Positions 1 to 64,000 of a stretch of DNA of 64,000 nucleotides are shown here, piece after piece. Position 1 is the stretch's first letter, and every line of letters starts with the position of its first letter. Both the position numbers and the translations under genes were made by a program. Source of the stretch: Saccharospirillaceae bacterium (GTDB lineage: Bacteria; Pseudomonadota; Gammaproteobacteria; Pseudomonadales; Oceanobacteraceae); assembly GCA_022448365.1 (NCBI GenBank), contig JAKVCS010000005.1, forward strand, positions 248,001 to 312,000. Reading direction: 5' to 3'. Below the pieces are notes generated by a model. The model searched no databases. It had not been told where the DNA came from and was given only the letters and a program-made list of their open reading frames with translations.

Positions 1-1040
1 GGTGTAGTTACGGCGCCATCAAAATCCGAACCCAGAGCAATATGTTCCACGCCTAGTAAATCAATGCCATAACTGATGGCTTTGACGATATTTTTGGGAT
101 TGGCTGTGCACACTGCAGCATCCCAATAACCGATACCAATAATGCCGCCGCCCTCTGCGATTTGGGTCATGAGCTGATCGCTGATATTTCGATGAGTCGG
201 ACAATGGCCATGCAGACCGGTATGGCTGACAATTAATGGTGAATCGGTCAAAGTCAGAACATCTTCGACTACCTGGGGGGAGGAGTGGGAAACATCGATC
301 ATAATACCGAGAAGATCCATTTCCCTGACGGCTTGTTTGCCAAATGTGGTCAGACCTTCGTTCGAATGACCGTGCAGAGAGCCGCCCAGTTTATTATCGA
401 AAAAGTGTTGCAGACTCATCATTCGGAAGCCGGCATCGTAGAGTTTCTGAATATTATCCAGGTCACCTTCAAGCGCGTGCGAGCCTTCGCTGCCGATTAA
501 ACCACCGAGAATCTTTGTGCCATTTTCTTTCTTCTGTAGCAGGGCGTTCAGCTCTCGCTGATTACGCACCAGCATAAATTGCTCAGGATTGTCTTCTGCC
601 AATTGCTGCAACCGCGAAGCCTGATATAAAGCGCGCTCGGTAAGATTCTGCCAGGTATTAACAGGCCACCCCTGGGCGATCGCGAGTGCGGTGATGTTAT
701 CGAAAGCGTCTTCGCTGTTGCTTTGGTAATTCTGTCCAGCTGGTGATTTAGTCACCGTGGTAAACATCTGTAGAGCAACATTACCCTCCAGGTAGCGGGG
801 TAAATCGCCATGGCCACGATTGTGTCGGTCGTTTAAATCGCGCTGCCACAGCGTGGTGTCGGCATGCCAATCGCCAATGATTAAATGTGAATGCAGTTTC
901 TTTGCTTCGGCAGAAATGGTGTAGGGTGCGTGGGCAGTTACGCCGTTTTGTTTTTGTTCTATCTGAGAACTGATAAATTCGCAGCCGCTTAACAGCCAAC
1001 TGGTGGATAGCAATAACAGTGGTTTAATCAGTGTGTGCAT
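1..1040 (-). CDS. Membrane dipeptidase (peptidase family M19) lipoprotein, 3' end cut by window edge
   Basis: I read this frame by hand from the ATG at 1038-1040; it stays open to base 1, so the C-terminus lies outside the window. The N-terminus is a lipoprotein signal with lipobox LSGC. Next comes the metal-binding start GDWHADTTLW, the M19 counterpart of the usual DGHND motif. Further motifs are GLIGSEGSHAL, IDVSHSS and, near the edge, GSDFDGAVT, all typical of zinc-dependent renal-dipeptidase-like enzymes that cleave dipeptides, here probably tethered in the periplasm. It is separated from yceI upstream by a terminator hairpin, so it is probably its own unit. Confidence 0.9.
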   Translation of the reverse strand, partial: MHTLIKPLLLLSTSWLLSGCEFISSQIEQKQNGVTAHAPYTISAEAKKLHSHLIIGDWHADTTLWQRDLNDRHNRGHGDLPRYLEGNVALQMFTTVTKSPAGQNYQSNSEDAFDNITALAIAQGWPVNTWQNLTERALYQASRLQQLAEDNPEQFMLVRNQRELNALLQKKENGTKILGGLIGSEGSHALEGDLDNIQKLYDAGFRMMSLQHFFDNKLGGSLHGHSNEGLTTFGKQAVREMDLLGIMIDVSHSSPQVVEDVLTLTDSPLIVSHTGLHGHCPTHRNISDQLMTQIAEGGGIIGIGYWDAAVCTANPKNIVKAISYGIDLLGVEHIALGSDFDGAVTT

Positions 1041-1091
1041 AACTCAGACTCATTCAGGCTTGGTCTGAGATTAATAAAGTTATCGGCAAAG

Positions 1092-1126
1092 AAAAAGCCC
1101 GCAGTGGTTAAGCCGCGGGCTTTTTT
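1092..1126. terminator. Bidirectional rho-independent terminator
   Basis: An AGCCCGC / GCGGGCT stem is flanked by A5 on the left and T7 on the right, so it has a U-tract in either direction. It ends the leftward cytochrome b561-yceI unit before the dipeptidase gene. Confidence 0.8.
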
Positions 1127-1162
1127 TGTGAAGCTTTTGTTCAGTGATTGGTACAACAGACC

Positions 1163-1738
1163 TTACTGACGGATACCTTCGATAAACAGACCAATTTCTA
1201 CGTGAGTAGATGCCGGACCTAAATTGTAAGTGATGCCGTAGTCAGACAGCTTCAGTGTGGTTTTACCTTCGAAACCAACACGGTAGCCACCCCATGGGTC
1301 TTTACCTTCACCAATTTTCGTTACCGGGAAAGTGATCGATTTGGTTACACCGTGCAGAGTGAAATCACCGGTGACTTCCGCTTCGGTATCGCTGATAGCT
1401 TTGAAACTGGTGCTCTGGAACGTGGATTTAGGGTATTTGGAAACATCCAGAAAATCAGAGTTTTTCAGATGCTTATCACGTTCCGCGTGGTTGGAATCGA
1501 TGCTGGCGGTATCAATCTCAACCAGAATTGAGGATTTCTCCGGAGCGCCTGCGTCGTACTCAAACTGTCCTTCAAAAGTGTTGAATCGGCCCAGTAACCA
1601 GCTGTATCCCAGGTGTTGAATTTTAAATTGGATAAACGCGTGCGCACCTTTGGTGTCGATGTCATAAGTGGCTGCCTGAGTCAGCGGAGCCAGAGTTGCC
1701 GCGGCGGTCACGCCCAGAGCCAATAGTAGTTTTTTCAT
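1163..1738 (-). CDS. YceI family periplasmic lipocalin-like protein
   Basis: 191 residues, the usual YceI length. A Sec signal peptide (MKKLLLALG... ending about LTQA) is followed by the family pattern: YDIDTKGAHAFIQFKIQHLGY, a GRF-F-G-F segment, a DTASIDSNHAERDKHLK stretch and GVTKSITFPV. YceI proteins form a beta-barrel that binds isoprenoid-like lipids in the periplasm; the physiological ligand is usually unknown. It lies 23 bp downstream of a cytochrome b561 gene on the same strand. That pairing is common (yceJ-yceI) and suggests a shared quinone or redox-linked role. Confidence 0.92.
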   Translation of the reverse strand: MKKLLLALGVTAAATLAPLTQAATYDIDTKGAHAFIQFKIQHLGYSWLLGRFNTFEGQFEYDAGAPEKSSILVEIDTASIDSNHAERDKHLKNSDFLDVSKYPKSTFQSTSFKAISDTEAEVTGDFTLHGVTKSITFPVTKIGEGKDPWGGYRVGFEGKTTLKLSDYGITYNLGPASTHVEIGLFIEGIRQ

Positions 1739-1761
1739 GTGTGCTTCCTTTGTTAGTGAAT

Positions 1762-2307
1762 TCAGTTCGCTTTTAACATACGCACCAGGGTGCGATCTTT
1801 ATCAATCACATGGTGTTTCACTGCTGCAGCTGCATGCAATGCCACCAAACCCATCAGGCTCCAGGCCAGACCCCAATGAATAACGCCCGCGACGTCTTCC
1901 TGATTATCCATCATTAAGCTCGCTGGAACTTCGAACCAGCCAAAAACCTCAATCGCGCGGCCATCGGCGGTGGAAATTAAATAACCGCTGACAAAAAGCG
2001 CCAGCATTAACAAATACAGCAAAATGTGGGCTAAGTGAGCAACCTTATGTTCCCAGACTTTATTTCCCAACTCTTCTGGTCGGGTATTCAGTATGCGCCA
2101 CGCCAGACGTCCACCCCAGGCTAACGCCAGCAAAATACCGGCACCCTTGTGTAAATCAAGAGAATCGCGGTACCACGTATCGTAGTAGGTAAGCTCGACC
2201 ATATACAGCCCTAAGCCAAACAGGCCAAAAATTGCCAGAGCCATCAACCAGTGGAGAGCAATACTGATCCAGCCATAGCCTTCTGCACTGTTTTTGAATT
2301 GCGCCAT
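1762..2307 (-). CDS. Cytochrome b561 family membrane protein (YceJ-like)
   Basis: 181 residues with four hydrophobic helices. Conserved histidines lie in ISIALHWLMAL, DLHKGAGILL, HKVAHLAHILLYLLML and the last helix (LHAAAAVKHH), the set used to ligate two b hemes in the inner membrane. The family passes electrons between quinol and periplasmic acceptors, in some cases superoxide. It is the first gene of a two-gene unit with yceI. The promoter region is shared with the divergent LysR gene, which makes that regulator a candidate controller. Confidence 0.9.
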   Translation of the reverse strand: MAQFKNSAEGYGWISIALHWLMALAIFGLFGLGLYMVELTYYDTWYRDSLDLHKGAGILLALAWGGRLAWRILNTRPEELGNKVWEHKVAHLAHILLYLLMLALFVSGYLISTADGRAIEVFGWFEVPASLMMDNQEDVAGVIHWGLAWSLMGLVALHAAAAVKHHVIDKDRTLVRMLKAN

Positions 2308-2424
2308 CGCTTCTACCTGAGATTCATACTGAACGAGATGGCCTTACCTTAACGCCAACCGATTGTTTAAAAAATAGCTTTATATTGACAACTATTGTGC
2401 GAATATGAACAAGTAAAGTTCTGT

Positions 2425-3330
2425 ATGGAATCATCAGTGAGCAGTCTTAACTGGGACGACATCCGCGTCGCCTATACCGTGGCCGAAAGTGGCAGCCTCA
2501 GTGCCGCTGGCCAGTTGTTGGGTATGACCCATTCAACCGTTTTGCGCCGGGTCAATCAGCTGGAACAGCAGTTGGGTCAGCGTCTTTTTATTCGGCATCA
2601 GCGAGGTTACCGCCTTACCGAGGCAGGCCATTTGTTGCTGGATAAAGGAAAGCCCGTCGCAGCAGATATTCAGATGTTGCAGAACAGCCTGATGATGCTT
2701 GGCAGTTCACCGTCCGGTACGATTCGTATCTCAACGGTATCTGATTTTTCACAGTTTCTGGCACCGTTGATTGCCGGCTTTCGTCAGCAATATCCGCAAA
2801 TCCGGGTAGAAACGATGGCAACGGATGAAATTCTGTCGCTCAGCCGTGGTGATATTCATGCCGCATTGCGGATTGGTTCCCAGCCAGCGGAGCCTGATCT
2901 GATCGCCAAGCCACTGATAAAAATTGGCCTGAATTATTTTGCGTCGGAAGGTTACATAGAGCGTTTCGGGTTACCTCAGAGTACCGCGGATGTTGGTCGC
3001 CATTTATGGATTCTGCCTACGGGTGACAAGCATCAGATTCCGGCGATTAACGACTTGTATGAAAAGCTGGATGCCGAACAAATCGTGTTTCAGAGCAACA
3101 GTTTTAACGATATTTATTACGCCGTGTTGCAGGGCATGGGGATCGGTCCGTTTGAATCATTACACCGCCCGAATCTGCTGAGTGAAGGTTTACGCCGGGT
3201 GGATTTCGGCCTCAACTTCGAAGCCGAGCCGCTGTGGTTGGTGTACCACAAAGATATGAAAGACAGCGTTAGAATTCGGGCGTTGCAGGAGTATTTAGTA
3301 AGGGCGTTGCCAGAGTTGGCGGGGCAGTAG
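2425..3330 (+). CDS. LysR family transcriptional regulator
   Basis: An N-terminal winged HTH (WDDIRVAYTVAESGSLSAAGQLLGM... VLRRVNQLEQQLG) is followed by an effector domain with the LysR-substrate pattern (GTIRISTVSDFSQFLAPLIAGF). I chose the ATG at 2425 because the longer frame begins with TTG inside the promoter area; this gives about 301 residues, normal for the family. It is divergent from the cytochrome b561-yceI unit, with 117 bp between the starts, an arrangement in which LysR proteins commonly regulate the neighbour. The ligand is unknown. Confidence 0.9.
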   Translation: MESSVSSLNWDDIRVAYTVAESGSLSAAGQLLGMTHSTVLRRVNQLEQQLGQRLFIRHQRGYRLTEAGHLLLDKGKPVAADIQMLQNSLMMLGSSPSGTIRISTVSDFSQFLAPLIAGFRQQYPQIRVETMATDEILSLSRGDIHAALRIGSQPAEPDLIAKPLIKIGLNYFASEGYIERFGLPQSTADVGRHLWILPTGDKHQIPAINDLYEKLDAEQIVFQSNSFNDIYYAVLQGMGIGPFESLHRPNLLSEGLRRVDFGLNFEAEPLWLVYHKDMKDSVRIRALQEYLVRALPELAGQ

Positions 3331-3468
3331 TTCAAGCTATCTGTATTGCTGTAACAGCGTTAAAAATATCCTCAAAATGCTCATTTATAACTATAAACTC
3401 CGCTTTTTCAGATATTTTTGCCTTGTTTCAGCTGCTTCGATGACACTTGCACTGAATTAGCAAAGATA

Positions 3469-3568
3469 GTGAGTAGGATGGATATTTTTTCAAAGCAGCA
3501 ACAGGATGTTGCGCTGGCCCGGCAGGATTAGGGATGGCCCTTCGGGGCGGCGGCTGAAAAGATATCCG
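3469..3568 (+). repeat. Structured dispersed repeat, copy 1
   Basis: About 100 bp, bounded by inverted ends (GGATATTTTTTCA and TGAAAAGATATCC). Inside are the small hairpin GCAACAGGATGTTGC and a second arm around AGGGATGGCC. It is homologous to 36081-36178 on the opposite strand: GTGAG-AGG, TTTTTCAA-GCAGC-ACAGGATGT-GC, AGGGATG-CC and CGGCGGCTGAAAA are shared. It sits between convergent genes and has no coding signal; the 60-codon frame across it is a by-product. Confidence 0.8.
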
Positions 3569-3602
3569 TTGTATGAACGGACATCTTTCCGGTTTCATTA
3601 AA

Positions 3603-4232
3603 TCACGCAAACTGACTGGCCAGGCCCATCTCAGAAGACATGCACGGCACCTGACGGCAGATATGCACCAGGTTGTCGGCTTCTTTACGGCTCATAAAGG
3701 CTTTGAAGTCTTCGCTCTGGTAAGCCGGAGTAAACAGGTGCTCAACCGCCTGTTCTACTAATTCATCCAGATCATTCGCAAACGGCTCGCCGATCAAGGT
3801 ATGGATAATGATGTTCGACATGGTCATATCCATTGGGATCAGCGGCTGACCTACTTTAAAGATGTAGGTCTCATTCACCTCTTCAAACAGACGCATTGCC
3901 AGATAGGCTTCGCCCATGATGGCGGCAAGACCGCCCTCTTTATTCATTTCCTGCGGTGGTGTTGTAAAGAACTCGCTGGCTACGCGAATCACCGGTTGAA
4001 CATAATCTATCAGGCCCACTTCCAGGGCGGCAGACTGCAGTGCATCAAGCATGGTTGGTACGTCTTCAATGTAACGCACAACAAAATCGTAGAGTTTTTC
4101 TAATGGCTGGTCTTCCGATACCTGAACCACACGAGCGACCTGTTCAAGGCGGCTGTTCAATGCCTGATGTAACTGTTGGCTATTGGCTTCCTCTGCAATT
4201 GCGGAGTTAATAAGGTTTTGAATTGCTTCCAT
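3603..4232 (-). CDS. Conserved-looking protein of unknown function
   Basis: About 209 residues, soluble, acidic and helix-rich, with no signal peptide, membrane segment or motif I recognise. Features seen: an N-terminal helical stretch rich in Q and E, a central GGLAAIMGEAYLAMRLFEEV segment, and a C-terminal part with two cysteines (HICRQVPCMSSEMG). I took the inner ATG at 4232 because AAGGCAGGAAC lies just upstream as a ribosome binding site; the longer frame from 4265 lacks one. It stands alone, convergent with the LysR gene. I cannot assign a function. Confidence 0.65.
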   Translation of the reverse strand: MEAIQNLINSAIAEEANSQQLHQALNSRLEQVARVVQVSEDQPLEKLYDFVVRYIEDVPTMLDALQSAALEVGLIDYVQPVIRVASEFFTTPPQEMNKEGGLAAIMGEAYLAMRLFEEVNETYIFKVGQPLIPMDMTMSNIIIHTLIGEPFANDLDELVEQAVEHLFTPAYQSEDFKAFMSRKEADNLVHICRQVPCMSSEMGLASQFA

Positions 4233-4510
4233 GTTCCTGCCTTCTTTTGTCCGTTGCTGAGTCAAAGGTCTGGCGAATTTTTCAGTAAAAATTCTGACCT
4301 GTTTTGTCCTGAGTTGTCACATGCGGAATAGCTTACAAGCTTTGTTTTAATCCGCAATGGATAAAACCGACATCAATCAGACGGATTTGATCTAAAAAAC
4401 TGATTTTTAAAAAATATAATAAAATCAGTAAGTTAAGGCGTCATTTAGTGCTGACGAAAGAAAGTATAGTAAACATTGACGCTCTCGCTAGGAAAAGCGG
4501 GTGACTTTCT
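4233..4510. other. AT-rich intergenic region with a hairpin
   Basis: No gene seen. The region holds an AT-rich stem-loop at 4400-4428 (CTGATTTT / AAAATCAG, 13-base loop) and probably the promoter of the unknown protein at 3603-4232. Nothing else is recognisable. Confidence 0.5.
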
Positions 4511-5875
4511 TCACATTTTTATAAAAAGTTCAGGTTTTTTATAAAGCGTCAAAAATTCGTTGCCCATAAAGGCAGCTCGAGCCAGCGTGAACGCGTAGAA
4601 GGCCCACCACAAGCCGAAGTTGGTATCGGTTTGCGTCAAGGTTTCGCTAAACAGCCACCAAAGCGGGTAAAACACCAGTAATACGGCCGCAATCATGGCA
4701 TTTCTCATGATTTCACTCTGACCTGATCCGACCATGACACCGTCCAGCCAATAACTCGGCATACCCACCAGCGGCAGTAGAAACAAGAACCAGCGGTATT
4801 GATCAAGCACCGGCAATAACTGCGGATTATCGGTTAATAAATGGAACAACTGTTGACCAAAAAGCCAGAACAGCAAACATAAAGTCAGTGCCGTTAAGAA
4901 AGAGTTAAGGCCTGTTAAACGAATTGCCTGCCTCACTGGCTGTGTTTGTTTTGCTCCCAATGACTGCCCTACCAGAACTTCCGCTGCATGGGCAAAGCCA
5001 TCCAGCGCGTTGGCGATGAGCAACAGCAGACTGATCAGTACTGCGTTAGCTGCCAGAATCAGTTCGCCCTGTTGTGCACCTTGTGCGGTGAAAAAAGCGA
5101 ACGTTGATAACAGCATCAGAGTGCGAACAAACAGATGTTGGTTAATGCTCAGCATTGGCTTCAGCTGCAACCAATCGGGGCGTTTACCCAGCCCGGCAAA
5201 GCCTTGCTGGATGGCAAACACCAGGCCTAATATCAGCGCACTGTATTCCGCGACGACGGTCCCGAGTGCCACGCCGTCGGCCGTCATATCCAGCTGGAAA
5301 ACGAACAGATAATTCAACGCTGCATTGATGATGTTGCTGACGGTAAGCAGTATCAGTGGGATTCGGGTTTTGCCTAAACCAATAAACCAGCCGAGTAACA
5401 CGTATTGACCCAGCACCGCCGGCGTTGCCCATACACGGATCATTAAATAGTCGAGTGCGCCTTGCTGAATAACCGGATTGTCTGCCATCAGTGGTAAAGC
5501 CAATGGCCACAACATAAAGCCAAGTAACATGACTGCCGGAATCAGCGGCAATAACATCCATAAACCCAGCTGTAACTGGCGTAGCCGCTGGTCATTGTCG
5601 GCGTTTACTTGTCTGGCGCCGCTGGCGCGTGCGGTGAGCGCGGTTGTGCCCATACGCAAGAAGCTGAAGCTCCAGAACAACAGGATAAACAGCTGGCTGC
5701 CCACCGCTACCGCACCCAGGTGTACCGCATCATCCAGGTGACCGAGAATGGCAGTATCGACCAGACCCAGCAGTGGCACCGTGATATTACTGAGCATAAT
5801 GGGCCAGGCCAGAGACCAGATGCGACCTTGTGTCGCAGCAACAGATGTTTGATTAGCCGGTGCGGCAGATGCCAT
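4511..5875 (-). CDS. MATE family efflux transporter, DinF-like
   Basis: About 454 residues with some twelve hydrophobic segments. The N-terminal pattern LAWPIMLSNITVPLLGLVDTAILGHL and the FSFLRMGTTALTARASGA segment are those of the DinF branch of MATE exporters, which use Na+ or H+ gradients to expel cationic drugs or oxidised metabolites. I preferred the ATG at 5875: the longer frame begins with TTG at 5893, and GGAG precedes the ATG by ten bases. It is divergent from the SCO gene. Confidence 0.9.
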   Translation of the reverse strand: MASAAPANQTSVAATQGRIWSLAWPIMLSNITVPLLGLVDTAILGHLDDAVHLGAVAVGSQLFILLFWSFSFLRMGTTALTARASGARQVNADNDQRLRQLQLGLWMLLPLIPAVMLLGFMLWPLALPLMADNPVIQQGALDYLMIRVWATPAVLGQYVLLGWFIGLGKTRIPLILLTVSNIINAALNYLFVFQLDMTADGVALGTVVAEYSALILGLVFAIQQGFAGLGKRPDWLQLKPMLSINQHLFVRTLMLLSTFAFFTAQGAQQGELILAANAVLISLLLLIANALDGFAHAAEVLVGQSLGAKQTQPVRQAIRLTGLNSFLTALTLCLLFWLFGQQLFHLLTDNPQLLPVLDQYRWFLFLLPLVGMPSYWLDGVMVGSGQSEIMRNAMIAAVLLVFYPLWWLFSETLTQTDTNFGLWWAFYAFTLARAAFMGNEFLTLYKKPELFIKM

Positions 5876-5930
5876 CGCTGTTATACTCCGCAACCATGAT
5901 TAACAGGGTTTTGATTGTTGGGATGATGTT

Positions 5931-6548
5931 ATGAAAGGCGTGATTTTACTGTTCCTGGTTTCCCTTGCAGCTTTTTTTGGCGGCGTTGGCACTTCAGTGC
6001 AACAGCAGCGCGCGGCGGATGCTATCTGGCAACAGGAAGGTGTGATGTTATTTCCCAAATCCTTGCCTATCAGTCAGTTTGAATTTATTACTCAGAATGG
6101 CGACAGCATTACTAACCAGGATCTGACCGATCGTTGGAAACTGATCTTTTTTGGTTACACCTTTTGCCCGGATATCTGCCCAACCACACTGGCAGATCTG
6201 AGTCGTAGCTGGAAAAAACTGGCGCCGGAGGTGCAGGACAAGCTGCAGGTGATTCTGGTCTCGGTCGATCCGGCGCGGGATACAGTTGAGTCGATGAAGC
6301 CTTATATGGACTATTTTAATCCGGCGTTCCTGGCGTTCACTGGTAATGAAGACTCACTAAAAACCATTACGCCAGAACTGCACGCGTTTTACGCCAAAGT
6401 AGAGCGGGAAGAGGGCATGGCCTATCTGATGGATCACACCGCCAATATCGCTCTGGTCAGCCCGGACTGGAGATATCAGGGCTACATCGCTCCGCCACAT
6501 TGGCCGAAACGTATGAAGCCGCTTCTCGAGCACCTGGTTAAGCGATAG
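5931..6548 (+). CDS. SCO1/SenC family copper-binding thioredoxin-fold protein
   Basis: 205 residues: an N-terminal membrane anchor (residues 4-22) and a periplasmic thioredoxin-like domain. The copper ligands are visible as C79 and C83 in the CPDIC motif and H169 in MDHTAN. SCO proteins deliver copper to the CuA site of cytochrome c oxidase or act as periplasmic thiol reductants. No oxidase gene is adjacent. Its stop codon overlaps the convergent znuB 3' end by 11 bp. Confidence 0.92.
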   Translation: MKGVILLFLVSLAAFFGGVGTSVQQQRAADAIWQQEGVMLFPKSLPISQFEFITQNGDSITNQDLTDRWKLIFFGYTFCPDICPTTLADLSRSWKKLAPEVQDKLQVILVSVDPARDTVESMKPYMDYFNPAFLAFTGNEDSLKTITPELHAFYAKVEREEGMAYLMDHTANIALVSPDWRYQGYIAPPHWPKRMKPLLEHLVKR

Positions 6549-7344
6549 CCTTTTTGGGACTGATCAAGCTCAGGGTAAACAATCCCGCAGCGGCGACAAC
6601 CACGCTCGGACCCGTTGGCGTATCCCACTGAAAAGACGCCCAGATGCCGAGTAACACCGAACTGATTCCACTGGCAGCGGCGATCAACACCATTTGTTGT
6701 GGTGTACGGGCAAAACTCCGGGCAGTAGCTGCAGGCACGACTAATAGAGCGCTGACTAATAAAATACCAACAATCTTCATTGCCAGCGCGACAACCATAG
6801 CCAGCATCAGCACCAATAACAGGTTCAGTCGCTTAACTGGATAGCCATCAATTTCGGCCAGCTCGGGACTGACGGTACTGGCCAGCAAGCCTCGCCAGTT
6901 CAATGCCATTAAGCCCCCAATCACCATGACGCTGGCACTTACCCAGGCCAGGTCGGATATTTCGACGGCTAACAGATCGCCGAATAAGTAGCTCATTAAG
7001 TCAACCCGGACGCCGTCGGCCAGACTCAGGGCGACCAATCCAATCGCTAACGTACTGTGGGAAACAATACCCAATAACGTATCGGAAGAGAGGTTAGAAC
7101 GATTTTGCAGCGGCATCAGCAGCAGTGCCAGAAGCACACAGCTAAGCGCCAATGCCACCGTCAGATTGATATCGGTCAGTACGCCCAGAGTGATACCCAG
7201 TAAAGCTCCGTGGGCCAACGTGTCGCCGAAAAACGCCATTCTGCGCCAAACCACAAAGCTGCCTAACGGACCTGTGATGGTCGCCAACAAAACTCCGGTG
7301 AGCAAGGGCACGAGCCACCAAATGTCTGTGAATAGCTCATTCAT
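6538..7344 (-). CDS. znuB: Zinc ABC transporter permease ZnuB
   Basis: 268 residues with about eight membrane helices. The ABC-3 permease pattern is clear (ITGPLGSFVVWRRMAFFGD, GIVSHSTLAIGL, VGILLVSALLVVPAATAR). The ATG at 7342-7344 is preceded by AAGGAG and overlaps the znuC stop by 8 bp, so the two are translationally coupled; the longer frame to 7524 just runs back through znuC. It forms the membrane channel of the high-affinity zinc importer with ZnuC and ZnuA. Confidence 0.95.
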   Translation of the reverse strand: MNELFTDIWWLVPLLTGVLLATITGPLGSFVVWRRMAFFGDTLAHGALLGITLGVLTDINLTVALALSCVLLALLLMPLQNRSNLSSDTLLGIVSHSTLAIGLVALSLADGVRVDLMSYLFGDLLAVEISDLAWVSASVMVIGGLMALNWRGLLASTVSPELAEIDGYPVKRLNLLLVLMLAMVVALAMKIVGILLVSALLVVPAATARSFARTPQQMVLIAAASGISSVLLGIWASFQWDTPTGPSVVVAAAGLFTLSLISPKKAIA

Positions 7345-8110
7345 GACTGTGCTCCTTGCCGCTGTTGTCATGGCCGGACTGGTGTTCAACTTGGCCATCG
7401 AGGCAATGGTGATGGTCATGTTGATGCGTGTAATGTGCAATAGCCGGGCGCTGGCCAAACAGATTGATATAAGCCGGATCAACGCTGACCTGTTCGGGAT
7501 GACCGGAGCAGCAAATATGGCCATTCAGACAAATCACTTCATCGGTGGCAGCCATTACCAAGTGCAGATCATGAGACACCATCACCACGGCACAGCCCAG
7601 TTCGTCGCGCAGCTGTGGAATCAGCTTGTAGAGCTCCAGCTGGCCTTGCACATCTACTCCTTGCACCGGTTCATCCAGCACCAGTAATTGCGGTTTTCTC
7701 AACAGAGCGCGGGCAAGCAGCACCCGTTGCCATTCGCCCCCTGACAAACCGTGTACCGACAGGGCATGTAGGCCCTGAATCTTGAGTCGTTCAAGCCAGT
7801 AATTGATTTGCTGCGTATCGGCGCCAGGGGCGAGTCGCAGGAAACCGTCCACAGTTAGCGGGAGGCGCGCATCCAGGTTGAGCTTTTGCGGCATATAACC
7901 CACACGCAATTTGGGTTGGCGCACGATATCACCACGGTCTGCTTGCTCCAGACCCAGCAGCACTTTGATCAGCGTCGATTTGCCACAGCCATTGGGACCA
8001 ATGAGTGTGATGATGCGCCCCGCATCAACTTCCAGGCTGATGTTGTCGAGCACCACTTTGTGAGTGCGTTTAAGGTGCAGATGACTGGCGCGTAGCAGAG
8101 GAGTGCTCAT
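7337..8110 (-). CDS. znuC: Zinc ABC transporter ATPase ZnuC with His-rich tail
   Basis: 257 residues. Walker A is GPNGCGKST, the signature LSGGEWQRVLLARALL, Walker B LLVLDEP, and the switch histidine lies in VMVSHDLH. The C-terminus after about residue 225 is an unusually histidine-rich tail (HYTHQHDHHH... HEHSHE-like) that could bind zinc and sense or buffer it at the cytoplasmic face (inference). It lies between zur and znuB in a leftward zur-znuC-znuB operon, 11 bp after zur. Confidence 0.95.
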   Translation of the reverse strand: MSTPLLRASHLHLKRTHKVVLDNISLEVDAGRIITLIGPNGCGKSTLIKVLLGLEQADRGDIVRQPKLRVGYMPQKLNLDARLPLTVDGFLRLAPGADTQQINYWLERLKIQGLHALSVHGLSGGEWQRVLLARALLRKPQLLVLDEPVQGVDVQGQLELYKLIPQLRDELGCAVVMVSHDLHLVMAATDEVICLNGHICCSGHPEQVSVDPAYINLFGQRPAIAHYTHQHDHHHCLDGQVEHQSGHDNSGKEHSHE

Positions 8111-8121
8111 GAGGGAATCGC

Positions 8122-8628
8122 TTACTTATTGGCCTGACACCGTGGGCATAACCCCATCAATTCAGTCGTTTGTTGTTGCACCACAACCCCGAGCATTTCT
8201 TCCACCTGATTGGCAACCACCTGAATCTGATTTGCCTGCAGTTCCTGGGCTTCGCCGCATTCGTTGCAGACAAAAAAGCAACTTGGATGTTGATCACCCG
8301 GGTGGGAACAACCAACGAAAGCGTTGAGCGAATTAATACGATGTACCAGTCCCAGCTCGAGTAAAAAATCCAGCGCACGATATACCGTTGGTGGTGCGGA
8401 ATTAAATCCCTCGGCTGCCAGCGTTTCCAGCAGATCGTAGGCGCCAACGGGTTTATGACTTTGCCAGACCAACTCCAGAACCCGCTGTCGAATGGGTGTC
8501 AGGCGTGCGCCTTCGGTGGCGCAAAGATCCTGAGCCCGCTTGAGGGCACTGTCAACGCAGTCATGGTGATCATGCTGGTTGTAGACATTGGTTGGTTGCT
8601 GACTACAGGAATGGTCTTTTTGAGTCAT
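8122..8628 (-). CDS. zur: Fur family zinc uptake regulator Zur
   Basis: About 168 residues. The Fur-family winged helix (LTPIRQRVLELVWQ... GAYDLLETL... PPTVYRALDFLLELGLVHRI) is followed by a metal-binding dimerisation domain with CNECGEAQ and CPRCQ structural-zinc cysteines. The N-terminus carries extra His and Cys residues (NQHDHHDCVD). Location with znuCB and opposite znuA identifies it as Zur. I used the ATG at 8628; an ATG at 8640 is an alternative, but it abuts the proposed operator. Confidence 0.93.
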   Translation of the reverse strand: MTQKDHSCSQQPTNVYNQHDHHDCVDSALKRAQDLCATEGARLTPIRQRVLELVWQSHKPVGAYDLLETLAAEGFNSAPPTVYRALDFLLELGLVHRINSLNAFVGCSHPGDQHPSCFFVCNECGEAQELQANQIQVVANQVEEMLGVVVQQQTTELMGLCPRCQANK

Positions 8629-8644
8629 GATTCGCGGCATAATA

Positions 8645-8659
8645 GGTTATAATGTTGCA
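8645..8659. promoter_or_regulatory. Probable Zur operator between zur-znuCB and znuA
   Basis: On the minus strand, TGCAACATTATAACC matches the Zur consensus TGTTATA-N-TATAACA at 10 of 14 positions. One half-site (TATAAC) is intact and the other degenerate. A TATAAT box for znuA lies inside it at 8648-8653. A second, near-perfect site exists at 32531-32545. Confidence 0.5.
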
Positions 8660-8687
8660 ATTCTACGATACTAACCGCCCTGAACAA

Positions 8688-9509
8688 ATGACCTACACCT
8701 TCCGGCTGCTGTTTTTTTCTCTGTTTATGTTGCCAGTGATGAGTTCCGCGGATGAAACCAAGGTTCTTGCCAGCGTTCACCCTTTGGCCTTAATTGCCGC
8801 TTCGGTTGCTGACAATCTCGATACTCTGGTGCCACAGAGTACCACTCCGCATGATTTCGCCTTCCGTCCTTCAGATATTCGTAAGGTGAAGGATGCTGAT
8901 ATTATTTTCTGGTCGGGTGCTGAAAGCGAGCCGTATCTGGCGCGGTTCGAAAAACGCTGGCCGGATAAAGTCTGGATTGATATTTCTGCCCCCGTTCATC
9001 AGCCAGGAACCTCGGATGATCACAACCATGATGCGCATTGGTGGCTGGCGCCAGAGCTTGCAATTACCGCGCAACAGGCGCTGGCACAGGCGCTGAATAA
9101 GGAGTCGCAATTTGAGCAGCAACTGCGCGCACAGTTGAAACTCAGTCGACAGCAGTTGCTGCCGGTTAAGCAGTTGGGCTTTTTCGTTTTTCATCGCGCT
9201 TATGACCATTGGGTAAATTACTTCGGCCTGAATCAACTCGGGTCGTTCACCCTATCGCCGGAGCAGAAACCCGGGCTTAAACGGCTCAATGCCATGCGTG
9301 AGCAGCTTGCCAGCGGCGATGTGCGCTGTATTTTTACCGAGCCGCAGTTTGAACCTAAGTTGGTCAGCTCGGTGACTCGTGGTCTTGATATCCCAGCCGG
9401 CGAACTGGATCCTCTGGGCATTCATATTTCTGTGACAAAACATGGCTATGCTGAGTTTGTACGCGATCTGACCCAGCGTTTTGTCAGTTGCCTGGCGGCC
9501 GGTAAATAA
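8688..9509 (+). CDS. znuA: Zinc ABC transporter substrate-binding protein ZnuA
   Basis: About 273 residues with a signal peptide ending near SSADE. ZnuA/TroA-fold zinc ligands are visible in ASVHPLALIA, the short His loop DDHNHDAHWWL and FVFHRAYDHW. The charged His-rich loop is shorter than in E. coli. The ATG at 8688 is preferred over the frame's first start at 8652, because that one overlaps the TATAAT box. It captures periplasmic zinc for ZnuBC and is transcribed divergently from them. Confidence 0.93.
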   Translation: MTYTFRLLFFSLFMLPVMSSADETKVLASVHPLALIAASVADNLDTLVPQSTTPHDFAFRPSDIRKVKDADIIFWSGAESEPYLARFEKRWPDKVWIDISAPVHQPGTSDDHNHDAHWWLAPELAITAQQALAQALNKESQFEQQLRAQLKLSRQQLLPVKQLGFFVFHRAYDHWVNYFGLNQLGSFTLSPEQKPGLKRLNAMREQLASGDVRCIFTEPQFEPKLVSSVTRGLDIPAGELDPLGIHISVTKHGYAEFVRDLTQRFVSCLAAGK

Positions 9510-9635
9510 TCCGATAATCTTATAAAATCTGTTTTTTGGCGGATTGCGACTAAGAATATCTGCGGTCTTGTTATTCTTTTTGGGCAGCGGCAGAGTGGGT
9601 GAGAGGAATGTCTCAACTACCGTCAAGGAGTCCAT

Positions 9636-10925
9636 ATGGAGCAGGCTCGGCAAGTCGTCAAACCGGCAGACCCGTTGTACGGTTATTACACCGCTGTCCG
9701 TGATCAGAGTTTGATGTTGTGCCGTCCACTTCAACATGCAGATTACGAACTTCAGGCTGCTGAATTCACCAGCCCGGCAAAGTGGCATCTGGCGCATACC
9801 AGCTGGTTCTTTGAAACCTTTCTACTGAAATCCAACCTCCCTCATTATCGCGAATTCCATCCCCGGTTTGGGCACCTGTTCAACAGTTATTACAACGGCA
9901 TCGGTCAACCGTACCAACGTTCTCAGCGTGGCCTGTTGTCCCGGCCGACGCTGGAAGAGGTGCTGGAATATCGACATTACGTTGACCAACATATGCAGCA
10001 ATTGTTGGGGCGTGAAGACCTGCGTCCACTGATTGAGTTGGGATTGAATCATGAGCAGCAACATCAGGAGTTAATGCTCACCGATCTGCAATATTGCTGG
10101 TCGTTTAATCCTTTGTGTCCGGTTTACAACCCTGCAACCGTCAGTCCGTGTGCAGACGCAGGCGGACAGGTGAACCAATGGCTCGACTTTGACGGTGGTA
10201 TCTACAAATTTGGTCATAAGCCGCATCATGGTTTCGCTTTTGATAACGAAGGGCCGCAGCACGAGGCGCTGGTTCAGGACTTTGCTCTGGCGAAGCGCTT
10301 GATAACGAATCGAGAGTACCTGGAATTCATGGCGGACGCAGGTTACCAGAATCCGGAATTCTGGTTATCGGATGGCTGGGCCTGGGTTCAGCAACAGCAG
10401 ATTCGTGCGCCCTTGTACTGGCAGCCATCGGAAGAATCCGATGGCGTCGGAGGCTACGCCAGTTTCAGTCTGAACGGATTTGCACCGTTGGTGCCGGATG
10501 CCCCTGTGACTCACGTTTCGTTCTATGAAGCGGATGCTTATGCGCGCTGGGCCGGAGCAAGGCTGCCCAGTGAATTTGAATGGGAAGTCAGTGCCAGGCA
10601 AACAGACTGGGGTATCGGTAACTTCGTCGATAGTCGTTATTACCGTCCACAGGCGGTTTCTGACCTGACTCCAACTCATGCTAATGGCCTGCAACAGCAA
10701 TTTGGTGATTGCTGGGAGTGGACCGCCAGCCCCTATCAGCCTTATCCGGGCTATCAACCAGCCGCCGGAGCGGTGGGCGAATATAACGGCAAGTTTATGT
10801 GCAATCAGATGGTATTGAGAGGCGGCTCTTGCGCCACTCCGGCAGGCCACATTCGTCCGACCTACCGGAACTTCTTTTACCCCCATGAGCGTTGGCAATT
10901 CACCGGTATTCGTTTAGCAGGGTAA
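9636..10925 (+). CDS. egtB: Ergothioneine biosynthesis sulfoxide synthase EgtB
   Basis: 429 residues: an N-terminal DinB-like helical domain fused to a C-terminal formylglycine-generating-enzyme-like domain (VTHVSFYEADAYARWAGARLPSEFEWE, NGKFMCNQMVLRGGSC). The non-heme iron ligands are H51 in WHLAH, then H139 and H143 in NHEQQHQEL, matching the three-histidine facial triad of this family. EgtB joins a thiol to hercynine with O2. No egtA, egtC or egtE is nearby, so cysteine may be the direct sulfur donor and a lyase must be elsewhere. AGGAG precedes the ATG. It is followed 45 bp later by egtD. Confidence 0.95.
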   Translation: MEQARQVVKPADPLYGYYTAVRDQSLMLCRPLQHADYELQAAEFTSPAKWHLAHTSWFFETFLLKSNLPHYREFHPRFGHLFNSYYNGIGQPYQRSQRGLLSRPTLEEVLEYRHYVDQHMQQLLGREDLRPLIELGLNHEQQHQELMLTDLQYCWSFNPLCPVYNPATVSPCADAGGQVNQWLDFDGGIYKFGHKPHHGFAFDNEGPQHEALVQDFALAKRLITNREYLEFMADAGYQNPEFWLSDGWAWVQQQQIRAPLYWQPSEESDGVGGYASFSLNGFAPLVPDAPVTHVSFYEADAYARWAGARLPSEFEWEVSARQTDWGIGNFVDSRYYRPQAVSDLTPTHANGLQQQFGDCWEWTASPYQPYPGYQPAAGAVGEYNGKFMCNQMVLRGGSCATPAGHIRPTYRNFFYPHERWQFTGIRLAG

Positions 10926-10970
10926 CTGCTCAGCATAACAACAACGACACGAAAACAACCCGGAGATGGT

Positions 10971-11948
10971 ATGAAACAGGGAATCAACCAACATCAGAAT
11001 CTGCAGCTGTTTGATGCTCACCCAGCCGTTGCTGATGTGAAATCCGAAGTGCTGGCCGGTTTGGCGAAGTCTCAGAAAACCTTACCCGCGAAATTCTTTT
11101 ACGATCAGCGTGGTTCCCGATTGTTTGAGGCCATCACGCAGTTACCGGAATACTATCTGACCCGCACTGAAATCGGTTTGCTGCGACAACACGGTAATGA
11201 AATTGCCGAACTGGTAGGGCAGGGCTCCGTTTTGATGGAATATGGCAGTGGCGCCAGTATAAAAATACGGCTGCTGTTGGAAGCGTTACAGCCCGATTGT
11301 TATGTCCCGATGGATATCAGTAAAGACTTTCTGATTGCATCGGCAAATAAGTTGCTCGACGATTATCCCTGGTTAAGCATTTACGCTGGCTGTGTTGATT
11401 ACTCACAACCATTGCAGCTGCCCAAGACTCTGGCAGAAGCACCACACAAACTGGGCTTTTTTCCAGGCTCCAGTATGGGAAATTTCACACCGGCGGAATC
11501 GCAGGCTTTTTTGCGGCGTGCAAGGACGACATTGGGTAATGGAGGACGATTCCTGCTGGGTATTGATTTGGCAAAAGAGGAAGCTGTTCTGCATGCTGCT
11601 TATAACGATTGCCAGGGTGTCACCGCGAGTTTTAACAAAAATATTTTACGTCACCTGAACCACACCTTACAGGCCAGCTTCAGTGAGGAGTTGTTCGATC
11701 ATCAGGCTCGTTTTAATCGCAGTCATTCTCGGGTTGAAATGCATCTGGTCAGTAAAATTGACCAGATGGTACACGTCGCCGGCACCACCATCGTGTTGCG
11801 TAAAGGTGAAAGTTTACACACTGAAAATTCGTACAAATACCGCATGGAGTCGTTGCAATGGATGGCGCGTCAGGCAGGTTTTGAGATAGAAAAGCGCTGG
11901 ATAGATGATAACGAATATTTTGCCCTGGTGATGCTGAAAGCCGGTTAA
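10971..11948 (+). CDS. egtD: L-histidine N-alpha-methyltransferase EgtD
   Basis: 325 residues, standard for EgtD. Motifs seen: PAKFFYDQRGSRLFEAITQLPEYYLTR at the N-terminus, the SAM-binding LMEYGSGASIK, YVPMDIS, FFPGSSMGNF and, late in the chain, HTENSYKY. It trimethylates histidine to hercynine, the first step of ergothioneine synthesis, and so supplies the EgtB substrate. The egtB-egtD order and the terminator after it indicate a two-gene operon. Confidence 0.95.
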   Translation: MKQGINQHQNLQLFDAHPAVADVKSEVLAGLAKSQKTLPAKFFYDQRGSRLFEAITQLPEYYLTRTEIGLLRQHGNEIAELVGQGSVLMEYGSGASIKIRLLLEALQPDCYVPMDISKDFLIASANKLLDDYPWLSIYAGCVDYSQPLQLPKTLAEAPHKLGFFPGSSMGNFTPAESQAFLRRARTTLGNGGRFLLGIDLAKEEAVLHAAYNDCQGVTASFNKNILRHLNHTLQASFSEELFDHQARFNRSHSRVEMHLVSKIDQMVHVAGTTIVLRKGESLHTENSYKYRMESLQWMARQAGFEIEKRWIDDNEYFALVMLKAG

Positions 11949-11989
11949 GTAGTTCTGAATAAAACCACGCAGTGACTGGACAGAGCGTA

Positions 11990-12018
11990 GTGGCGGGCTA
12001 AAATGACCGCCACTTTTA
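11990..12018 (+). terminator. Terminator after egtD
   Basis: A GTGGCGG / CCGCCAC stem with a ten-base loop, then TTTTATTT. The loop also contains TAAAAT (11999-12004), which could serve as the -10 box of glmU, so termination and initiation may overlap here. Confidence 0.65.
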
Positions 12019-12035
12019 TTTGTTCAGGACTCACC

Positions 12036-13409
12036 ATGACACTGGCAGTCGTCACCCTAGCCGCGGGCAAAGGCTCGCGCATGAAATCAGATCTTCCTAA
12101 AGTACTTCACCCGCTAGCGGGTCAGCCAATGCTGGCACACGTTCTTGCCAGCGCTTCACCATTGGGGGAGGCGCAGCAGCATGTCGTAATAGGGCACGGT
12201 GCTGAAAAAGTGCAGCAGCAGATTACCGATTTTGATGTCAAATGGGCGATGCAGACTGAGCAAAAAGGCACCGGCCATGCGGTCGCACAGGCGATGCCAG
12301 ATGTTGATCCACAATCGACTGTGCTGGTGTTGTATGGCGATGTGCCATTAATCCGTACCGAAACTCTGCAAAAACTGTTGGATGAAACCCATTGCGACAA
12401 GAGTGCTGGTGGTTTGGCGCTGTTGACCGTTGAACTGGATGATCCAACGGGTTATGGCCGTATTGTGCGTGATAGCGCCGGTAATATTCAGGAAATTGTT
12501 GAACACAAAGATGCCAGTGCAGAGCAACATAAAATCCGTGAAGTGAACACCGGCATCCTGGCGGTTTCGGCTGAGCTTTTGAATGAATGGTTACCAAAAT
12601 TATCGGCAGAGAATGCTCAGGGCGAATACTACCTGACCGACATCATTGCCATGGCCGTTGATAATGGCGTTGCCGTGCGTGCCATTCACCCACAAGATGA
12701 ATACGAAGTGCAGGGTGTGAATGACCGTCTGCAACTGGCTGAACTGGAGCGCGTTTTTCAGCGCCAGCAAGCGGATGAACTGATGCGTCAGGGCGTATCC
12801 CTGGCCGACCCGGCGCGCATTGATGTGCGAGGTAGCCTCAGAGTTGGCTCCGATGTGCGTATTGATGTTGGTTGTGTTTTTGAAGGCGGCGTTGAGCTGG
12901 CGGATGGCGTTGAAATTGGTCCTTACTGTGTGATCAAAAATTCAGTGCTGGGTGCCGGAACACAGGTTGAATCGCACTCGTTGATTGATCAGGCTCAGGT
13001 TGCTGCTGCTTGCACTGTTGGTCCGTTTGCGCGTTTACGTCCTGGCTCCGATCTGGCTGATGGCGCTAAGGTAGGCAATTTCTGTGAAGTAAAAAAATCG
13101 GTGATTGGTAAGGGCTCCAAAGTCAATCACCTCACTTATATCGGTGACGCTGAAATTGGCGAAAATGCCAACATTGGTGCTGGCACCATTACCTGTAATT
13201 ACGATGGCGTAAATAAATTCAAAACCGAAATCGGCGACAATGCCTTTATTGGTTCTAACTCGTCCCTCGTGGCTCCGGTTAAAGTTGGCGCTGGTGCAAC
13301 GGTTGCTGCAGGTTCTGTGATCACAAAAGAAGTCGCCGACGAGGAGCTGGCGGTTGCCCGTGGCAAGCAACGCAATGTTTCTGGCTGGCAGCGTCCGGTA
13401 AAAAAATAA
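12036..13409 (+). CDS. glmU: Bifunctional UDP-N-acetylglucosamine pyrophosphorylase / glucosamine-1-phosphate acetyltransferase
   Basis: About 457 residues. The uridyltransferase signature LAAGKGSRMKSDLPKVLHPL starts at residue 7; QKGTGHAVAQA and YGDVPL follow. The C-terminal half is a left-handed beta-helix of hexapeptide repeats, ending with the acetyltransferase segment GAGTITCNYDGVNKF. It makes UDP-GlcNAc for peptidoglycan and LPS. The ATG at 12036 has AGGA seven bases upstream; the longer frame from 12003 lacks such a site. A hairpin terminator follows. Confidence 0.97.
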   Translation: MTLAVVTLAAGKGSRMKSDLPKVLHPLAGQPMLAHVLASASPLGEAQQHVVIGHGAEKVQQQITDFDVKWAMQTEQKGTGHAVAQAMPDVDPQSTVLVLYGDVPLIRTETLQKLLDETHCDKSAGGLALLTVELDDPTGYGRIVRDSAGNIQEIVEHKDASAEQHKIREVNTGILAVSAELLNEWLPKLSAENAQGEYYLTDIIAMAVDNGVAVRAIHPQDEYEVQGVNDRLQLAELERVFQRQQADELMRQGVSLADPARIDVRGSLRVGSDVRIDVGCVFEGGVELADGVEIGPYCVIKNSVLGAGTQVESHSLIDQAQVAAACTVGPFARLRPGSDLADGAKVGNFCEVKKSVIGKGSKVNHLTYIGDAEIGENANIGAGTITCNYDGVNKFKTEIGDNAFIGSNSSLVAPVKVGAGATVAAGSVITKEVADEELAVARGKQRNVSGWQRPVKK

Positions 13410-13434
13410 TGGGTATGGTTGTTTGATGAACACA

Positions 13435-13464
13435 ATGCCGCAGTGTCTTTTCTGCGGTATTTTT
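13435..13464 (+). terminator. Terminator after glmU
   Basis: A TGCCGCAG / CTGCGGTA stem with an eight-base loop, followed by TTTTT. It lies between glmU and the convergent PBP-like gene. Confidence 0.85.
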
Positions 13465-13465
13465 A

Positions 13466-13903
13466 TCAGGGGCAGCGAAATACCACGTTAAGACGCGCTG
13501 GTACGGGCATATCCGAAGGTAAATATCCGATGCTGTCCGGGTTAGTGAGCAGCTGTTGCAGCAGTGTCTGCTCGTCGCGCATCTCCTTGGGCGGGGTCAT
13601 TCGGCCGGTGAACTTCATCTGTGCCCAATAAGACTGAATGCGTGACTCCGGTAAACCAATGACCTGAGTATTGAACTGTGATCGTAAGCGATTCTGTGGC
13701 GGCAGCGCCAACGGCTTTAAATCATAGCCAAGCGATGCCCCCATATATAGATTGCGCACCTGTTCGCGGCTCAGCGGCTGTTTGAGTTCTTCACTGGCAC
13801 TCACCAATATCAGACCTTCAGAACGGCTCTGTGTGCTTGCCAAGATCAGAGTCAGAGTCAGTGCGATCATGAGCAAGTAATGAAGCTGGCGGCAAATGAG
13901 CAT
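13466..13903 (-). CDS. Small PstS-like periplasmic binding-domain protein (module A)
   Basis: About 145 residues: a signal peptide and then a half-size phosphate-binding-protein-like domain (SREQVRNLYMGAS, SYWAQMKFTGRMTPPKE, IGYLPSD). Start ATG 13903 overlaps the porin stop as TGATG, so it is translationally coupled to the porin. It is paralogous to 29145-29567 (shared SYW-x5-F-G-x3-PPK and GY motifs). Such small PBP domains often sit beside porins or c-di-GMP enzymes and may present a ligand to a partner. The ligand is unknown, and phosphate is only a family-level guess. Confidence 0.75.
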   Translation of the reverse strand: MLICRQLHYLLMIALTLTLILASTQSRSEGLILVSASEELKQPLSREQVRNLYMGASLGYDLKPLALPPQNRLRSQFNTQVIGLPESRIQSYWAQMKFTGRMTPPKEMRDEQTLLQQLLTNPDSIGYLPSDMPVPARLNVVFRCP

Positions 13904-15171
13904 CAGAAAACCCACTCCCAGCTTGCCTGAAAGAGTGTGGCGTCATATTTCCGGTTCAGGTCTGTGGGCATGCCGTTGGTGTAGCGGTTTCCGAAAAAAC
14001 CGCTACGCGGCGAGGTTTCTTTGAGATAACTGACTTCTGTTTTTAGCGCCATGTTCAACCGAAAATCCCAGCGTACGCCCAGGGTGTAACTGTCGAGACT
14101 GCCATCTGGTGCGGAATCGAATAGTCCGAAGTATTGCAGCGAAGTGGTTTCAAGTGCAGTTAATGGCTGCTGTTGATCAAGCTTTTGCAGGGCTGTTTGA
14201 TATACTCCACGTAACTCCTGTTGCGGTTTGATGTCGCTGTAAGCACTGGCGCCGTATGTCAAATGAAGGGTCAAGTCTTGCCATATATACCCGGCAGTAA
14301 AATAGTACCCATCGAGTGATGACGCCAGATCGAGTTCAGTTTCGGCATATACCCACTCAGCGCTAAAAAATTTTGTGAGATCGTCGTAACGGATGGCAGT
14401 CTCATAGAAACTGCTGCGGCCGTGATTATCGAGCGAATTGGCACTGTTGATGAAACCCGCCTGCTCAAGCGCTTGTTGAATCGGCATCAACTGTGGAACA
14501 TCCGACTTGTTATAGCCAGTGTTATAAGACAATCTCAGTGACATTTGCTGGTGATGCAGTTGCGCCGTTATGCCAACGATGTCCTCGACGTCTGCCGATA
14601 TATCGACCTTACTGCCAGCCTGAATGACTTCACCGTCAAAATAACCGTAATAGCCCTCAAGGTATAACGCGTGCACCCGTCCTGCATGGCTGTAGCTTGA
14701 ACTGATGCCGGTAAATGTTGTGGCCAGATAATTGTTGTAGACCTGCAGCGGTGGTGTTATCCAGGGGTAGGAATAGCCAACGTCAATGCTATCGCTGTAA
14801 GCAAAAATAGGCATGCGAAGTTTACCTGCACGAAACTGCCAGCTGTTATTCGGCTTATAAGAGATGTACAGCCATTCCGTTCCGGATTTTTTTTCCGCAT
14901 TACTGTGAGCAATAAATTGTCCGGTTAATGCCAGTTGATCGTTCAAGCGGAAGGTTGGTTGCAGTGCGAATAGTGATTGTTGCTTAAGGGTTATTTCATC
15001 TTCGTAGCCATTCAGTCGCGCTTCTGAGTCATTCAGATAACCGGCGATGACCTGAGTGAACCCAGACAGATCGAAGTGTTCATTAATTTCGTGGGCAAAT
15101 AAGTGATGACTGCCGCTAGCAGCTACCACCAGTGCCAGAGCATGGCAAATTTTCCGTAATCCCTGGATCAT
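13903..15171 (-). CDS. Outer-membrane porin-like beta-barrel (module A)
   Basis: 422 residues with a signal peptide, alternating amphipathic strands and a C-terminal aromatic residue (SWEWVF) typical for BAM-dependent insertion. An internal stretch, RAGKLRMPIFAYSDSIDVGY, corresponds to RAGRLRIPFFYYSEFLDVGY in the porin at 29594-30856, so the two are paralogues. AGGA lies eight bases before the ATG. It forms an operon with the downstream PBP-like gene and is divergent from a GGDEF-EAL gene. The substrate is unknown. Confidence 0.8.
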   Translation of the reverse strand: MIQGLRKICHALALVVAASGSHHLFAHEINEHFDLSGFTQVIAGYLNDSEARLNGYEDEITLKQQSLFALQPTFRLNDQLALTGQFIAHSNAEKKSGTEWLYISYKPNNSWQFRAGKLRMPIFAYSDSIDVGYSYPWITPPLQVYNNYLATTFTGISSSYSHAGRVHALYLEGYYGYFDGEVIQAGSKVDISADVEDIVGITAQLHHQQMSLRLSYNTGYNKSDVPQLMPIQQALEQAGFINSANSLDNHGRSSFYETAIRYDDLTKFFSAEWVYAETELDLASSLDGYYFTAGYIWQDLTLHLTYGASAYSDIKPQQELRGVYQTALQKLDQQQPLTALETTSLQYFGLFDSAPDGSLDSYTLGVRWDFRLNMALKTEVSYLKETSPRSGFFGNRYTNGMPTDLNRKYDATLFQASWEWVF

Positions 15172-15401
15172 GACGATTATCCTGAATCCCGAGTTATTTT
15201 TGTCATCAAGAAAGTATAGAACAGTGTTAGCCGAAAGCGTCGTGATTGGGGTAACATGAAGCGATACTTAGGGATGAAGTATGAAATTTTGATCAACTCA
15301 TGTTCCCGATAGTTATCTCAACTAGTCTGACAAATACCAAAATGAACACGCGTCCATCATGGAGCGGCAATCACAACTCAATTTCAGGGAGGGTCGCCTG
15401 A

Positions 15402-17495
15402 GTGCCGATTAAGAGTTTGCGCACGGCCATCATGCTGCTTAGCCTGCTGTTTATGGGTGGTATTGCGTGGTCCGTTTTATCATTGGCTTTGATGGAACAC
15501 CGCCAGTTGTATGCGGGGTATGCCGAGGGTGATCTGGATGCATTAACGGATAATATGGCCGCTGATCTGGTTGCTGTTGTCAATCAACCGGATGAGTTTT
15601 TTCAGCTAAAGACCCTGTTATTGAAACTTGATCCTTATGACCATGTTAAAGGTGCTGCTGTTTTTAATACAAACGGCGAGTTAATCGACTTTTATATTGG
15701 TAGCTCGCAACAGCAAGTCAGTGAAGAATACCGTATTCAATTCAGCGACTGGCAATTGCATGAGCCGGGCCTGTATTACGAAGACGGTAATCTGATTGCG
15801 GTAAAGCTGATCGGGGATCCGGCATTTAATCTGGGTTTCCTGGTGGTGGTAAACGATTTTCAGGGACCACTGGATGTCAGCACCAACAGTCTGTTAATCA
15901 GTACTTTACCAACAGCATTAATCGCCATCTTAGGTCTGATGATGGTATTCGCTTTTTTTGGCAATCGTTGGTTAGCGCCACTGACTCAGCTGTCTGCTTT
16001 TGCCAGGCGGGTTCAGCGCAGTCGGGACTACAGTTTGACGATTCCGGTTGGTGGCCATTATGAAGTCTTGGAACTGACCCAGGACATCAACAATATGATG
16101 GATGTCATTCGTCGAGAGTCCGAAATCAATCTCGATTCTGTGACCTTGCTAGAAAAGCGGCGTAAGGAAATGGAATACCTTGCTAATTACGACAGCCTTA
16201 CCGGTCTGATGAATCGGAAATTCTTTATCGGCAAGATGAATGATCTGCTGAGTGCAGCTAAAGATCATGGCAAGCAGTATGATTTGATGTTTGTAGGTCT
16301 GGACGGTTTTAAAGGGGTTAATGATTCGTTTGGTCATGAAATTGGTGATATGTTGCTGACCGGTGTTGCCGAGCGGTTGCTTACCCATGTCCCGGATAAT
16401 GCACTGGTTTCACGCCATGGTGGTGACGAATTTTTGATTTTGCTTGAAGGGATCGAAGATAAGAACCGGTTGGATGCTCTGGCAGGTGCGATCGTCAGCG
16501 GACTGGCTCAAAAATTTACCCTGAGCTCCTGGGAGGTGCGGATCAGCGCCAGTATTGGTATTGCTCAGCACTGCGAGAATTATGGTGATGTGCGGGAACT
16601 TATCCGCGACGCCGATATTGCTATGTTTGATGCCAAGCGTGACGGAAAATCGCGATTCAGCTTTTTTGAGCCGCAGATGATGGCGGATCATCAGCGACGA
16701 ATTGATATTGCTAACGCCATCAGCCATGCGCTAGACGACAACGAATTCAGTATAAATTATCAGCCAAAAGTCGCGCCGGATGGCACGCCGCTGGGTGCTG
16801 AAGCCCTTATTCGCTGGCACAGCTCGACGTTGGGTTTTGTGTCTCCGGCAGAATTTATTCCGATTGCGGAACAGTCCGGTAAGGTGACCAACATCACTCA
16901 GTGGGTGGTCCAGCACGTATGTCAGGACATTCGCGATGTGTTTATTCCACTGGGTATTGATAAGCCGATATCGATTAATTTATCCGCTACCGATCTCAAG
17001 AAGTATCACCTCGTAGGGGTCATAAAAGGTGCTTTCCGTAAGTACCAGATTCCTGCCGGCATGATCGAATTTGAAGTGACCGAGCATTCCTATCTCGACA
17101 ATCTCGAAATTGCTAATAAGTTTTTTGCAGAAATCACGGCACTGGGTTGTCCGGTGGCACTGGATGATTTTGGCACCGGTTATTCATCGTTGAGTTATCT
17201 CACCAAAATTCCGATTGATGTGCTGAAAATCGACAAACAGTTTGTCGATAACATCGGCACCTCGGAGCGCGATGATGCGCTGGTATTAACCATCATCGAG
17301 ATGGCAAAGCGCCTTGGAATGGTATTGTGTGCGGAAGGGGTCGAAACGGAGCAACAGCTGAACTTCCTTGGCGATAATGGGTGCCAGATTATTCAGGGTT
17401 ATTACTTTGCCAAACCGATGATGGGCCGGGATTACATCAAGTTTGTTCAGGCCCACAATCAATCAGGTTGCCCTCAGGCTGCTGTGGAAGTCTGA
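15402..17495 (+). CDS. Membrane-bound GGDEF-EAL protein with periplasmic sensor and HAMP
   Basis: 697 residues: TM1 (about 8-30), a periplasmic sensor (30-165), TM2 (about 168-188), a HAMP-like linker, then GGDEF and EAL domains. The cyclase signature RHGGDEF (near residue 337) is intact. The EAL site is also intact (GAEALIRW, FEVTEH, DDFGTGYSS, LKIDKQFV, AEGVET). No RxxD inhibitory site precedes GGDEF at the usual distance. Both activities are therefore possible, and the periplasmic domain may decide the direction. The start is GTG, with GGAGGG eight bases upstream. It is divergent from the porin/PBP pair, whose product could feed its sensor (inference). Confidence 0.92.
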   Translation: MPIKSLRTAIMLLSLLFMGGIAWSVLSLALMEHRQLYAGYAEGDLDALTDNMAADLVAVVNQPDEFFQLKTLLLKLDPYDHVKGAAVFNTNGELIDFYIGSSQQQVSEEYRIQFSDWQLHEPGLYYEDGNLIAVKLIGDPAFNLGFLVVVNDFQGPLDVSTNSLLISTLPTALIAILGLMMVFAFFGNRWLAPLTQLSAFARRVQRSRDYSLTIPVGGHYEVLELTQDINNMMDVIRRESEINLDSVTLLEKRRKEMEYLANYDSLTGLMNRKFFIGKMNDLLSAAKDHGKQYDLMFVGLDGFKGVNDSFGHEIGDMLLTGVAERLLTHVPDNALVSRHGGDEFLILLEGIEDKNRLDALAGAIVSGLAQKFTLSSWEVRISASIGIAQHCENYGDVRELIRDADIAMFDAKRDGKSRFSFFEPQMMADHQRRIDIANAISHALDDNEFSINYQPKVAPDGTPLGAEALIRWHSSTLGFVSPAEFIPIAEQSGKVTNITQWVVQHVCQDIRDVFIPLGIDKPISINLSATDLKKYHLVGVIKGAFRKYQIPAGMIEFEVTEHSYLDNLEIANKFFAEITALGCPVALDDFGTGYSSLSYLTKIPIDVLKIDKQFVDNIGTSERDDALVLTIIEMAKRLGMVLCAEGVETEQQLNFLGDNGCQIIQGYYFAKPMMGRDYIKFVQAHNQSGCPQAAVEV

Positions 17496-17523
17496 GGTTC
17501 AGCTGCTCAGATACTTCAGCTCA

Positions 17524-17868
17524 TCAGAGATTCCAGCCCATCGTCAGGCCAAACGCGCCGACCCCCGCCAGAATCGGTAACCCCATGGAACGCTTGGTGT
17601 ACCAAACGAGTAATGTCACGATTACACCGATCAGCGTTGCTAACCAGGTCGTCGCGGTCTGTGTCGCAGGCACCATCGAGCTGCCAGCCAGTGCTGCAAC
17701 CACGCATGGACCCACTACACCTAGCCAGGTTGGCATGCCATCGACAGAATCGTTGCTGTCGTGTTGGGCTTGCGATAAATGGCGCTGCATCCACACTAGC
17801 GGTATGGCGCGCATAGCAAAGGTGCCTGCTGCAGTGATCGCTAATGCAGCCCACATAACATCAGTCAT
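17524..17868 (-). CDS. azlD: AzlD-type branched-chain amino acid transport subunit
   Basis: 114 residues, four hydrophobic segments, with the family start WAALAITAAGTFAMRAIPLVW. AzlD is the small partner of AzlC in exporters of branched-chain amino acids or analogues. It overlaps the azlC stop by 8 bp, so the pair is coupled. Confidence 0.9.
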   Translation of the reverse strand: MTDVMWAALAITAAGTFAMRAIPLVWMQRHLSQAQHDSNDSVDGMPTWLGVVGPCVVAALAGSSMVPATQTATTWLATLIGVIVTLLVWYTKRSMGLPILAGVGAFGLTMGWNL

Positions 17869-18595
17869 GGCTATTTCTCCGGTTTAATTGAAGAGTATTC
17901 ACGGCATAAAACAGCAACACGCCAAGCAGTGCTGCTAAAGGAATAGCACTGTTGACCCAGCCGAAAACCTGCAGCAATAGCGCTGAAAGCAGGGTCGAAC
18001 CAAGAGTAATGAACCATATCCAGGAATTCAGTTTGGGCAGCAGCAACACCAAAAACAATGCCGGCAGGGCGAATGGCAGCACATCTGCCAGTAGCGGCCA
18101 ATAAGTGATCAACTGGGCGCCGCTCAATACGCCTGCGGCACTTCCAGCTACCCAGCTGAACCAGGCCAGCAGCATCGCGCCGCTAAACCAGTCCTGGCGT
18201 TGCTGCTCGGGTATTTGTGGCAAACGGCTGAGTGCTAACGCAAATATCTGATCCGTCAGGCCGTGCATCAACCAGAATCCGGTGCGATTGCGGGGCAACC
18301 AGGGCGCGATATTGGGACCATACACAAGATGCCGTGCATTTATCAGCAATGTCATGGTGACAACTAACCACAGGGGGGCGCCTGAGGCGACCATGGCAAC
18401 GAACAGAAATTGCGACGCACCCGCGTAAATCACGGTGGAAATAAACACTGTTTCCCAAAGTGAAAAACCTGCCTGTGTTGCGATCATACCGAACGAAATA
18501 GCCACCGGAACATAGCCACCCAGCAGCGGAATCGCGTCTCGTATACCTACCCAGAAGGGTCGCTGCAGATGGCTTTGAGGTACGGATGCTGTCAT
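17861..18595 (-). CDS. azlC: AzlC-type branched-chain amino acid permease
   Basis: 244 residues with about seven membrane segments. The AzlC signature region PVAISFGMIATQAGFSLWETVFISTVIYAGASQF is followed by INARHLVYGPNIAPWL. With AzlD it exports branched-chain amino acids or toxic analogues. Its start shares a base with the stop of the upstream XRE-cupin regulator, so the three genes form one coupled operon. Confidence 0.92.
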   Translation of the reverse strand: MTASVPQSHLQRPFWVGIRDAIPLLGGYVPVAISFGMIATQAGFSLWETVFISTVIYAGASQFLFVAMVASGAPLWLVVTMTLLINARHLVYGPNIAPWLPRNRTGFWLMHGLTDQIFALALSRLPQIPEQQRQDWFSGAMLLAWFSWVAGSAAGVLSGAQLITYWPLLADVLPFALPALFLVLLLPKLNSWIWFITLGSTLLSALLLQVFGWVNSAIPLAALLGVLLFYAVNTLQLNRRNSHD

Positions 18596-19122
18596 CAGCT
18601 GGCCTCCTGGTCGTTATAGATCACGATCATCAGGCAGCTGGCACCTTGGTCACCGGACCGATAAAAGTGTGGCTGTTGCGCGCTGAAGGTATAGCTCTGA
18701 CCTGCGGTTAAGCAAACGCTGTCATCGTTTGTGCCGACTTCCAGTTGGCCCCGAATCATGGTTATGGTTTCGGTGGTACCTGGCAGGTGGGGTGCCGAAT
18801 TGTGCTGTTTGTTCGCAGCACAATTCATCGTATAGGCGTCGACATTGGGCGATTCTCTGCCCTGATCCAGTAACCGAACCTGAAAGTCATCGTCACCTAT
18901 GGTCAGATCAATCGGTGCAACCAAGTTGCCAAACGGTACCTTCAGCTGCAGCGCAATACGCCACATAGTATCGAGTGTCGGATTGCTTTTACCCTGTTCA
19001 ATCTTCGATAAATTGGACTTGGCAATGCCGGCGTCTGCTGCCAGTTGTGATAACGAAATGCCCTGAGCCAAACGCAATTGCTGCAGATGCTGACCAAGGG
19101 TTTGAAGCGGAGATTCAGCCAT
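18595..19122 (-). CDS. XRE-type HTH regulator with C-terminal cupin
   Basis: 175 residues. An N-terminal HTH_3 domain (LGQHLQQLRLAQGISLSQLAADAGIAKSNLSKIEQGKSNPTLDTMWRIA, split by turns) is joined to a cupin (HLPGTTETITMIRGQLEVG, QQPHFYRS) that should bind the effector. It is the first gene of the azlCD operon and faces a large palindrome in its promoter, so autoregulation and control of azlCD by an amino-acid-like ligand are likely. Confidence 0.92.
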   Translation of the reverse strand: MAESPLQTLGQHLQQLRLAQGISLSQLAADAGIAKSNLSKIEQGKSNPTLDTMWRIALQLKVPFGNLVAPIDLTIGDDDFQVRLLDQGRESPNVDAYTMNCAANKQHNSAPHLPGTTETITMIRGQLEVGTNDDSVCLTAGQSYTFSAQQPHFYRSGDQGASCLMIVIYNDQEAS

Positions 19123-19144
19123 AGCTAACCTGAGTGTTCGTTAA

Positions 19145-19184
19145 AAGAAACGTTTCTTATATCGAACGTTCTATATATGAAACG
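19145..19184. promoter_or_regulatory. Nested palindromic operator upstream of XRE-cupin-azlCD
   Basis: Two elements overlap. AAGAAACGTTTCTT (19145-19158) is a perfect 14-bp palindrome. A 34-bp inverted repeat at 19151-19184, CGTTTC-TATAT-GAAC on each side, matches at 15 of 17 pairs and is centred on GAACGTTC. It lies 23-62 bp upstream of the regulator start. It is best read as the binding site of the XRE-cupin protein itself. Confidence 0.75.
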
Positions 19185-19230
19185 ACGCTGAGTCAAGCAA
19201 AGGATGGTACAGCTTGGAAATGACAGGCAT

Positions 19231-19267
19231 AAAAAAGCCCCTGGCAGTCGCGCTGTCAGGGGCTTTC
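19231..19267 (-). terminator. Terminator after htpX
   Basis: A GCCCCTG-CAG / CTG-CAGGGGC stem with a five-base loop. Reading leftward it is followed by T6. It ends htpX before the head of the azl operon region. Confidence 0.88.
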
Positions 19268-19278
19268 CAAAACTTGAG

Positions 19279-20175
19279 TTAACCGCCGTAACGCTGTTTC
19301 AGAGCGTTGATACGGTCATCCAGCGGAGGGTGGCTGGCCATCAGCGCGGACAAACCACCGGCTTCACCACGAATACCAAAGGCAGTTAATTCACCACTCA
19401 GGTCACTTGGCTGGTCGTAGGTTTGCTTCAGAGCAGCCAGTGCGCTGGCCATGGCAGCCGGGCTTACCAGCTCAGCACCGGCCTGGTCGGCACGGTATTC
19501 ACGACGGCGGCTGAACCATGCCACCATCATCGAAGCGACGATACCTAGAATCATATCCATCACCATAGTGATCGCGATACGGGCAAAAAAGCCTAAGCCG
19601 CCTTCGCCGTTTTCATCGCGGGTGAAGGAGTCAATGATCGACACAATGATGCGAGCGAAGAACATCACAAAGGTATTTAACACGCCCTGCATCAGCGCCA
19701 GAGTCACCATATCGCCGTTGGCTACGTGGCCGATTTCGTGGCCCAGTACGGCTTTCACTTGTTCTTTATCCATGCGCTGTAACAAGCCGGTAGACACCGC
19801 CACCAGGGCATCGTTTTTGTTGGCGCCGGTAGCAAAGGCGTTTGGCGCATCCGAGTGAAAGATCCCCACTTCCGGCATACCAATACCGGCTTTGTCAGCC
19901 AGTTCTTTTACTGTAGAAACAATCCACTGTTCACCGGAGTTTTGTGGTTGATCAATGATCTGTACACGCATGGACTTTTTCGCCATCCACTTCGACATCA
20001 TTAAGGAGATTAACGAACCACCCATACCGAATACACCACAGAAAATCAGCAGTGATAACAGGTTAATACCGCCGCCAGCCTGCATATAGTTACCCAAGCC
20101 GGTAACACTCAGGACGATACCCAACACCAACATAATCGCCAGGTTAGTACCAACAAATAATAAGACACGCATCAT
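19279..20175 (-). CDS. htpX: Membrane-bound zinc metalloprotease HtpX
   Basis: 298 residues, standard for HtpX. There are two N-terminal membrane helices and two after the active site. The M48 zinc motif is HEIGH at residues 146-150 (GHEIGHVANGDMV), with a third ligand expected from RREYRADQAGAEL. It degrades misfolded inner-membrane proteins with FtsH. A sigma-32-type promoter lies upstream, as expected for a heat-shock gene, and a strong terminator follows. Confidence 0.97.
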   Translation of the reverse strand: MMRVLLFVGTNLAIMLVLGIVLSVTGLGNYMQAGGGINLLSLLIFCGVFGMGGSLISLMMSKWMAKKSMRVQIIDQPQNSGEQWIVSTVKELADKAGIGMPEVGIFHSDAPNAFATGANKNDALVAVSTGLLQRMDKEQVKAVLGHEIGHVANGDMVTLALMQGVLNTFVMFFARIIVSIIDSFTRDENGEGGLGFFARIAITMVMDMILGIVASMMVAWFSRRREYRADQAGAELVSPAAMASALAALKQTYDQPSDLSGELTAFGIRGEAGGLSALMASHPPLDDRINALKQRYGG

Positions 20176-20236
20176 CTGCTCAGTCCTCTCATCTCAATTT
20201 TTATAAGGGATTAAATTCACGATTGTTCTGACAGCA

Positions 20237-20265
20237 AAGATGGCGTTTTTTGTGCAATTTTCAAG
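20237..20265 (-). promoter_or_regulatory. Sigma-32 (RpoH) type promoter of htpX
   Basis: On the minus strand, CTTGAAA (20265-20259) and CGCCATCTT (20245-20237) are separated by 13 bases, close to the heat-shock consensus CTTGAAA-N13/14-CCCCATnT. The start of transcription would fall about 55 bases before the htpX ATG. Confidence 0.75.
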
Positions 20266-20303
20266 GTGAACAACGGAGTAAATCTGTCAGGAAGGGTCAT
20301 TAA

Positions 20304-20417
20304 CAGCACCCTCTTATACCGGTGCAGGTGATGATCAAAACCGGTGAGCGTTCGCTGCTGAATTGCCTGTTTAAACCGTTACTCGACCGCACTCAAACCG
20401 CACTGGCGGAGGAATAA
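20304..20417 (+). pseudogene. Remnant of a HlyD/PrtE-type secretion adaptor, C-terminal end only
   Basis: Reading from 20313, the frame gives LIPVQVMIKTGERSLL and then NCLFKPLLDRTQTALAEE before a stop at 20415-20417. This is the conserved C-terminus of type I secretion membrane-fusion proteins of the AprE/PrtE/HlyD family, which usually reads PGMPV-V-I-TGERSLL-YL-KPL. The expected Gly-Met before PV is missing, an in-frame stop lies at 20301, and no homologous sequence is seen further upstream. It has no start codon context. It looks like the scar of a deleted type I secretion gene. Confidence 0.75.
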
Positions 20418-20434
20418 CCCCTGCTTTTGTAATG

Positions 20435-20463
20435 TTGCAAATGAAAATGATTCGCAATAATAT
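20435..20463 (+). promoter_or_regulatory. Promoter with embedded Fur-like box for the Ni-SOD operon
   Basis: TTGCAA (20435-20440) and TAATAT (20458-20463) are 17 bases apart. The spacer, read with its flank from 20437 as GCAAATGAAAATGATTCGC, matches the 19-bp Fur consensus GATAATGATAATCATTATC at 13 positions. The first methionine of the long frame (20432) would lie inside this promoter, which supports the later start at 20498. Confidence 0.65.
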
Positions 20464-20497
20464 CGTTGGGCGGAATTCTAATGAGGCGAGAAGGTCA

Positions 20498-20935
20498 ATG
20501 GATCAATGGAAGTTGCATATTCAAAGTGGCAATAGTCACTTTCTTGAAAAGCGCTACCTTGAAGCAGAACAGGACTACAACAAGGCCATTTTGCGTGCCC
20601 GGAAAATCTTCTCTGCCTGGTTTAATCGTCAACAGGTCGTTGCGGCACTGGTTGTGAGCTATCACAATCAGGCGGACGTTTATAACGCTCAGAAACTATT
20701 TAGCAAAAGTGAAGATATGTTGCGCGAGGGGTATGAATTTCTGCAACATGCTGCAGCAAAGCAGCCTGTTGATGATGCCCTGATGAGTGGCTTGCGTTGC
20801 AGTTATACGCAGCTTCTCAAGCACATTAAATCGCACGGCAGTCGCAACAACTATGTGCCGCCACCTTTTGACTTCCGCATGCCTTCGACGTCCCACCCTG
20901 AAATAGAGGTTACTCAAAATGTCCCGACTCGTTAA
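20498..20935 (+). CDS. Small helical, TPR-like protein at the head of the Ni-SOD operon
   Basis: About 145 residues, soluble, with helical pairs resembling tetratricopeptide repeats (NSHFLEKRYLEAEQDYNKAI; SYHNQADVYNAQKLFSKSED). There is no signal peptide. The ATG at 20498 is used because the earlier start falls in the promoter; AGAAGG precedes it. Its 3' end overlaps the next gene by 17 bp, tying it to sodN-sodX. A scaffold or chaperone role in Ni-SOD assembly is possible, but that rests only on context. Confidence 0.75.
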   Translation: MDQWKLHIQSGNSHFLEKRYLEAEQDYNKAILRARKIFSAWFNRQQVVAALVVSYHNQADVYNAQKLFSKSEDMLREGYEFLQHAAAKQPVDDALMSGLRCSYTQLLKHIKSHGSRNNYVPPPFDFRMPSTSHPEIEVTQNVPTR

Positions 20936-21131
20936 AGCCGGACTGGCTCTTGGCCTTTCTGTTGCGTCTGCTACCAGCATGGCGCACGTTGGTCATGACC
21001 ACAGCAGCTGGGAAAGCCCGCTGATGCACGCACTGTTCTACGGCTCTATTGCTTTTGCTGGTGCCGCTGCGGTGTATTTTTCGCTGAAGAAAAAAGCAGT
21101 CAAACAAGAACAACAAGGAGATAAGGAATAA
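20919..21131 (+). CDS. Small membrane protein with periplasmic His motif, Ni-SOD operon
   Basis: 70 residues. A signal peptide probably ends at A22, leaving HVGHDHSS with H23, H26 and H28 at the mature N-terminus. A transmembrane helix (about 38-56) and a basic-then-acidic cytoplasmic tail follow. AGAGG lies nine bases upstream of the ATG. The stop overlaps the sodN start by one base. The exposed His cluster could bind nickel or copper; a part in nickel supply for SodN is inferred from position only. Confidence 0.8.
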   Translation: MSRLVKAGLALGLSVASATSMAHVGHDHSSWESPLMHALFYGSIAFAGAAAVYFSLKKKAVKQEQQGDKE

Positions 21132-21631
21132 TGTTACATAACGTACTTTCTCAACTGGATAAGCTGATGACGTTTGAGCGTGCCGACGCTCACTGCGATA
21201 TCCCATGCAAAATTTACGACCCTCAGATCGCTCAGGTAGCGGCGCTGAGCGTGATTCGTTTCGTTGACCTGATTCAGGAAATTGCAGCGAAAGATGAACT
21301 GACCGTTGCCGACCAGGCTCAGTTGTCTCGCCTGGTACGTGAAAAAGAAATTCACGCGGCCAAAGTAAAAGATGAAGTCCGCACCATGTGGGGCGATTAC
21401 TTTAAGCAGCCGCAGTTCGAAAAATACCCGAACACTAACGAGCTGGTGCACAGCATCATGCTGGCCGGTTCAGCGTGCAAACAGCACATCACCCGTGAAC
21501 CTGCAGAAAAGCTGCTGGCGCTGGTGAATGAATTCGCTGCCAGCTTCTGGGCAACCAAAGGTGTTGATACCTTTACTGCTACCTGCCCTTATCCGCCAGA
21601 AGAGCAGGTGGTGTATCCGAAACTGGGTTAA
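21131..21631 (+). CDS. sodN: Nickel superoxide dismutase SodN
   Basis: 166 residues. The diagnostic nickel hook HCDIPCKIYDP starts at H21, after a 20-residue leader. In mature Ni-SODs the leader is removed so that His1, Cys2 and Cys6 (here H21, C22, C26) bind Ni. The rest is the four-helix bundle of the family, ending CPYPPEEQVVYPKLG. It converts superoxide to peroxide and oxygen in the cytoplasm without iron or manganese. It is followed 6 bp later by its maturation protease. Confidence 0.97.
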   Translation: MLHNVLSQLDKLMTFERADAHCDIPCKIYDPQIAQVAALSVIRFVDLIQEIAAKDELTVADQAQLSRLVREKEIHAAKVKDEVRTMWGDYFKQPQFEKYPNTNELVHSIMLAGSACKQHITREPAEKLLALVNEFAASFWATKGVDTFTATCPYPPEEQVVYPKLG

Positions 21632-21637
21632 TTATCC

Positions 21638-21946
21638 ATGATTCGGATTCATAAAGTCAGGGGACAGAGCATGTCCCCGTCTTATAACGACGGCGATTTT
21701 GTGATCAGCCGTCGTAATTTCTTACGTCGCTATCAGCTCGATGATGTGGTGGTTGTGCGTCACCCAACGCTGGGTGTGATTATTAAACGTATTGCCGCAA
21801 TCAGTACCGACTATGAGTTTTGGTTGCAGGGTGATAATCCCGCCAGTACCAACAGTGCTGCCATGGGCTGGCTGCCAGCCGGTTGTATTCTTGGCAAAGT
21901 TTTCTGGCATGTACCTTCAGAGGTGCAACCGTCTGCGAAAGTCTGA
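21638..21946 (+). CDS. sodX: Nickel-SOD maturation protease SodX (S24/S26 fold)
   Basis: 102 residues. The signal-peptidase-like nucleophile motif is VRGQSMSPSYNDGD (Ser about residue 11) and the general-base lysine lies in VIIKRI. It should cut the SodN leader to expose the Ni-binding histidine. There is no membrane anchor, fitting a cytoplasmic substrate. It is the last gene of the operon. Confidence 0.93.
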   Translation: MIRIHKVRGQSMSPSYNDGDFVISRRNFLRRYQLDDVVVVRHPTLGVIIKRIAAISTDYEFWLQGDNPASTNSAAMGWLPAGCILGKVFWHVPSEVQPSAKV

Positions 21947-21991
21947 CACACGGGGCTTTCGACAATGTCTGCTTTGGCAGTATGATGTAAC

Positions 21992-22133
21992 TATCCCAGG
22001 GGGTGGCCTGCCGTTAGTTTGGCCTGAGATGCTGAGGTTTTTCCAAAAACGTTTTCAAGTGAGTGATACGTTTGGTTAAACAGCAAACTCCTTGAACCTG
22101 ATCCGGTTAATACCGGCGTAGGAATGGGGAAGC
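21992..22133 (+). promoter_or_regulatory. TPP (THI-box) riboswitch
   Basis: Conserved elements in order: GGGGGTGGCC, GGCCTGAGATGC, then the hallmark CTTGAACCTGATCCGGTTAA followed by TACCGGCGTAGGAA. About 58 bases between CTGAGATG and CTTGAACC form an enlarged P3 arm. The closing P1 helix would pair TCCCA near 21993 with TGGGGA near 22125. It lies 100 bases ahead of the TonB receptor start. A hairpin GGCTA / TAGCC in that gap may be part of the expression platform. Confidence 0.95.
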
Positions 22134-22232
22134 TAAGGCTAATTGCAGTTTGTTGTATAGCCAGGGAAGCTGATCAGTTTTCTTCACGCTCGACATTACC
22201 GGGTCTCTCGTTTTTATAAACAGGAAGACCTG

Positions 22233-24317
22233 ATGAAACCAGTTTTTAATTCCGCCTTTTTATTGTCGCCACTGGCGCTGGCTATTTCTCTCAGCGCACA
22301 TGCTGAAACTGAAACCAAAGAGCTTGATGCTGTTACCGTGACGGCTGACTTCCGTCAGACCGAGGTGCAGAGCATTCCTGAGGCGGTCACCGTTGTCGGG
22401 GAAGCCCAGATTGAACAACGTAATGGTGTGTACCTGGATGAGGTTCTGGCTCTTGCACCAAACATAAACTCAGCGTCTGGTTCTTCACGTGGTAAGTATT
22501 TCCAGATTCGTGGTATTGGTGAACGCAGTCAGTTTGTTGAGCCTTTAAACCCATCAGTTGGTACTTACATCGACGGTCTGGACTTTACCGGTTTTGCCGG
22601 TGCTGCAACGTTATTGGATGTGCAGCAGGTTGAGGTATTACGTGGTTCTCAGGGCACACGTTTTGGTGCTAACTCACTGGCTGGTGTGATTAATATCCGC
22701 TCCAATGAACCAACTGCGGAAAGCCAGGGTTATGTTAAAGCCTATCTTGAAGATTATAACGGTCGTGGAATCCAGGCTGCGCATGGCGGTTCAGTCGCGC
22801 CTAACCTGCAATATCGTGTGGCGCTGGGCCACAGCCAAAGCGATGGTTTTATTAAAAACACTACGCTGGACAAAAAAAACACCAATAACATCGACGAACT
22901 GACTTCTAAACTGAAGCTGCGTTGGTTGGCATCAGAGGATCTGACTCTGGATCTGACGGCGTTATATGTTGACGTAGATAACGGCTACGATGCATTTAAC
23001 TTCGATGAGAATCGTAAAACCCGATCCAATGAGCCAGGGCATGATCGCCAGGAAAGCAAAGCGCTGGCCTTAGACAGCGACTGGAAAATGAACGATGCAG
23101 TGAATATGGAAGCCAGCCTGACCGCCAGCAGCAGTGACATCGAATATGGCTATGACGAAGACTGGACTGGTAAAACGCTGAACCCGGATTACCAGGTGTT
23201 TGACAATTACCAGCGTGATGTTGATCGTAATTCTGCTGAGGTTCGCTGGTTATCCGGCAATGAAGGTCGCTTAGGTAGCAGTGACTGGCTGGTGGGTTTA
23301 TATCATCAGCAATCTCAGGTGGACTTAACCCGCAACCGTACCGGTAAAAGCGAATTCACCAGCGAATATAAAACCGAGTCGACGTCAGCTTATGTCGAAA
23401 TTAATACGCCATTAACGGAAAACCTGATGTTGTCTTATGGTGGTCGTGCAGAGAGCTGGTTTGCCGATTATAAAGACAGTAAAAAACTGGCAGGTGATAA
23501 TAATGAAAGCTTATACGGTGGCAAAATTGCGCTCGAATACATCACCGACGATGCCGACCTGGTTTATGCCAGCCTGACCCGTGGTTACAAGGCGGGTGGC
23601 TTTAATGGTACAGAAGATCTGCCGAACGAAAGTGACCGTTCGTTTGATACGGAATACCAATGGAACTATGAAATTGGTACCAAACTGGATTCTCATTACG
23701 GCCGTTTCCAGAATCGTATCGCGGTGTTTTACATCGATCGTAAAGACCTGCAATTAAAATCTTCTACACCGAAAAGTGATGGTAACGGCGGTACTGAATT
23801 TATCGACTTTATTACTAATGCCGGTAAAGGCTTCAGCTATGGTCTGGAGTGGGAAGCGCTGGCGAAACCCATGGCGCAACTGGAGCTGACGCTGAGTCTG
23901 GGATTGTTAAAAACCGAGGTCACCGAGCACAAAAATCCAAACAAGGATGAGTTCTCCCTGAAAGGTCGTGAGACGGCTCATGCTCCGGAATACACCTACG
24001 CGACTGCGGCGAAATACCTGTTCACCGATAACTGGTATGCCCGTGTTGAAGTTGAAGGCCGTGATGACTTCTATTATTCCGATTCTCACAACTTCCAGTC
24101 GAATGAATACGACGTTGTGAATGCGCGCGTCGGTTATCAGGCAGCCAAGTGGGAAGTGGCTCTGTACGGTAAAAATCTGACCAATGAAAAATATGGCGTT
24201 CGGGGTTTTGCCGGCTGGGATGCTGATCCCCGTACCGGCCCTGGCTTTGATGAAAAACAGTTTGAGCAGCTAGCTGCACCTGCGGTTGTGGGTATCGCAA
24301 CCCGGGTTAATTTCTGA
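22233..24317 (+). CDS. TonB-dependent outer-membrane receptor, probable thiamine receptor
   Basis: 694 residues with a signal peptide (to about LSAHA), then the TonB box region (ELDAVTVTA), a plug domain (EAVTVVGEAQIEQRNGVYLDEVLA... GSQGTRFGANSLAGVINI) and a 22-strand barrel ending in ATRVNF. AGGAAG precedes the ATG. A TPP riboswitch upstream and thiamine transport and kinase genes downstream identify thiamine or a phosphate ester as the likely substrate. The assignment rests on regulation and context, because receptor sequence alone does not show the ligand. Confidence 0.9.
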   Translation: MKPVFNSAFLLSPLALAISLSAHAETETKELDAVTVTADFRQTEVQSIPEAVTVVGEAQIEQRNGVYLDEVLALAPNINSASGSSRGKYFQIRGIGERSQFVEPLNPSVGTYIDGLDFTGFAGAATLLDVQQVEVLRGSQGTRFGANSLAGVINIRSNEPTAESQGYVKAYLEDYNGRGIQAAHGGSVAPNLQYRVALGHSQSDGFIKNTTLDKKNTNNIDELTSKLKLRWLASEDLTLDLTALYVDVDNGYDAFNFDENRKTRSNEPGHDRQESKALALDSDWKMNDAVNMEASLTASSSDIEYGYDEDWTGKTLNPDYQVFDNYQRDVDRNSAEVRWLSGNEGRLGSSDWLVGLYHQQSQVDLTRNRTGKSEFTSEYKTESTSAYVEINTPLTENLMLSYGGRAESWFADYKDSKKLAGDNNESLYGGKIALEYITDDADLVYASLTRGYKAGGFNGTEDLPNESDRSFDTEYQWNYEIGTKLDSHYGRFQNRIAVFYIDRKDLQLKSSTPKSDGNGGTEFIDFITNAGKGFSYGLEWEALAKPMAQLELTLSLGLLKTEVTEHKNPNKDEFSLKGRETAHAPEYTYATAAKYLFTDNWYARVEVEGRDDFYYSDSHNFQSNEYDVVNARVGYQAAKWEVALYGKNLTNEKYGVRGFAGWDADPRTGPGFDEKQFEQLAAPAVVGIATRVNF

Positions 24318-24345
24318 TTTCAGCATTACTCACCAATATGACTCC

Positions 24346-24381
24346 GCAACCGTCTGTCGCATCCATGCGGCAGACGGTTGC
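24346..24381 (+). repeat. Very strong stem-loop between the receptor and transporter genes
   Basis: A 17-bp stem (GCAACCGTCTG-CGCAT and its complement, one T-G wobble) with a two-base loop. It is not followed by a clean T-run, only TGATTCTTTCTT. It lies between the receptor stop and the thiamine-binding gene, and suits a processing or stability element, or a partial terminator that sets expression steps within the operon. Confidence 0.75.
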
Positions 24382-24419
24382 TGATTCTTTCTTCGCACAG
24401 ATGTTACAAAGAGGCATAT

Positions 24420-24686
24420 ATGGAACTTTCCGTAGAAATCAGTAAATACCCACTCGCTGACAACTACATTCCGGCGATTAAAGATTTTATCGGACGTCTG
24501 CAGGCCACCGATGGATTATCCGTTGTGTGTAACACCATGAGCACCCAGGTGTTTGGTGACTATGACCTGGTGATGAGTACCTTAAATACTGAAATAAAAC
24601 GCTCTTTCGAACAGTTCGGTAAGACGATTTTTGTTTGCAAATTTATTGGTGCCAATTTAGATCCTGCTCTTAAGCCACACGGCTGA
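24420..24686 (+). CDS. Thiamine-binding protein of the DUF77/MTH1187 family
   Basis: 88 residues, ferredoxin-like fold with pattern LSVEISKYPLADNYIPAIKDFI and a central DYDLVMSTL. Members bind thiamine or its pyrimidine and are related to YkoF. The ATG at 24420 has AGAGG seven bases upstream. It lies 12 bp before pnuT. A cytosolic thiamine sensor or buffer role is plausible; no signal peptide is present. Confidence 0.85.
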   Translation: MELSVEISKYPLADNYIPAIKDFIGRLQATDGLSVVCNTMSTQVFGDYDLVMSTLNTEIKRSFEQFGKTIFVCKFIGANLDPALKPHG

Positions 24687-24698
24687 ACCGGAATTCTT

Positions 24699-25325
24699 AT
24701 GAACGATATTTTCTCCGTAATATTCGATGCAGCACAAGCAGCCAGCATTTGGGAAATCATTGCTTTTACATTTGGCATTGCCTATCTGCTGTTAGCGATC
24801 AAACAAAACCCTTTGTGCTGGTACGCCGGTTTTATTAACACTGGCATTCTTGCCTGGTTGTTCTGGGATGTCAGCCTGGTCATGGAATCAGCACTGCATG
24901 TTTATTATTTAATAATCGCTGTTTATGGCTGGTGGGCGTGGCGTCATGGCAACGATGACGCCACGGAAGATTTGCCCATTCAGCAATGGAGCATGAAGCA
25001 ACATTTAACCGCAGCTGCTGTGATTGTGGCTATGACAATCGTCAGCGGTACGTTGTTATCCGACACCACCGCAGCAGTTCCGTTTCTGGATTCCTTTACC
25101 ACCTGGGGCGCAGTGATCACCACCTGGATGGTAACACGCAAAGTATTAGAGAACTGGCTGTACTGGCAGCTGTTTAACAGTTGTGCGATTTACCTGTATT
25201 GGCAGGCCGAGCTTTACCTTGCTGCTCTGCAGATGGCGATCTTTTTGGGCCTTGCGGTGATTGGCTGGTTTAATTGGAAACGCGATTTTGCTGAGCAAAA
25301 TCGTGCTCCAGCGCAGCCAGCTTGA
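24699..25325 (+). CDS. pnuT: PnuC-family thiamine transporter PnuT
   Basis: 208 residues, about seven membrane helices. The PnuC family motif is clear (WEIIAFTFGIAYLLLAIKQN, VYYLIIAVYGWWAWRHG, the W-x-WRK-like end). PnuC relatives carry vitamins with a phosphorylating enzyme providing trapping. Position after a TPP-controlled TonB receptor and before a kinase marks this one as the thiamine-specific PnuT type. Confidence 0.92.
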   Translation: MNDIFSVIFDAAQAASIWEIIAFTFGIAYLLLAIKQNPLCWYAGFINTGILAWLFWDVSLVMESALHVYYLIIAVYGWWAWRHGNDDATEDLPIQQWSMKQHLTAAAVIVAMTIVSGTLLSDTTAAVPFLDSFTTWGAVITTWMVTRKVLENWLYWQLFNSCAIYLYWQAELYLAALQMAIFLGLAVIGWFNWKRDFAEQNRAPAQPA

Positions 25326-25431
25326 ATTGGCTCTCTGAGACTAAACCCGATGTTGCCGATCAGAATGTTGTTCTCACGGCACACAGCAGGCACTCTGTAT
25401 GTTTTATAAAACGTCATCTGCAGGGCGCCGT

Positions 25432-26280
25432 ATGTTACATCTGTTAGAAGATTGGGCTAAATGGAACGTTTGTGATCGCCGCCCTGATGTTGGCCAGGTC
25501 GAACCTTTGCCAGGCGGCTTGACCAATCAGAGCTTTATCCTGCATCTGGAGAGTGGCGATTATGTGCTGCGGCTGGAAGCCGGCAACAGCGATGAACTGG
25601 ATATTCATCGCGATGTTGAATATCTGGTGCATCAACAAGCCGCTGTGCTCGGACTGGTGCCTAAGATTCTCTATCGCCGCCGAGACCCGGATAAATACTG
25701 GATTCGACAGTATCTCAAGGGCGAAATGGTGCGCCGTGAAACCATCACTGACAGCGTGCTGGATGAAATGGCGCAACGGCTTCATAGGTTGCATCAGGTG
25801 TATGCCGACGAGCGTATTCCGGAGTTATCCATTTCGGCTAAAGCGCAGCGCTACTGGCTGGCGATTCAGCAACACGCCAACGGCCAGTTATCTGCAGAGC
25901 TGGATGCGCTTTTCCCGCGATTACAAAGACTCTTGTCGCGCGCCCCTGACGATGCCCTGTGTATTTGTCATATGGACCCAACGTTGAGTAACTGGATCAA
26001 AACCGCAAATGGACTGCAGCTGGTTGACTGGGAATACGCCGCGCTCGGCCACCCGCTTTGGGATTTGGCGGTACTGGTGCAGGATGCCAAGCTTGACGAT
26101 CTGCAACAGCAACGGTTGTTAAGTCGGTATTTTGCCGATGGAGGTTTTGATCGTCATGCCTGGCGACACGCACAAACCCAAATGAAATACATTGCTGCAT
26201 TATGGTATGGAGCGCAGGGTATCTGGAGTTTACGCGATCTGGAGGCGTATTTAGTGACACTGGCAGCCGTTGATTTGTGA
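25432..26280 (+). CDS. APH/choline-kinase-type phosphotransferase, probable thiamine kinase
   Basis: About 282 residues. Kinase features: LPGGLTNQSFIL (nucleotide loop), catalytic loop CICHMDPTLSNW with the Asp and Asn, and LVDWEYAALGHPLWDLA with the metal-binding Asp. The fold is that of ThiK and choline kinases. Linked to pnuT, it should phosphorylate imported thiamine and trap it. Converting thiamine monophosphate to TPP would still need ThiL elsewhere. The start may instead be 25399, but AGGG is better placed before 25432. Confidence 0.85.
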   Translation: MLHLLEDWAKWNVCDRRPDVGQVEPLPGGLTNQSFILHLESGDYVLRLEAGNSDELDIHRDVEYLVHQQAAVLGLVPKILYRRRDPDKYWIRQYLKGEMVRRETITDSVLDEMAQRLHRLHQVYADERIPELSISAKAQRYWLAIQQHANGQLSAELDALFPRLQRLLSRAPDDALCICHMDPTLSNWIKTANGLQLVDWEYAALGHPLWDLAVLVQDAKLDDLQQQRLLSRYFADGGFDRHAWRHAQTQMKYIAALWYGAQGIWSLRDLEAYLVTLAAVDL

Positions 26281-26358
26281 TGGCCTGACGACACTTACCA
26301 CCCTGTTTTTTTGCCACAGTTTTCCTACACTGACGCAATCAATCATCAGGACGTAATT

Positions 26359-27429
26359 GTGGCTAATTTCCCGCTGAAAATTTTTGCCGGTAGCGAAGCG
26401 CTGGCGCACATCCGCCAACAAGGTTTAACAGCCGACGATATCGAAATGGTTTTGGGTGCCTCTGGCGGTCCCAAATGGCTATCACTGGCAGCGTTGGATC
26501 GCTATTTACTGAGCGAATGGTTTGCTGATCGGGAAAAACCGCTGCATGTCATGGGCACATCCGCTGGTGCCTGGCGCATGGCCTGCTACGCTCAGAACGA
26601 TTCTTTGGCTGCTCACGCGCGTTTTCAGAAAGCCTACATTGAACAGAACTATTCCGATAAACCCACGGCCGAAGAAGTGGCAGCAGGCTGTACTCATATT
26701 CTCGAACAGGTGCTCGAGAATCATGGTGCCAGGCAGATCATTAATCATCCCCGGATACGTTATCACACCCTGGCGGCGCGCTGCCGTGGTCTGACTGCAA
26801 GCGATCATAAACACATTCAGTCTATTGGCCTGGCGGGGGCGATGCTCGCCAATCTGGTTTCCCGCGGGGCGATGCGCGGTCTGATTGAGCGAACGTTTTT
26901 CCATCACCCGGAAAAACCACCGATTGACCATTTTCCCCAGTTACCGGCAGCCCATGTGACATTAACCGAACAGAATCTTAAACCGGCACTGCTGGCTACT
27001 GGTGCAATTCCACTGGTGATTTCAGGGGTGAAAAATATTCCTGGTGCTGCCCGTGGTACCTATCGCGATGGTGGCGTAACCGACTACCAGTTTGATCTGC
27101 CGCTGTATCCGGAACAGGGTTTTGTGCTCTACCCGCACTATTTTGCCCGGGCACCGAAAGCCGGCTGGTTTGATAAAAAACTGCGCTGGCGCACGGCGTC
27201 CCGAGAGCATTACAAACGCACCATCATCGTTGCACCGAGTTGGGAATTTGCGGCCACCTTGCCGGGTGGGCGGATTCCGGATCTGCAGGATTTTTATGAT
27301 TATAAATATCCGGAGCGACGTCAGCGCTGGGAAGCCGCGTTGCAACAATGTGAAGTATTAGGCGAAGCCTTCGCCGATCTTGATCAGAATAACCGTTGGG
27401 CGCAAGTGGCCGAGCCACTGCCTTGGTAG
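26359..27429 (+). CDS. Patatin-like phospholipase
   Basis: About 356 residues from GTG 26359, which has AGGA upstream. The oxyanion loop is LGASGGPKW, the nucleophile is S68 in GTSAG, and the catalytic Asp lies in YRDGGVTDYQ, making the Ser-Asp dyad of patatins. No signal peptide is seen, so it acts inside the cell on membrane lipids or acyl esters. It starts 79 bp after the kinase gene on the same strand; a functional link with thiamine uptake is not evident. Confidence 0.9.
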   Translation: MANFPLKIFAGSEALAHIRQQGLTADDIEMVLGASGGPKWLSLAALDRYLLSEWFADREKPLHVMGTSAGAWRMACYAQNDSLAAHARFQKAYIEQNYSDKPTAEEVAAGCTHILEQVLENHGARQIINHPRIRYHTLAARCRGLTASDHKHIQSIGLAGAMLANLVSRGAMRGLIERTFFHHPEKPPIDHFPQLPAAHVTLTEQNLKPALLATGAIPLVISGVKNIPGAARGTYRDGGVTDYQFDLPLYPEQGFVLYPHYFARAPKAGWFDKKLRWRTASREHYKRTIIVAPSWEFAATLPGGRIPDLQDFYDYKYPERRQRWEAALQQCEVLGEAFADLDQNNRWAQVAEPLPW

Positions 27430-27585
27430 GGACTAACGCGCCGCTGCTGTTGGGCTGACCATTTCCATGGATTGTAGAAAGAGGTTGGCGGGTTTGCTTC
27501 GTCAGTGATCGTTGCGGCTTAAGCCAACTCTGACTTCAGCGTTGTGCCGCGATTTCAGTCAGGCACGGCATTTCCGCATTAGCCA

Positions 27586-29139
27586 TCAGATTTTAAAATG
27601 GTAGCTGATAGGAACGATGATCGGTTTCCCGCCAGGAATTTCACCAAAGGGAGCGGCGCTGATGATGGCTTTTTCCAGAGATTTGTTGAGCTCTCTGTGG
27701 CGGTTGGCAACCGTTTGCGTGAGTTCTGCGACTTCCCCTGATTTGTCGAGTACCAGCTTATAACCGGTTTCACCGTGTTTTTTCAGAATGCGCGCTGCTT
27801 TGGGGTATACCAACTTACTGAGTATTTTTTCGCGCACCCGTTGTTTATAACGGGTTAAATCTTCCGCAAGGTTGGTGGCACCTGCCTGGCCTCTGAGGCT
27901 CGAAGGTAATTGTGGTTTGTTCTGTGTTGGCTGAGGTTTTCCTGCGAGGGAAAAGCGATAGCCCAAAGTATAAGTCCAGGGGGACCCCGTTAATGTCGCC
28001 GGAGGTTTTACCTGGCTACTGACAATACGACTGGCGCGCTCTACTTCTTCTAACAGCAACTCTGGTTGCTCGGTTAATTGGTGTTCACTATTAATAATTT
28101 CACCAGCGCTGTCCAATTTCAGAGTCAGTAACACTTCACCTTGTTGGCCGAATTGTTTGGCCCACGCTGGATAACGTATTTCCTGTTCCAATGCTCGCTG
28201 AAGTTGCCATTGGTACAAGTCCCGATAATAGGTTTGTTGTTGCTGCAAGATACGTTGTTTTTCTGCGGCGCTGTTTTGCGTTTGCTGTCGTTTTAGTTCT
28301 TCTGATTTTTTTTGCGCTGCCTGGGCAATACGCTGTTGCCGGATTTTTTCTTTTGCGGCTTTTTCTGCAGCTTGCCGTTTTCGCTGTTGTTCAATAAAGC
28401 GTTTTTCAGCTGCTGCTTTTTCTCGCTTGGCTTGCAATAACTGTTGTTGTTTTTTACGCGCTAGTTCTTTGGCTTGTTGTGCCTTGAGTTCTTTCTGCTT
28501 AAGACGCTGCTGCTCTTGCCGGTCTTTTTCACGCCAGGCCGATAATAGCTTTAATCGATTATCGGGAATCTGATGATTCTGCAATTGTTGTTGCAGGGCG
28601 GCGCTTGTGGACATTTTCAGAAGTTGTCCTCGGAACTCACGAGAGGGTGGGAACTTCCCGATCCAGGTGTTGAGCAAATAACGAAATAATGCTCGATCGC
28701 GGGTACTGATCGCCAATTCATCATTCAGGAACACTTCGGTTCCCTTGGCTGATGAGCGAATAATGATTTCATCACCCGGTTGCAAATCGTCCTTAGGCAA
28801 CCGGATGAATGCCATCAATGCATTACTGCTGTCGGGGTTGCTGGGCAACACCTCATTATTAATTGAGATTTTTGCCTGCCACAGTTTTTGCCAGTTACGC
28901 GGTTTCCAACGGCTGGTCACCAGCAAACGCATCTGTTTATCTGCCGTTGAGGAACTTACCGCACTGGCAGAATTATCTTTCTGCTCAAGATACAGCGCCG
29001 CCTGGTAGTAGTCGCGAGTCAGGTGACTGTAGATGGCACTACCATTTAACTGCAGTTCCGTTGCCCATGCGCTGCCTGCGACAACGAACAGTCCAGTTGC
29101 AGTAATGAATTGAGCAAACCAACGGAGTAAAAATAACAT
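27586..29139 (-). CDS. Chalcone-isomerase-like / coiled-coil / double TonB-domain fusion
   Basis: 517 residues. A signal peptide (to about A26) is followed by a chalcone-isomerase-like domain at about 27-172 (LNGSAIYSHLTRDYYQAALYL, LPKDDLQPGDEIII, GTEVFLNDELAI, YLLNTWIGKFPPS). A long Gln/Lys/Ala-rich coiled coil like that of TolA spans about 180-320. Two TonB C-terminal domains follow: IRYPAWAKQFGQQGEVLLTLKLD and YPKAARILKKHGETGYKLVLD. I see no cytoplasmic anchor and no ExbB/ExbD nearby. It lies 5 bp after a PBP-like gene and belongs to the porin-PBP operon. The role is unknown; it may span the periplasm and touch barrel proteins. Confidence 0.85.
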   Translation of the reverse strand: MLFLLRWFAQFITATGLFVVAGSAWATELQLNGSAIYSHLTRDYYQAALYLEQKDNSASAVSSSTADKQMRLLVTSRWKPRNWQKLWQAKISINNEVLPSNPDSSNALMAFIRLPKDDLQPGDEIIIRSSAKGTEVFLNDELAISTRDRALFRYLLNTWIGKFPPSREFRGQLLKMSTSAALQQQLQNHQIPDNRLKLLSAWREKDRQEQQRLKQKELKAQQAKELARKKQQQLLQAKREKAAAEKRFIEQQRKRQAAEKAAKEKIRQQRIAQAAQKKSEELKRQQTQNSAAEKQRILQQQQTYYRDLYQWQLQRALEQEIRYPAWAKQFGQQGEVLLTLKLDSAGEIINSEHQLTEQPELLLEEVERASRIVSSQVKPPATLTGSPWTYTLGYRFSLAGKPQPTQNKPQLPSSLRGQAGATNLAEDLTRYKQRVREKILSKLVYPKAARILKKHGETGYKLVLDKSGEVAELTQTVANRHRELNKSLEKAIISAAPFGEIPGGKPIIVPISYHFKI

Positions 29140-29144
29140 CAGAT

Positions 29145-29567
29145 TTATTTGAAACTGTGAATAACTACAACACTCGGATCAACATCAAAGCTATTAATGT
29201 ATCCAACGGCGTGTTTGCTGGCTGCCACTTTTGCTTTCATCTCAGTACTGTCTTTGACGCGTTTGGGCGGTTGTTGCTTACCCGAAAAAACGCGACGTGA
29301 CCAATAGCTGTTCAGTTGGCTCTCTGTTTTATCCAGATAGCGTTGGCTGAACTCCATTCGAGCTTTATCGCCTTTGGGTAAGTCATATGCAATGGCCTTA
29401 CTACCATCCGGAAAATTACCAGACTTTCCGAGGAAAATTCTTTTGATTTCGTCCTCTTCAAGGCCAGTATATGTATTGGGGTTATTGATGCTGACAATTA
29501 CCACCACCTCAGCACGAGCGCCGAAGCTGATGGCCAATAACAGGCATAGGGTGCCGAATAACTTCAT
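29145..29567 (-). CDS. Small PstS-like periplasmic binding-domain protein (module B)
   Basis: 140 residues with a signal peptide, then VVIVSINNPNTYTGLEEDEIKRIFLG and SYWSRRVFSGKQQPPK, a half-size PBP-like domain. It is the paralogue of 13466-13903. It lies between a porin (26 bp upstream) and the double-TonB fusion (5 bp downstream), all leftward. Ligand unknown. Confidence 0.8.
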   Translation of the reverse strand: MKLFGTLCLLLAISFGARAEVVVIVSINNPNTYTGLEEDEIKRIFLGKSGNFPDGSKAIAYDLPKGDKARMEFSQRYLDKTESQLNSYWSRRVFSGKQQPPKRVKDSTEMKAKVAASKHAVGYINSFDVDPSVVVIHSFK

Positions 29568-29593
29568 CTGCTTACTACTCCAGTCAGCCGTAA

Positions 29594-30856
29594 TTAAAAC
29601 ACCAGCTGCAGCGCAGCACGGTAAAGGTTGGCAGAGCGGCCTGCAACGCCACGGTTGGTTTCTTCATCGTGATGGGTCGCTTCAAATTTTAATGCGGTTG
29701 CGGCGTCCATGTCGTATCGGATACCAACCGTAACGCTTTTATCTTCGCCCTCCAGTTTTAATAATTTTTGCAGGTCGCCCTTACTGTTTGTTGGTACCCG
29801 ATCTCGGGACGTTGAGTAAGTTGCATGCAAAGTGACATCACCAAATCGTTGCGCTACACCGCCCAGCCAGGCAAAGTTATCGACTAATAAACCCGAATCG
29901 TATTTAAGGTGAGTTGCTTCCAGTACCAGGCTGAAATCACCGTTATCGTAAGTACTGGCAACGTTGAAGTAGCGAGCCAGCTTTTTGTCCAAATCGAATT
30001 TATCAATCACATCCGCAGAGAAACCATTACCATTTCCCACAAAACGTGCCATCGCCTGAGCTGTATCAACGCGGCGATAACCCGCGGCACTGTAGGTTGC
30101 CAAAATGGCCTCGGTACCTAAAGCGCTGGCTTCAGCGGGTGTCGAAGCCTGAGCTGCCGCAGCTTGATAGGCTGCAAGCGCATCATTATCAACCGCCGGA
30201 TCAGAGCGTAAATCCAGATTCATCTCGGTTTGTTGATAACCGAGACGGTGGGTGAAATCACCGCTGAATAATGTTAATGATATGCCGTTAATACGATTGA
30301 GTTGAGATTCATAGTTTTCACCGAATAAATCGATGTCTTTATTGCGGCGACCGCTGTTGACCTGAACCTGAGCATCGCTGTCACCCAGACTGAAACGATG
30401 GGTGATATCAACACCGTCATAGTCATCGAAAGGAATTGAATAAACGTCAGAGGTTGGCCGCACCCAGTTATAAGCGTAACCAACATCCAGAAATTCCGAG
30501 TAATAGAAGAACGGAATACGCAGTCTGCCCGCACGTAAATCCGTATTTTCATTTAATGCATGAGAAATAAAGGCCAGTGATGTATCAACATGGAAGTCAT
30601 TCTCGCCGTCAGCGATTATCTGAACCGTTGCACTGGTTCTCTCGGATAATGGCTTGCTGACTTGCAGCCCCAGCATGGTGTCATTTTCAAAGAAAGTGGG
30701 GTCGCCGTCTTCATAGGTTTCAATTGTGGTGTATGCCTGGTCTTTATAATAAACACCCAGGTTAACAAAGCCGTAGACACTGAAGTCATTATCTTCAACC
30801 GCTGACACCGGTATCGACATCGCTGTGACGATCGACACTGTTAATAACTTACGCAT
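29594..30856 (-). CDS. Outer-membrane porin-like beta-barrel (module B)
   Basis: 420 residues with a signal peptide ending near VSAVE, amphipathic strands throughout and a terminal aromatic (AALQLVF). The strand RAGRLRIPFFYYSEFLDVGY is shared with the module A porin. It is the first gene of a three-gene unit with a PBP-like protein and the double-TonB fusion. An Ala/Gln-rich insert near the middle (AYQAAAAQASTPAEASALG) is probably an exposed loop. Confidence 0.82.
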   Translation of the reverse strand: MRKLLTVSIVTAMSIPVSAVEDNDFSVYGFVNLGVYYKDQAYTTIETYEDGDPTFFENDTMLGLQVSKPLSERTSATVQIIADGENDFHVDTSLAFISHALNENTDLRAGRLRIPFFYYSEFLDVGYAYNWVRPTSDVYSIPFDDYDGVDITHRFSLGDSDAQVQVNSGRRNKDIDLFGENYESQLNRINGISLTLFSGDFTHRLGYQQTEMNLDLRSDPAVDNDALAAYQAAAAQASTPAEASALGTEAILATYSAAGYRRVDTAQAMARFVGNGNGFSADVIDKFDLDKKLARYFNVASTYDNGDFSLVLEATHLKYDSGLLVDNFAWLGGVAQRFGDVTLHATYSTSRDRVPTNSKGDLQKLLKLEGEDKSVTVGIRYDMDAATALKFEATHHDEETNRGVAGRSANLYRAALQLVF

Positions 30857-31016
30857 TATCGCACTCGCTGGAATTACCTCTGCAAACAGGCGGCGGATTG
30901 TAGCCTATATAGGCTTTTAGTCGTATGGCAAATCACGAAAAACGTCAGAAAACCGGCTGATTTTTTTCATGATCCAGTAAGATAAGATTTTTTAACACCC
31001 GTTCTTTGGTCATTAG

Positions 31017-31060
31017 CTGTTGATTTTCTTAACATCTACTGTTGATGCTCTTAACATCAA
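31017..31060. repeat. Two tandem 22-bp repeats at the 3' end of the BASS transporter gene
   Basis: CTGTTGAT-CTTAACATC-A occurs twice in direct succession (31017-31038 and 31039-31060), identical at 19 of 22 positions. The second copy also folds on itself (GTTGATG / CATCAAC). It overlaps the stop codon of the leftward transporter gene, so it may act as a transcript end. Confidence 0.7.
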
Positions 31061-31947
31061 CTCGGAGTGTGTTTGCGGCCCTTTGTTTCTTGCTTATCTT
31101 TTTTCAGGACAAAATACGTAAATGCCGTTGCTGTAACAAACATAAGCAAACTGTAGATACTGGGGGCAATCGACATTTCTGCGCTTTGCAGAATCGCGGT
31201 GGTTATTAATAACGTCAGTGTGCCGTTTTGCAGACCAACCTCTAAACAAACGGTGCGAGCCTGAGTCTCACTATTCAGCAACCATTTTCCAAGACTGTAC
31301 CCCAGTAGCATGGTCATCAGGTTGAGCGTTAATGCAGCAGGGCCTGAGATAATTGCGAAATCAATGAGCTTATCCCCGAGATTGATGCAGATACTGAGAA
31401 TCACAGCGCCAAGCACCGCCATTGAAAACTTGCTGATATATGGTTCTGCTTTAATGGCAAAGTTGTGCCACTTGGAACGGATCGCCATCCCCACAATGAC
31501 TGGTATGACAGTAATCACAATCAACTGGACCCAGGTTTTTACCAGTGGCAGCTCAAATACCTTATCGCTGTCGGAATAATAGTTAATCGCCCAGGCACCT
31601 AATAATGGAATGGTAAACGGTGTGATAAAACCAATTACTGCGGTCAGCGATACCGATAATCCGACATCACCTCGTGCCAGAAAAGAGTAAAGATTCGATG
31701 TGCTACCACCTGGGCATAATGACAATAAAAACAGGCCAATCGCCACTTCACCGGTTAAACCAAACGCTGCGATAACAATCATTGCGACCAACGGTAATAA
31801 CGCCATCTGAGCACATGCGCCAACTAAAAACCCTTTGGGCTGCTTAAATACACGGCGGAAATCATTCAGCGTTAGACTGAGACCTACACCGGCCATGATA
31901 AGAATTAAGGCGATTGGCAAGCCAATTTTGACCAGTGTCTCGAACAT
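31057..31947 (-). CDS. Bile acid:sodium symporter (BASS) family transporter
   Basis: 296 residues with about nine to ten hydrophobic helices. The BASS core motif is visible: LSLCPGGSTSNLYSFLARGDVGLSVSLTA and VCLEVGLQNGTLTL. The family imports organic anions such as pyruvate or pantoate with Na+. The specific substrate cannot be read from sequence. It is a single gene. Confidence 0.92.
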   Translation of the reverse strand: MFETLVKIGLPIALILIMAGVGLSLTLNDFRRVFKQPKGFLVGACAQMALLPLVAMIVIAAFGLTGEVAIGLFLLSLCPGGSTSNLYSFLARGDVGLSVSLTAVIGFITPFTIPLLGAWAINYYSDSDKVFELPLVKTWVQLIVITVIPVIVGMAIRSKWHNFAIKAEPYISKFSMAVLGAVILSICINLGDKLIDFAIISGPAALTLNLMTMLLGYSLGKWLLNSETQARTVCLEVGLQNGTLTLLITTAILQSAEMSIAPSIYSLLMFVTATAFTYFVLKKDKQETKGRKHTPS

Positions 31948-32241
31948 CGTTGAGTACTCGTTATTGTTGTTTGGAAAAGAGCCAAATTACCGGATGAGGC
32001 AGACAGCAGCAAGTTTGCCGTTGATATCGGATTATGGGTGCATCATCAATTGTCTTTCAGGTACGCAACGACTGAGTGAAGGGGAGGTTGTTGATGGTTC
32101 TGATATTATTGTTGGTCTGTTTATCGTTTCATCAAACTATACCTAACGAATGCTCGATGAGCGTTATCGTAAGTGGTTATTAGATTGCCTCGAATATTGT
32201 GAGCATTTATTCCCGTGAACATGCCCGGGTATCAGGTATAC
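31948..32241. other. Intergenic region without recognised gene
   Basis: About 290 bases, with moderate AT content. I see neither a convincing frame nor an RNA signature. It should contain the promoter of the BASS gene at its left end. Confidence 0.4.
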
Positions 32242-32282
32242 AAAACCCTGACACACTAAGCGCGTGGTGCTGCCAGGGTTTT
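32242..32282 (-). terminator. Terminator of the L36 paralogue
   Basis: An AAAACCCTG / CAGGGTTTT stem with an inner TG-rich loop of about 23 bases, starting 6 bases after the rpmJ stop when read leftward. Confidence 0.7.
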
Positions 32283-32288
32283 ATCGGA

Positions 32289-32441
32289 TCAGGAATTAAT
32301 TTTTCTTTTCTTCGGTTTCCCCTGAACCGCCTTCAGGCGCGGATTGGATTTACAAATAACAAACAAGCGGCCACGACGTCTGACTACCTGGCAGTCTGGT
32401 TGACGAGATTTGGCCGTTTTCAGTGAATTCACAACTTTCAT
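32289..32441 (-). CDS. rpmJ: 50S ribosomal protein L36, zinc-independent paralogue (RpmJ2/YkgO type)
   Basis: 50 residues, found by translating the minus strand: it begins [18 protein letters not shown], continues [17 protein letters not shown] and ends in a basic KKRKINS tail. This is the YkgO-type L36. It is longer than the standard 38-residue form and lacks the C-C-C-H zinc ribbon. Such paralogues replace the zinc form when zinc is scarce, releasing zinc from ribosomes. A near-perfect Zur box lies 90 bp upstream and a terminator follows. Confidence 0.95.
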
Positions 32442-32530
32442 TTTTGATTACCTTAATGCGTTGACTGTCCGTAAGTAAGACATCGCTTTGAACCCCACGT
32501 TATGGGATTACCGCAAGGATGATTTTAAGA

Positions 32531-32545
32531 TGTTATAACATAACA
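32531..32545. promoter_or_regulatory. Zur box upstream of the L36 paralogue
   Basis: TGTTATAACATAACA matches the Zur consensus TGTTATA-N-TATAACA at 14 of 14 defined positions except one. It is a clean inverted repeat (TGTTAT / ATAACA). With zur itself at 8122-8628, this links the gene to zinc repression. Confidence 0.85.
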
Positions 32546-32564
32546 ATAGAAAGGTAAAGGCAAT

Positions 32565-32579
32565 TGATAATCGTTATTG
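32565..32579. promoter_or_regulatory. Possible Fur-like site next to the Zur box
   Basis: TGATAATCGTTATTG resembles the 7-1-7 Fur pattern TGATAAT-N-ATTATCA at 11 of 14 positions. It sits 20 bases beyond the Zur box. This may be chance in an AT-rich stretch. Confidence 0.3.
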
Positions 32580-32607
32580 TTTGAGCATTGAATTCGGGAA
32601 TTGGTGG

Positions 32608-33396
32608 TTATTGATGCCGATAAAACGGCTTGCAAAAACTCCAGGGGTTAAACCCAAACTGTGGCTGTAATTCTTTGCAACGTTTCTGAGCCTGATTTTT
32701 CTCCAGGGCAGGCCGACGCGAAGCCCACAGAATCCAGTTGCCATCGTGCGTTGTTGCCTGCATAACGGTTGGAAATAAACGCTTAATCAGCTGCAGCAAT
32801 GGCTCATCTTGGCGGTGCTCTTTCCACAGGTTCAGCACCAGCCAACCATTATCCGCTAATACGCTGGCACTTTGCTGTAAAAAATCCTGCTGTTGCTGCA
32901 CCGGGTTCAGGCCATCAGCCAAGTATAAATCTGAGAATAATAAATCGGTTTTTAAGCCCGCTGAAATCAACTTTGTCAGATAGTCGCTGGCACAGCTGAC
33001 ATGCACTTTCAGGCGTTTATCCCGTGGCAAGGCAAAATACTGAAACGCAACCTGAGCAACGGCCGGGCGTAACTCAACCGCGTGTATCTGAGCATCAGGC
33101 AGTTGCTGCCACAGGGTTGAGGTTAATGAGCCTCCACCCAGCCCCAACACTGTCGCCGACGTTAATGCCGATAGGTCCTGACACTGCGTCAGTACCGTAA
33201 ACATCGATCGCAGATAGTCATGCTGTAACTGGAAAGGGGCGGATTTGAGCTGGCAGCTTTGTTCGTCGGTGGTACCAAAACTGAGATAACGTTTAGTGCC
33301 GTCGTCAAACACCTGAATCGGACCGTGGTCATCAAAACGGCGATGAACTTCACGGCCCAGTAATTCGTTGGCGACTAATAAGGTTTGCGGGTTCAC
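32608..33396 (-). CDS. Spermidine-synthase-like methyltransferase-fold protein
   Basis: 262 residues. The spermidine synthase core is visible (VLGLGGGSLTSTLWQQLP, IHAVELRPAVAQVA, DLLFSDLYLADG). The N-terminal tetramerisation part is short, and the active site differs from SpeE, so true polyamine synthesis is uncertain. Its ATG overlaps the argA stop by 4 bp, so it is coupled to arginine biosynthesis. Either polyamine metabolism or an unrelated transferase role fits. Confidence 0.75.
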   Translation of the reverse strand: MNPQTLLVANELLGREVHRRFDDHGPIQVFDDGTKRYLSFGTTDEQSCQLKSAPFQLQHDYLRSMFTVLTQCQDLSALTSATVLGLGGGSLTSTLWQQLPDAQIHAVELRPAVAQVAFQYFALPRDKRLKVHVSCASDYLTKLISAGLKTDLLFSDLYLADGLNPVQQQQDFLQQSASVLADNGWLVLNLWKEHRQDEPLLQLIKRLFPTVMQATTHDGNWILWASRRPALEKNQAQKRCKELQPQFGFNPWSFCKPFYRHQ

Positions 33397-34754
33397 AGGT
33401 TTTTGAAAAACACTTTGGAATTACGTTGCAGATTGTAAGCCTGCTGCTTTTCCTGAGGTAATTCGCTGACATCGCCTGCAACAAAACCTTGCTCAACAAA
33501 CCAATGAGCCGTGCGTGTGGTTAACACAAACAGCTGCTGATAATGACGCCGTCTGGCTTGTTGCTCAATTTGTTCCAGCAGACGCTGGCCACGATTGCCG
33601 CCACGATAATCATTGTGTACAGCCACACAAGCCAGTTCCGCCTGTTTGTCGGAGTACGGATACAGTGCAGCGCAAGCTGTGATTAAACCGTCGCGTTCAA
33701 TCACATAAAAACGCTGAATTTCGGTTTCCAGTAATTCACGCGACCGACGCACCAGTACGCCCTGATCTTCTAGTGGTTTTAATAACTGCAGAATACCGGC
33801 AACGTCATCGATATTGGCTGCCCGTAATTGATCGTAAGCTTCCTGACTGATTAGGGTACCGTCACCCTCGCGGGTAAATAATTCCTGCAATAAGGCGCCA
33901 TCTTCAGCGTAACTTAACAATTGCGCTCGAGGCACACCTTGCTTTACGGCGTTTAAGGCAGCTTCAGCATGCGCCAGCGCGTCGCTTTCCAGCTCGGGCA
34001 ATAATTCCTGTAACTGGGTGCTGGTTAGCTGGCGAATGATATTGTTGCGGGTATCGGTCAGACCGGCGTCTTTCCCCAGAATGAGTAATTTATCGGCACG
34101 CAGTGCAATGGCTGCTTGTTGGGCAACGTCCTCCACCGTCAGGTTAAACATTTCCCCACTGGGGGAATAACCGGCGCAAGATAGCAATACAATATTCCGC
34201 TGTTGCAGCAATTCACTGATGGCCTGGTGTTCCACCCGTCGCACTTCTCCGGTGTGCTGAAAATCGATACCGTCGATCACCCCTTTGGGTTTTGCTGTGA
34301 CAAAATTACCGCTGATAACGCGAATCCGCGCGCCATGCATTGGCGAGCCGGGAACACCCACCGACAGCAGAGATTCGATATCCGACTTCACCATACCAAT
34401 AGCCGCTTTGACCGCATTCAGGGCGGCGCTATCGGTAATGCGAAAACCATTGTGGAAGTCACTTTTAATCGACAGGGTTTTTAATACCGCATCAATTTGC
34501 GGGCGGGCTCCGTGCACCAGAACCAGTTGCACGCCGAGGCTGTTAAGCAGGGCGATATCCTGAATCACATTATTAAAGTTATCGTGGGCGATGGCATCAC
34601 CCTCAAACATAATGACGAAGGTTTTACCGCGGTGCGCATTGATATACGGCGACGAATGGCGGAACCATTTGACGTAGTCGTTATTCTTCATTGGTGAAGT
34701 ATCTAATGGCGTGTGGTTGTTACCACTTTGCTGCGGCTTGGTTTCGTCGTTCAT
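33393..34754 (-). CDS. argA: N-acetylglutamate synthase ArgA
   Basis: 453 residues with an amino-acid-kinase-like domain (FVIMFEGDAIAHDNF, LVLVHGARPQID, ILLS-like SCAGYSP) and a C-terminal GNAT acetyltransferase (LACVAVHNDYRGGNRGQRLLEQIEQQA). This is the classical two-domain ArgA, with the kinase-like domain binding arginine for feedback. The N-terminal 21 residues may be an over-extension; M22 at 34691 is an alternative start. It makes N-acetylglutamate, the first step to arginine, and lies after argE. Confidence 0.93.
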   Translation of the reverse strand: MNDETKPQQSGNNHTPLDTSPMKNNDYVKWFRHSSPYINAHRGKTFVIMFEGDAIAHDNFNNVIQDIALLNSLGVQLVLVHGARPQIDAVLKTLSIKSDFHNGFRITDSAALNAVKAAIGMVKSDIESLLSVGVPGSPMHGARIRVISGNFVTAKPKGVIDGIDFQHTGEVRRVEHQAISELLQQRNIVLLSCAGYSPSGEMFNLTVEDVAQQAAIALRADKLLILGKDAGLTDTRNNIIRQLTSTQLQELLPELESDALAHAEAALNAVKQGVPRAQLLSYAEDGALLQELFTREGDGTLISQEAYDQLRAANIDDVAGILQLLKPLEDQGVLVRRSRELLETEIQRFYVIERDGLITACAALYPYSDKQAELACVAVHNDYRGGNRGQRLLEQIEQQARRRHYQQLFVLTTRTAHWFVEQGFVAGDVSELPQEKQQAYNLQRNSKVFFKNL

Positions 34755-34841
34755 GATGCTGATTCGGTTACGTTTCCTGATTAATCGCTGCGGTTTTTAG
34801 TAGTCAATAATGTGCTGGCGCTAAGTTTAACACCGCTGCCG

Positions 34842-36023
34842 TTATTGCAGGCAGAACTCTTTAATTAACTGGCTGATTAAATCCACGCAAGGCTGAATCT
34901 GGTCGTGGGCCAGGTACTCATCCACCTGATGAGCCTGATCAATGTTGCCCGGTCCCAGTACCAGAGTCTCGATCCCCAGTTCCTGCAGGAAAGGCGCTTC
35001 TGTGGCAAACGCCACCGCTTCACTTTTGGCCGAAGTTAAACGCTCGCAGGCTTGAACAATGGCGCTGGATTCTGCCGTTTCAAACGGATTAACGCCGGGA
35101 AACAGCGGTTCAACCTCCAGCTCCACTTCATGCGCCTGCGCCACCGGAGTCAGTCGGGTGCGGATTTCTTCACGCAGATCGTCATTGCTCATACCCGGTA
35201 GGGCACGCAGATCGAATGCCAGCTCGCAGCTGCCACAGATACGATTGGGATTGTCACCACCGTGAATACAACCGAGATTCATGGTTGGGCTCTGTACGGC
35301 AAAATGGGCATTCTGAAAATTCGCAGCCAGGTCTTTGCGGATGGTCATTAACTCACCCATAACCGAATGCATCGCGTCCATCGCACTGATGCCCAGCGCC
35401 GGATTTGATGAATGTCCGGCACGCCCGGTAATCCGCACGTTTTCCATCATGATGCCTTTGTGCATGCGGATGGGCCTCAGGCTAGTGGGCTCACCGACCA
35501 CGGCGTAACGTTTTTTGTTGTCACTTTTAAGTGCATTCTGTTGCGTTAATGCTCGCGCACCGGACATCGAACTTTCCTCATCCGCGGTCGCCAGAACAAT
35601 TAACGGCTGCTTAAACTCGGCGCCGCGAAATTGTTCCACCGCATCCAGCACCAGAGCGAAAAAGCCTTTCATATCGCAGGTGCCCAAACCGTAAAAACGA
35701 TTGTCGCGTTCGGTTAAGGTAAAAGGGTCGGACTGCCACTTTTCCGGATTGCAGGGCACGGTGTCGGTATGACCACTTAATACTAAGCCGCCGCCCTGGC
35801 CGTTATCTTCGCCGAGGGTGGCCACCAGATTGGCTTTGCCGGGATGGTTCTCCAGCGGAAGAATCTGTACCCGAAAATCCAGTTCTTCCAGCCAGGTCGC
35901 CAGGCTGTTGATCACCGCCATATTGCTCTGATCGTATTCCGGTAACACCGAACTGATGCTGTTATGGCCGATCAGGGTACTGAATTTTTCTACCGTACCG
36001 GGAAGGCGGAATTGTGCTGCCAC
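34842..36023 (-). CDS. argE: Acetylornithine deacetylase ArgE
   Basis: 393 residues, M20 metallopeptidase fold. Metal and catalytic motifs: LSGHTDTVPC, GTCDMKGFFAL, ATADEESSMSGA, VVGEPTSL and the late GPGNIDQAHQVDEYL. It releases ornithine from N-acetylornithine. It is followed 87 bp later by argA on the same strand. A structured repeat lies in its upstream region. Confidence 0.94.
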   Translation of the reverse strand: MAAQFRLPGTVEKFSTLIGHNSISSVLPEYDQSNMAVINSLATWLEELDFRVQILPLENHPGKANLVATLGEDNGQGGGLVLSGHTDTVPCNPEKWQSDPFTLTERDNRFYGLGTCDMKGFFALVLDAVEQFRGAEFKQPLIVLATADEESSMSGARALTQQNALKSDNKKRYAVVGEPTSLRPIRMHKGIMMENVRITGRAGHSSNPALGISAMDAMHSVMGELMTIRKDLAANFQNAHFAVQSPTMNLGCIHGGDNPNRICGSCELAFDLRALPGMSNDDLREEIRTRLTPVAQAHEVELEVEPLFPGVNPFETAESSAIVQACERLTSAKSEAVAFATEAPFLQELGIETLVLGPGNIDQAHQVDEYLAHDQIQPCVDLISQLIKEFCLQ

Positions 36024-36080
36024 GTATAGCTCCTTGTTATGCTGCGTTGTACACCGATTCCCGGCGTCGCCAGCGATAAA

Positions 36081-36178
36081 CAGCTATATTTTTCAGCCGC
36101 CGGATCCAAGGCACATCCCTGTGCCTGGGCTCCTTCCGCCACATCCTGTGGCTGCGTTGAAAAACATACCTGCTCACC
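36081..36178 (-). repeat. Structured dispersed repeat, copy 2
   Basis: On the minus strand the element has two clean hairpins, GCCACAGGATGTGGC and GGCACAGGGATGTGCC, and inverted ends (TATGTTTTTCA and TGAAAAATATA). It corresponds to 3469-3568 on the plus strand. It lies between the divergent argE and CYTH genes, leaving little room for their promoters. Confidence 0.8.
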
Positions 36179-36250
36179 GATGGCTTTAAGGCTTTGTAAT
36201 TTTTAAACAGTTTTCTTGCGAATCATCGCTGTGCCCTTAACAATACCGCC

Positions 36251-37690
36251 ATGACTACAGAAATCGAACTAAAACTGCGGCTTTGTCCGCAGAATCTTAA
36301 TGACCAGAATAACCCTCTGGTGACCTTCCTTAATCAGAACGCGGAAGCCGATGGCGAAAAGCAGCTGAATAATCACTATTTCGATAGCGACGATGCGGCA
36401 TTAGCCGCGGCAAAAGCAGCACTGCGTATTCGCCAGAAAGGCGATCGTTTTGAGCAGACGTTAAAAACCGCAGGCTCTTCCCAGGGCGGTATGCATCAGC
36501 GTCGTGAATGGAACTGGCCACTGACGGGCAATCAACTGGATGCTGACGTATTGGCCGATCCGGAAGTCCAGTCATTCTGGCCGAATGGTGTTGCGATCGA
36601 TCAACTGAAGCCAGTATTCAGTACGCAGTTTAATCGTCGTGCCTGGCGCTGGACGCTGGAAGTTAATGGCAAAACGACCACCGCTGAAGTGGTTATTGAT
36701 CAGGGTGACGTTCAGGCGAATGCCGACGGTGAGAGCAACACGCAACCCTTATGTGAGTTAGAGCTGGAATTGCTCGACGGCGATGTTGACGGTTTATGGG
36801 CGATGGCGCAGCAACTGAGTGAGCAGGCACCGTTGTGGCTGAGTGATATCAGCAAAGCCGAGCGTGGCTATCAATTAGCCAACATCGGTGTGCGTTGGGC
36901 AACCATTTATCCGCAGCTTAATGAACAACAATCCCTCGCTATGGCTGTACCACAGTGGCTGCAGCATCACCTGATCTTGTTTAAACGCACACTGGAAAAA
37001 ACCATCTGGGAGGAAAACTCTCAGGCCGCATTGGAATGTTGGCAGCACTGGTTGGCGTTGCGTCACCTGCCGCAGTGGTGCGGAAAAATTATTAAGCGCA
37101 AACAAACCAAAGAGTTGCGAAATGCACTCGACCAGCTGCATGCGTGTCTGGAAGGGTTGTCAGCATTAACGACCGCACAGCGTTTCTTTAATGACGCCGA
37201 AGTGCGACAGCGCTGGCTATCGCAGGCGCAGCAACTGCGTAACGATAAGGCCCTGGCTCAGGCGTTATTGCAGATCGGTCACTGGAGCTACAAGCAGCTG
37301 CCACCATTAACACAGCTGGCCGAAGCCGCAGTGAATGTCAGTGGCGAAACGCTCAGTCATTATTTCCACCGTAGCTGGAAAGAAGCGCAGCAAGCCTTTG
37401 AAGGTCCTCACGAACATTGGCATGTGAATCAATGGGCCGAACTTCAGTCTCAGGTGTCGCGTTTACAACACCTGCATGCACTGCGTCGCCAGCTGCAACA
37501 AGGTGAGGAAAATGCGCCGTATCAACGCGAGCGACGGTTACTGTCTGATATGCTTAACGGGCAATCTCTGATACAAAGTCTGATTGCACAACCCGAGCTG
37601 TTAACGGTTGAACAGACCGAACAACTGACGGATGAACTGCCTTACGAATTCTGGGGCAGATGGCTTGAGCTCAACAGCGCCTTGCGTTAA
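36251..37690 (+). CDS. CYTH domain protein, inorganic triphosphatase YgiF-like
   Basis: 479 residues. The N-terminal CYTH domain starts with the EIELKLRL (ExExK) signature, continues with LRIRQKGDRFEQTLKTAG, and has CELELELLDG as the late acidic strand. These line the tunnel that binds triphosphates with Mg2+. The C-terminal half is helical and His/Gln-rich, resembling a CHAD domain (KRTLEKTIWEEN...), as in YgiF, which hydrolyses inorganic tripolyphosphate. It stands alone before the ATPase gene. Confidence 0.87.
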   Translation: MTTEIELKLRLCPQNLNDQNNPLVTFLNQNAEADGEKQLNNHYFDSDDAALAAAKAALRIRQKGDRFEQTLKTAGSSQGGMHQRREWNWPLTGNQLDADVLADPEVQSFWPNGVAIDQLKPVFSTQFNRRAWRWTLEVNGKTTTAEVVIDQGDVQANADGESNTQPLCELELELLDGDVDGLWAMAQQLSEQAPLWLSDISKAERGYQLANIGVRWATIYPQLNEQQSLAMAVPQWLQHHLILFKRTLEKTIWEENSQAALECWQHWLALRHLPQWCGKIIKRKQTKELRNALDQLHACLEGLSALTTAQRFFNDAEVRQRWLSQAQQLRNDKALAQALLQIGHWSYKQLPPLTQLAEAAVNVSGETLSHYFHRSWKEAQQAFEGPHEHWHVNQWAELQSQVSRLQHLHALRRQLQQGEENAPYQRERRLLSDMLNGQSLIQSLIAQPELLTVEQTEQLTDELPYEFWGRWLELNSALR

Positions 37691-37726
37691 CGCTGAGTTC
37701 GGGCAATACAACGAGGAACAACAATA

Positions 37727-39493
37727 ATGATGCAGGCCCAGGCGGATCGCCACCTAACCTTAGCCACCTTGCTGGAAGAACTTCGTCGTGACGACGTGTT
37801 GTCTAAGGAGGAGCATGAGAGCGGTTTGAGCATTCGCCGTAATCAGGGCGAGGAAAGTCTGCATCCGTTGACCATGGTGGCGCGCCAGAACTTTAGCGAT
37901 GCCCGCAACGGTAAAGCGCTCACGGAAGAGGCATTGATGGAGTGGTTGGCAGCGGCGAACAACCTCGAGAGTTACAATATCGACCCACTCGAAATTGACG
38001 TCACTGCCATCACCGCACAGATGTCATACGCTTTCTCCGATCGCCATAAAATCCTGGCCGTAAAAGTCAGTAAAGAGGAAGTCGTGGTCGCCACTTCAGA
38101 ACCCTTTGTTACGGGCTGGATGGCTGATCTGGAACACACCACCCGGCGAACGGTGACCCGGGTACTGGTGGCGCCATCGGATATTGATCGCTTCCGGGTT
38201 GAGTTCTACCAGTTGGCGAACTCGGTTAACCGGGCAGGCCAGGCCCACGGTGGTATCAGCTCGGTACAGAATCTGGAAGCTATGCTGGAGTTGGGCAAAG
38301 CCCAGGCGCCGGATGCCAACGACGAACACATCGTTAATATCGTCGATTGGCTACTGCAATACGCGTTTGATCAGCGCGCCAGTGATATTCACATTGAGCC
38401 GCGCCGGGAAGTGGGACATGTGCGCTTTCGTATTGATGGTGTATTGCACAATGTCTACGAATTTCCGGCTCAGGTTTCCCAGGCCGTTGTCGCACGGATT
38501 AAATCGTTGGGGCGAATGAACATCGCGGAGAAACGCCGCCCTCAGGACAGCCGTTTAAAGACCAAAACGCCATCTGGCGAAGAAGTAGAATTGCGTTTGT
38601 CGACGCTGCCAACCGCGTTTGGCGAGAAGATGGTGATGCGTGTATTCGACCCATCGGTTTTGGTGCGCAGCTTCTCCGACCTCGGCTTCAGTAAAGAAGA
38701 TAAACGTCGCTGGGATCATATGACCAGCAACAACCACGGCATCGTGTTTGTTACCGGCCCAACCGGTTCCGGTAAAACCACCACGCTGTACACCACTCTG
38801 AAAACACTGGCGACCTCAGAGGTGAACGTATCCACCATCGAAGACCCGATCGAGATGGTGGAAGGCTCGTTTAACCAGATGCAGGTGAACCCGGCGATTG
38901 ATCTGGCGTTTGCCGATGGGGTACGGGCATTGTTGCGTCAGGACCCGGATATCATCATGGTGGGCGAGGTGCGTGATCTGGAGACTGCCGAGATTGCGGT
39001 GCAGGCGGCGTTAACCGGCCACTTGGTGTTATCGACGTTACACACCAACGATGCACCCTCTGCTTTCACCCGGTTGCAGGAACTCGGCTTGCCGCCGTAT
39101 CTGATTAAATCTTCTGTGCTGGGGGTGATGGCCCAGCGCCTGGTGCGGACGTTATGTCCGCACTGTAAAGTCGCTCATGACGTCGATGAAAAAGACTGGA
39201 AGCAGCTGACGTCTCCATGGTTAGTAAAAGCGCCCGAGAAAATTTATCGCGCTAATGGTTGTCTTGAATGTCGTGGCACCGGTTTCCTTGGCCGCATGGG
39301 CATTTACGAAGTGATGCCGATGAGCAACACGCTGGAAAGCCTGATTGATGACGCCACGGACCATGCCAAACTGCGCCAGGCCGCGATGAAAGAGGGGATG
39401 CACAGTCTGCGTTTGAGCGGGGCGCACAAAGTGGCGGCGGGGCTAACCACCATTAACGAGGTTATGCGGGTGGCTCCCTTGTCCAAAATGTAA
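37727..39493 (+). CDS. GspE/PilB family secretion or pilus ATPase (orphan)
   Basis: 588 residues. The N-terminal MshEN/T2SSE-like region is followed by the ATPase core: RASDIHIEP, Walker A GPTGSGKTTTLYT (about 343), the Asp box STIEDPIEMVEG, Walker B RQDPDIIMVGEVRD and the His box LSTLHTND. The zinc-binding CPHC / CLEC pair marks the GspE/PilB rather than PilT branch. No other type II secretion or type IV pilus gene is in the window, so it may power a system encoded elsewhere. Confidence 0.9.
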   Translation: MMQAQADRHLTLATLLEELRRDDVLSKEEHESGLSIRRNQGEESLHPLTMVARQNFSDARNGKALTEEALMEWLAAANNLESYNIDPLEIDVTAITAQMSYAFSDRHKILAVKVSKEEVVVATSEPFVTGWMADLEHTTRRTVTRVLVAPSDIDRFRVEFYQLANSVNRAGQAHGGISSVQNLEAMLELGKAQAPDANDEHIVNIVDWLLQYAFDQRASDIHIEPRREVGHVRFRIDGVLHNVYEFPAQVSQAVVARIKSLGRMNIAEKRRPQDSRLKTKTPSGEEVELRLSTLPTAFGEKMVMRVFDPSVLVRSFSDLGFSKEDKRRWDHMTSNNHGIVFVTGPTGSGKTTTLYTTLKTLATSEVNVSTIEDPIEMVEGSFNQMQVNPAIDLAFADGVRALLRQDPDIIMVGEVRDLETAEIAVQAALTGHLVLSTLHTNDAPSAFTRLQELGLPPYLIKSSVLGVMAQRLVRTLCPHCKVAHDVDEKDWKQLTSPWLVKAPEKIYRANGCLECRGTGFLGRMGIYEVMPMSNTLESLIDDATDHAKLRQAAMKEGMHSLRLSGAHKVAAGLTTINEVMRVAPLSKM

Positions 39494-39527
39494 TTGAATC
39501 AAACGACCGGTTCTGTCCAAAATGTAA
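39480..39527 (+). repeat. Direct repeat spanning the ATPase stop codon
   Basis: TGTCCAAAATGTAA occurs at 39480-39493, including the stop codon of the ATPase gene, and again unchanged at 39514-39527. A 20-base spacer separates the copies. Confidence 0.8.
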
Positions 39528-39661
39528 CGAAGGCATTCTGGAAAAGCACCTCACGGACAGAAAATGTTGCCCTCTTCATAGTTTCGTAAGGCAACAGCGA
39601 CTAAACTTAGCCGCAGTTAAAAGTATAAAGAAACAACATAACGTACAACATAAAGAGACGC

Positions 39662-40189
39662 TTGGTACTCAAGGTGGACAACACACAGGAAGAAGGGCCC
39701 GCAATACAACCGCCGGCCATTATTGATTTAGAGGCATCAGGCTTTGGCCGCGGTAGTTACCCGATCGAAGTCGGCTTCGCCTTGGAAGATCGTCAGGTAC
39801 ACAGTTTTCTGATTAAGCCCGCACCTGGCTGGACTCATTGGAGTGATGAAGCGGAAAAGATCCATGGAATCTCTCGTCAGCAGCTGGAAGAACATGGCCT
39901 GACGCCGCGTGAAATTGCGCTGAAAATGAACGAACTGCTGCGCGGTAAAACCCTGTACTCGGATGCCTGGAGTTTTGACTCATCGTGGATTGGCCGCATG
40001 TTCGATGAGGCTGAACTGGTACAGCGCTTCCGTATTGAAACGGTGAATAAACTGCTGACTCAGGAACAGATGGAAGCCTGGCATGACACGAAACAACATC
40101 TGTGGGATGAGCTGGATGTTGGCCGCCATCGCGCTGCCAACGATGTAAAAGTTCTGCAGGAGACCTTTATTCGCATTACGGCACGCTAA
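39662..40189 (+). CDS. DnaQ-like DEDDh 3'-5' exonuclease family protein
   Basis: 175 residues. Exo I: IIDLEASGFGRGSYPIEVGFAL with the Asp and Glu. Exo II region: LYSDAWSFDSSW. Exo III: HRAANDVKVLQE with the catalytic His and Asp. It is a stand-alone RNase T/DnaQ-type nuclease or related protein. The start is TTG at 39662, with AAGAGA just before it; GTG at 39674 is an alternative. It is a monocistronic gene with a hairpin after it (about 40205-40232). Confidence 0.8.
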   Translation: MVLKVDNTQEEGPAIQPPAIIDLEASGFGRGSYPIEVGFALEDRQVHSFLIKPAPGWTHWSDEAEKIHGISRQQLEEHGLTPREIALKMNELLRGKTLYSDAWSFDSSWIGRMFDEAELVQRFRIETVNKLLTQEQMEAWHDTKQHLWDELDVGRHRAANDVKVLQETFIRITAR

Positions 40190-40261
40190 CATGGCTTGTT
40201 GTTTCAGGGTAACTGCCACCTCAGTGACCCTGCACCATTTTCTTATCAGATAATAAAAACG

Positions 40262-40726
40262 ATGACTGACTCTAAACCGACTCCCGATACGCCGATCAGC
40301 GGTGGCTGCCGTTGTGGCCAATGCCGTTTTACCGTCTCTCGCGGACCCCTGTTTGCGGGCTACTGCCACTGCAATGCCTGTCGCCAGCGCTCCAGCGCGC
40401 CGTGTACCGGTTTTATGATGATGGACGAACCCAGTTTTGAACTGGTGGGCGAGACACACAGCTACCGCGAGACCGGCGGTTCTGGCGCTCCGATTGAGCA
40501 CCAGCGTTGCAGCAAATGCGGTTCTGCGATTTATACCAAACTGTATGCTCTGAAAAATATTCTGGCGGTTCCGGAAGTACTGCTCGACGATAGGCAGGTA
40601 TTCCAGCCACAGCAGCATGTCTGGGTCAGCGCTAAGCAGGACTGGTTCGAAATTAACGATGGTTTAATGCAACAACCCGGACCACCAAAACTGTCTGCAG
40701 AACTGCTGGCGAGGTTGCCGCGTTGA
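40262..40726 (+). CDS. GFA/CENP-V domain zinc protein
   Basis: About 154 residues. The GFA zinc-binding pattern is complete: GGCRCGQCRF, YCHCNACRQRSSAP and HQRCSKCGSAIYT. Members were first tied to glutathione-formaldehyde adduct formation, but most have unknown function. The ATG at 40262 starts with MTDSKPTPD; the upstream extension of the frame has no support. It is convergent with the DUF5666 gene. Confidence 0.88.
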   Translation: MTDSKPTPDTPISGGCRCGQCRFTVSRGPLFAGYCHCNACRQRSSAPCTGFMMMDEPSFELVGETHSYRETGGSGAPIEHQRCSKCGSAIYTKLYALKNILAVPEVLLDDRQVFQPQQHVWVSAKQDWFEINDGLMQQPGPPKLSAELLARLPR

Positions 40727-40756
40727 TTCCGGGTTGATTCCGGGTTGGCGCTGGAT

Positions 40757-42085
40757 TTATATCTCACTTCGGTAGTCCTCCTCCGGAAACGGCAGTTCAT
40801 CAAACTCCAGCTGATGGTCATCCTCGTACTCAAAGCCGTCGTCCAGCTCTGGAGGCTCAATGTCATCCGCGGCATCATCGTCGAGCGGGTCGCTATGGTT
40901 GTCGTCAGAGTCATAGTCTGGCTCATCGTCCCGAACGTGGTCTGAATCATGTTCGTGATGATGAGGGTCATGATCGAAGTCACGTTGTGCGTCATCAAAC
41001 CAGAACGCATCCTCGTCTTCATCAAAACCAATGCTGATGCTGTCGTCGATTTCCAACCCGTCGAAGGCTTCCGGCAGTTGCACTTCAAAACCTTCCAGAT
41101 ACAGCTCCGCATCTTCCATCGGGAACCCTTCGAGCCAGAATTCATCCGCCAGTTCCAGTAACCGGGTCAGTGGCATAGGGTGCCAGTCGTCGACGATAAA
41201 CTCGTTGTTCTCCAGTTCACCGCTGAGCGTCAGTGGTTGATCCAGTGCTGGTATATCGTCTTTAAACTGCAGCTTCTGCTCACCCAGCATAAAGCTGCCT
41301 TGAAGCGCCGAAACGGGCCCGGCAAGCAGTGCAATTTGCTCTGGCCAATCGCGTATCAGGCTGGCGCGGATCGTTTGATCCGGTGCCCGTAAGCCACTGA
41401 CTGCGAGCCATTGTCCGGCAACCAGCTGGTTTACCGCCAATGGCTGTTGATGCTGATCGAGCAGTCGTGTGCGGTTATCAACAATCACCCGTTGGCCAAG
41501 AATCTGTAACTCGGTTTTGTTGTTTGCCAGATTCTGCACCGATGTCAACGGGCCAATCACGTTATTCACCGAGTGAACTTCGATTGCCTGATAATCTTTA
41601 CCGGATTCATCGGCGAGTACAGCAACCACCTGACCTAAGCGAATATCGTCGCGCTGGCTTTGCGCGCCGTCGCGGAAGTAACGGGTATGCTGCGGCAATA
41701 GGATATGGCGATCGTTCACCCAGATGCTGCCGAAGGCGCTAACGCTGCCAACAATGGTGGCTTTGCCGGGTTGCTTTCCGCTACCACCCAGACCATTTTG
41801 TGGGGTATTGGGTTGTTGCTGATCAACCGGGCTGCCGGTACCTCCGAGGCCATTACGTGCCTGCTGACCGGTGCCACCCAAACCATTTTCCGGTTTGGCG
41901 AAGGGGGCTTTGCCGGTTCCTCCGAGACCATTATCAACAGCCGGAGTGCGGGCTATTATGCGGCCCTGATATTCGATCTTACCGCTTTTGCTGGTTTCGA
42001 CAGAGCGCCAGTGTGACTCCTGCGTTGAGCAGGCGATCAGTAAGCCACACAGCAGCCAGAGCAGTCGCTTACTGGTGCGGTTCAT
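40757..42085 (-). CDS. DUF5666-type lipoprotein with NGLGGTG repeats and acidic tail
   Basis: About 442 residues. The lipobox LLIAC (C19) makes it a lipoprotein. Four NGLGG(T/S)G repeats lie at 52-58, 67-73, 78-84 and 97-103. Repeated small beta modules of DUF5666 type follow (GSVSAFGSIWVNDRHILL, LRLGQVVAV-like, LTSVQNL, LVAGQWLAVSGL). The last hundred residues are extremely rich in Asp, Glu and His (FDHDPHHHEHDSDH), likely binding divalent cations. Start ATG 42085 overlaps the DUF6502 3' end by 17 bp. Function unknown. Confidence 0.8.
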   Translation of the reverse strand: MNRTSKRLLWLLCGLLIACSTQESHWRSVETSKSGKIEYQGRIIARTPAVDNGLGGTGKAPFAKPENGLGGTGQQARNGLGGTGSPVDQQQPNTPQNGLGGSGKQPGKATIVGSVSAFGSIWVNDRHILLPQHTRYFRDGAQSQRDDIRLGQVVAVLADESGKDYQAIEVHSVNNVIGPLTSVQNLANNKTELQILGQRVIVDNRTRLLDQHQQPLAVNQLVAGQWLAVSGLRAPDQTIRASLIRDWPEQIALLAGPVSALQGSFMLGEQKLQFKDDIPALDQPLTLSGELENNEFIVDDWHPMPLTRLLELADEFWLEGFPMEDAELYLEGFEVQLPEAFDGLEIDDSISIGFDEDEDAFWFDDAQRDFDHDPHHHEHDSDHVRDDEPDYDSDDNHSDPLDDDAADDIEPPELDDGFEYEDDHQLEFDELPFPEEDYRSEI

Positions 42086-42926
42086 GACGCTCATCCTCGT
42101 CGAACACATACATGCCAACATTAACGCGCTGGTGAAAATTGCCTGGCTGATCCTGCTGCTTCAGTTCCAGTGCGCGCTGGTTCAGGCGTGTCAGCAATGC
42201 CATGCCTTCGTCGGCGGCCAGTTGTTTCAATTCTTCAACCGAGGCTTCCGACAATCCGTCGTAATACAGGCAGCGTTCAAATTTTGCCGGTTGTTGAAGC
42301 AAATTATTGCTGACGGTGGCGATATGGTCGGCGAGGTTCAGACCCAGGAAGAAGGCTTTCTCGTCGACACCTTGTTTCGGAACAAACGCATTAGGTGTGA
42401 GTTGAATCTTCAGCTCACCCTCTTGCTCAATTTCTTCTGCGGCACCCAGGCGCAGCCACTCATCCAGAACCACCCTGGCACGAATATCTTTCTTCGCAAC
42501 TTGCTCAACCAGCGCTTCAAAGCTGGGTTGTGCATCCCCGGTTTGCTTAAACGGCAACGCCAGCGGCTGGGCATTCGCATCGCAATAATGGGCCATCCAG
42601 TATGCGGCAATCTGAACGCCAAGGCTGACCACCTCTGGCGTGTGTGTGGTTTGTTGTGGCTCGCCGCGCAGGCGTTTGATGTCTTTACGATGAATGCCGG
42701 TGAGCAAGCTGAGGCGGGTGTCGGTCTGGGGCTTGCCCGGTAGCGGGAAGTCACGTTCGGCGACATCAACCATGGCTTTTTTCAGCCATTCCTGCACCAC
42801 CGGATAGGTGATCTGAAACGACAGCAATAGTTTTACCAGCGGTTTCAACAGGCGCTGAACCGCTTGATTGAGGGCTTTTGGAGCGGCGCTGCGGCTCGGT
42901 TGCTGTGTGTCGTGGGGCTTATTCAT
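42069..42926 (-). CDS. DUF6502 family protein, possible DNA-binding regulator
   Basis: About 285 residues from ATG 42926. Residues 70-87 (TRLSLLTGIHRKDIKRLR) look like the recognition part of a helix-turn-helix. The rest is helical and without signal peptide, so it is cytoplasmic. It is co-transcribed with the DUF5666 lipoprotein and divergent from the protease gene. Its promoter reads TTGTGA at 42992-42987 and TAAAAC at 42969-42964, 17 bases apart, with a palindrome just after it. I infer that it may regulate both sides. Confidence 0.8.
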   Translation of the reverse strand: MNKPHDTQQPSRSAAPKALNQAVQRLLKPLVKLLLSFQITYPVVQEWLKKAMVDVAERDFPLPGKPQTDTRLSLLTGIHRKDIKRLRGEPQQTTHTPEVVSLGVQIAAYWMAHYCDANAQPLALPFKQTGDAQPSFEALVEQVAKKDIRARVVLDEWLRLGAAEEIEQEGELKIQLTPNAFVPKQGVDEKAFFLGLNLADHIATVSNNLLQQPAKFERCLYYDGLSEASVEELKQLAADEGMALLTRLNQRALELKQQDQPGNFHQRVNVGMYVFDEDERHEPHQ

Positions 42927-42947
42927 ATAACAAGCATACCTAAGCGA

Positions 42948-43069
42948 GGGATTTTTTCCCACTGTTTTACCCGAATGTGATGCCTGTCACAAAACCACCA
43001 GTATTAATGTTTTGACAAGGGAAAAATTCCCTCGTAGTGTGGAAATGGAATTGAGGGAATATTTCCCTC
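42948..43069. promoter_or_regulatory. Divergent promoters with three GGGA-TCCC palindromes
   Basis: Site A is GGGATTTTTTCCC (42948-42960), placed over the start of the leftward promoter. Site B is AGGGAAAAATTCCCT (43018-43032). Site C is GAGGGAATATTTCCCTC (43053-43069). The rightward promoter is TTGACA (43012-43017) and TAGTGT (43035-43040), and Site B fills the 17-base spacer exactly. Sites B and C are centred 36 bases apart. This layout suggests one repressor for both directions. Confidence 0.75.
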
Positions 43070-43147
43070 GAATTGTCGGGTGTTAAATCAAGCACCAATT
43101 CCTGGTTACCCGGCAGAGCAATCACAACGAATCGGAAGGTGAAAGCT

Positions 43148-44605
43148 ATGAAGATGATTAACAGTAAAACACTCGCGCTCAGTACCCTGGCGGTTGCGCT
43201 TTCAACGGCACTGCCGAGCTATGCCGGTGTCGTCAATGCACCTCAGCAGCGCATTATTGGCGGTGTTGATGCAGGAAAAACGGCATATCCGTGGATGGTA
43301 TCGATTAAAAGTAAGACCAGTGGCCAACATTTTTGTGGTGCCAGTCTGATCGACAAACAATGGGTATTAACGGCGGCCCACTGTCTTGAGGAGGTTGGCG
43401 CCGACGATATTCAGGTCACTATCGCGGAATATGATCAGGAGTCGAAGGATAGCGGTGAACAAACCCTGCTGGTCAGCGCTATTTATATGCACCAGGACTA
43501 TGACCCAGACCACGATATTGCGTTGCTTAAGCTGGCCGAAGAGTCGGATAAGACACCCGTTGCGCTGGCCGATGCAAACTTTATGGCCAATCTGAATGTT
43601 GGAACTGAGCTGACGACTATCGGCTGGGGGCTGACCAGAGACGGTGATTACAGCAGCCTTGCAACGATTTTACAGGAAGTAAAAGTCCCCCTTTACAAGC
43701 AGGCCGACTGTAAAATCAACTACGGCAAACTGGATGTCGAGATTACCAGCAATATGGTGTGTGCGGGGTTACCGGCAGGCGGAAAAGATTCGTGTCAGGC
43801 TGACAGTGGTGGCCCGTTATTTGTGCAGTCCGGCGGCAGCATGGTGCAACTGGGCGTGACCAGTTTTGGTGAGGCTTGTGCCAAAGCCAGCTTTCCCGGT
43901 GTATATACCCGTGTAGCGGCTTATCGCGATTGGATTATTAAAGCGAAAAAAGGAGAGGTGCCGGCACATAAGCCGGATGACCAATCTGGTGGTACCGACA
44001 GCCCGTTAGAACAAGAAGTGCTGGGATTACCGCAATCTATCGATTTATTCGTCGACAGAGGACAGCAATCTGCCAGCGACCAGCTGACGTTGGAGAATCC
44101 GAAAGAAGCCAAAGCCAATTTGCTGGTGAGTGATATGACCATTGATGGTGATGGTTTCTCTCTTAAAGAGAACAGCTGCGCTAACCAGGCGATTGAGCCG
44201 GGTAAGAGCTGTCGTTTCAGCGTGAGCTACCAAGCTCAGGGCAACAAGTCTTTTGCTGAGGGTCAGCTGCAGTTGAAAACGAATCATCAGACTCATCAAA
44301 CCATTGAGGTCGATTTGTTTGCCCTGAACGGCAATGCTTTTGATGAAGCAGATGATGTGAGCTGTTCGATTTTTACTGAGCTTAATCTGACCAACGATAA
44401 AGAGGATGCTGATGGCGACAACGGCTGTGACAATAAAGAACCAGACGATAACGCTGATAACAACGATTCGAACGATGACAACACTGATAATAACAGCGAT
44501 GAAAAAGATGAGAACAAATCCGAGGTTACGTTTGCTGGTGCACTGAATCCGCTGATGTTACTGGGCTTGTTAGCGCTGCCATTGGTGGGCCGTCGCAAAT
44601 CATAA
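43148..44605 (+). CDS. Secreted trypsin-like serine protease with C-terminal anchor segment
   Basis: About 485 residues from ATG 43148, which has GGAAGG upstream. A signal peptide ends near SYA; activation would cut before I36 (R-IIGG). The triad is H78 (TAAHC), D123 (DHDIALL) and S220 (ADSGGP), with D214 giving trypsin-like Arg/Lys preference. The usual Gly before the DSGG is Ala here. A beta-sandwich of HYDIN/ASH type follows (about 330-420), then an Asp/Asn-rich acidic linker and a last hydrophobic helix with RRKS. That end resembles GlyGly-CTERM sorting tails but lacks the Gly pair. Confidence 0.92.
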   Translation: MKMINSKTLALSTLAVALSTALPSYAGVVNAPQQRIIGGVDAGKTAYPWMVSIKSKTSGQHFCGASLIDKQWVLTAAHCLEEVGADDIQVTIAEYDQESKDSGEQTLLVSAIYMHQDYDPDHDIALLKLAEESDKTPVALADANFMANLNVGTELTTIGWGLTRDGDYSSLATILQEVKVPLYKQADCKINYGKLDVEITSNMVCAGLPAGGKDSCQADSGGPLFVQSGGSMVQLGVTSFGEACAKASFPGVYTRVAAYRDWIIKAKKGEVPAHKPDDQSGGTDSPLEQEVLGLPQSIDLFVDRGQQSASDQLTLENPKEAKANLLVSDMTIDGDGFSLKENSCANQAIEPGKSCRFSVSYQAQGNKSFAEGQLQLKTNHQTHQTIEVDLFALNGNAFDEADDVSCSIFTELNLTNDKEDADGDNGCDNKEPDDNADNNDSNDDNTDNNSDEKDENKSEVTFAGALNPLMLLGLLALPLVGRRKS

Positions 44606-44626
44606 TTACCAGAAGAAGAGATTCTC

Positions 44627-44648
44627 AGCCGGGGCAACCCGGCTTTTT
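44627..44648 (+). terminator. Terminator after the protease gene
   Basis: AGCCGGG-GCAA-CCCGGCT followed by TTTT, a compact tetraloop hairpin 22 bases after the stop. Confidence 0.9.
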
Positions 44649-44696
44649 AACGAATGAATAAGCTGGCCGTTGGTCAGCGAACTCAGGAGTCGCATA

Positions 44697-45044
44697 ATGG
44701 AAAAATTCTCATTGATGTGCAGTTTGGTACTGATGGCCGGTTGCGGTGCAACCAGCACCAATAACCCTGCAGAGCCATCAACACTGGAAACCCTTTACGG
44801 TTATCGCTGGCAGGGAAATGTTCTGTTTGTGGATGTGGTGAGCCATGGTTGCACCAAACCGCAGGATTTTGAACTCGACTGGCCAGACACAGACAGGCTG
44901 GTTATCAAACGCTTAAGGCCAGACCGTTGTCGGAAGGCTGCTACAATAACGACGTTGAATTTCGAAACCGACCAGCGCAGGGGTCAGTCGATTCAGGTTA
45001 TTAACCCGATTCAGGCGACCCGGATTAAAGCGTTCAATAACTGA
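44697..45044 (+). CDS. Small lipoprotein of unknown function
   Basis: 115 residues. The lipobox is LMAGC. The mature part has GYRWQGNVLFVDVVSHGCTKPQDFEL and a second cysteine pair member in RPDRCRKA, so a disulfide is likely. AGGAG precedes the ATG at 44697; the longer frame from 44670 lacks support. It lies between the protease and the beta-barrel gene. No family recognised. Confidence 0.8.
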   Translation: MEKFSLMCSLVLMAGCGATSTNNPAEPSTLETLYGYRWQGNVLFVDVVSHGCTKPQDFELDWPDTDRLVIKRLRPDRCRKAATITTLNFETDQRRGQSIQVINPIQATRIKAFNN

Positions 45045-45088
45045 TTTCCCGACTGCAATTTCAGCGGCTGGCGCCAGATACAGAGAAT

Positions 45089-45949
45089 ATGAGCAAACGT
45101 CTTCTGATTATTACGGTTATGCCGATTGCGATGTCTGTCGCAGCCGCAGAGCAAGTACAGACCTCCTGGTCTTCGTTCTTTTACCAGGGCGATTATGGTG
45201 GCGACTCTGACACCGATACCTGGGTTAATCAGCTGCGCTTGAATTATCGCCACGATAACTGGCAGCTGGGGTATAGCCAGGCTGTTATTCAACAGCACGG
45301 CAGTCAGCGAATTGTTGATGGCGACAATCTGGATGAAGAACAGCCAGATGATGATCAGCTGGCTGATGAATTTGATGTGGACAGCCCGGATAATGACGAT
45401 CCGGATCCAGAGCAAAACGAACCCGAGCGATATTCAACCTTCTCCCATCATCGCAGTGGTTTGTCGGACCCAAGTGTGCTGCTGAGTTATCGCTGGGCAG
45501 ACAGACGATCTTTGCTGGACAAAAGCCAGGGAAGCTGGCGACTGGCGCTGCGTTGGAAGTTACCACTAACTGATGAGCAGGAATTTTCCAATGGCCGTCA
45601 TGAGTGGCGCTTGTCGATGCATCGTTCGCAGCGTTTTGAGCAGCTGACGTTGAGTGCTTCACTGGGTCACCACTGGCGACAATATCAGGCCAACAAAGAC
45701 AACGATCAGCGCTGGTACACGCACATAGGTGTGATGTTTTTTCCGGGTAAGTCAACCGGTTTGGGCGCGTCCTATTTTTATAAACAAAAACTGGAATCAC
45801 AGTCTGAGGCAGCGCGTTCGGTTGCAGTAAATGGCTACTGGCGGCTAAACCGTGCGCTCTCGTTGACCGCCAACGCCGGCTTTGGGTTATCGGAAATTGT
45901 GGCTGACCATTACCTTGGTATCAGCGTTAATTACCGTTGGCGGCTGTAG
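45089..45949 (+). CDS. Putative outer-membrane beta-barrel protein with acidic loop
   Basis: 286 residues with a signal peptide ending near SVAAA. Alternating strands such as WRLALRWKLPL, LTLSASLGHHWRQY and THIGVMFFPGK end in NYRWRL. A strongly acidic insert (about residues 80-112, DEEQPDDDQLADEFDVD and similar) probably forms an extracellular or periplasmic loop able to bind cations. It starts 44 bp after the small lipoprotein on the same strand. Function unknown. Confidence 0.72.
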   Translation: MSKRLLIITVMPIAMSVAAAEQVQTSWSSFFYQGDYGGDSDTDTWVNQLRLNYRHDNWQLGYSQAVIQQHGSQRIVDGDNLDEEQPDDDQLADEFDVDSPDNDDPDPEQNEPERYSTFSHHRSGLSDPSVLLSYRWADRRSLLDKSQGSWRLALRWKLPLTDEQEFSNGRHEWRLSMHRSQRFEQLTLSASLGHHWRQYQANKDNDQRWYTHIGVMFFPGKSTGLGASYFYKQKLESQSEAARSVAVNGYWRLNRALSLTANAGFGLSEIVADHYLGISVNYRWRL

Positions 45950-46026
45950 GGCTTGCAGTAAAGCGCAATGCGGTACCAATCCTGTGCATATCTTCTGGCA
46001 TCGGGGCATAATGCTCGCCTTGCAAA

Positions 46027-46827
46027 ATGTGTGTGATGGTTATGATTTTTCTGTTGTTCCTCGCCGTGGGTGCGGTTGCGGGTTTGTTAGCGGGTTTGTT
46101 TGGTATTGGCGGTGGTATGGTCATTGTGCCGGTACTGGTGTTGACCTTTGCGGCTCAGGGCATCAGTGCAGCGGTGTTAACCCATATGGCGGTTGCTACC
46201 TCATTGGCCACCATTGTGTTCACATCCATCAGCTCTGTACGAGAACATCATAAAAACGGTGCGGTCGACTGGCCATTGGTCAGCATGATGAGTGTTGGCA
46301 TTATTGCTGGCACCGCCGTTGGTGTATCGCTGATCACCAGTGTGCCGGGTCCGGTTTTACAAAAAATTATTGGTGTATTTGCCTTATTAGTCGCGATCAA
46401 GATGTTCTTTGGTCTCGATCCCAAGAGTGATGGTTCACGTCCGGGTCATACTGGTTTGATCACAGCCGGTGGTGTGGTGGGATTTGGTTCTGCCTGGTTT
46501 GGCATTGGCGGTGGAACCTTCACCGTGCCGTACCTGACCTGGATGCAAACCCCGATGCGACGCGCAGTTGCCACCTCGGCGGCCTGTGGATTACCCATTG
46601 CCCTGACCGGCGCCATAAGTAATGTGTTTGCCGGTTGGAATCACTCCGACTTACCGGCCTGGACCACCGGATTTTTATACTGGCCAGCAATTGGGGGGAT
46701 TGTACTGACGAGTGTGCCGTTCGCTAAAGTGGGTGCCCGACTGGCCCATAAGCTTGACCAAAAATTACTGAAAAAAGCCTTCGCCCTGCTGTTGGTTGTG
46801 GTTGGATTGCGCTTCTTGTTGTCTTAA
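46027..46827 (+). CDS. TauE/SafE family sulfite/organosulfur exporter
   Basis: 266 residues, about eight helices. The family signature occurs in both halves: GLLAGLFGIGGGMVIVPVL at the N-terminus and GFGSAWFGIGGGTFTVPYL in the middle. The start may be one of three closely spaced methionines (46027, 46036, 46042). Members export sulfite, sulfoacetate or similar anions. It is followed 85 bp later by lgt; a functional link is not evident. Confidence 0.92.
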   Translation: MCVMVMIFLLFLAVGAVAGLLAGLFGIGGGMVIVPVLVLTFAAQGISAAVLTHMAVATSLATIVFTSISSVREHHKNGAVDWPLVSMMSVGIIAGTAVGVSLITSVPGPVLQKIIGVFALLVAIKMFFGLDPKSDGSRPGHTGLITAGGVVGFGSAWFGIGGGTFTVPYLTWMQTPMRRAVATSAACGLPIALTGAISNVFAGWNHSDLPAWTTGFLYWPAIGGIVLTSVPFAKVGARLAHKLDQKLLKKAFALLLVVVGLRFLLS

Positions 46828-46912
46828 CCGACGGTTTTCCATTTTCGCTTTAATAAAATTGCCGGATTCGTTGCTCATACTCAGCCGCTGATCCCGCCGC
46901 AAGGATGTTGTT

Positions 46913-47719
46913 ATGTTGACTTACCCTGAGATTGATCCGGTTGCGATTGCGATTGGCCCATTAAAGGTTCATTGGTATGGCCTGATGTATCTGTTGGCCT
47001 TTGGTACCAGCTGGTGGTTGGCGAATCTGCGTGCCAGGCGCCCTGGTTCCGGTTGGACGCCGGAGCAGGTATCTGATCTGATTTTCTTTGGTGCCATGGG
47101 GGTTATCCTCGGTGGCCGTCTGGGCTACGTATTCTTCTATAACTTCCCGAAACTGCTCGAAGATCCGTTGATGCTGATCCGTATCTGGGAAGGTGGGATG
47201 TCGTTCCATGGTGGTCTGATCGGCGTTTTGGTGGCGCTGGCCTGGTTCGGTAAAAAATATCAGAAGCAGTTTTTTGATGTCGGTGACTTTGTTGCCCCTT
47301 TTGTTCCGCTGGGCCTGATGTTTGGTCGTATCGGTAACTTTATTGGTGGCGAACTCTGGGGTCGCGTGGCCGATCCACAGTCTGTGCCCTGGGCGATGGT
47401 GTTTCCGCGTGCCGGTGAGTTACCGCGTCACCCGTCGCAGTTGTATCAAGCGGCGCTGGAAGGCTTCCTGTTGTTTGTTATTTTGTGGTGGTTCTCGAAT
47501 AAACCACGCCCACAAAAAGCCGTTGGTGCTGCATTTCTGATAGGATATGGCGTTTTCCGCACCATCGCCGAATTCTTCCGTGAGCCGGATGCCCATATCG
47601 GTTTTGATCTGTTTGATTGGGTCAGCCGTGGTCAGCTGCTGAGCATGCCGATGATTGTCATTGGTATCGCCTTTATGGTGTGGGCTTACCGCGGTGATAA
47701 GGTCCGTCAGACGGCCTGA
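46913..47719 (+). CDS. lgt: Prolipoprotein diacylglyceryl transferase Lgt
   Basis: 268 residues, seven helices. The catalytic His lies in [11 protein letters not shown], the Lgt signature is [14 protein letters not shown], and the late [16 protein letters not shown] segment holds the second conserved Arg. It attaches diacylglycerol to the lipobox cysteine of prolipoproteins, including the lipoproteins in this window. AAGGA lies upstream. It is followed 26 bp later by thyA, a common gammaproteobacterial pair. Confidence 0.97.
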
Positions 47720-47745
47720 TGAACAACTTTTACTGAGAGCTAACG

Positions 47746-48540
47746 ATGAAACAATACCTCGATCTGATGCGTCATGTACGTGAAAACGGCACCTTTAAAG
47801 AGGATCGTACCGGTACCGGTACTTACAGCTGTTTTGGCTATCAGATGCGTTTCGATCTGAGTGAGGGTTTCCCGTTGGTGACCACCAAAAAGCTGCACCT
47901 GCGCTCCATCATTCACGAGCTGTTGTGGTTCCTGAGTGGCGATACCAACATCAAATACCTGAAAGACAACGGCGTTAGCATCTGGGACGAATGGGCGGAT
48001 GAGGAAGGTAACCTCGGCCCGGTTTATGGTTCCCAGTGGCGCAGCTGGCCAACGCCGGATGGTGGTCATATCGACCAGATTACTCAGGTGGTGGATCAGA
48101 TCAAAAACAATCCGGATTCCCGTCGTCTGATTGTCAGTGCCTGGAACGTAGCGGAAGTGAACAATATGGCATTACCGCCGTGTCACGCGTTCTTCCAGTT
48201 CTATGTTGCCGATGGCAAATTGTCCTGCCAGTTGTACCAACGCAGCGCCGATATTTTTCTTGGTGTGCCGTTTAATATCGCCAGTTACGCTTTGTTGGTT
48301 CATATGGTGGCGCAGCAGTGTGATTTAGAGGTGGGTGATTTTGTCTGGACCGGTGGTGATGTGCACTTATACGCGAACCATCTGGAACAAACCGATCTGC
48401 AATTAAGCCGCCAGCCGATGCCACTGGCGAAGCTGAAAATCGGCCGTAAGCCAGACTCGATCTTTGACTATCAATTCGACGATTTTGAGATTGAAGGTTA
48501 TCAGTCCCATGCCCATATCAAAGCACCAGTTGCGGTTTGA
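47746..48540 (+). CDS. thyA: Thymidylate synthase ThyA
   Basis: 264 residues, the E. coli-type length. Motifs: [19 protein letters not shown], the catalytic Cys in [32 protein letters not shown] and the final HIKAPVAV. It methylates dUMP to dTMP using methylene-tetrahydrofolate, producing dihydrofolate for the DHFR encoded 2 kb downstream. It follows lgt. Confidence 0.98.
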
Positions 48541-48544
48541 TATC

Positions 48545-48571
48545 GTTATAACCCCTTAAATAATAAGGGTT
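48545..48571 (+). terminator. Hairpin after thyA, possible terminator
   Basis: ATAACCC-CTTA / TAA-GGGTTAT with a short AT loop just after the thyA stop. No T-run follows, so termination is uncertain. Confidence 0.45.
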
Positions 48572-48745
48572 ATGGCGCTCTGGAATGAGATTTGGATAAC
48601 TTTTGATCAGCCCCTGTCCCAGCATGTCCATCGATTGCAAAAAAGTGGATAGCAGATGGGGTAAATGTCAGTCATGACAGGATGAGTCGCTGTCATTTGA
48701 CGACTGCTGGCTATACTGAGAAAACGTTCATCGATCAGTTTTCTT

Positions 48746-50449
48746 ATGTCTCCGACACCCCATTCGAAACCCGAGCTGTCCAAGGTTCATATATTGTCCC
48801 TGCTGGAACAACAGAGTGTGCCCGCTGATTTGCACTCGGCAGGCATACCGATGGTCGAGTGTGTGGACGAAATTTGCAGCTCTGCGATGAATCAGGACAG
48901 TACCATTGTGATTCTGGCAGAGCGCATCAACAGTGAACTGAAAGCCGCGATTGAACGGATCCAGCTGACTTTGACTGATGCTGCGATTATTGTGGCACTG
49001 CCTTCGGTGCAGCAACTGCATTACAACAGCGTTAACCTGATTGGCCTGGGAGTGCACGAATTGGCCAGTTGGGACGAGTCCATCATGACCGATTGGCAGC
49101 GCCTGATAGAGCAGGCACGTGCCCGGCGCGCCTATGAGTCGCAGTTGAAACGTTTTTCCCATTACGACCCTTTGACCCAGTTGGCAAACCGAAGTCTGTT
49201 TCAGGATCGGCTTGAGCACAGTTTGTTGCAGAATCAGCGTCGTGCCCGCGGCGTGGGTGTGTTGTTTCTGGATCTTGATCGCTTTCGGGTGGTAAATGAT
49301 ATTTATGGCCATCACATCGGTGATCAGCTGTTGGTGGCGTGCGCCGAACGCATGATGGAGAAGGTGCGGCGTTCGGATACGCTGGCGCGTTTGGGGAGTA
49401 ACAGTTTTGCCGTCATTCTTGATGATGTCGACGACGATGACGGCATGTACCGGGTATCAGATAAACTGAATCAGGCTTTCACTCAGCCATTTGATATTGC
49501 CGGGCACGAGATTTTTGTCAGTACCAGTATTGGTATGCAGCTCGCTAGTCGGGTTAATTTTGATGTGGGTGAACTGGTGCGCCATACCGAGCTGGCATTG
49601 CATGATGCCAAACGTAATGGCCGCAATGCCAGGGTGTTGTACCGAGAACACCACTCGCCGGCAGATAAGGTCCGCCTTGGTTTGGAGAGCGCGCTGCATC
49701 ATGCACTGGAGCGCCAGGAGTTGTATCTGGCGTACCAGCCTCAGATTGACTTGAATAGCTGTGAGTTCATCGGTGTCGAAGCGCTCATGCGGTGGCGCCA
49801 TCCGGTATTGGGTAATGTGCCTCCGACGGTATTCATCCCGGTATTGGAAGATACCGGTCTGATCGATCGCTTTGGGTTATGGGCAATTCAGTCTGCTTGT
49901 GAGCAATTTTCTCGGTGGTTGCAACAGCAACAGATTCCGTCCGTTGCAAAACTGTCGGTTAACTTGTCGCCACGTCAGTTCCGGCAGCCGGAGCTGGCGC
50001 AGCAAATCAAAAGCGCATTACAGAGCAGTCGGCTTTCGCCAAAACGACTGACGCTGGAAGTGACCGAAAGTATGTTGATGAATAACCTCGACCAGGGCAT
50101 CGAAATGCTGGCACATCTGCGACGCCTTGGTGTTTCCGTGGCTATAGATGACTTTGGCACCGGTTATTCCTCGTTGTCTTATCTGAAAGATCTGCCGATC
50201 GACTATCTCAAAATTGACCGTGTCTTCGTCAAAGATATCGTCACCGACGACAATGATGCTGCCATCGCCAATTCAATCATTGGTCTTGCTCACAATCTGG
50301 GGCTTAAGGTGATCGCAGAGGGTGTCGAGGATAAAGACGTGTTGGAACGCTTGATAGCCTTTGGCTGTGATCAATATCAGGGTTACTACTTCTCGCGGCC
50401 AATTCCTGCGGAGGAAATACCCGAAAAGGCAGGGCACTGCCGGGGCTGA
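48746..50449 (+). CDS. Degenerate-GGDEF, intact-EAL c-di-GMP phosphodiesterase
   Basis: 567 residues, no membrane segment. The N-terminal 125 residues look like a pseudo-receiver fold. The cyclase active site is GSNSF (about residue 215) in place of GGDEF, so synthesis is not expected. RRSD, five residues ahead, keeps the RxxD inhibitory-site pattern and could still bind c-di-GMP. The EAL domain is intact (VEALMRW, LEVTES, DDFGTGYSS, LKIDRVFV, AEGVED). It lies between thyA and folA. A ribosome binding site is not obvious. Confidence 0.92.
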   Translation: MSPTPHSKPELSKVHILSLLEQQSVPADLHSAGIPMVECVDEICSSAMNQDSTIVILAERINSELKAAIERIQLTLTDAAIIVALPSVQQLHYNSVNLIGLGVHELASWDESIMTDWQRLIEQARARRAYESQLKRFSHYDPLTQLANRSLFQDRLEHSLLQNQRRARGVGVLFLDLDRFRVVNDIYGHHIGDQLLVACAERMMEKVRRSDTLARLGSNSFAVILDDVDDDDGMYRVSDKLNQAFTQPFDIAGHEIFVSTSIGMQLASRVNFDVGELVRHTELALHDAKRNGRNARVLYREHHSPADKVRLGLESALHHALERQELYLAYQPQIDLNSCEFIGVEALMRWRHPVLGNVPPTVFIPVLEDTGLIDRFGLWAIQSACEQFSRWLQQQQIPSVAKLSVNLSPRQFRQPELAQQIKSALQSSRLSPKRLTLEVTESMLMNNLDQGIEMLAHLRRLGVSVAIDDFGTGYSSLSYLKDLPIDYLKIDRVFVKDIVTDDNDAAIANSIIGLAHNLGLKVIAEGVEDKDVLERLIAFGCDQYQGYYFSRPIPAEEIPEKAGHCRG

Positions 50450-50512
50450 CTTTTTACAAGCTGCGGATGGCTGGTTATGATCGGCCCTCATTGTTTGTTC
50501 TGGGTAGCTGTT

Positions 50513-51028
50513 TTGAAACTCTCACTGATTGTAGCTCTGGCCGAAAATCACGTTATTGGCCGCGATAATAAACTCCCTTGGTATCTGCCGAACGACCTGA
50601 AATATTTTAAGCAGATCACACTGGGTAAGCCGGTGGTGATGGGCCGCAAAACTTATGAGAGTATCGGTAAACCACTGCCAGGGCGCAGTAACATCATCAT
50701 TACCCGCCAAGCTGACTACCAGCCACCAGGAGCGAACAACAGTGTCAGGGTTGTTGCGTCGCTGGAACAGGCCCGTGAGCTGGCTGAGGATATTTGCCTG
50801 ATTGATGGTCAGGGTGAGGCCATGATTATTGGTGGCGCCGAGATTTACACTCTGGCGCTGCCATTGGTTGATCGTATGTATCTGACTGAGGTGCACGCCG
50901 ACGTCGAAGGTGACGCCCGTTTCCCGGAATTTGATCGTGCCGCCTGGCGTAAGGTAGCCGGTGAAGATTTTGCAGCAGAAGGGCCAAACCCTTATGCCTA
51001 TAGCTTTAATATCTACGAACCTGCCTGA
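50513..51028 (+). CDS. folA: Dihydrofolate reductase FolA
   Basis: About 171 residues from TTG 50513, which begins KLSLIVALAENHVIG as DHFRs do; an ATG at 50477 would add 12 unusual residues. Motifs: GRDNKLPWYLPNDLKYFK with the catalytic Asp in the substrate helix, VVMGRKTYESIGKPLPGRSNIIITR, and GGAEIYTLALPLVDRMYLTEV. It reduces dihydrofolate and thereby supports thyA nearby. Confidence 0.95.
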   Translation: MKLSLIVALAENHVIGRDNKLPWYLPNDLKYFKQITLGKPVVMGRKTYESIGKPLPGRSNIIITRQADYQPPGANNSVRVVASLEQARELAEDICLIDGQGEAMIIGGAEIYTLALPLVDRMYLTEVHADVEGDARFPEFDRAAWRKVAGEDFAAEGPNPYAYSFNIYEPA

Positions 51029-51079
51029 TTGCGGGTTGTGTCTATAATCTTTGTCTAATCAGTAGCTTAAGAGAAATAT

Positions 51080-52048
51080 ATGGGTGTGGAAAGACCCCGG
51101 TGGCAGCGCGAGAGTCTGATTGCAGAGATGCCTGAGTTGCAATGGCAGCAGCCATGTCTGGCCGAAAGCGAGCAGTGGCGGGCTTATCGGCAATTCTACA
51201 AACTCGACTTCGCGGAGCTTGATCAGGTCAGCCATTTTGCCGGTTTGCTGAAAACGGCAGGTTACGATATTGCGGTGCAAATCTGGCGGCAGCCAGGAGC
51301 ACGGGGCACGGCATTGCTGTTACATGGCTATTATGACCATACCGGTATTTACGGTTCTCTGATTGAATTTTGTCTGCGTCAGGGACTGGATGTCGTTATC
51401 TTTGATTTACCCGGTCACGGTTTGTCGTCTGGCGAACGTGCCGCGATTAACAGTTTTCAGGAATACGATGAGGTGTTCAGTCTGGTTTTACAGCAGGTAG
51501 AGGTGCACCTAGGCGGACCGCTGTATCTGTTTGGTCAGAGTACCGGTGGCGCTATCAGTATTAATTATCTGTTGAAGCGCCAGCTGACTCCGCAGCAGTC
51601 TCCATTTAAAGCGATCACCTTATTTGCGCCGTTGGTGCGTCCCAAAGGCTGGGCGAAAGCACGGGTGCTGCACAGTGTTTTAAGCCTGGTTCTTCGCCGC
51701 GTGAAGCGCAGCTTTAAGCAGAACTCGGCGGATGGACATTTCCTGAAATTCATCGCTGAACACGACCCATTACAACCACATCATCTCAGCGTTCGCTGGG
51801 TGGGTGCATTGCGACAGTGGATTCCATTTGTCGAATTAAGTCCAAACTGTGATGTGCCTCTCAATATAATCCAGGGTGACGCAGACAACACCGTGGACTG
51901 GTGTCATAATCTTGAAATACTGTCGCAGAAGTTCCCCAATCGGCAGGTTTTTATGTTGACCGGCGGACAGCATCATGTCGTCAACGAATCGGCTGAGAAT
52001 CGCCTGAAGGTCTATCAGCAGGTTGCCAGTTGGCTGAATTTTGATTAG
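51080..52048 (+). CDS. Alpha/beta hydrolase, monoacylglycerol-lipase-like
   Basis: 322 residues. HG oxyanion segment LLLHGYYDHTGIYG, LPGHGLSSGERAAI, nucleophile S154 in GQSTGG, acid in GDADNTVDW and the base His in GGQHHVVNES. This is the serine lipase/lysophospholipase (Hydrolase_4) family. No signal peptide. It is transcribed alone after folA; the substrate is unknown. Confidence 0.9.
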   Translation: MGVERPRWQRESLIAEMPELQWQQPCLAESEQWRAYRQFYKLDFAELDQVSHFAGLLKTAGYDIAVQIWRQPGARGTALLLHGYYDHTGIYGSLIEFCLRQGLDVVIFDLPGHGLSSGERAAINSFQEYDEVFSLVLQQVEVHLGGPLYLFGQSTGGAISINYLLKRQLTPQQSPFKAITLFAPLVRPKGWAKARVLHSVLSLVLRRVKRSFKQNSADGHFLKFIAEHDPLQPHHLSVRWVGALRQWIPFVELSPNCDVPLNIIQGDADNTVDWCHNLEILSQKFPNRQVFMLTGGQHHVVNESAENRLKVYQQVASWLNFD

Positions 52049-52125
52049 CCCGGCAGATTGAACGCAGCAGGAAAGCAACCAGGATGGTTGCTCAAGATAC
52101 GGAAATCACATAATAGGAGTAACCC

Positions 52126-52572
52126 ATGGAAGAACGAGCAGAAAATAATAAGAAGCTAATCCGGCAGTTTATTGAACTCACCTGGAACCAAAAACGCTTT
52201 AATCTGGCTAATTCGTTAGTCGCTCCGGAATTTACTTATCATGCCAGCATGATTGATCATCCGATGACTTTGCAGAATATGGGGGTTGTGGTGCAGACGA
52301 TTCAGGACGCATTTGATGATTTCACCATAGCGATTGATGAGCTGGTGGCCGAAGGTAATCAGGTGGTGTCACAATCCACCTTCAGCGGCACGCTGGTTAA
52401 ACCTTTCATGGGATTTGAGCCAACCGATCGCTTGCTGGCACTCAACGCCGTCACTTTCTGGAAAATCCGCCAGGGTGTTATTCAGTCTGGCCATTCGCTT
52501 CTTGATACCGCAGATTTGATGCACCAGGCCGCAGGTATCATGGGTAAGAAGCAGAGTCTGGCGGTTATCTGA
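52126..52572 (+). CDS. SnoaL-like (ester cyclase) family protein
   Basis: 148 residues, NTF2-like cone fold: NKKLIRQFIELTWNQKRF at the N-terminus, FTYHASMIDHPMTLQNMGVVVQTIQDAF and DDFTIAIDELVAEGNQVVSQSTFSGTL. Members range from polyketide cyclases to general stress proteins. AGGAG precedes the ATG. Substrate unknown. Confidence 0.85.
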   Translation: MEERAENNKKLIRQFIELTWNQKRFNLANSLVAPEFTYHASMIDHPMTLQNMGVVVQTIQDAFDDFTIAIDELVAEGNQVVSQSTFSGTLVKPFMGFEPTDRLLALNAVTFWKIRQGVIQSGHSLLDTADLMHQAAGIMGKKQSLAVI

Positions 52573-52589
52573 AGCCGCCATTGCCCCGA

Positions 52590-53051
52590 CTAATGGTTGG
52601 CCAGCTCGAGAATCAAATCCCATTGATCTTCGCTAACCGGCTGCACTGATAACCTGCCGCGGTTGAGCAGTACCATATCGACCAGCGCAGGGCAGTTCTT
52701 GAGTTCTTTCAGCGTTACGGTTCTGGCAAGTGGCCGGACTGCTTCTACTTCGACGGTAATCCAGCGCGGATTCTTCAGCGACGATTTCGGATCGTAATAA
52801 TCGGAAGCCGGATCGAGCGCAGTTGGGTCTGTGATTCCCGTTGCCGTGATACGACAAACCCCGACAACTCCAGGATTTTTACAACTTGAGTGGTAGAAAA
52901 ATGCCAGGTCTCCGGATTTAAATTCATCCCTAAGTAGGTTTCTTGCTTGATAATTGCGCACTCCATCCCATAATGTGCGCTGATTCGGCGCACTTTCAAG
53001 ATCAGAATAACTATAAGCGTCGGGCTCGGACTTGAGTAACCAGTAATTCAT
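52590..53051 (-). CDS. EVE domain protein (THYN1-like)
   Basis: 153 residues, essentially one EVE domain: YWLLKSEPDAYSYSDLE, TLWDGVRNYQARNLLRDEFKSGDLAFFYHSSC and the late RGRLSVQPVSEDQWDLIL. EVE/PUA-like domains bind modified bases in nucleic acid. It is convergent with the SnoaL-like gene, with 17 bp between stops. Confidence 0.93.
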   Translation of the reverse strand: MNYWLLKSEPDAYSYSDLESAPNQRTLWDGVRNYQARNLLRDEFKSGDLAFFYHSSCKNPGVVGVCRITATGITDPTALDPASDYYDPKSSLKNPRWITVEVEAVRPLARTVTLKELKNCPALVDMVLLNRGRLSVQPVSEDQWDLILELANH

Positions 53052-53212
53052 TAGCTTGTTGTGTTGAGAAACGGATTGGTGCGGCTTTTGCTCAGCCTAT
53101 CATCGTATTGTCATCGCTGCGAATCAGAATACTGGCGCAGAATAATTATTACAGCACTGAGGCAATCATAAGCTTCAGGCTCCGGGCAGTTTTATTTTGG
53201 GGAAGTAGATAC

Positions 53213-53338
53213 ATGAAGAAACCAGACCTGTTGGTGTTCCTGACCATCATCGTAGCGTTAGGCGCTGCTGTTACCGGCATGACCGCTGAGCATAAACGCC
53301 CAGCTCATGTGATCGCTGCAGAGAGCAGTATTCGTTAG
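53213..53338 (+). CDS. Very small membrane protein
   Basis: 41 residues. A single hydrophobic helix (LLVFLTIIVALGAAVTGM) follows a short basic start, and a polar tail carries two histidines. GGGGAAG precedes the ATG at 53213; the upstream extension has no support. It is convergent with the 5-formyltetrahydrofolate cyclo-ligase gene. No family recognised. Confidence 0.65.
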   Translation: MKKPDLLVFLTIIVALGAAVTGMTAEHKRPAHVIAAESSIR

Positions 53339-53347
53339 CCAATGAAC

Positions 53348-53926
53348 TCAGAAACGGCGGAAGGCAGCTTCAGTTGCAATGGCTGTGAGCGGAATATCCC
53401 AGGCTTCGGCGGGCAATTGCGGCAATTGCTGAAATTCGTAGGCGCAGCCTATTAATGCAGGTTTATGCCCAGGCAAGTGCATGAATTCCAGTGTGCGATC
53501 GTAATATCCGCCACCCATACCCAAGCGATTGCCATGTTGGTCGAAGGCAACCAGAGGTAAGCAAACGGTGCTCAGGTAGCGTGCATTGGCATGTTGACCA
53601 AAGCGGAAATCCGGCTCGCTGATACCGTAACGATTGCGCCTCATGCGGGTGTTTCGGCAATAACGAATAAAACGCAGATGGCCCTTTCTGAGCGGGTGTA
53701 ATACCGGCAGAAAAATCTGTTTTCCTCGCTGTTCCAGATCTTCACAGACTCGTGCAGGGTCAATTTCACCGTCATTACTCAAGTACAGGGCGACTCGTTT
53801 GCCAGCCATAAACTGACTGCTTTTCCGTAATGTTGATAACAGGCCGCGGGCAGCACTCTGGCGGCGACGCAAGGGTAAGTTACGGCGCTTGTTGCGGATC
53901 AGTTTACGCAAATCAGATTTGTTCAT
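53348..53926 (-). CDS. 5-formyltetrahydrofolate cyclo-ligase (YgfA)
   Basis: About 192 residues from ATG 53926. Motifs: LRKLIRNKRRNLPLRRRQ at the N-terminus, VALYLSNDGEIDP, and the ATP site GNRLGMGGGYYDRTL. It converts 5-formyl-THF to methenyl-THF. It follows the 6S RNA directly, as in E. coli (ssrS-ygfA), and may share its transcript. Confidence 0.94.
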   Translation of the reverse strand: MNKSDLRKLIRNKRRNLPLRRRQSAARGLLSTLRKSSQFMAGKRVALYLSNDGEIDPARVCEDLEQRGKQIFLPVLHPLRKGHLRFIRYCRNTRMRRNRYGISEPDFRFGQHANARYLSTVCLPLVAFDQHGNRLGMGGGYYDRTLEFMHLPGHKPALIGCAYEFQQLPQLPAEAWDIPLTAIATEAAFRRF

Positions 53927-53948
53927 GGATTGAGACAACAGAAGAAAA

Positions 53949-54131
53949 GAATGGAGCTCCCCACTGTGCCGCTGTCATAAATAAAGGCCTTGAACCCTGT
54001 GGTCCAAGGTGGCAGGCCAGACATCAAATTAGGCTTTCCGTCGAGCGGACATGCACACATTAACGAATGAACCTTCCATAATAAAAAGCATCGGCTCAGG
54101 TCTTTATTGACTGGCTAACACCCCAGGGAGC
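53949..54131 (-). ncRNA. ssrS: 6S RNA (SsrS)
   Basis: On the minus strand, TATACT (54144-54139) serves as the -10 box and the RNA begins near 54131. Conserved parts in order: CCTGAGCCGAT, AAGCCTAA, and ACCTTGGACCACAGGGTTCAAGG, which match the E. coli 6S central and closing regions. GCTCCC near the 5' end pairs with GGGGAGC near the 3' end, forming the long hairpin that mimics an open promoter and binds sigma-70 RNA polymerase. It lies between zapA and the ygfA homologue, its normal place. The ends are estimates. Confidence 0.9.
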
Positions 54132-54214
54132 GCGGAAAAGTATAACAAAATTGGCGGGTTGTGGAGGCTGTTTTTGTTGCAGAAATACGGAGATTTTGTA
54201 GCTTTTTTGCTTGA

Positions 54215-54233
54215 CCTGAAATGCGATTTCAGG
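54215..54233. other. Perfect short palindrome between zapA and 6S RNA
   Basis: CCTGAAAT-GCG-ATTTCAGG is a perfect 8-bp inverted repeat with a three-base centre, 82 bases downstream of the zapA stop and upstream of the 6S promoter. It lacks a T-run, so it looks more like a protein site or a transcript-end hairpin than a classical terminator. Confidence 0.5.
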
Positions 54234-54315
54234 AAGTGCTTCAATGTTGTGGGCCGGTCTGCGAGTTGCGGCCGTCCCTTTTCAGCGGGTGGCTTGAGCG
54301 TTCTGATGATGCCGA

Positions 54316-54627
54316 TCAGAGCTCCAGTTGTGAATCTTTATCCAAAGCATCATCAATCATCTGATGAATCTTATCCAGACGATCATTTTGATGGCCTTGC
54401 TGCTGCTGCATTTCCAGCAGGTCGTGAGCCAGGTTCAGAGCGGCGATCACCGCAATACGGTCTGTGCCCAGTACCTTGCCAGCGGTTGAACTGGCGTTCT
54501 TTATTTCGACCATTTTTTCGTTCAGATAACGCGCGGCATCTTTCAACTGAGCTTCGGCACCATCCGGGCAATTCACCCGATAGTCACGATCAAGGATATT
54601 AAGTTCCAGAGTTTTCGCGTTAGCCAC
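54316..54627 (-). CDS. zapA: Cell division protein ZapA
   Basis: 103 residues starting at GTG 54627, with GGAGCG upstream. It has the ZapA N-terminal domain (LELNILDRDYRVNCPDGAEAQLKDAARYLNEKM) and a C-terminal coiled coil (IAALNLAHDLLEMQQQ). It bundles FtsZ filaments at the division site. It overlaps the stop of the upstream coiled-coil gene by 8 bp, and 6S RNA follows. Confidence 0.95.
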   Translation of the reverse strand: MANAKTLELNILDRDYRVNCPDGAEAQLKDAARYLNEKMVEIKNASSTAGKVLGTDRIAVIAALNLAHDLLEMQQQQGHQNDRLDKIHQMIDDALDKDSQLEL

Positions 54628-54832
54628 TGTTGCGCTCCAGCGTTTGCAGGCGGTTGATCATTTCGTTCACTTTGCGACGGGCAATCTCGTTTTGCTGAGT
54701 CAGCTTGGCACGTTCGGATTGCCACGACGCTTCAGCCGCACGCATCGCACGGTTCTGCTCGCGCAATTCATCCTGAACGCGCAGCAGCTTCTCGATTTTT
54801 TGTTGCAAATGTTGCAGTTGTAAATCTTGCAT
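54620..54832 (-). CDS. TIGR02449 family small coiled-coil protein
   Basis: About 70 residues, almost entirely a heptad coiled coil (QLQHLQQKIEKLLRVQDEL... NEMINRLQTLE). It is always found just upstream of zapA in gammaproteobacteria, resembling a ZapB-type partner. ATG 54832 is used; 54853 is an alternative. It is translationally coupled to zapA. Confidence 0.85.
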   Translation of the reverse strand: MQDLQLQHLQQKIEKLLRVQDELREQNRAMRAAEASWQSERAKLTQQNEIARRKVNEMINRLQTLERNSG

Positions 54833-55008
54833 CGTCTTAACTATAAACAGCATGACCGGTTGAGCTCACTACTATAAGAGGCTGTTACCGGATGGGTCAA
54901 TTGCAGTAACGCATCAGCGATCGTTTGCTGCCGCGAATATTTCTCCGCCATCGCTCTGCGCCAATGTTAGAATAAGGCATTTTTATAAGCCCTGTTTGAG
55001 TTTCCCGT

Positions 55009-55572
55009 ATGAATATCGACTTTTCCGACATCGCTGACATTTGGCTGGAGTCGCGCTGTTACCAAACCCCTTCGGCATTGCACGGTTGGTTGACTGGATA
55101 TTTGAGTGCCGGAGCGCGGTTAACGACCGATAAATGGCTGCGTGAAGCTGAAGATTATCTGGAGCTGGATGAAGCGCCCCAGGATAAGTTGAAAGCCGCG
55201 CTGGTCGATTTTTATGACCAGGTGTTAAAGGGTCTGAGTGGTGAAGATATGAGCTATCAGCCGTTATTGCCACCCGATGACGAAGCGGATGTGGTTGAAC
55301 AGGTTGATTGCCTGGCCGAATGGAGTAAAGGCTTCCTCGATGGTATTGGCGCTTCCGGCAAATTGCAGGGCAATAAGCTGGCAGAAGACGTGACGGAGGT
55401 GTTGCGTGATTTGGATGCTTTCTCAAATGCCACCATTGAAGATCCGAAAGACCCGGATAATGAGGCGTTGTATCTGGAATTGGCAGAGCACGCCCGAATT
55501 TCTGCATTAACGGTGTTTTACGGTATGAACCAGAAACCCGCAGTAGAAACGGAACGCAAAACCCTGCACTGA
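55009..55572 (+). CDS. ygfB: UPF0149 family protein YgfB
   Basis: 187 residues. UPF0149 features: SALHGWLTGYLSAG near the N-terminus, FLPP-like LLPPDDE, WSKGFLDGIGASG and the final EYARISALTVF-type helix (here EHARISALTVFY). It is divergent from the zapA cluster and upstream of pepP, as in E. coli. In Pseudomonas a homologue affects beta-lactamase control; its role here is unknown. Confidence 0.93.
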   Translation: MNIDFSDIADIWLESRCYQTPSALHGWLTGYLSAGARLTTDKWLREAEDYLELDEAPQDKLKAALVDFYDQVLKGLSGEDMSYQPLLPPDDEADVVEQVDCLAEWSKGFLDGIGASGKLQGNKLAEDVTEVLRDLDAFSNATIEDPKDPDNEALYLELAEHARISALTVFYGMNQKPAVETERKTLH

Positions 55573-55579
55573 GGCCCTT

Positions 55580-56893
55580 ATGATCAAACTGGATTCCAGC
55601 GAATATGCCCGTCGTCGTCAACAGTTGATGGCGGCCATGAGCCCGAACTCGATTGCCATCGTTCCGACGGCGCCCCTGACCACCCGGAATCGGGATGTTG
55701 AGCACCCGTTTCGCCAGGATAGCGACTTTTATTACCTCAGCGGTTTTGCCGAAGAACACGCGGTGTTGGTTTTGGTACCGGGTCGTGAACACGGGGAATA
55801 CGTGTTGTTTTGCCAGGAAAAAATCAAGGAGCAGGAAATCTGGACGGGTCGCCGTGTTGGTCCGGAAGCCGCTCCCGAGGTTTTGGGTGCTGATGACGCG
55901 TTCCCGATCACTGATATCGACGATATTCTGCCAGGCCTGCTTGAGGGCAAAGACCGGATTTACGCCAGCCTGGGTGTGCGCCAGGACTTTGATCATCAGC
56001 TGATGCAGTGGGTTAATCACATTAAAACTCAGGTGCGTAATGGCTCCACTCCGCCACGTGAGTTCAGTGCGCTGGATCATTTATTACATGAAATGCGTCT
56101 GATTAAAACAGAGGCTGAAATTGCAGTAATGAAAGCAGCAGCCGAAATCAGTGCCGAAGCACATAAGCGGGCCATGCAGATGGTTAAACCCGGCATGATG
56201 GAATATCAGCTGGAGGCAGAAATTCTGCGTACGTTCATGGCGGCAGGCAGTCGCTGGCCGGCTTATCCATCCATCGTGGGTACGGGCGACAACGCTTGTA
56301 TCCTGCACTACACCCAGAACACCGATGAGATCAAAGACGGTGATCTGATTCTGATCGATGCCGGTTGTGAGTTGGATTATTACGCCGCAGATATTACCCG
56401 TACCTTCCCGGCAAACGGCACATTCAGCGCCCCACAAAAAGCGTTATACCAGTTGGTGTTGGATGCTCAGATTGCCGCTATTGAACAGGTAAAACCGGGT
56501 AATCACTGGAATCAGCCTCATGAAGCTGCGGTCCGTGTGCTGGTGGCTGGTTTACTGGAGCTGGGTCTGCTCGAAGGTGATGCCGATGCAATCATTCAGG
56601 AAGAAAAGTATCGCCAGTTTTACATGCATAAAACCGGACACTGGTTGGGTATGGATGTGCACGATGTCGGGGAATACCGTATTGACGGCGAGTGGCGCGA
56701 GCTTGAGCCGGGCATGGTATTAACGATTGAGCCGGGTCTGTATGTGAGTCCCGACGATGACACCGTGGATGAGCAATGGCGTGGCATTGGTATCCGCATC
56801 GAAGATGATGTGGTGGTGACCAAAGGTGGCTGTCAGGTATTGACTGTTGATGTGCCAAAGGCCATTGATGCCATTGAAGATTTGATGGCCTGA
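55580..56893 (+). CDS. pepP: Xaa-Pro aminopeptidase PepP
   Basis: 437 residues, M24B family. Metal ligands: LIDAGCELDYYAADITRTFP (two Asp), HKTGHWLGMDVHDVG (His), LTIEPGLYV (Glu) and GIRIEDDVVV (Glu), the dinuclear Mn site. The N-terminal domain has the DSDFYYLSGF motif. It removes N-terminal residues before proline. It begins 7 bp after ygfB, in the ygfB-pepP-ubiH-ubiI operon. Confidence 0.96.
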   Translation: MIKLDSSEYARRRQQLMAAMSPNSIAIVPTAPLTTRNRDVEHPFRQDSDFYYLSGFAEEHAVLVLVPGREHGEYVLFCQEKIKEQEIWTGRRVGPEAAPEVLGADDAFPITDIDDILPGLLEGKDRIYASLGVRQDFDHQLMQWVNHIKTQVRNGSTPPREFSALDHLLHEMRLIKTEAEIAVMKAAAEISAEAHKRAMQMVKPGMMEYQLEAEILRTFMAAGSRWPAYPSIVGTGDNACILHYTQNTDEIKDGDLILIDAGCELDYYAADITRTFPANGTFSAPQKALYQLVLDAQIAAIEQVKPGNHWNQPHEAAVRVLVAGLLELGLLEGDADAIIQEEKYRQFYMHKTGHWLGMDVHDVGEYRIDGEWRELEPGMVLTIEPGLYVSPDDDTVDEQWRGIGIRIEDDVVVTKGGCQVLTVDVPKAIDAIEDLMA

Positions 56894-56966
56894 TTGATCA
56901 GTATTGTCAGTCAACAATGCTGGTGACACGTTCTTGTTTTAACCGCTGGAGTGAACGAGTAAAACA

Positions 56967-58199
56967 ATGAGTACCGAACACAAAGTTGATATCGCGATAC
57001 TCGGTGCAGGCATGGTCGGCGCCAGTCTGATACATTTGTTGCGTCAGTCGCGCGAGCAAGGTTTAACGATCGGGTTGATTGATCGACAACCACTGATCAG
57101 TGAAGACTGGTCCCAGGATATCAGTCAGCGCCCACCCAGCTTTGATGGCCGGGCTACGGCATTATCCTATGGTACGCAGCAGCTGTTCGAGAAACTGAAC
57201 CTGTGGAAAAACATTCAGCCTGCGGCCTGCGCTATAGAGCACATTCAGGTATCGGATCGGGGTCACTTTGGTCAGGCACACCTGCATGCGGCTGAGCAAA
57301 ACACCGAAGCCCTGGGCTATGTCATAGAGAACGCTGCTCTCGGCCAGGGGTTGTTAGCCGATGCAGAAGAGCTGGCGAACGTTGAGTTGTTTGCACCTGC
57401 CGTGGCGGAAAAGGTACGTATGAATGCCAACGGTGCGGAATTAAGCTTCGCCGATGGGCACACACTGCAAACTCAGTTATTGATCATGGCGGACGGTGGT
57501 CGTTCTCTGCTGGCGTCCCAATTGGGTATTCAGCATTCACGAAAAGCCTACGGCACCCACGCATTGGTCACTCAAATTGAATGTGACAGCGATCATCAGC
57601 ACTGGGCGTATGAACGCTTCAGCAGTGACGGTCCAATTGCGTTTCTGCCACTGCAGAAGCGATGTTTTGCGTTAGTCTGGACCATAAATGACGACGAAAT
57701 CGATGCCGTTAAATCACTGAACGACGATCAGTTTTTACAGCGTCTGCAACAGCAAATTGGTATGCGTTTGGGTAAGTTTATCCGCGTTGGTGAGCGGGTG
57801 AGTTATCCGTTGGCGTTGGTTCAGGGTAAAGAGCAGGTGCGGCGCTCTCTGGTGCTGTTAGGAAATGCTGCACATAGCTTGCACCCGGTGGCAGGCCAGG
57901 GGTTTAACCTGGCACTGAGAGATGCCGCGGTATTGGCGGAACATCTGAATCGCGCGTTTGCTAATGGCGAAAATCTCGGCGACCTGAACCTGCTTCAGGC
58001 CTACGAACGGCAGCAACAAGCTGACCAGCGCAATACCATTGTTGCCAGCGATGCTCTGCCAAAACTGTTTGGCAGCAAAAATTCGGCGATGACTTTTGTA
58101 CGCGATGCCGGGTTGTTAAGTCTTGCGGCAGCACCAACGGCGCGCCGCTTATTCGCCCGCCATGCCATGGGACTCGGACACAAGGCAGCAGCTTTATAA
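56967..58199 (+). CDS. ubiH: 2-octaprenyl-6-methoxyphenol hydroxylase UbiH
   Basis: 410 residues, flavin monooxygenase. The Rossmann motif is ILGAGMVGASLIHLL, then GRATALSYGTQQLF, the DG motif MADGGRSLL and GNAAHSLHPVAGQGFNLALRDAAVLAE. It adds the C1 hydroxyl in ubiquinone synthesis. Assignment as UbiH rests on its place after pepP and before ubiI. Confidence 0.93.
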   Translation: MSTEHKVDIAILGAGMVGASLIHLLRQSREQGLTIGLIDRQPLISEDWSQDISQRPPSFDGRATALSYGTQQLFEKLNLWKNIQPAACAIEHIQVSDRGHFGQAHLHAAEQNTEALGYVIENAALGQGLLADAEELANVELFAPAVAEKVRMNANGAELSFADGHTLQTQLLIMADGGRSLLASQLGIQHSRKAYGTHALVTQIECDSDHQHWAYERFSSDGPIAFLPLQKRCFALVWTINDDEIDAVKSLNDDQFLQRLQQQIGMRLGKFIRVGERVSYPLALVQGKEQVRRSLVLLGNAAHSLHPVAGQGFNLALRDAAVLAEHLNRAFANGENLGDLNLLQAYERQQQADQRNTIVASDALPKLFGSKNSAMTFVRDAGLLSLAAAPTARRLFARHAMGLGHKAAAL

Positions 58200-58208
58200 G
58201 AGATGCTT

Positions 58209-59435
58209 ATGAACGATAAACACTACGACGTTGTAATTGTGGGTGCTGGTCTGGTCGGACAGGCGATTGCTGCAACGATCCTGATGCAGCAGGAGAGGCA
58301 GTCCTCACGCAAAACACTGTCAATGGCCGTGATCGATCCGACACACGTTTCAGAGCCGCCATTATCAACCCAGCTGGACGATTACGATCTGCGTGTCAGT
58401 GCACTCACCGCGCAGACTCAGCAGTTATTGGCGGATCTCGGTGCCTGGCAGAAAATCCCGGCGGAGGCATTAAGCCCATACACCGAGATGAGGGTGTGGG
58501 ATGGTGAAGGTACTGGCGCGGTCAATTTTGCTGCAGCGGATCTGCATGTCGATAACCTCGGACATATTGTTGAAAACCGTCAGACGTTATGGGCGCTACA
58601 ACAAGTATTGAACGATGCCGGTGTCGAATTTATTCATCAGCCGGTGCGTTATCTCGACAATCGTAATGCCAATGGCAACACGCCGGTTGTGTTGGGTAAT
58701 GGTGACACCGTACAGACGCAATTGGTGATTGGTGCCGATGGCGCACTATCAAAGGTTCGCCAGTGGGTCGGTTTGCCAACCCGCGAATGGGATTATCAGC
58801 AGCATGCGATCGTGGCTTCGGTTGAGTGTGAAAAGCCGGTTGCTGCTACCGCTTGGCAACGCTTCCGCCAGCAAGGGCCATTGGCTTTTTTACCATTAGC
58901 TAACCATCCGAACTTTGCCTCTATCGTTTGGTCAACCACTCCTGAGGAGGCCGAGGAGCTGCTGGCGCTGGATGATGGGGCGTTCAGTAACGCGTTGGAG
59001 CAAGCGTTTGAAGGTCGTTTGGGCAGCATTGTTTCTGTCTCAAAACGATTGGCTTTTCCATTACGTCAGCGCCACGCCAAAGACTATTGGTGTGACGGTG
59101 TGGTGTTAGCTGGTGATGCTGCGCACTCGATTCACCCGCTGGCCGGCCAGGGCGTTAACCTTGGTTTTAAAGATGCCGCGGTCTTAGCAGAAGAGTTGGT
59201 GCGAGGTTTCAATAAGGGGCTGGATCTGGGGAGTGCGGCAGTGTTAGGTCGCTACCAGCGTCGTCGCCAGACGGATAACCTGGTTACAATGGCGGCAATG
59301 CAGGGGTTCAGAGAGTTGTTTGGTGCCGAGGCCCCAATGGTTCGCTTGTTGCGTAACGAAGGGATGCGCTGGTTCGATAAGCTGCTACCGGTGAAGCAAC
59401 ATATCATGCAGCAGGCAATGGGATTAAAAAACTAG
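58209..59435 (+). CDS. ubiI: Ubiquinone biosynthesis hydroxylase UbiI (VisC)
   Basis: About 408 residues, a second flavin monooxygenase: DVVIVGAGLVGQAIAATIL, LRVSALTAQTQQLLADLGAW, GADGALSKVRQW and GDAAHSIHPLAGQGVNLGFKDAAVLAEEL. It performs the C5 hydroxylation of the ubiquinone ring. ATG 58209 is used because AAGAG lies six bases before it; an ATG six bases earlier has none. It is coupled to ubiH. Confidence 0.93.
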   Translation: MNDKHYDVVIVGAGLVGQAIAATILMQQERQSSRKTLSMAVIDPTHVSEPPLSTQLDDYDLRVSALTAQTQQLLADLGAWQKIPAEALSPYTEMRVWDGEGTGAVNFAAADLHVDNLGHIVENRQTLWALQQVLNDAGVEFIHQPVRYLDNRNANGNTPVVLGNGDTVQTQLVIGADGALSKVRQWVGLPTREWDYQQHAIVASVECEKPVAATAWQRFRQQGPLAFLPLANHPNFASIVWSTTPEEAEELLALDDGAFSNALEQAFEGRLGSIVSVSKRLAFPLRQRHAKDYWCDGVVLAGDAAHSIHPLAGQGVNLGFKDAAVLAEELVRGFNKGLDLGSAAVLGRYQRRRQTDNLVTMAAMQGFRELFGAEAPMVRLLRNEGMRWFDKLLPVKQHIMQQAMGLKN

Positions 59436-59627
59436 CCCTGGCTAGCTGCGTCGCCACGACCGCCTTGCCACACCTCTGTAATGACTCACTGGCAAAGCGG
59501 TAGCTCACTTTAGTGTGGCCAGAGCGGGAGTGAGAGTTCTTTTAAACACTCTGCCTTTCACGATGTATTTTTGCCTTATTCTGACTGTGAAATCTGCAAA
59601 AATTCGCAGGTTTCTATGAGGATCGGG
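59436..59627. other. Intergenic region between convergent ubiI and HDOD genes
   Basis: No gene seen. GCCACAC near 59466 and GTGTGGC near 59513 are complementary but about 40 bases apart, so a long-loop hairpin is possible. I found no copy of the structured repeat here. Confidence 0.4.
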
Positions 59628-60506
59628 TCAGCGGTAATTCTGCATGCCAATGCCCATTTCAGAAAAATTCGCTTCCATTTGTTCCAGGTCGTACTCACCT
59701 AAGCCCAGGTAGGTCAGAACCTCATCCCCGAATGTTTGCCATTCGTGGTCTTCACGTTGTTTGCCGAGAATGCGGTAATTGCCACAGATATGCTCGGACA
59801 TTTTGAGAATGCCGAGCAGCGTTTTCAGTTCCGAGTCTTTTTGGTTGGTGCAGTTAAAATAACGACCGACGTTATGATGTTCAGCTACAACGTCACAAAG
59901 AATCTTCGGTAGTTTCCATGACTTTGCTGTGTAATAGCCAATGACTGCATGATTGGTATTCAGCAGCTGGTTCTCGATATCAATCACCCGTTGGGCGGGG
60001 TCATGGGCGTAGGATTTCTCCATTACCTCCAGATAGTTATCGAAGCGGGCCATCAATAACGGGATTCCACAATTGTGAAATAGCCCAAGCAGGTAGGCTA
60101 AATCCGGGTTGGGATAACCCACTTGCTTGGCAATCTGGGTGGCGACCTGAGAGATATCGGTGGCGGTGTCCCAGAAGCGGTTCATATTCACAATGGTTTC
60201 ATCACTCATCTGGCTTTTAATCGAAACGCCATTGATGATATTGACCACACTGTTCAGACCAATCAGATTAACGGCCTGTTCTACCGAGGTAATACGATTG
60301 CTGAGTCCGTAAAACGGCGAATTGACCACTTTTAACACGGTGCCTGCCAGGCCAACGTCCTGGCTGATCAGTTTGGAAATTGAACCCATATCCGGATCTG
60401 GCATCAGCTGCTCGATCTGTAGATCCACAAGAATCTGTGGCTGTGGCGGGATGCGGATACCTTGCAGGATTCGTTTGATTTGCTCTTCGCTGAGTTCCTG
60501 AGACAT
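59628..60506 (-). CDS. HDOD domain signalling protein
   Basis: About 292 residues. HDOD features: IPPQPQILVDLQIEQLMPDPDMGSISKLISQDVGLAGTVLKVVNSPFYGL and YLLGLFHNCGIPLL, where the HD pair is replaced by His-Asn, as in non-catalytic HDOD proteins. EHHNVGRY holds further conserved His. Such proteins act in signalling linked to c-di-GMP or stress. I used ATG 60506; the longer frame begins with TTG. Monocistronic. Confidence 0.9.
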   Translation of the reverse strand: MSQELSEEQIKRILQGIRIPPQPQILVDLQIEQLMPDPDMGSISKLISQDVGLAGTVLKVVNSPFYGLSNRITSVEQAVNLIGLNSVVNIINGVSIKSQMSDETIVNMNRFWDTATDISQVATQIAKQVGYPNPDLAYLLGLFHNCGIPLLMARFDNYLEVMEKSYAHDPAQRVIDIENQLLNTNHAVIGYYTAKSWKLPKILCDVVAEHHNVGRYFNCTNQKDSELKTLLGILKMSEHICGNYRILGKQREDHEWQTFGDEVLTYLGLGEYDLEQMEANFSEMGIGMQNYR

Positions 60507-60677
60507 ATCTGTGAGTGTTTGCTGGCTGTGATGTTTCAAGTTTAGGATAAATTTCAGACTTGGTATGTGGCGCTTTGTTATCTCAAATGTCTTTATGTAA
60601 TAGGCGATTTTTTACTCAGTAGGGGTATATAATGCGCCGCCGTTTTACTGTGCCCTTGTGCAACCTCTGAGGATCTT

Positions 60678-61874
60678 ATGCTTGCTTCCCTGCGCCTTAA
60701 AAATAAAGCCGAACGTCGCCTTAAAGGTGGTCATCTTTGGGTGTATTCCAATGAGGTTGATACCCAGCAAACGCCCCTGAAAGGTCTGCAGCCGGGTCAG
60801 GAAGTGGTGATTGAAGCGGCTAACGGCAAAGCTCTGGGTCGTGCGATTGTCAGTCCGGAGCAGCTTATTTGCGCGCGTCTGATCAGTCGCGACAGTAAAC
60901 AAACATTAGATGGTTCATTGATTGTGCATCGTCTGAAAGTCGCCATGAGCAGCCGCGAATTATGGTACCCACACCATTGTTACCGCTGGGTTTATGGCGA
61001 TAGTGATGGTCTGCCAGGCCTGGTGATTGATCGCTTTGGCGCGGTAGTTGTGATTCAGATCTCTAATATGGCGATGGAGTTACGTCGCCAGGAGATCGTT
61101 GATGCGGTGCTTAAAGTTGCCAAACCGGACACCATCGTACTGAAGAACGACGGCAAGTTGCGCGCAGTGGAAGGTCTGGAAGAATACGTTGAGATTGTTC
61201 ATGGTGAGCTGGAAGATAACTGTGCGCCATTGATCGAAAACGACACCAGCTTTATGGCACCGGTTATCCATGGCCAAAAAACCGGTTGGTTCTATGATCA
61301 CCGGGAAAACCGCGCTGTGCTGAATCGTCTGGTGAACGGTAAGCGGGTACTGGATGTGTTCAGCTACGTTGGTGGCTGGGGTGTGCAGGCGGCCAACCAT
61401 GGTGCCAGTGAAGTACATTGCATTGATGCATCTGGCCAGGCGCTGGACTGGGTTGAGCAGAATGCGGCGCTGAATGGCGTAGAGGAGAAATTACATTGCT
61501 GGGAAGGTGACGCGTTTCAGGCAATGAAACAACTGAAAGATGCCGGCGAGAAGTTCGATGTTGTTGTCGTTGATCCTCCGGCATTTATTCCGCGCCGCAA
61601 AGACATTAAGGCGGGTGAGCAAGCTTACCGCCGCCTGAATCAGCTGGCGATGCGGTTACTAAATAAAGACGGCTTGCTGGTGGCCGGTTCCTGCTCAATG
61701 CATCTGGGTGATGATCGCCTGCCGGATATGTTGCGTATTCTGGGGCGGGAGCTGGATCGTGAGGTAATGATTCAGCACCTGGGTAGCCAGGGGGCCGATC
61801 ATCCGGTGTTACCAGCGATTGCTGAAACCCGGTACCTGAAAGCCGTCTTTGCCCGCGTTCTGCCTACCCGATAG
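60678..61874 (+). CDS. rlmI: 23S rRNA (cytosine-1962-C5) methyltransferase RlmI
   Basis: 398 residues: N-terminal PUA domain (LKGGHLWVYSNEVD, GQEVVIEAANGKALGRAIVSP), then the EEHD-like middle and Rossmann methyltransferase (KRVLDVFSYVGGWGVQAA, VVVDPPAFIPRRKD with the PPAF active-site loop, AGSCSMHL). It methylates C1962 of 23S rRNA. A TATAAT box lies at about 60626. Convergent with the imelysin gene. Confidence 0.93.
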   Translation: MLASLRLKNKAERRLKGGHLWVYSNEVDTQQTPLKGLQPGQEVVIEAANGKALGRAIVSPEQLICARLISRDSKQTLDGSLIVHRLKVAMSSRELWYPHHCYRWVYGDSDGLPGLVIDRFGAVVVIQISNMAMELRRQEIVDAVLKVAKPDTIVLKNDGKLRAVEGLEEYVEIVHGELEDNCAPLIENDTSFMAPVIHGQKTGWFYDHRENRAVLNRLVNGKRVLDVFSYVGGWGVQAANHGASEVHCIDASGQALDWVEQNAALNGVEEKLHCWEGDAFQAMKQLKDAGEKFDVVVVDPPAFIPRRKDIKAGEQAYRRLNQLAMRLLNKDGLLVAGSCSMHLGDDRLPDMLRILGRELDREVMIQHLGSQGADHPVLPAIAETRYLKAVFARVLPTR

Positions 61875-61908
61875 CAAGCTGAATAAAAACATAAGGCTGG
61901 GTGACGAA

Positions 61909-63150
61909 TCAGTGCCTGGCCAGATCCTCGCTGCGTGGTAACCGCAGACTCAAACTGGCGGCCGACTTCTCCAGCAGCGACAGCAGACCAATAAACTGCT
62001 GACGTACCTGTTGGTTGACTGCCGCGCTCGCCAGCCCTTGTTCCTGCCACAGCGTCAGAGTCTGTTGCAGTTCGGCAAATTGTTGTTGCCAGTGCAGCTG
62101 CAGCTCTGCGTTCAGCAAACTGATGATTGCCGTTGGCTGCTCCGCTGTTCCAAGCATCAGGGTTTTCAGCCCATTGTTGATAGCAATAATGTCATCGATA
62201 CCGGTATTGCTGAATTCACTGCTGTTGGTTCCGAGGCGACGGTCGAGCAGTTCTTTCGATAGCAGCGACTGGCCGGCCATCATTGCCGCAAGTAACGCCT
62301 GATTCGGTTGTGTTTTGTTCAACAGCTCGGTGTAGTAACCATTACTTGGTTGCCAGCGGCGTTGCAGACGATGCAGTTGCTCAAGCAATTGATCAGACAG
62401 CAACTGCAGGTACTGGCGACGGCGATTATGATTCTGAATTTTGGGTAGGGTGGGTGCTGTTGTGTCCAGGCTTCTGTCGTCTTGTTGGCCGCTGTTTCCT
62501 TCGCTTGGCATGAGCACCGGAGCCGTATTTTCTTTGGCGACAAAGTCGCCGGCCTCACGATCACCATTTGCGCCCCAAAGCATAAACTCCATTGGATGGT
62601 ATCCAAGGCTTGCGTAACTGGGATCGGAAAAGCCATGTTGAGCCAGCAGGCTTTTTTCATTCAGCTCCAGTGACAGATCATTAACAATACCGCTGAACGG
62701 ATAGCCGGGCACATGATCAATGTAACCACCTTCGATTGGCCAGCTGTCCAGTAATACCACGGTGGTTTTGTAGTCGATTCCTTTCTGGCGCCATTCAACC
62801 GGATCTTTTACCGGCAGATAGGTGTAGACCAAGGTGTTCAGATAAGCGTCGTAAGCCTGGCGCCATGCGCTTTGCACCCGTACTAAATTCGTTGCATCGG
62901 GCTGGTGTAAAAACGCTGAAAGGCGCTGGTCGAGCTGCTGCGCTTGCTGTGTGGCGTGAGATAAACTGGTGTAGGCGCTCAAGCCGAGAAATGAGTGAAA
63001 ACTACTGGCGTCAACCGTCTGCTCAGCACTGTCGCGGGTGGCTTTGACGGCGGTGTTGGATGACACCGAGGTGTTGCTCTTCTCGCAGCCAGAAATAACG
63101 ATGGCTGCCAGAAGCAAAGCTGTACGAGTGTTGCGGCTGAGCGCGGCCAT
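61909..63150 (-). CDS. Imelysin family (M75) periplasmic lipoprotein
   Basis: About 413 residues from ATG 63150, which has GGAG nine bases upstream. The lipobox is VISGC. Imelysin motifs: SWPIEGGYIDHVPGYPFSGIVND and LGYHPMEFMLWG, the GxHxxE-type motif. A loop of about 40 polar residues follows. Family members are linked to iron uptake and are often near Fur-controlled genes; no such site is evident here. It lies between rlmI and a HAD phosphatase. Confidence 0.88.
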   Translation of the reverse strand: MAALSRNTRTALLLAAIVISGCEKSNTSVSSNTAVKATRDSAEQTVDASSFHSFLGLSAYTSLSHATQQAQQLDQRLSAFLHQPDATNLVRVQSAWRQAYDAYLNTLVYTYLPVKDPVEWRQKGIDYKTTVVLLDSWPIEGGYIDHVPGYPFSGIVNDLSLELNEKSLLAQHGFSDPSYASLGYHPMEFMLWGANGDREAGDFVAKENTAPVLMPSEGNSGQQDDRSLDTTAPTLPKIQNHNRRRQYLQLLSDQLLEQLHRLQRRWQPSNGYYTELLNKTQPNQALLAAMMAGQSLLSKELLDRRLGTNSSEFSNTGIDDIIAINNGLKTLMLGTAEQPTAIISLLNAELQLHWQQQFAELQQTLTLWQEQGLASAAVNQQVRQQFIGLLSLLEKSAASLSLRLPRSEDLARH

Positions 63151-63164
63151 GCTGACGTTCTCCG

Positions 63165-63821
63165 TTACAGACACAGGCTGATGATGGGCCAGTTCTGTTC
63201 TGTTGCGCGTTGTTTCAGGGTGTCATCCGGGTCAACTGCTACCGGGTGATCGACTTTCTCTAACAGCGGTAGATCATTATGGGAGTCGCTGTAGAAGTAG
63301 CTGCCATCAAGATCGAGCTGTTGATCAGCCAGCCAGTCCAGCAGACGGGTAACTTTGCCCTGCTGGAAGCTAGGAATACCTACTATGCCACCAGTATAAG
63401 CGTCGTCAATAAACTCGGGCTGTGGCGCGATGATATGGTCAATACCAAGAATGCCGGCGATGGGTTCAGTAACAAAACCATTGGTGGCGGTGATGATCAA
63501 CAGCGTATCACCGGCTTCTTTGTGTTTGCTGATCAGGTCACGGCTCTTCTGGCTGATCAGTGGTTTGATGCGTTCCTGCAGAAAACGTTCACGCTCCGCC
63601 AGCATCAACGCCAGCGGATGCTCTGTCAGCGGCTTCAGAGCAAATGCCAGGTATTCCTGAATATCCAGAGTGCCCGCTTTGTATTGTTCATAAAAGTGGT
63701 CATTGCGGCGCTGATGTTCTGCCGGGTCGACCAGATTGCGGTCTACCAGATATTGCCCCCAGGCGTGGTCGCTATCACCAGAGAGAAGCGTGTGGTCGAG
63801 ATCAAAAATTGCTAATGCCAA
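63165..63821 (-). CDS. HAD-IB family phosphatase (SerB-like)
   Basis: 218 residues. Motif I is IFDLDHTLLSGD with the nucleophile Asp, motif II ITATNGF, and motif III GSYFYSDSHNDLPLLE. The YQYKAG-like cap (YEQYKAGTLDIQEYLAF) is typical of the HAD-IB SerB/CicA group, acting on phosphoserine-like or lipid-headgroup phosphates. Its stop lies 15 bp upstream of the imelysin start on the same strand. Confidence 0.9.
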   Translation of the reverse strand: MALAIFDLDHTLLSGDSDHAWGQYLVDRNLVDPAEHQRRNDHFYEQYKAGTLDIQEYLAFALKPLTEHPLALMLAERERFLQERIKPLISQKSRDLISKHKEAGDTLLIITATNGFVTEPIAGILGIDHIIAPQPEFIDDAYTGGIVGIPSFQQGKVTRLLDWLADQQLDLDGSYFYSDSHNDLPLLEKVDHPVAVDPDDTLKQRATEQNWPIISLCL

Positions 63822-64000
63822 AAGAGTCAGCCTCTTTACGAAACAAGATAAAAATAAATCGCTATTCTAAGGGCAAGACTGGATTCTTTCCTTATAATTA
63901 TGGGTTTCTAACCGATATATGTTTACAACTTCCTGGTTCTAAAGAGTCTGTCGGCGCGAGTGGGCGGAAATCTCGCCTTTTACGCTCTAATACGGTGATT
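63822..64000. other. Intergenic edge region
   Basis: AT-rich at the left, where the HAD gene promoter should lie. GGCGCGAG and CTCGCC near 63952-63976 could form a weak hairpin. No coding frame is seen before the window ends. Confidence 0.4.

Follow-up and report, generated by a model that had tools for sequence, protein, structure and literature searches.

The DUF6502 protein of the locus at 40757–45949 probably acts as a one-component repressor of transcription, binding 17-bp palindromes in the promoter of a protease–lipoprotein–barrel unit and in its own promoter (probability roughly 0.77). The locus lies in a 64 000-nucleotide stretch of Saccharospirillaceae DNA, which we call the window. 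This reading draws on genome comparison, which shows a conserved locus with conserved operators and promoter position, covariation and co-occurrence of operator and regulator, and pairing and fusion of the protease with a small lipoprotein. From these patterns we infer physical binding, repression as the sign of control, a signal, an export route and a role for each envelope protein. With somewhat less assurance, we propose that DUF6502 represents an undescribed repressor family of Gamma- and Alphaproteobacteria controlling a surface-proteolysis regulon, with two clades whose half-sites differ in spacing by one base, and that the GCT/DRCR lipoprotein specifically inhibits or escorts GlyGly-CTERM-like trypsins, in some cases sharing a single polyprotein with them. 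A family without known function would thereby gain a testable role, a DNA sequence on which to test it and a set of target genes. The system would also offer a possible way in which proteases of the cell surface stay silent in some bacteria until they are required, and it flags a small lipoprotein family as a partner of GlyGly-CTERM-like trypsins.

By sequence comparison, the locus is real: one divergent unit around a common regulatory region, as the first-pass annotation had suggested. The five genes are present where that annotation had placed them. On the minus strand, DUF6502 (42069–42926, 285 residues, likely start codon at 42926) is followed by a DUF5666 lipoprotein (40757–42085) with an acidic tail and four GLGG[TS]G copies, which agrees with the NGLGGTG repeats reported earlier. 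The likely start of the lipoprotein is 42085, not 42121, and it overlaps the end of DUF6502 by 17 bases. On the plus strand, a secreted trypsin-like protease (43148–44605), a small lipoprotein (44697–45044) and an outer-membrane β-barrel (45089–45949) have likely start codons at 43148, 44697 and 45089, respectively. All five genes occur together in an identical divergent layout in five genomes from two families, so the neighbourhood whose conservation had been proposed as a check is indeed conserved. A scan of genome contigs returned a single locus, from an uncultured Oleispira MAG, with a match equal to that of the G016 contig. It is very improbable that an ordinary VesB/VesC-like protease locus here adjoins an unrelated DUF6502–DUF5666 pair by descent only. 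DUF6502–DUF5666 and trypsin–GCT pairs do each occur without the other nearby; however, the five genes recur together in both families, neither G016 nor G039 showed the outer flank genes of the window next to the locus, and unlinked trypsin–GCT pairs in G180, G298 and G317 keep twin operators 35 bp apart.

The common intergenic region contains three palindromes of the form GWGGGA-N5-TCCCWC, starting at 42946, 43017 and 43053. The first-pass description does not include them. As putative operators, to which no strand is assigned, O1 (42946–42962) lies 20 bp upstream of the DUF6502 start codon and is present in all five type C loci, O2 (43017–43033) is inside the spacer of the protease promoter, and O3 (43053–43069) follows O2 by 36 bp and lies immediately beyond the predicted start of transcription. 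The −35 element of this plus-strand promoter, TTGACA (43012–43017), is invariant in the five loci, and the −10-like element TAGTGT (43035–43040) follows after 17 nt, reading TAnnnT in all five by eye. The promoter reads TTGACA-N17-TAnnnT in 5/5 loci, and its spacer is filled by O2. Each of the five orthologous loci has three operators, with 7/8 core bases in O3 of L027 and L030. Because 2/100 window shuffles also reached three such matches (≤3 mismatches), the weight of the three palindromes lies in their conservation and not in the window alone. In G000, G001, G016 and G039, 3/3 matches to GWGGGAAWWWTTCCCWC with at most one mismatch fall in the protease–DUF6502 intergenic region; in the window's own genome, all three places at that threshold are here. 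A conserved dyad is found both in the promoter region of DUF6502 itself and in target promoters.

DUF6502 would bind these palindromes at O2 within the −35/−10 spacer and at O3 just past the start of the protease–lipoprotein–barrel unit; with operators in these two positions, RNA polymerase should be blocked. At O1, it would repress its own DUF6502–DUF5666 operon, and some signal would release it. Activation by DUF6502 is unlikely. MerR-type activators realign the promoter from the spacer, and both the position of O2 and −10 elements that are only TAnnnT would suit such a mechanism. However, TTGACA and a 17 nt spacer in 5/5 loci mean that no realignment is needed, and a regulator bound at O3, beyond the predicted start, would block transcription. 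It is extremely improbable that the palindromes act as RNA hairpins or attenuators instead of operators: O3 is terminator-like on the minus strand, but O2 is upstream of the predicted start, between the −35 and −10 elements. Terminators were dropped as a candidate, since the region has about as many terminator-like matches as chance predicts (9 against 7.5 expected).

We compared operators and regulators across genomes. Related palindromes are found near 52/76 DUF6502 genes, and near the start of 39/76 under a strict rule, compared with 26/567 other genes; 11 of these 26 are DUF5666 or barrel genes. At 23/76 DUF6502 genes, there is no site even allowing one core mismatch. Half-sites spaced N5 and those spaced N6 separate along the deepest split in the DUF6502 tree, with two changes over 75 rows, 52 of which carry a state. 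Barrel loci have 22 N5 and no N6 sites, and other loci have 5 N5 and 25 N6; the barrel is a recurrent neighbour of DUF6502 in the N5-operator clade. Of 20 DUF6502-bearing genomes, which we chose, many after sites beside their DUF6502 genes had been seen, 16 contain the exact N5 operator, at 38 places in all, and the other four do not; a reversed-pattern control occurs at three places, all in G094. The exact operator and the control each occur at one place across 39 genomes that lack a DUF6502 match. At ≤2 mismatches, operator matches in six genomes are 0.8–2 times the control, so the analysis was restricted to exact or one-mismatch sites. N5 sites are flanked on the same strand by TTGAC (≤1 mismatch) and TAnnnT in 24/66 cases, with related genomes counted separately, against 0.08% of random positions. 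None of 36 N6 sites abuts TTGAC, so the N6 clade must act differently. Further afield, the same kind of palindrome lies upstream of 3/6 Alphaproteobacterial plasmid DUF6502 genes that were read, and three Rhizobium DUF6502 genes have no upstream site. In a phylum sample, 5/21 loci have a strict site, and 3/6 sample loci with the GGTG motif have none.

These patterns bear on whether the palindrome is instead read by a different transcription factor, with DUF6502 as only one of the targets and having another cytoplasmic job. The HTH evidence described below is weak and nearly a third of the DUF6502 genes are without a recognisable site, both of which would fit. Nevertheless, we consider this distinctly unlikely, as the spacing of the sites goes with the DUF6502 clade, the 39 genomes that lack a DUF6502 match have almost no such site, and only DUF6502 looks like a regulator among the five genes common to linked loci. 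Moreover, G350 (a 91% complete genome), which belongs to the genus of G180, G298 and G317 and has only an N6-clade DUF6502, has neither the exact operator nor this trypsin.

For DUF6502 as the repressor, targets away from the gene are also informative. Sixteen exact places lie away from DUF6502 and were not known beforehand, except for two in G180. The operator is found at unlinked M12B reprolysin, transglutaminase-7TM-ATP-grasp and β-propeller genes. Four of the 16 have no recurring target, lying at Hcp (G298), a MipA match (G094), an unassigned protein (G015) and nothing clear (G390); these may be chance hits. The proposed regulon would comprise the trypsin and its lipoprotein partner, the M12B metalloprotease, the β-propeller, the barrel and GGTG/DUF5666 proteins.

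The regulator matches PF20112 over residues 17–279 of 285 (E 1.5e-31, 109.7 bits against a gathering cut-off of 27), for which Pfam records no function; a search of open-access papers found none naming DUF6502. A paralogue is present at G000:C3:904669-905442. We propose a helix–turn–helix at residues 69–87 (42666–42722, minus strand), in which Gly77 and Arg80 are invariant in 32/32 aligned members. The window protein matched no other Pfam family even at E 10, and DUF6502 members matched no curated HTH family at cut-off; weak HTH matches (E 0.03–0.08) came from single other members. With a two-sequence input, the full-length AlphaFold2 model is poor (pLDDT 39), and the N-terminal fragment (residues 12–100) is moderate (pLDDT 68, and 73–84 in blocks within the proposed HTH). 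Structural matches of the fragment are mostly HTH domains, namely PcaR (best, Z 5.5), sigma factors, LuxT and DeoR, and are not significant, with Foldseek E values above 1. A profile search gave no solved relative (best E 0.14), and two scans of viral contigs, each using a pair of short patterns, yielded no confirmed relative of DUF6502. DUF6502 probably has the HTH suspected earlier, although the fold evidence is weak, and the comparative data support its link to the operator.

The regulated products would go to the envelope. The protease is a PF00089 trypsin (E 2.2e-60, 204.7 bits) with TAAHC, DHDIAL and DSGGP motifs, an RIIGG activation site, a weak Ig-like match, an acidic linker and a hydrophobic tail ending in RRKS. 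An Asp occupies what we take to be the specificity position, and the oxyanion-hole Gly before DSGGP is Ala only in the window protease, among seven copies. Among PDB entries, plasma kallikrein matches best (2.9e-47), and the VesB/VesC structures 4lk4 and 6bqm match at E 1.1e-37 and 1.6e-39. The tail has hydrophobic and basic parts in 5/5 orthologues; by eye, a Gly/Ser motif is clear in L032 and L094, and not in the window, L027 or L030. NCBIfam tail models did not match the window protease. Rhombosortase (TIGR03902) exceeds the cut-off in 5/5 type C genomes and 0/14 control genomes, and GspD in 5/5 type C genomes. Export of the protease would probably use the type II system; rhombosortase would probably cut its hydrophobic tail, as in VesB, and activation would take place at R|IIGG. 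The account of VesB biology used here comes from passages of PMC6219818.

The small lipoprotein, with its invariant SxGCTxxxDF...R...DRCR pattern, matched no Pfam family at E 0.1 and no solved relative in a profile search (best E 0.6). Judged by gene context, it is a partner of the protease: a GCT protein is beside or fused to a trypsin at 13/20 places, the fusion occurring in one genus. It would be dedicated to the protease, which it most likely inhibits or escorts and so keeps quiet up to the cell surface. The GGTG/DUF5666 lipoprotein (PF18914, E 1.3e-12, 48.2 bits against a cut-off of 27) and the barrel (weak PF13557 match, E 8e-6) would complete the module.

A common cation-dependent envelope function, with acidic segments of lipoprotein, protease and barrel binding Ca or Mg, had been suggested. 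The acidic stretches are kept in 5/5 orthologues of the protease and the DUF5666 protein (maximum net acid charge per 50 residues of 12–37 and 18–32, respectively). However, the barrel reaches 18 in the window and only 4–8 in the other four orthologues, so its acidic loop is peculiar to the window genome, and three Alphaproteobacterial DUF5666 partners have tails that are rich in Gly, Pro and Arg, not acidic, by eye. We consider this function improbable and dropped it, as barrel acidity is not conserved.

Finally, we compared the locus with known systems. The TetR, LacI and IclR kinds include autoregulated repressors with an operator overlapping the core promoter. Like them, DUF6502 has an HTH-like N-terminus and a dyad in the core promoter and in its own promoter region; unlike them, it matches none of the TetR, IclR, LacI or MerR Pfam models at the curated cut-off, and its sites recur as a TTGAC-GTGGGA-N5-TCCCAC-TAnnnT module. 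The window protease shares with VesB/VesC of Vibrio cholerae the trypsin domain, the R|IIGG site, a hydrophobic basic tail and, weakly, a VesB-like Ig domain, and its genome has type II secretion and rhombosortase genes. In contrast to VesB/VesC, it has an acidic linker and DUF6502 operators, and its tail is without a clear GG motif. Beside the window protease lies the GCT/DRCR lipoprotein. Lastly, PF20112 and PF18914 likewise form an overlapping adjacent pair on Azospirillum, Rhizobium and Methylocystis plasmids; the pair, for which Pfam lists no function, is described here with an operator, a clade-specific spacing and a proposed regulon.

The locus at 40757–45949 consists of two units running in opposite directions. 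The leftward unit comprises DUF6502 (PF20112; 42926–42069) and a DUF5666 lipoprotein (PF18914; 42085–40757) with four GLGG[TS]G copies and an acidic tail, and the rightward unit encodes a trypsin-like protease (43148–44605), a small lipoprotein (44697–45044) and a beta-barrel (45089–45949). Tblastn and profile searches place all five genes, in the same layout, in four further genomes: G001 of the same genus, G016 of another genus, and G039 and G081 of another family, the G039 barrel being detected by profile alone. The first-pass annotation had described this divergent locus and read the neighbourhood as a meaningful unit, and the gene set conserved in five genomes bears out both; the cation-dependent function that it suggested from acidic segments is not borne out, and the evidence points to regulation instead. 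DUF6502 is named in no paper of the open literature searched, a scope outside which most subscription papers fall.

The comparison covered the window plus 77 regions fetched from part of the listed DUF6502 places, 78 in all; the profile finds DUF6502 in 76, and L104 and L134 were left out of the counts. Three architectures occur. In type A, DUF6502 is followed by DUF5666; in type B, a barrel lies close to it, usually accompanied by a small protein bearing the GGTG motif and often by a beta-propeller-type protein; type C is that of the window, whose genome also carries a type B locus on contig C3. The gene following DUF6502 carries G[x]GG[TS]G motifs at 38 of 76 loci, compared with 0 of 771 other ORFs in these regions. 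In a type B subgroup (L098–L100) the barrel precedes DUF6502. A subtilase (PF00082), another protease beside this family, lies nearby in L098, with comparably sized ORFs following in L099 and L100.

Of the 76 DUF6502 genes, 39 have a strict palindrome close to their start (−350 to +90); among the other genes of these regions the figure is 26 of 567. DUF5666 or barrel genes, themselves perhaps targets, account for 11 of the 26. With one core mismatch allowed, 52 DUF6502 genes have a site with a half-site spacing of five (N5) or six (N6), one has N7 and 23 have none. Barrel loci have 22 N5 and no N6 sites, whereas most non-barrel loci are N6 (25, versus five N5). A 75-row DUF6502 tree (midpoint root, short search, spacing state on 52 rows) shows two changes of spacing, one of them at its deepest split (SH-aLRT 99). 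Of the 74 plasmid records with DUF6502, six were read: those of Azospirillum, Microvirga and Methylocystis have a site ahead of the gene, and three from Rhizobium (L151, L154, L155) do not. In the Rhizobium records a ATGGGAAAAWTTCCCAT palindrome lies roughly 2 kb beyond the DUF6502 start, which in L151 places it downstream of the annotated DUF5666 gene. Among the six records, the starts used for L152, L154 and L155 are estimates. Sampling the phylum more widely gave 21 loci, five with a strict site and six with GGTG motifs; of these six, three have a site (L157, L161, L165) and three lack one (L164, L172, L175).

The window intergenic region contains three palindromes, O1, O2 and O3, at 42946, 43017 and 43053. 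Each of the five type C loci has all three in equivalent positions; in L027 and L030 the third differs from the core at one base. The 17-nt spacer that O2 occupies is bounded by an invariant TTGACA and by TAnnnT, and O3 follows O2 at 34–37 bp. Genome-wide, the only places within one mismatch of GWGGGAAWWWTTCCCWC in the window's genome, G001, G016 and G039 are these three. Among 66 non-redundant N5 sites, 24 are directly flanked by TTGAC (one mismatch allowed) and TAnnnT on a single strand; part of the 24, being from related genomes, do not count as independent. The rate at random positions is 0.08%, and none of 36 N6 sites has this arrangement. Binding at such a module would occlude polymerase, and we infer from this that DUF6502 should act by repression. 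At 42976–42991, between O1 and O2, is a perfect TGTGA-N6-TCACA palindrome (CRP/Vfr-like), so the region may also be under a second regulator. Visual comparison shows a half-match in L030 and no match in L027.

The exact N5 operator (GWGGGA-N5-TCCCWC) was then searched in 20 chosen DUF6502-bearing genomes. Sixteen of them contain it, at 38 places in total: 22 adjoin DUF6502 and the other 16 lie away from it. Many of the 22 and two of the 16 (in G180) had been seen before the genomes were chosen; the reversed-pattern control gives three places, all in G094. The exact site is absent from G014, G019, G029 and G350. In 39 of 43 listed genomes without a DUF6502 match, operator and control each give one place.

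Five of the 16 places away from DUF6502 precede trypsins, in G180, G298 and G317. These trypsins have twin sites 35 bp apart and a small partner of the same kind downstream, and the DUF6502 proteins of the three genomes (L088, L086 and L090, respectively) cluster with the type C proteins (SH-aLRT 98). Both the exact site and this trypsin are missing from the 91% complete assembly of G350, a member of the same genus. At three places the downstream gene encodes a small lipoprotein and the next one a large protein; in G180 the large protein is an M12B reprolysin, with homologues of about 60% identity at such places in G298 and G317. Three more lie upstream of a transglutaminase-7TM-ATP-grasp protein, assigned in G180, with homologues of 75–77% identity in the other two genomes. 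One precedes a beta-propeller gene (G094), and four have no assigned target. Beta-propeller genes of G007 and G054 also carry sites away from DUF6502. In a single case (L222, G298 contig C9), the exact operator, set in a TTGAT-TAnnnT module, precedes a gene for Hcp (type VI secretion). The trypsin gene in L227 (G317) is interrupted, by decay or sequencing error.

The five small-lipoprotein orthologues share SxGCTxxxDF and DRCR, and a profile of this GCT protein, run on 194 genomes of the order, finds it in 16, at 20 places in all. It adjoins a trypsin at nine, including an interrupted copy in G087 and an oddly ordered one in G167; at four it is fused to the trypsin C-terminus (G080 twice, G141, G212; all one genus); the fetched flanks of the other seven contain no trypsin motif. 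The fusions have a second hydrophobic, lipobox-like stretch between protease tail and GCT domain; L190, L192 and L194, from three genomes of one genus, encode the whole series, from trypsin and tail through the lipobox-like stretch to the GCT domain, in a single frame. This pairing and fusion argues for the small lipoprotein being a dedicated trypsin partner, whether inhibitor, escort or other. The interruption in G087 (L182) reflects decay or sequencing error. In G167 (L191, 5714–6703, minus strand), a single ORF carries the trypsin halves in swapped order, with a signal-like start leading into the GDSGGP half, and IIGG, TAAHC and the Asp motif coming after it. The arrangement, seen in one genome only, has the appearance of either a natural circular permutation or an artefact of assembly or duplication.

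In the window protease the RIIGG activation site is present, as are the His, Asp and Ser motifs. The residue before DSGGP, the position of the oxyanion-hole glycine (193 in chymotrypsin numbering), is Ala here and Gly in the six other copies compared, and this substitution may alter its activity. Regarding export, the rhombosortase model exceeds its cut-off in 5/5 type C genomes versus 0/14 control genomes, and the type II GspD model in 5/5 versus 2/14. VesB, a GlyGly-CTERM trypsin-like protease of Vibrio cholerae, uses both type II secretion and rhombosortase (PMC6219818). The same route for the window protease is a lead, since its tail, compared with GlyGly-CTERM, is an imperfect match.
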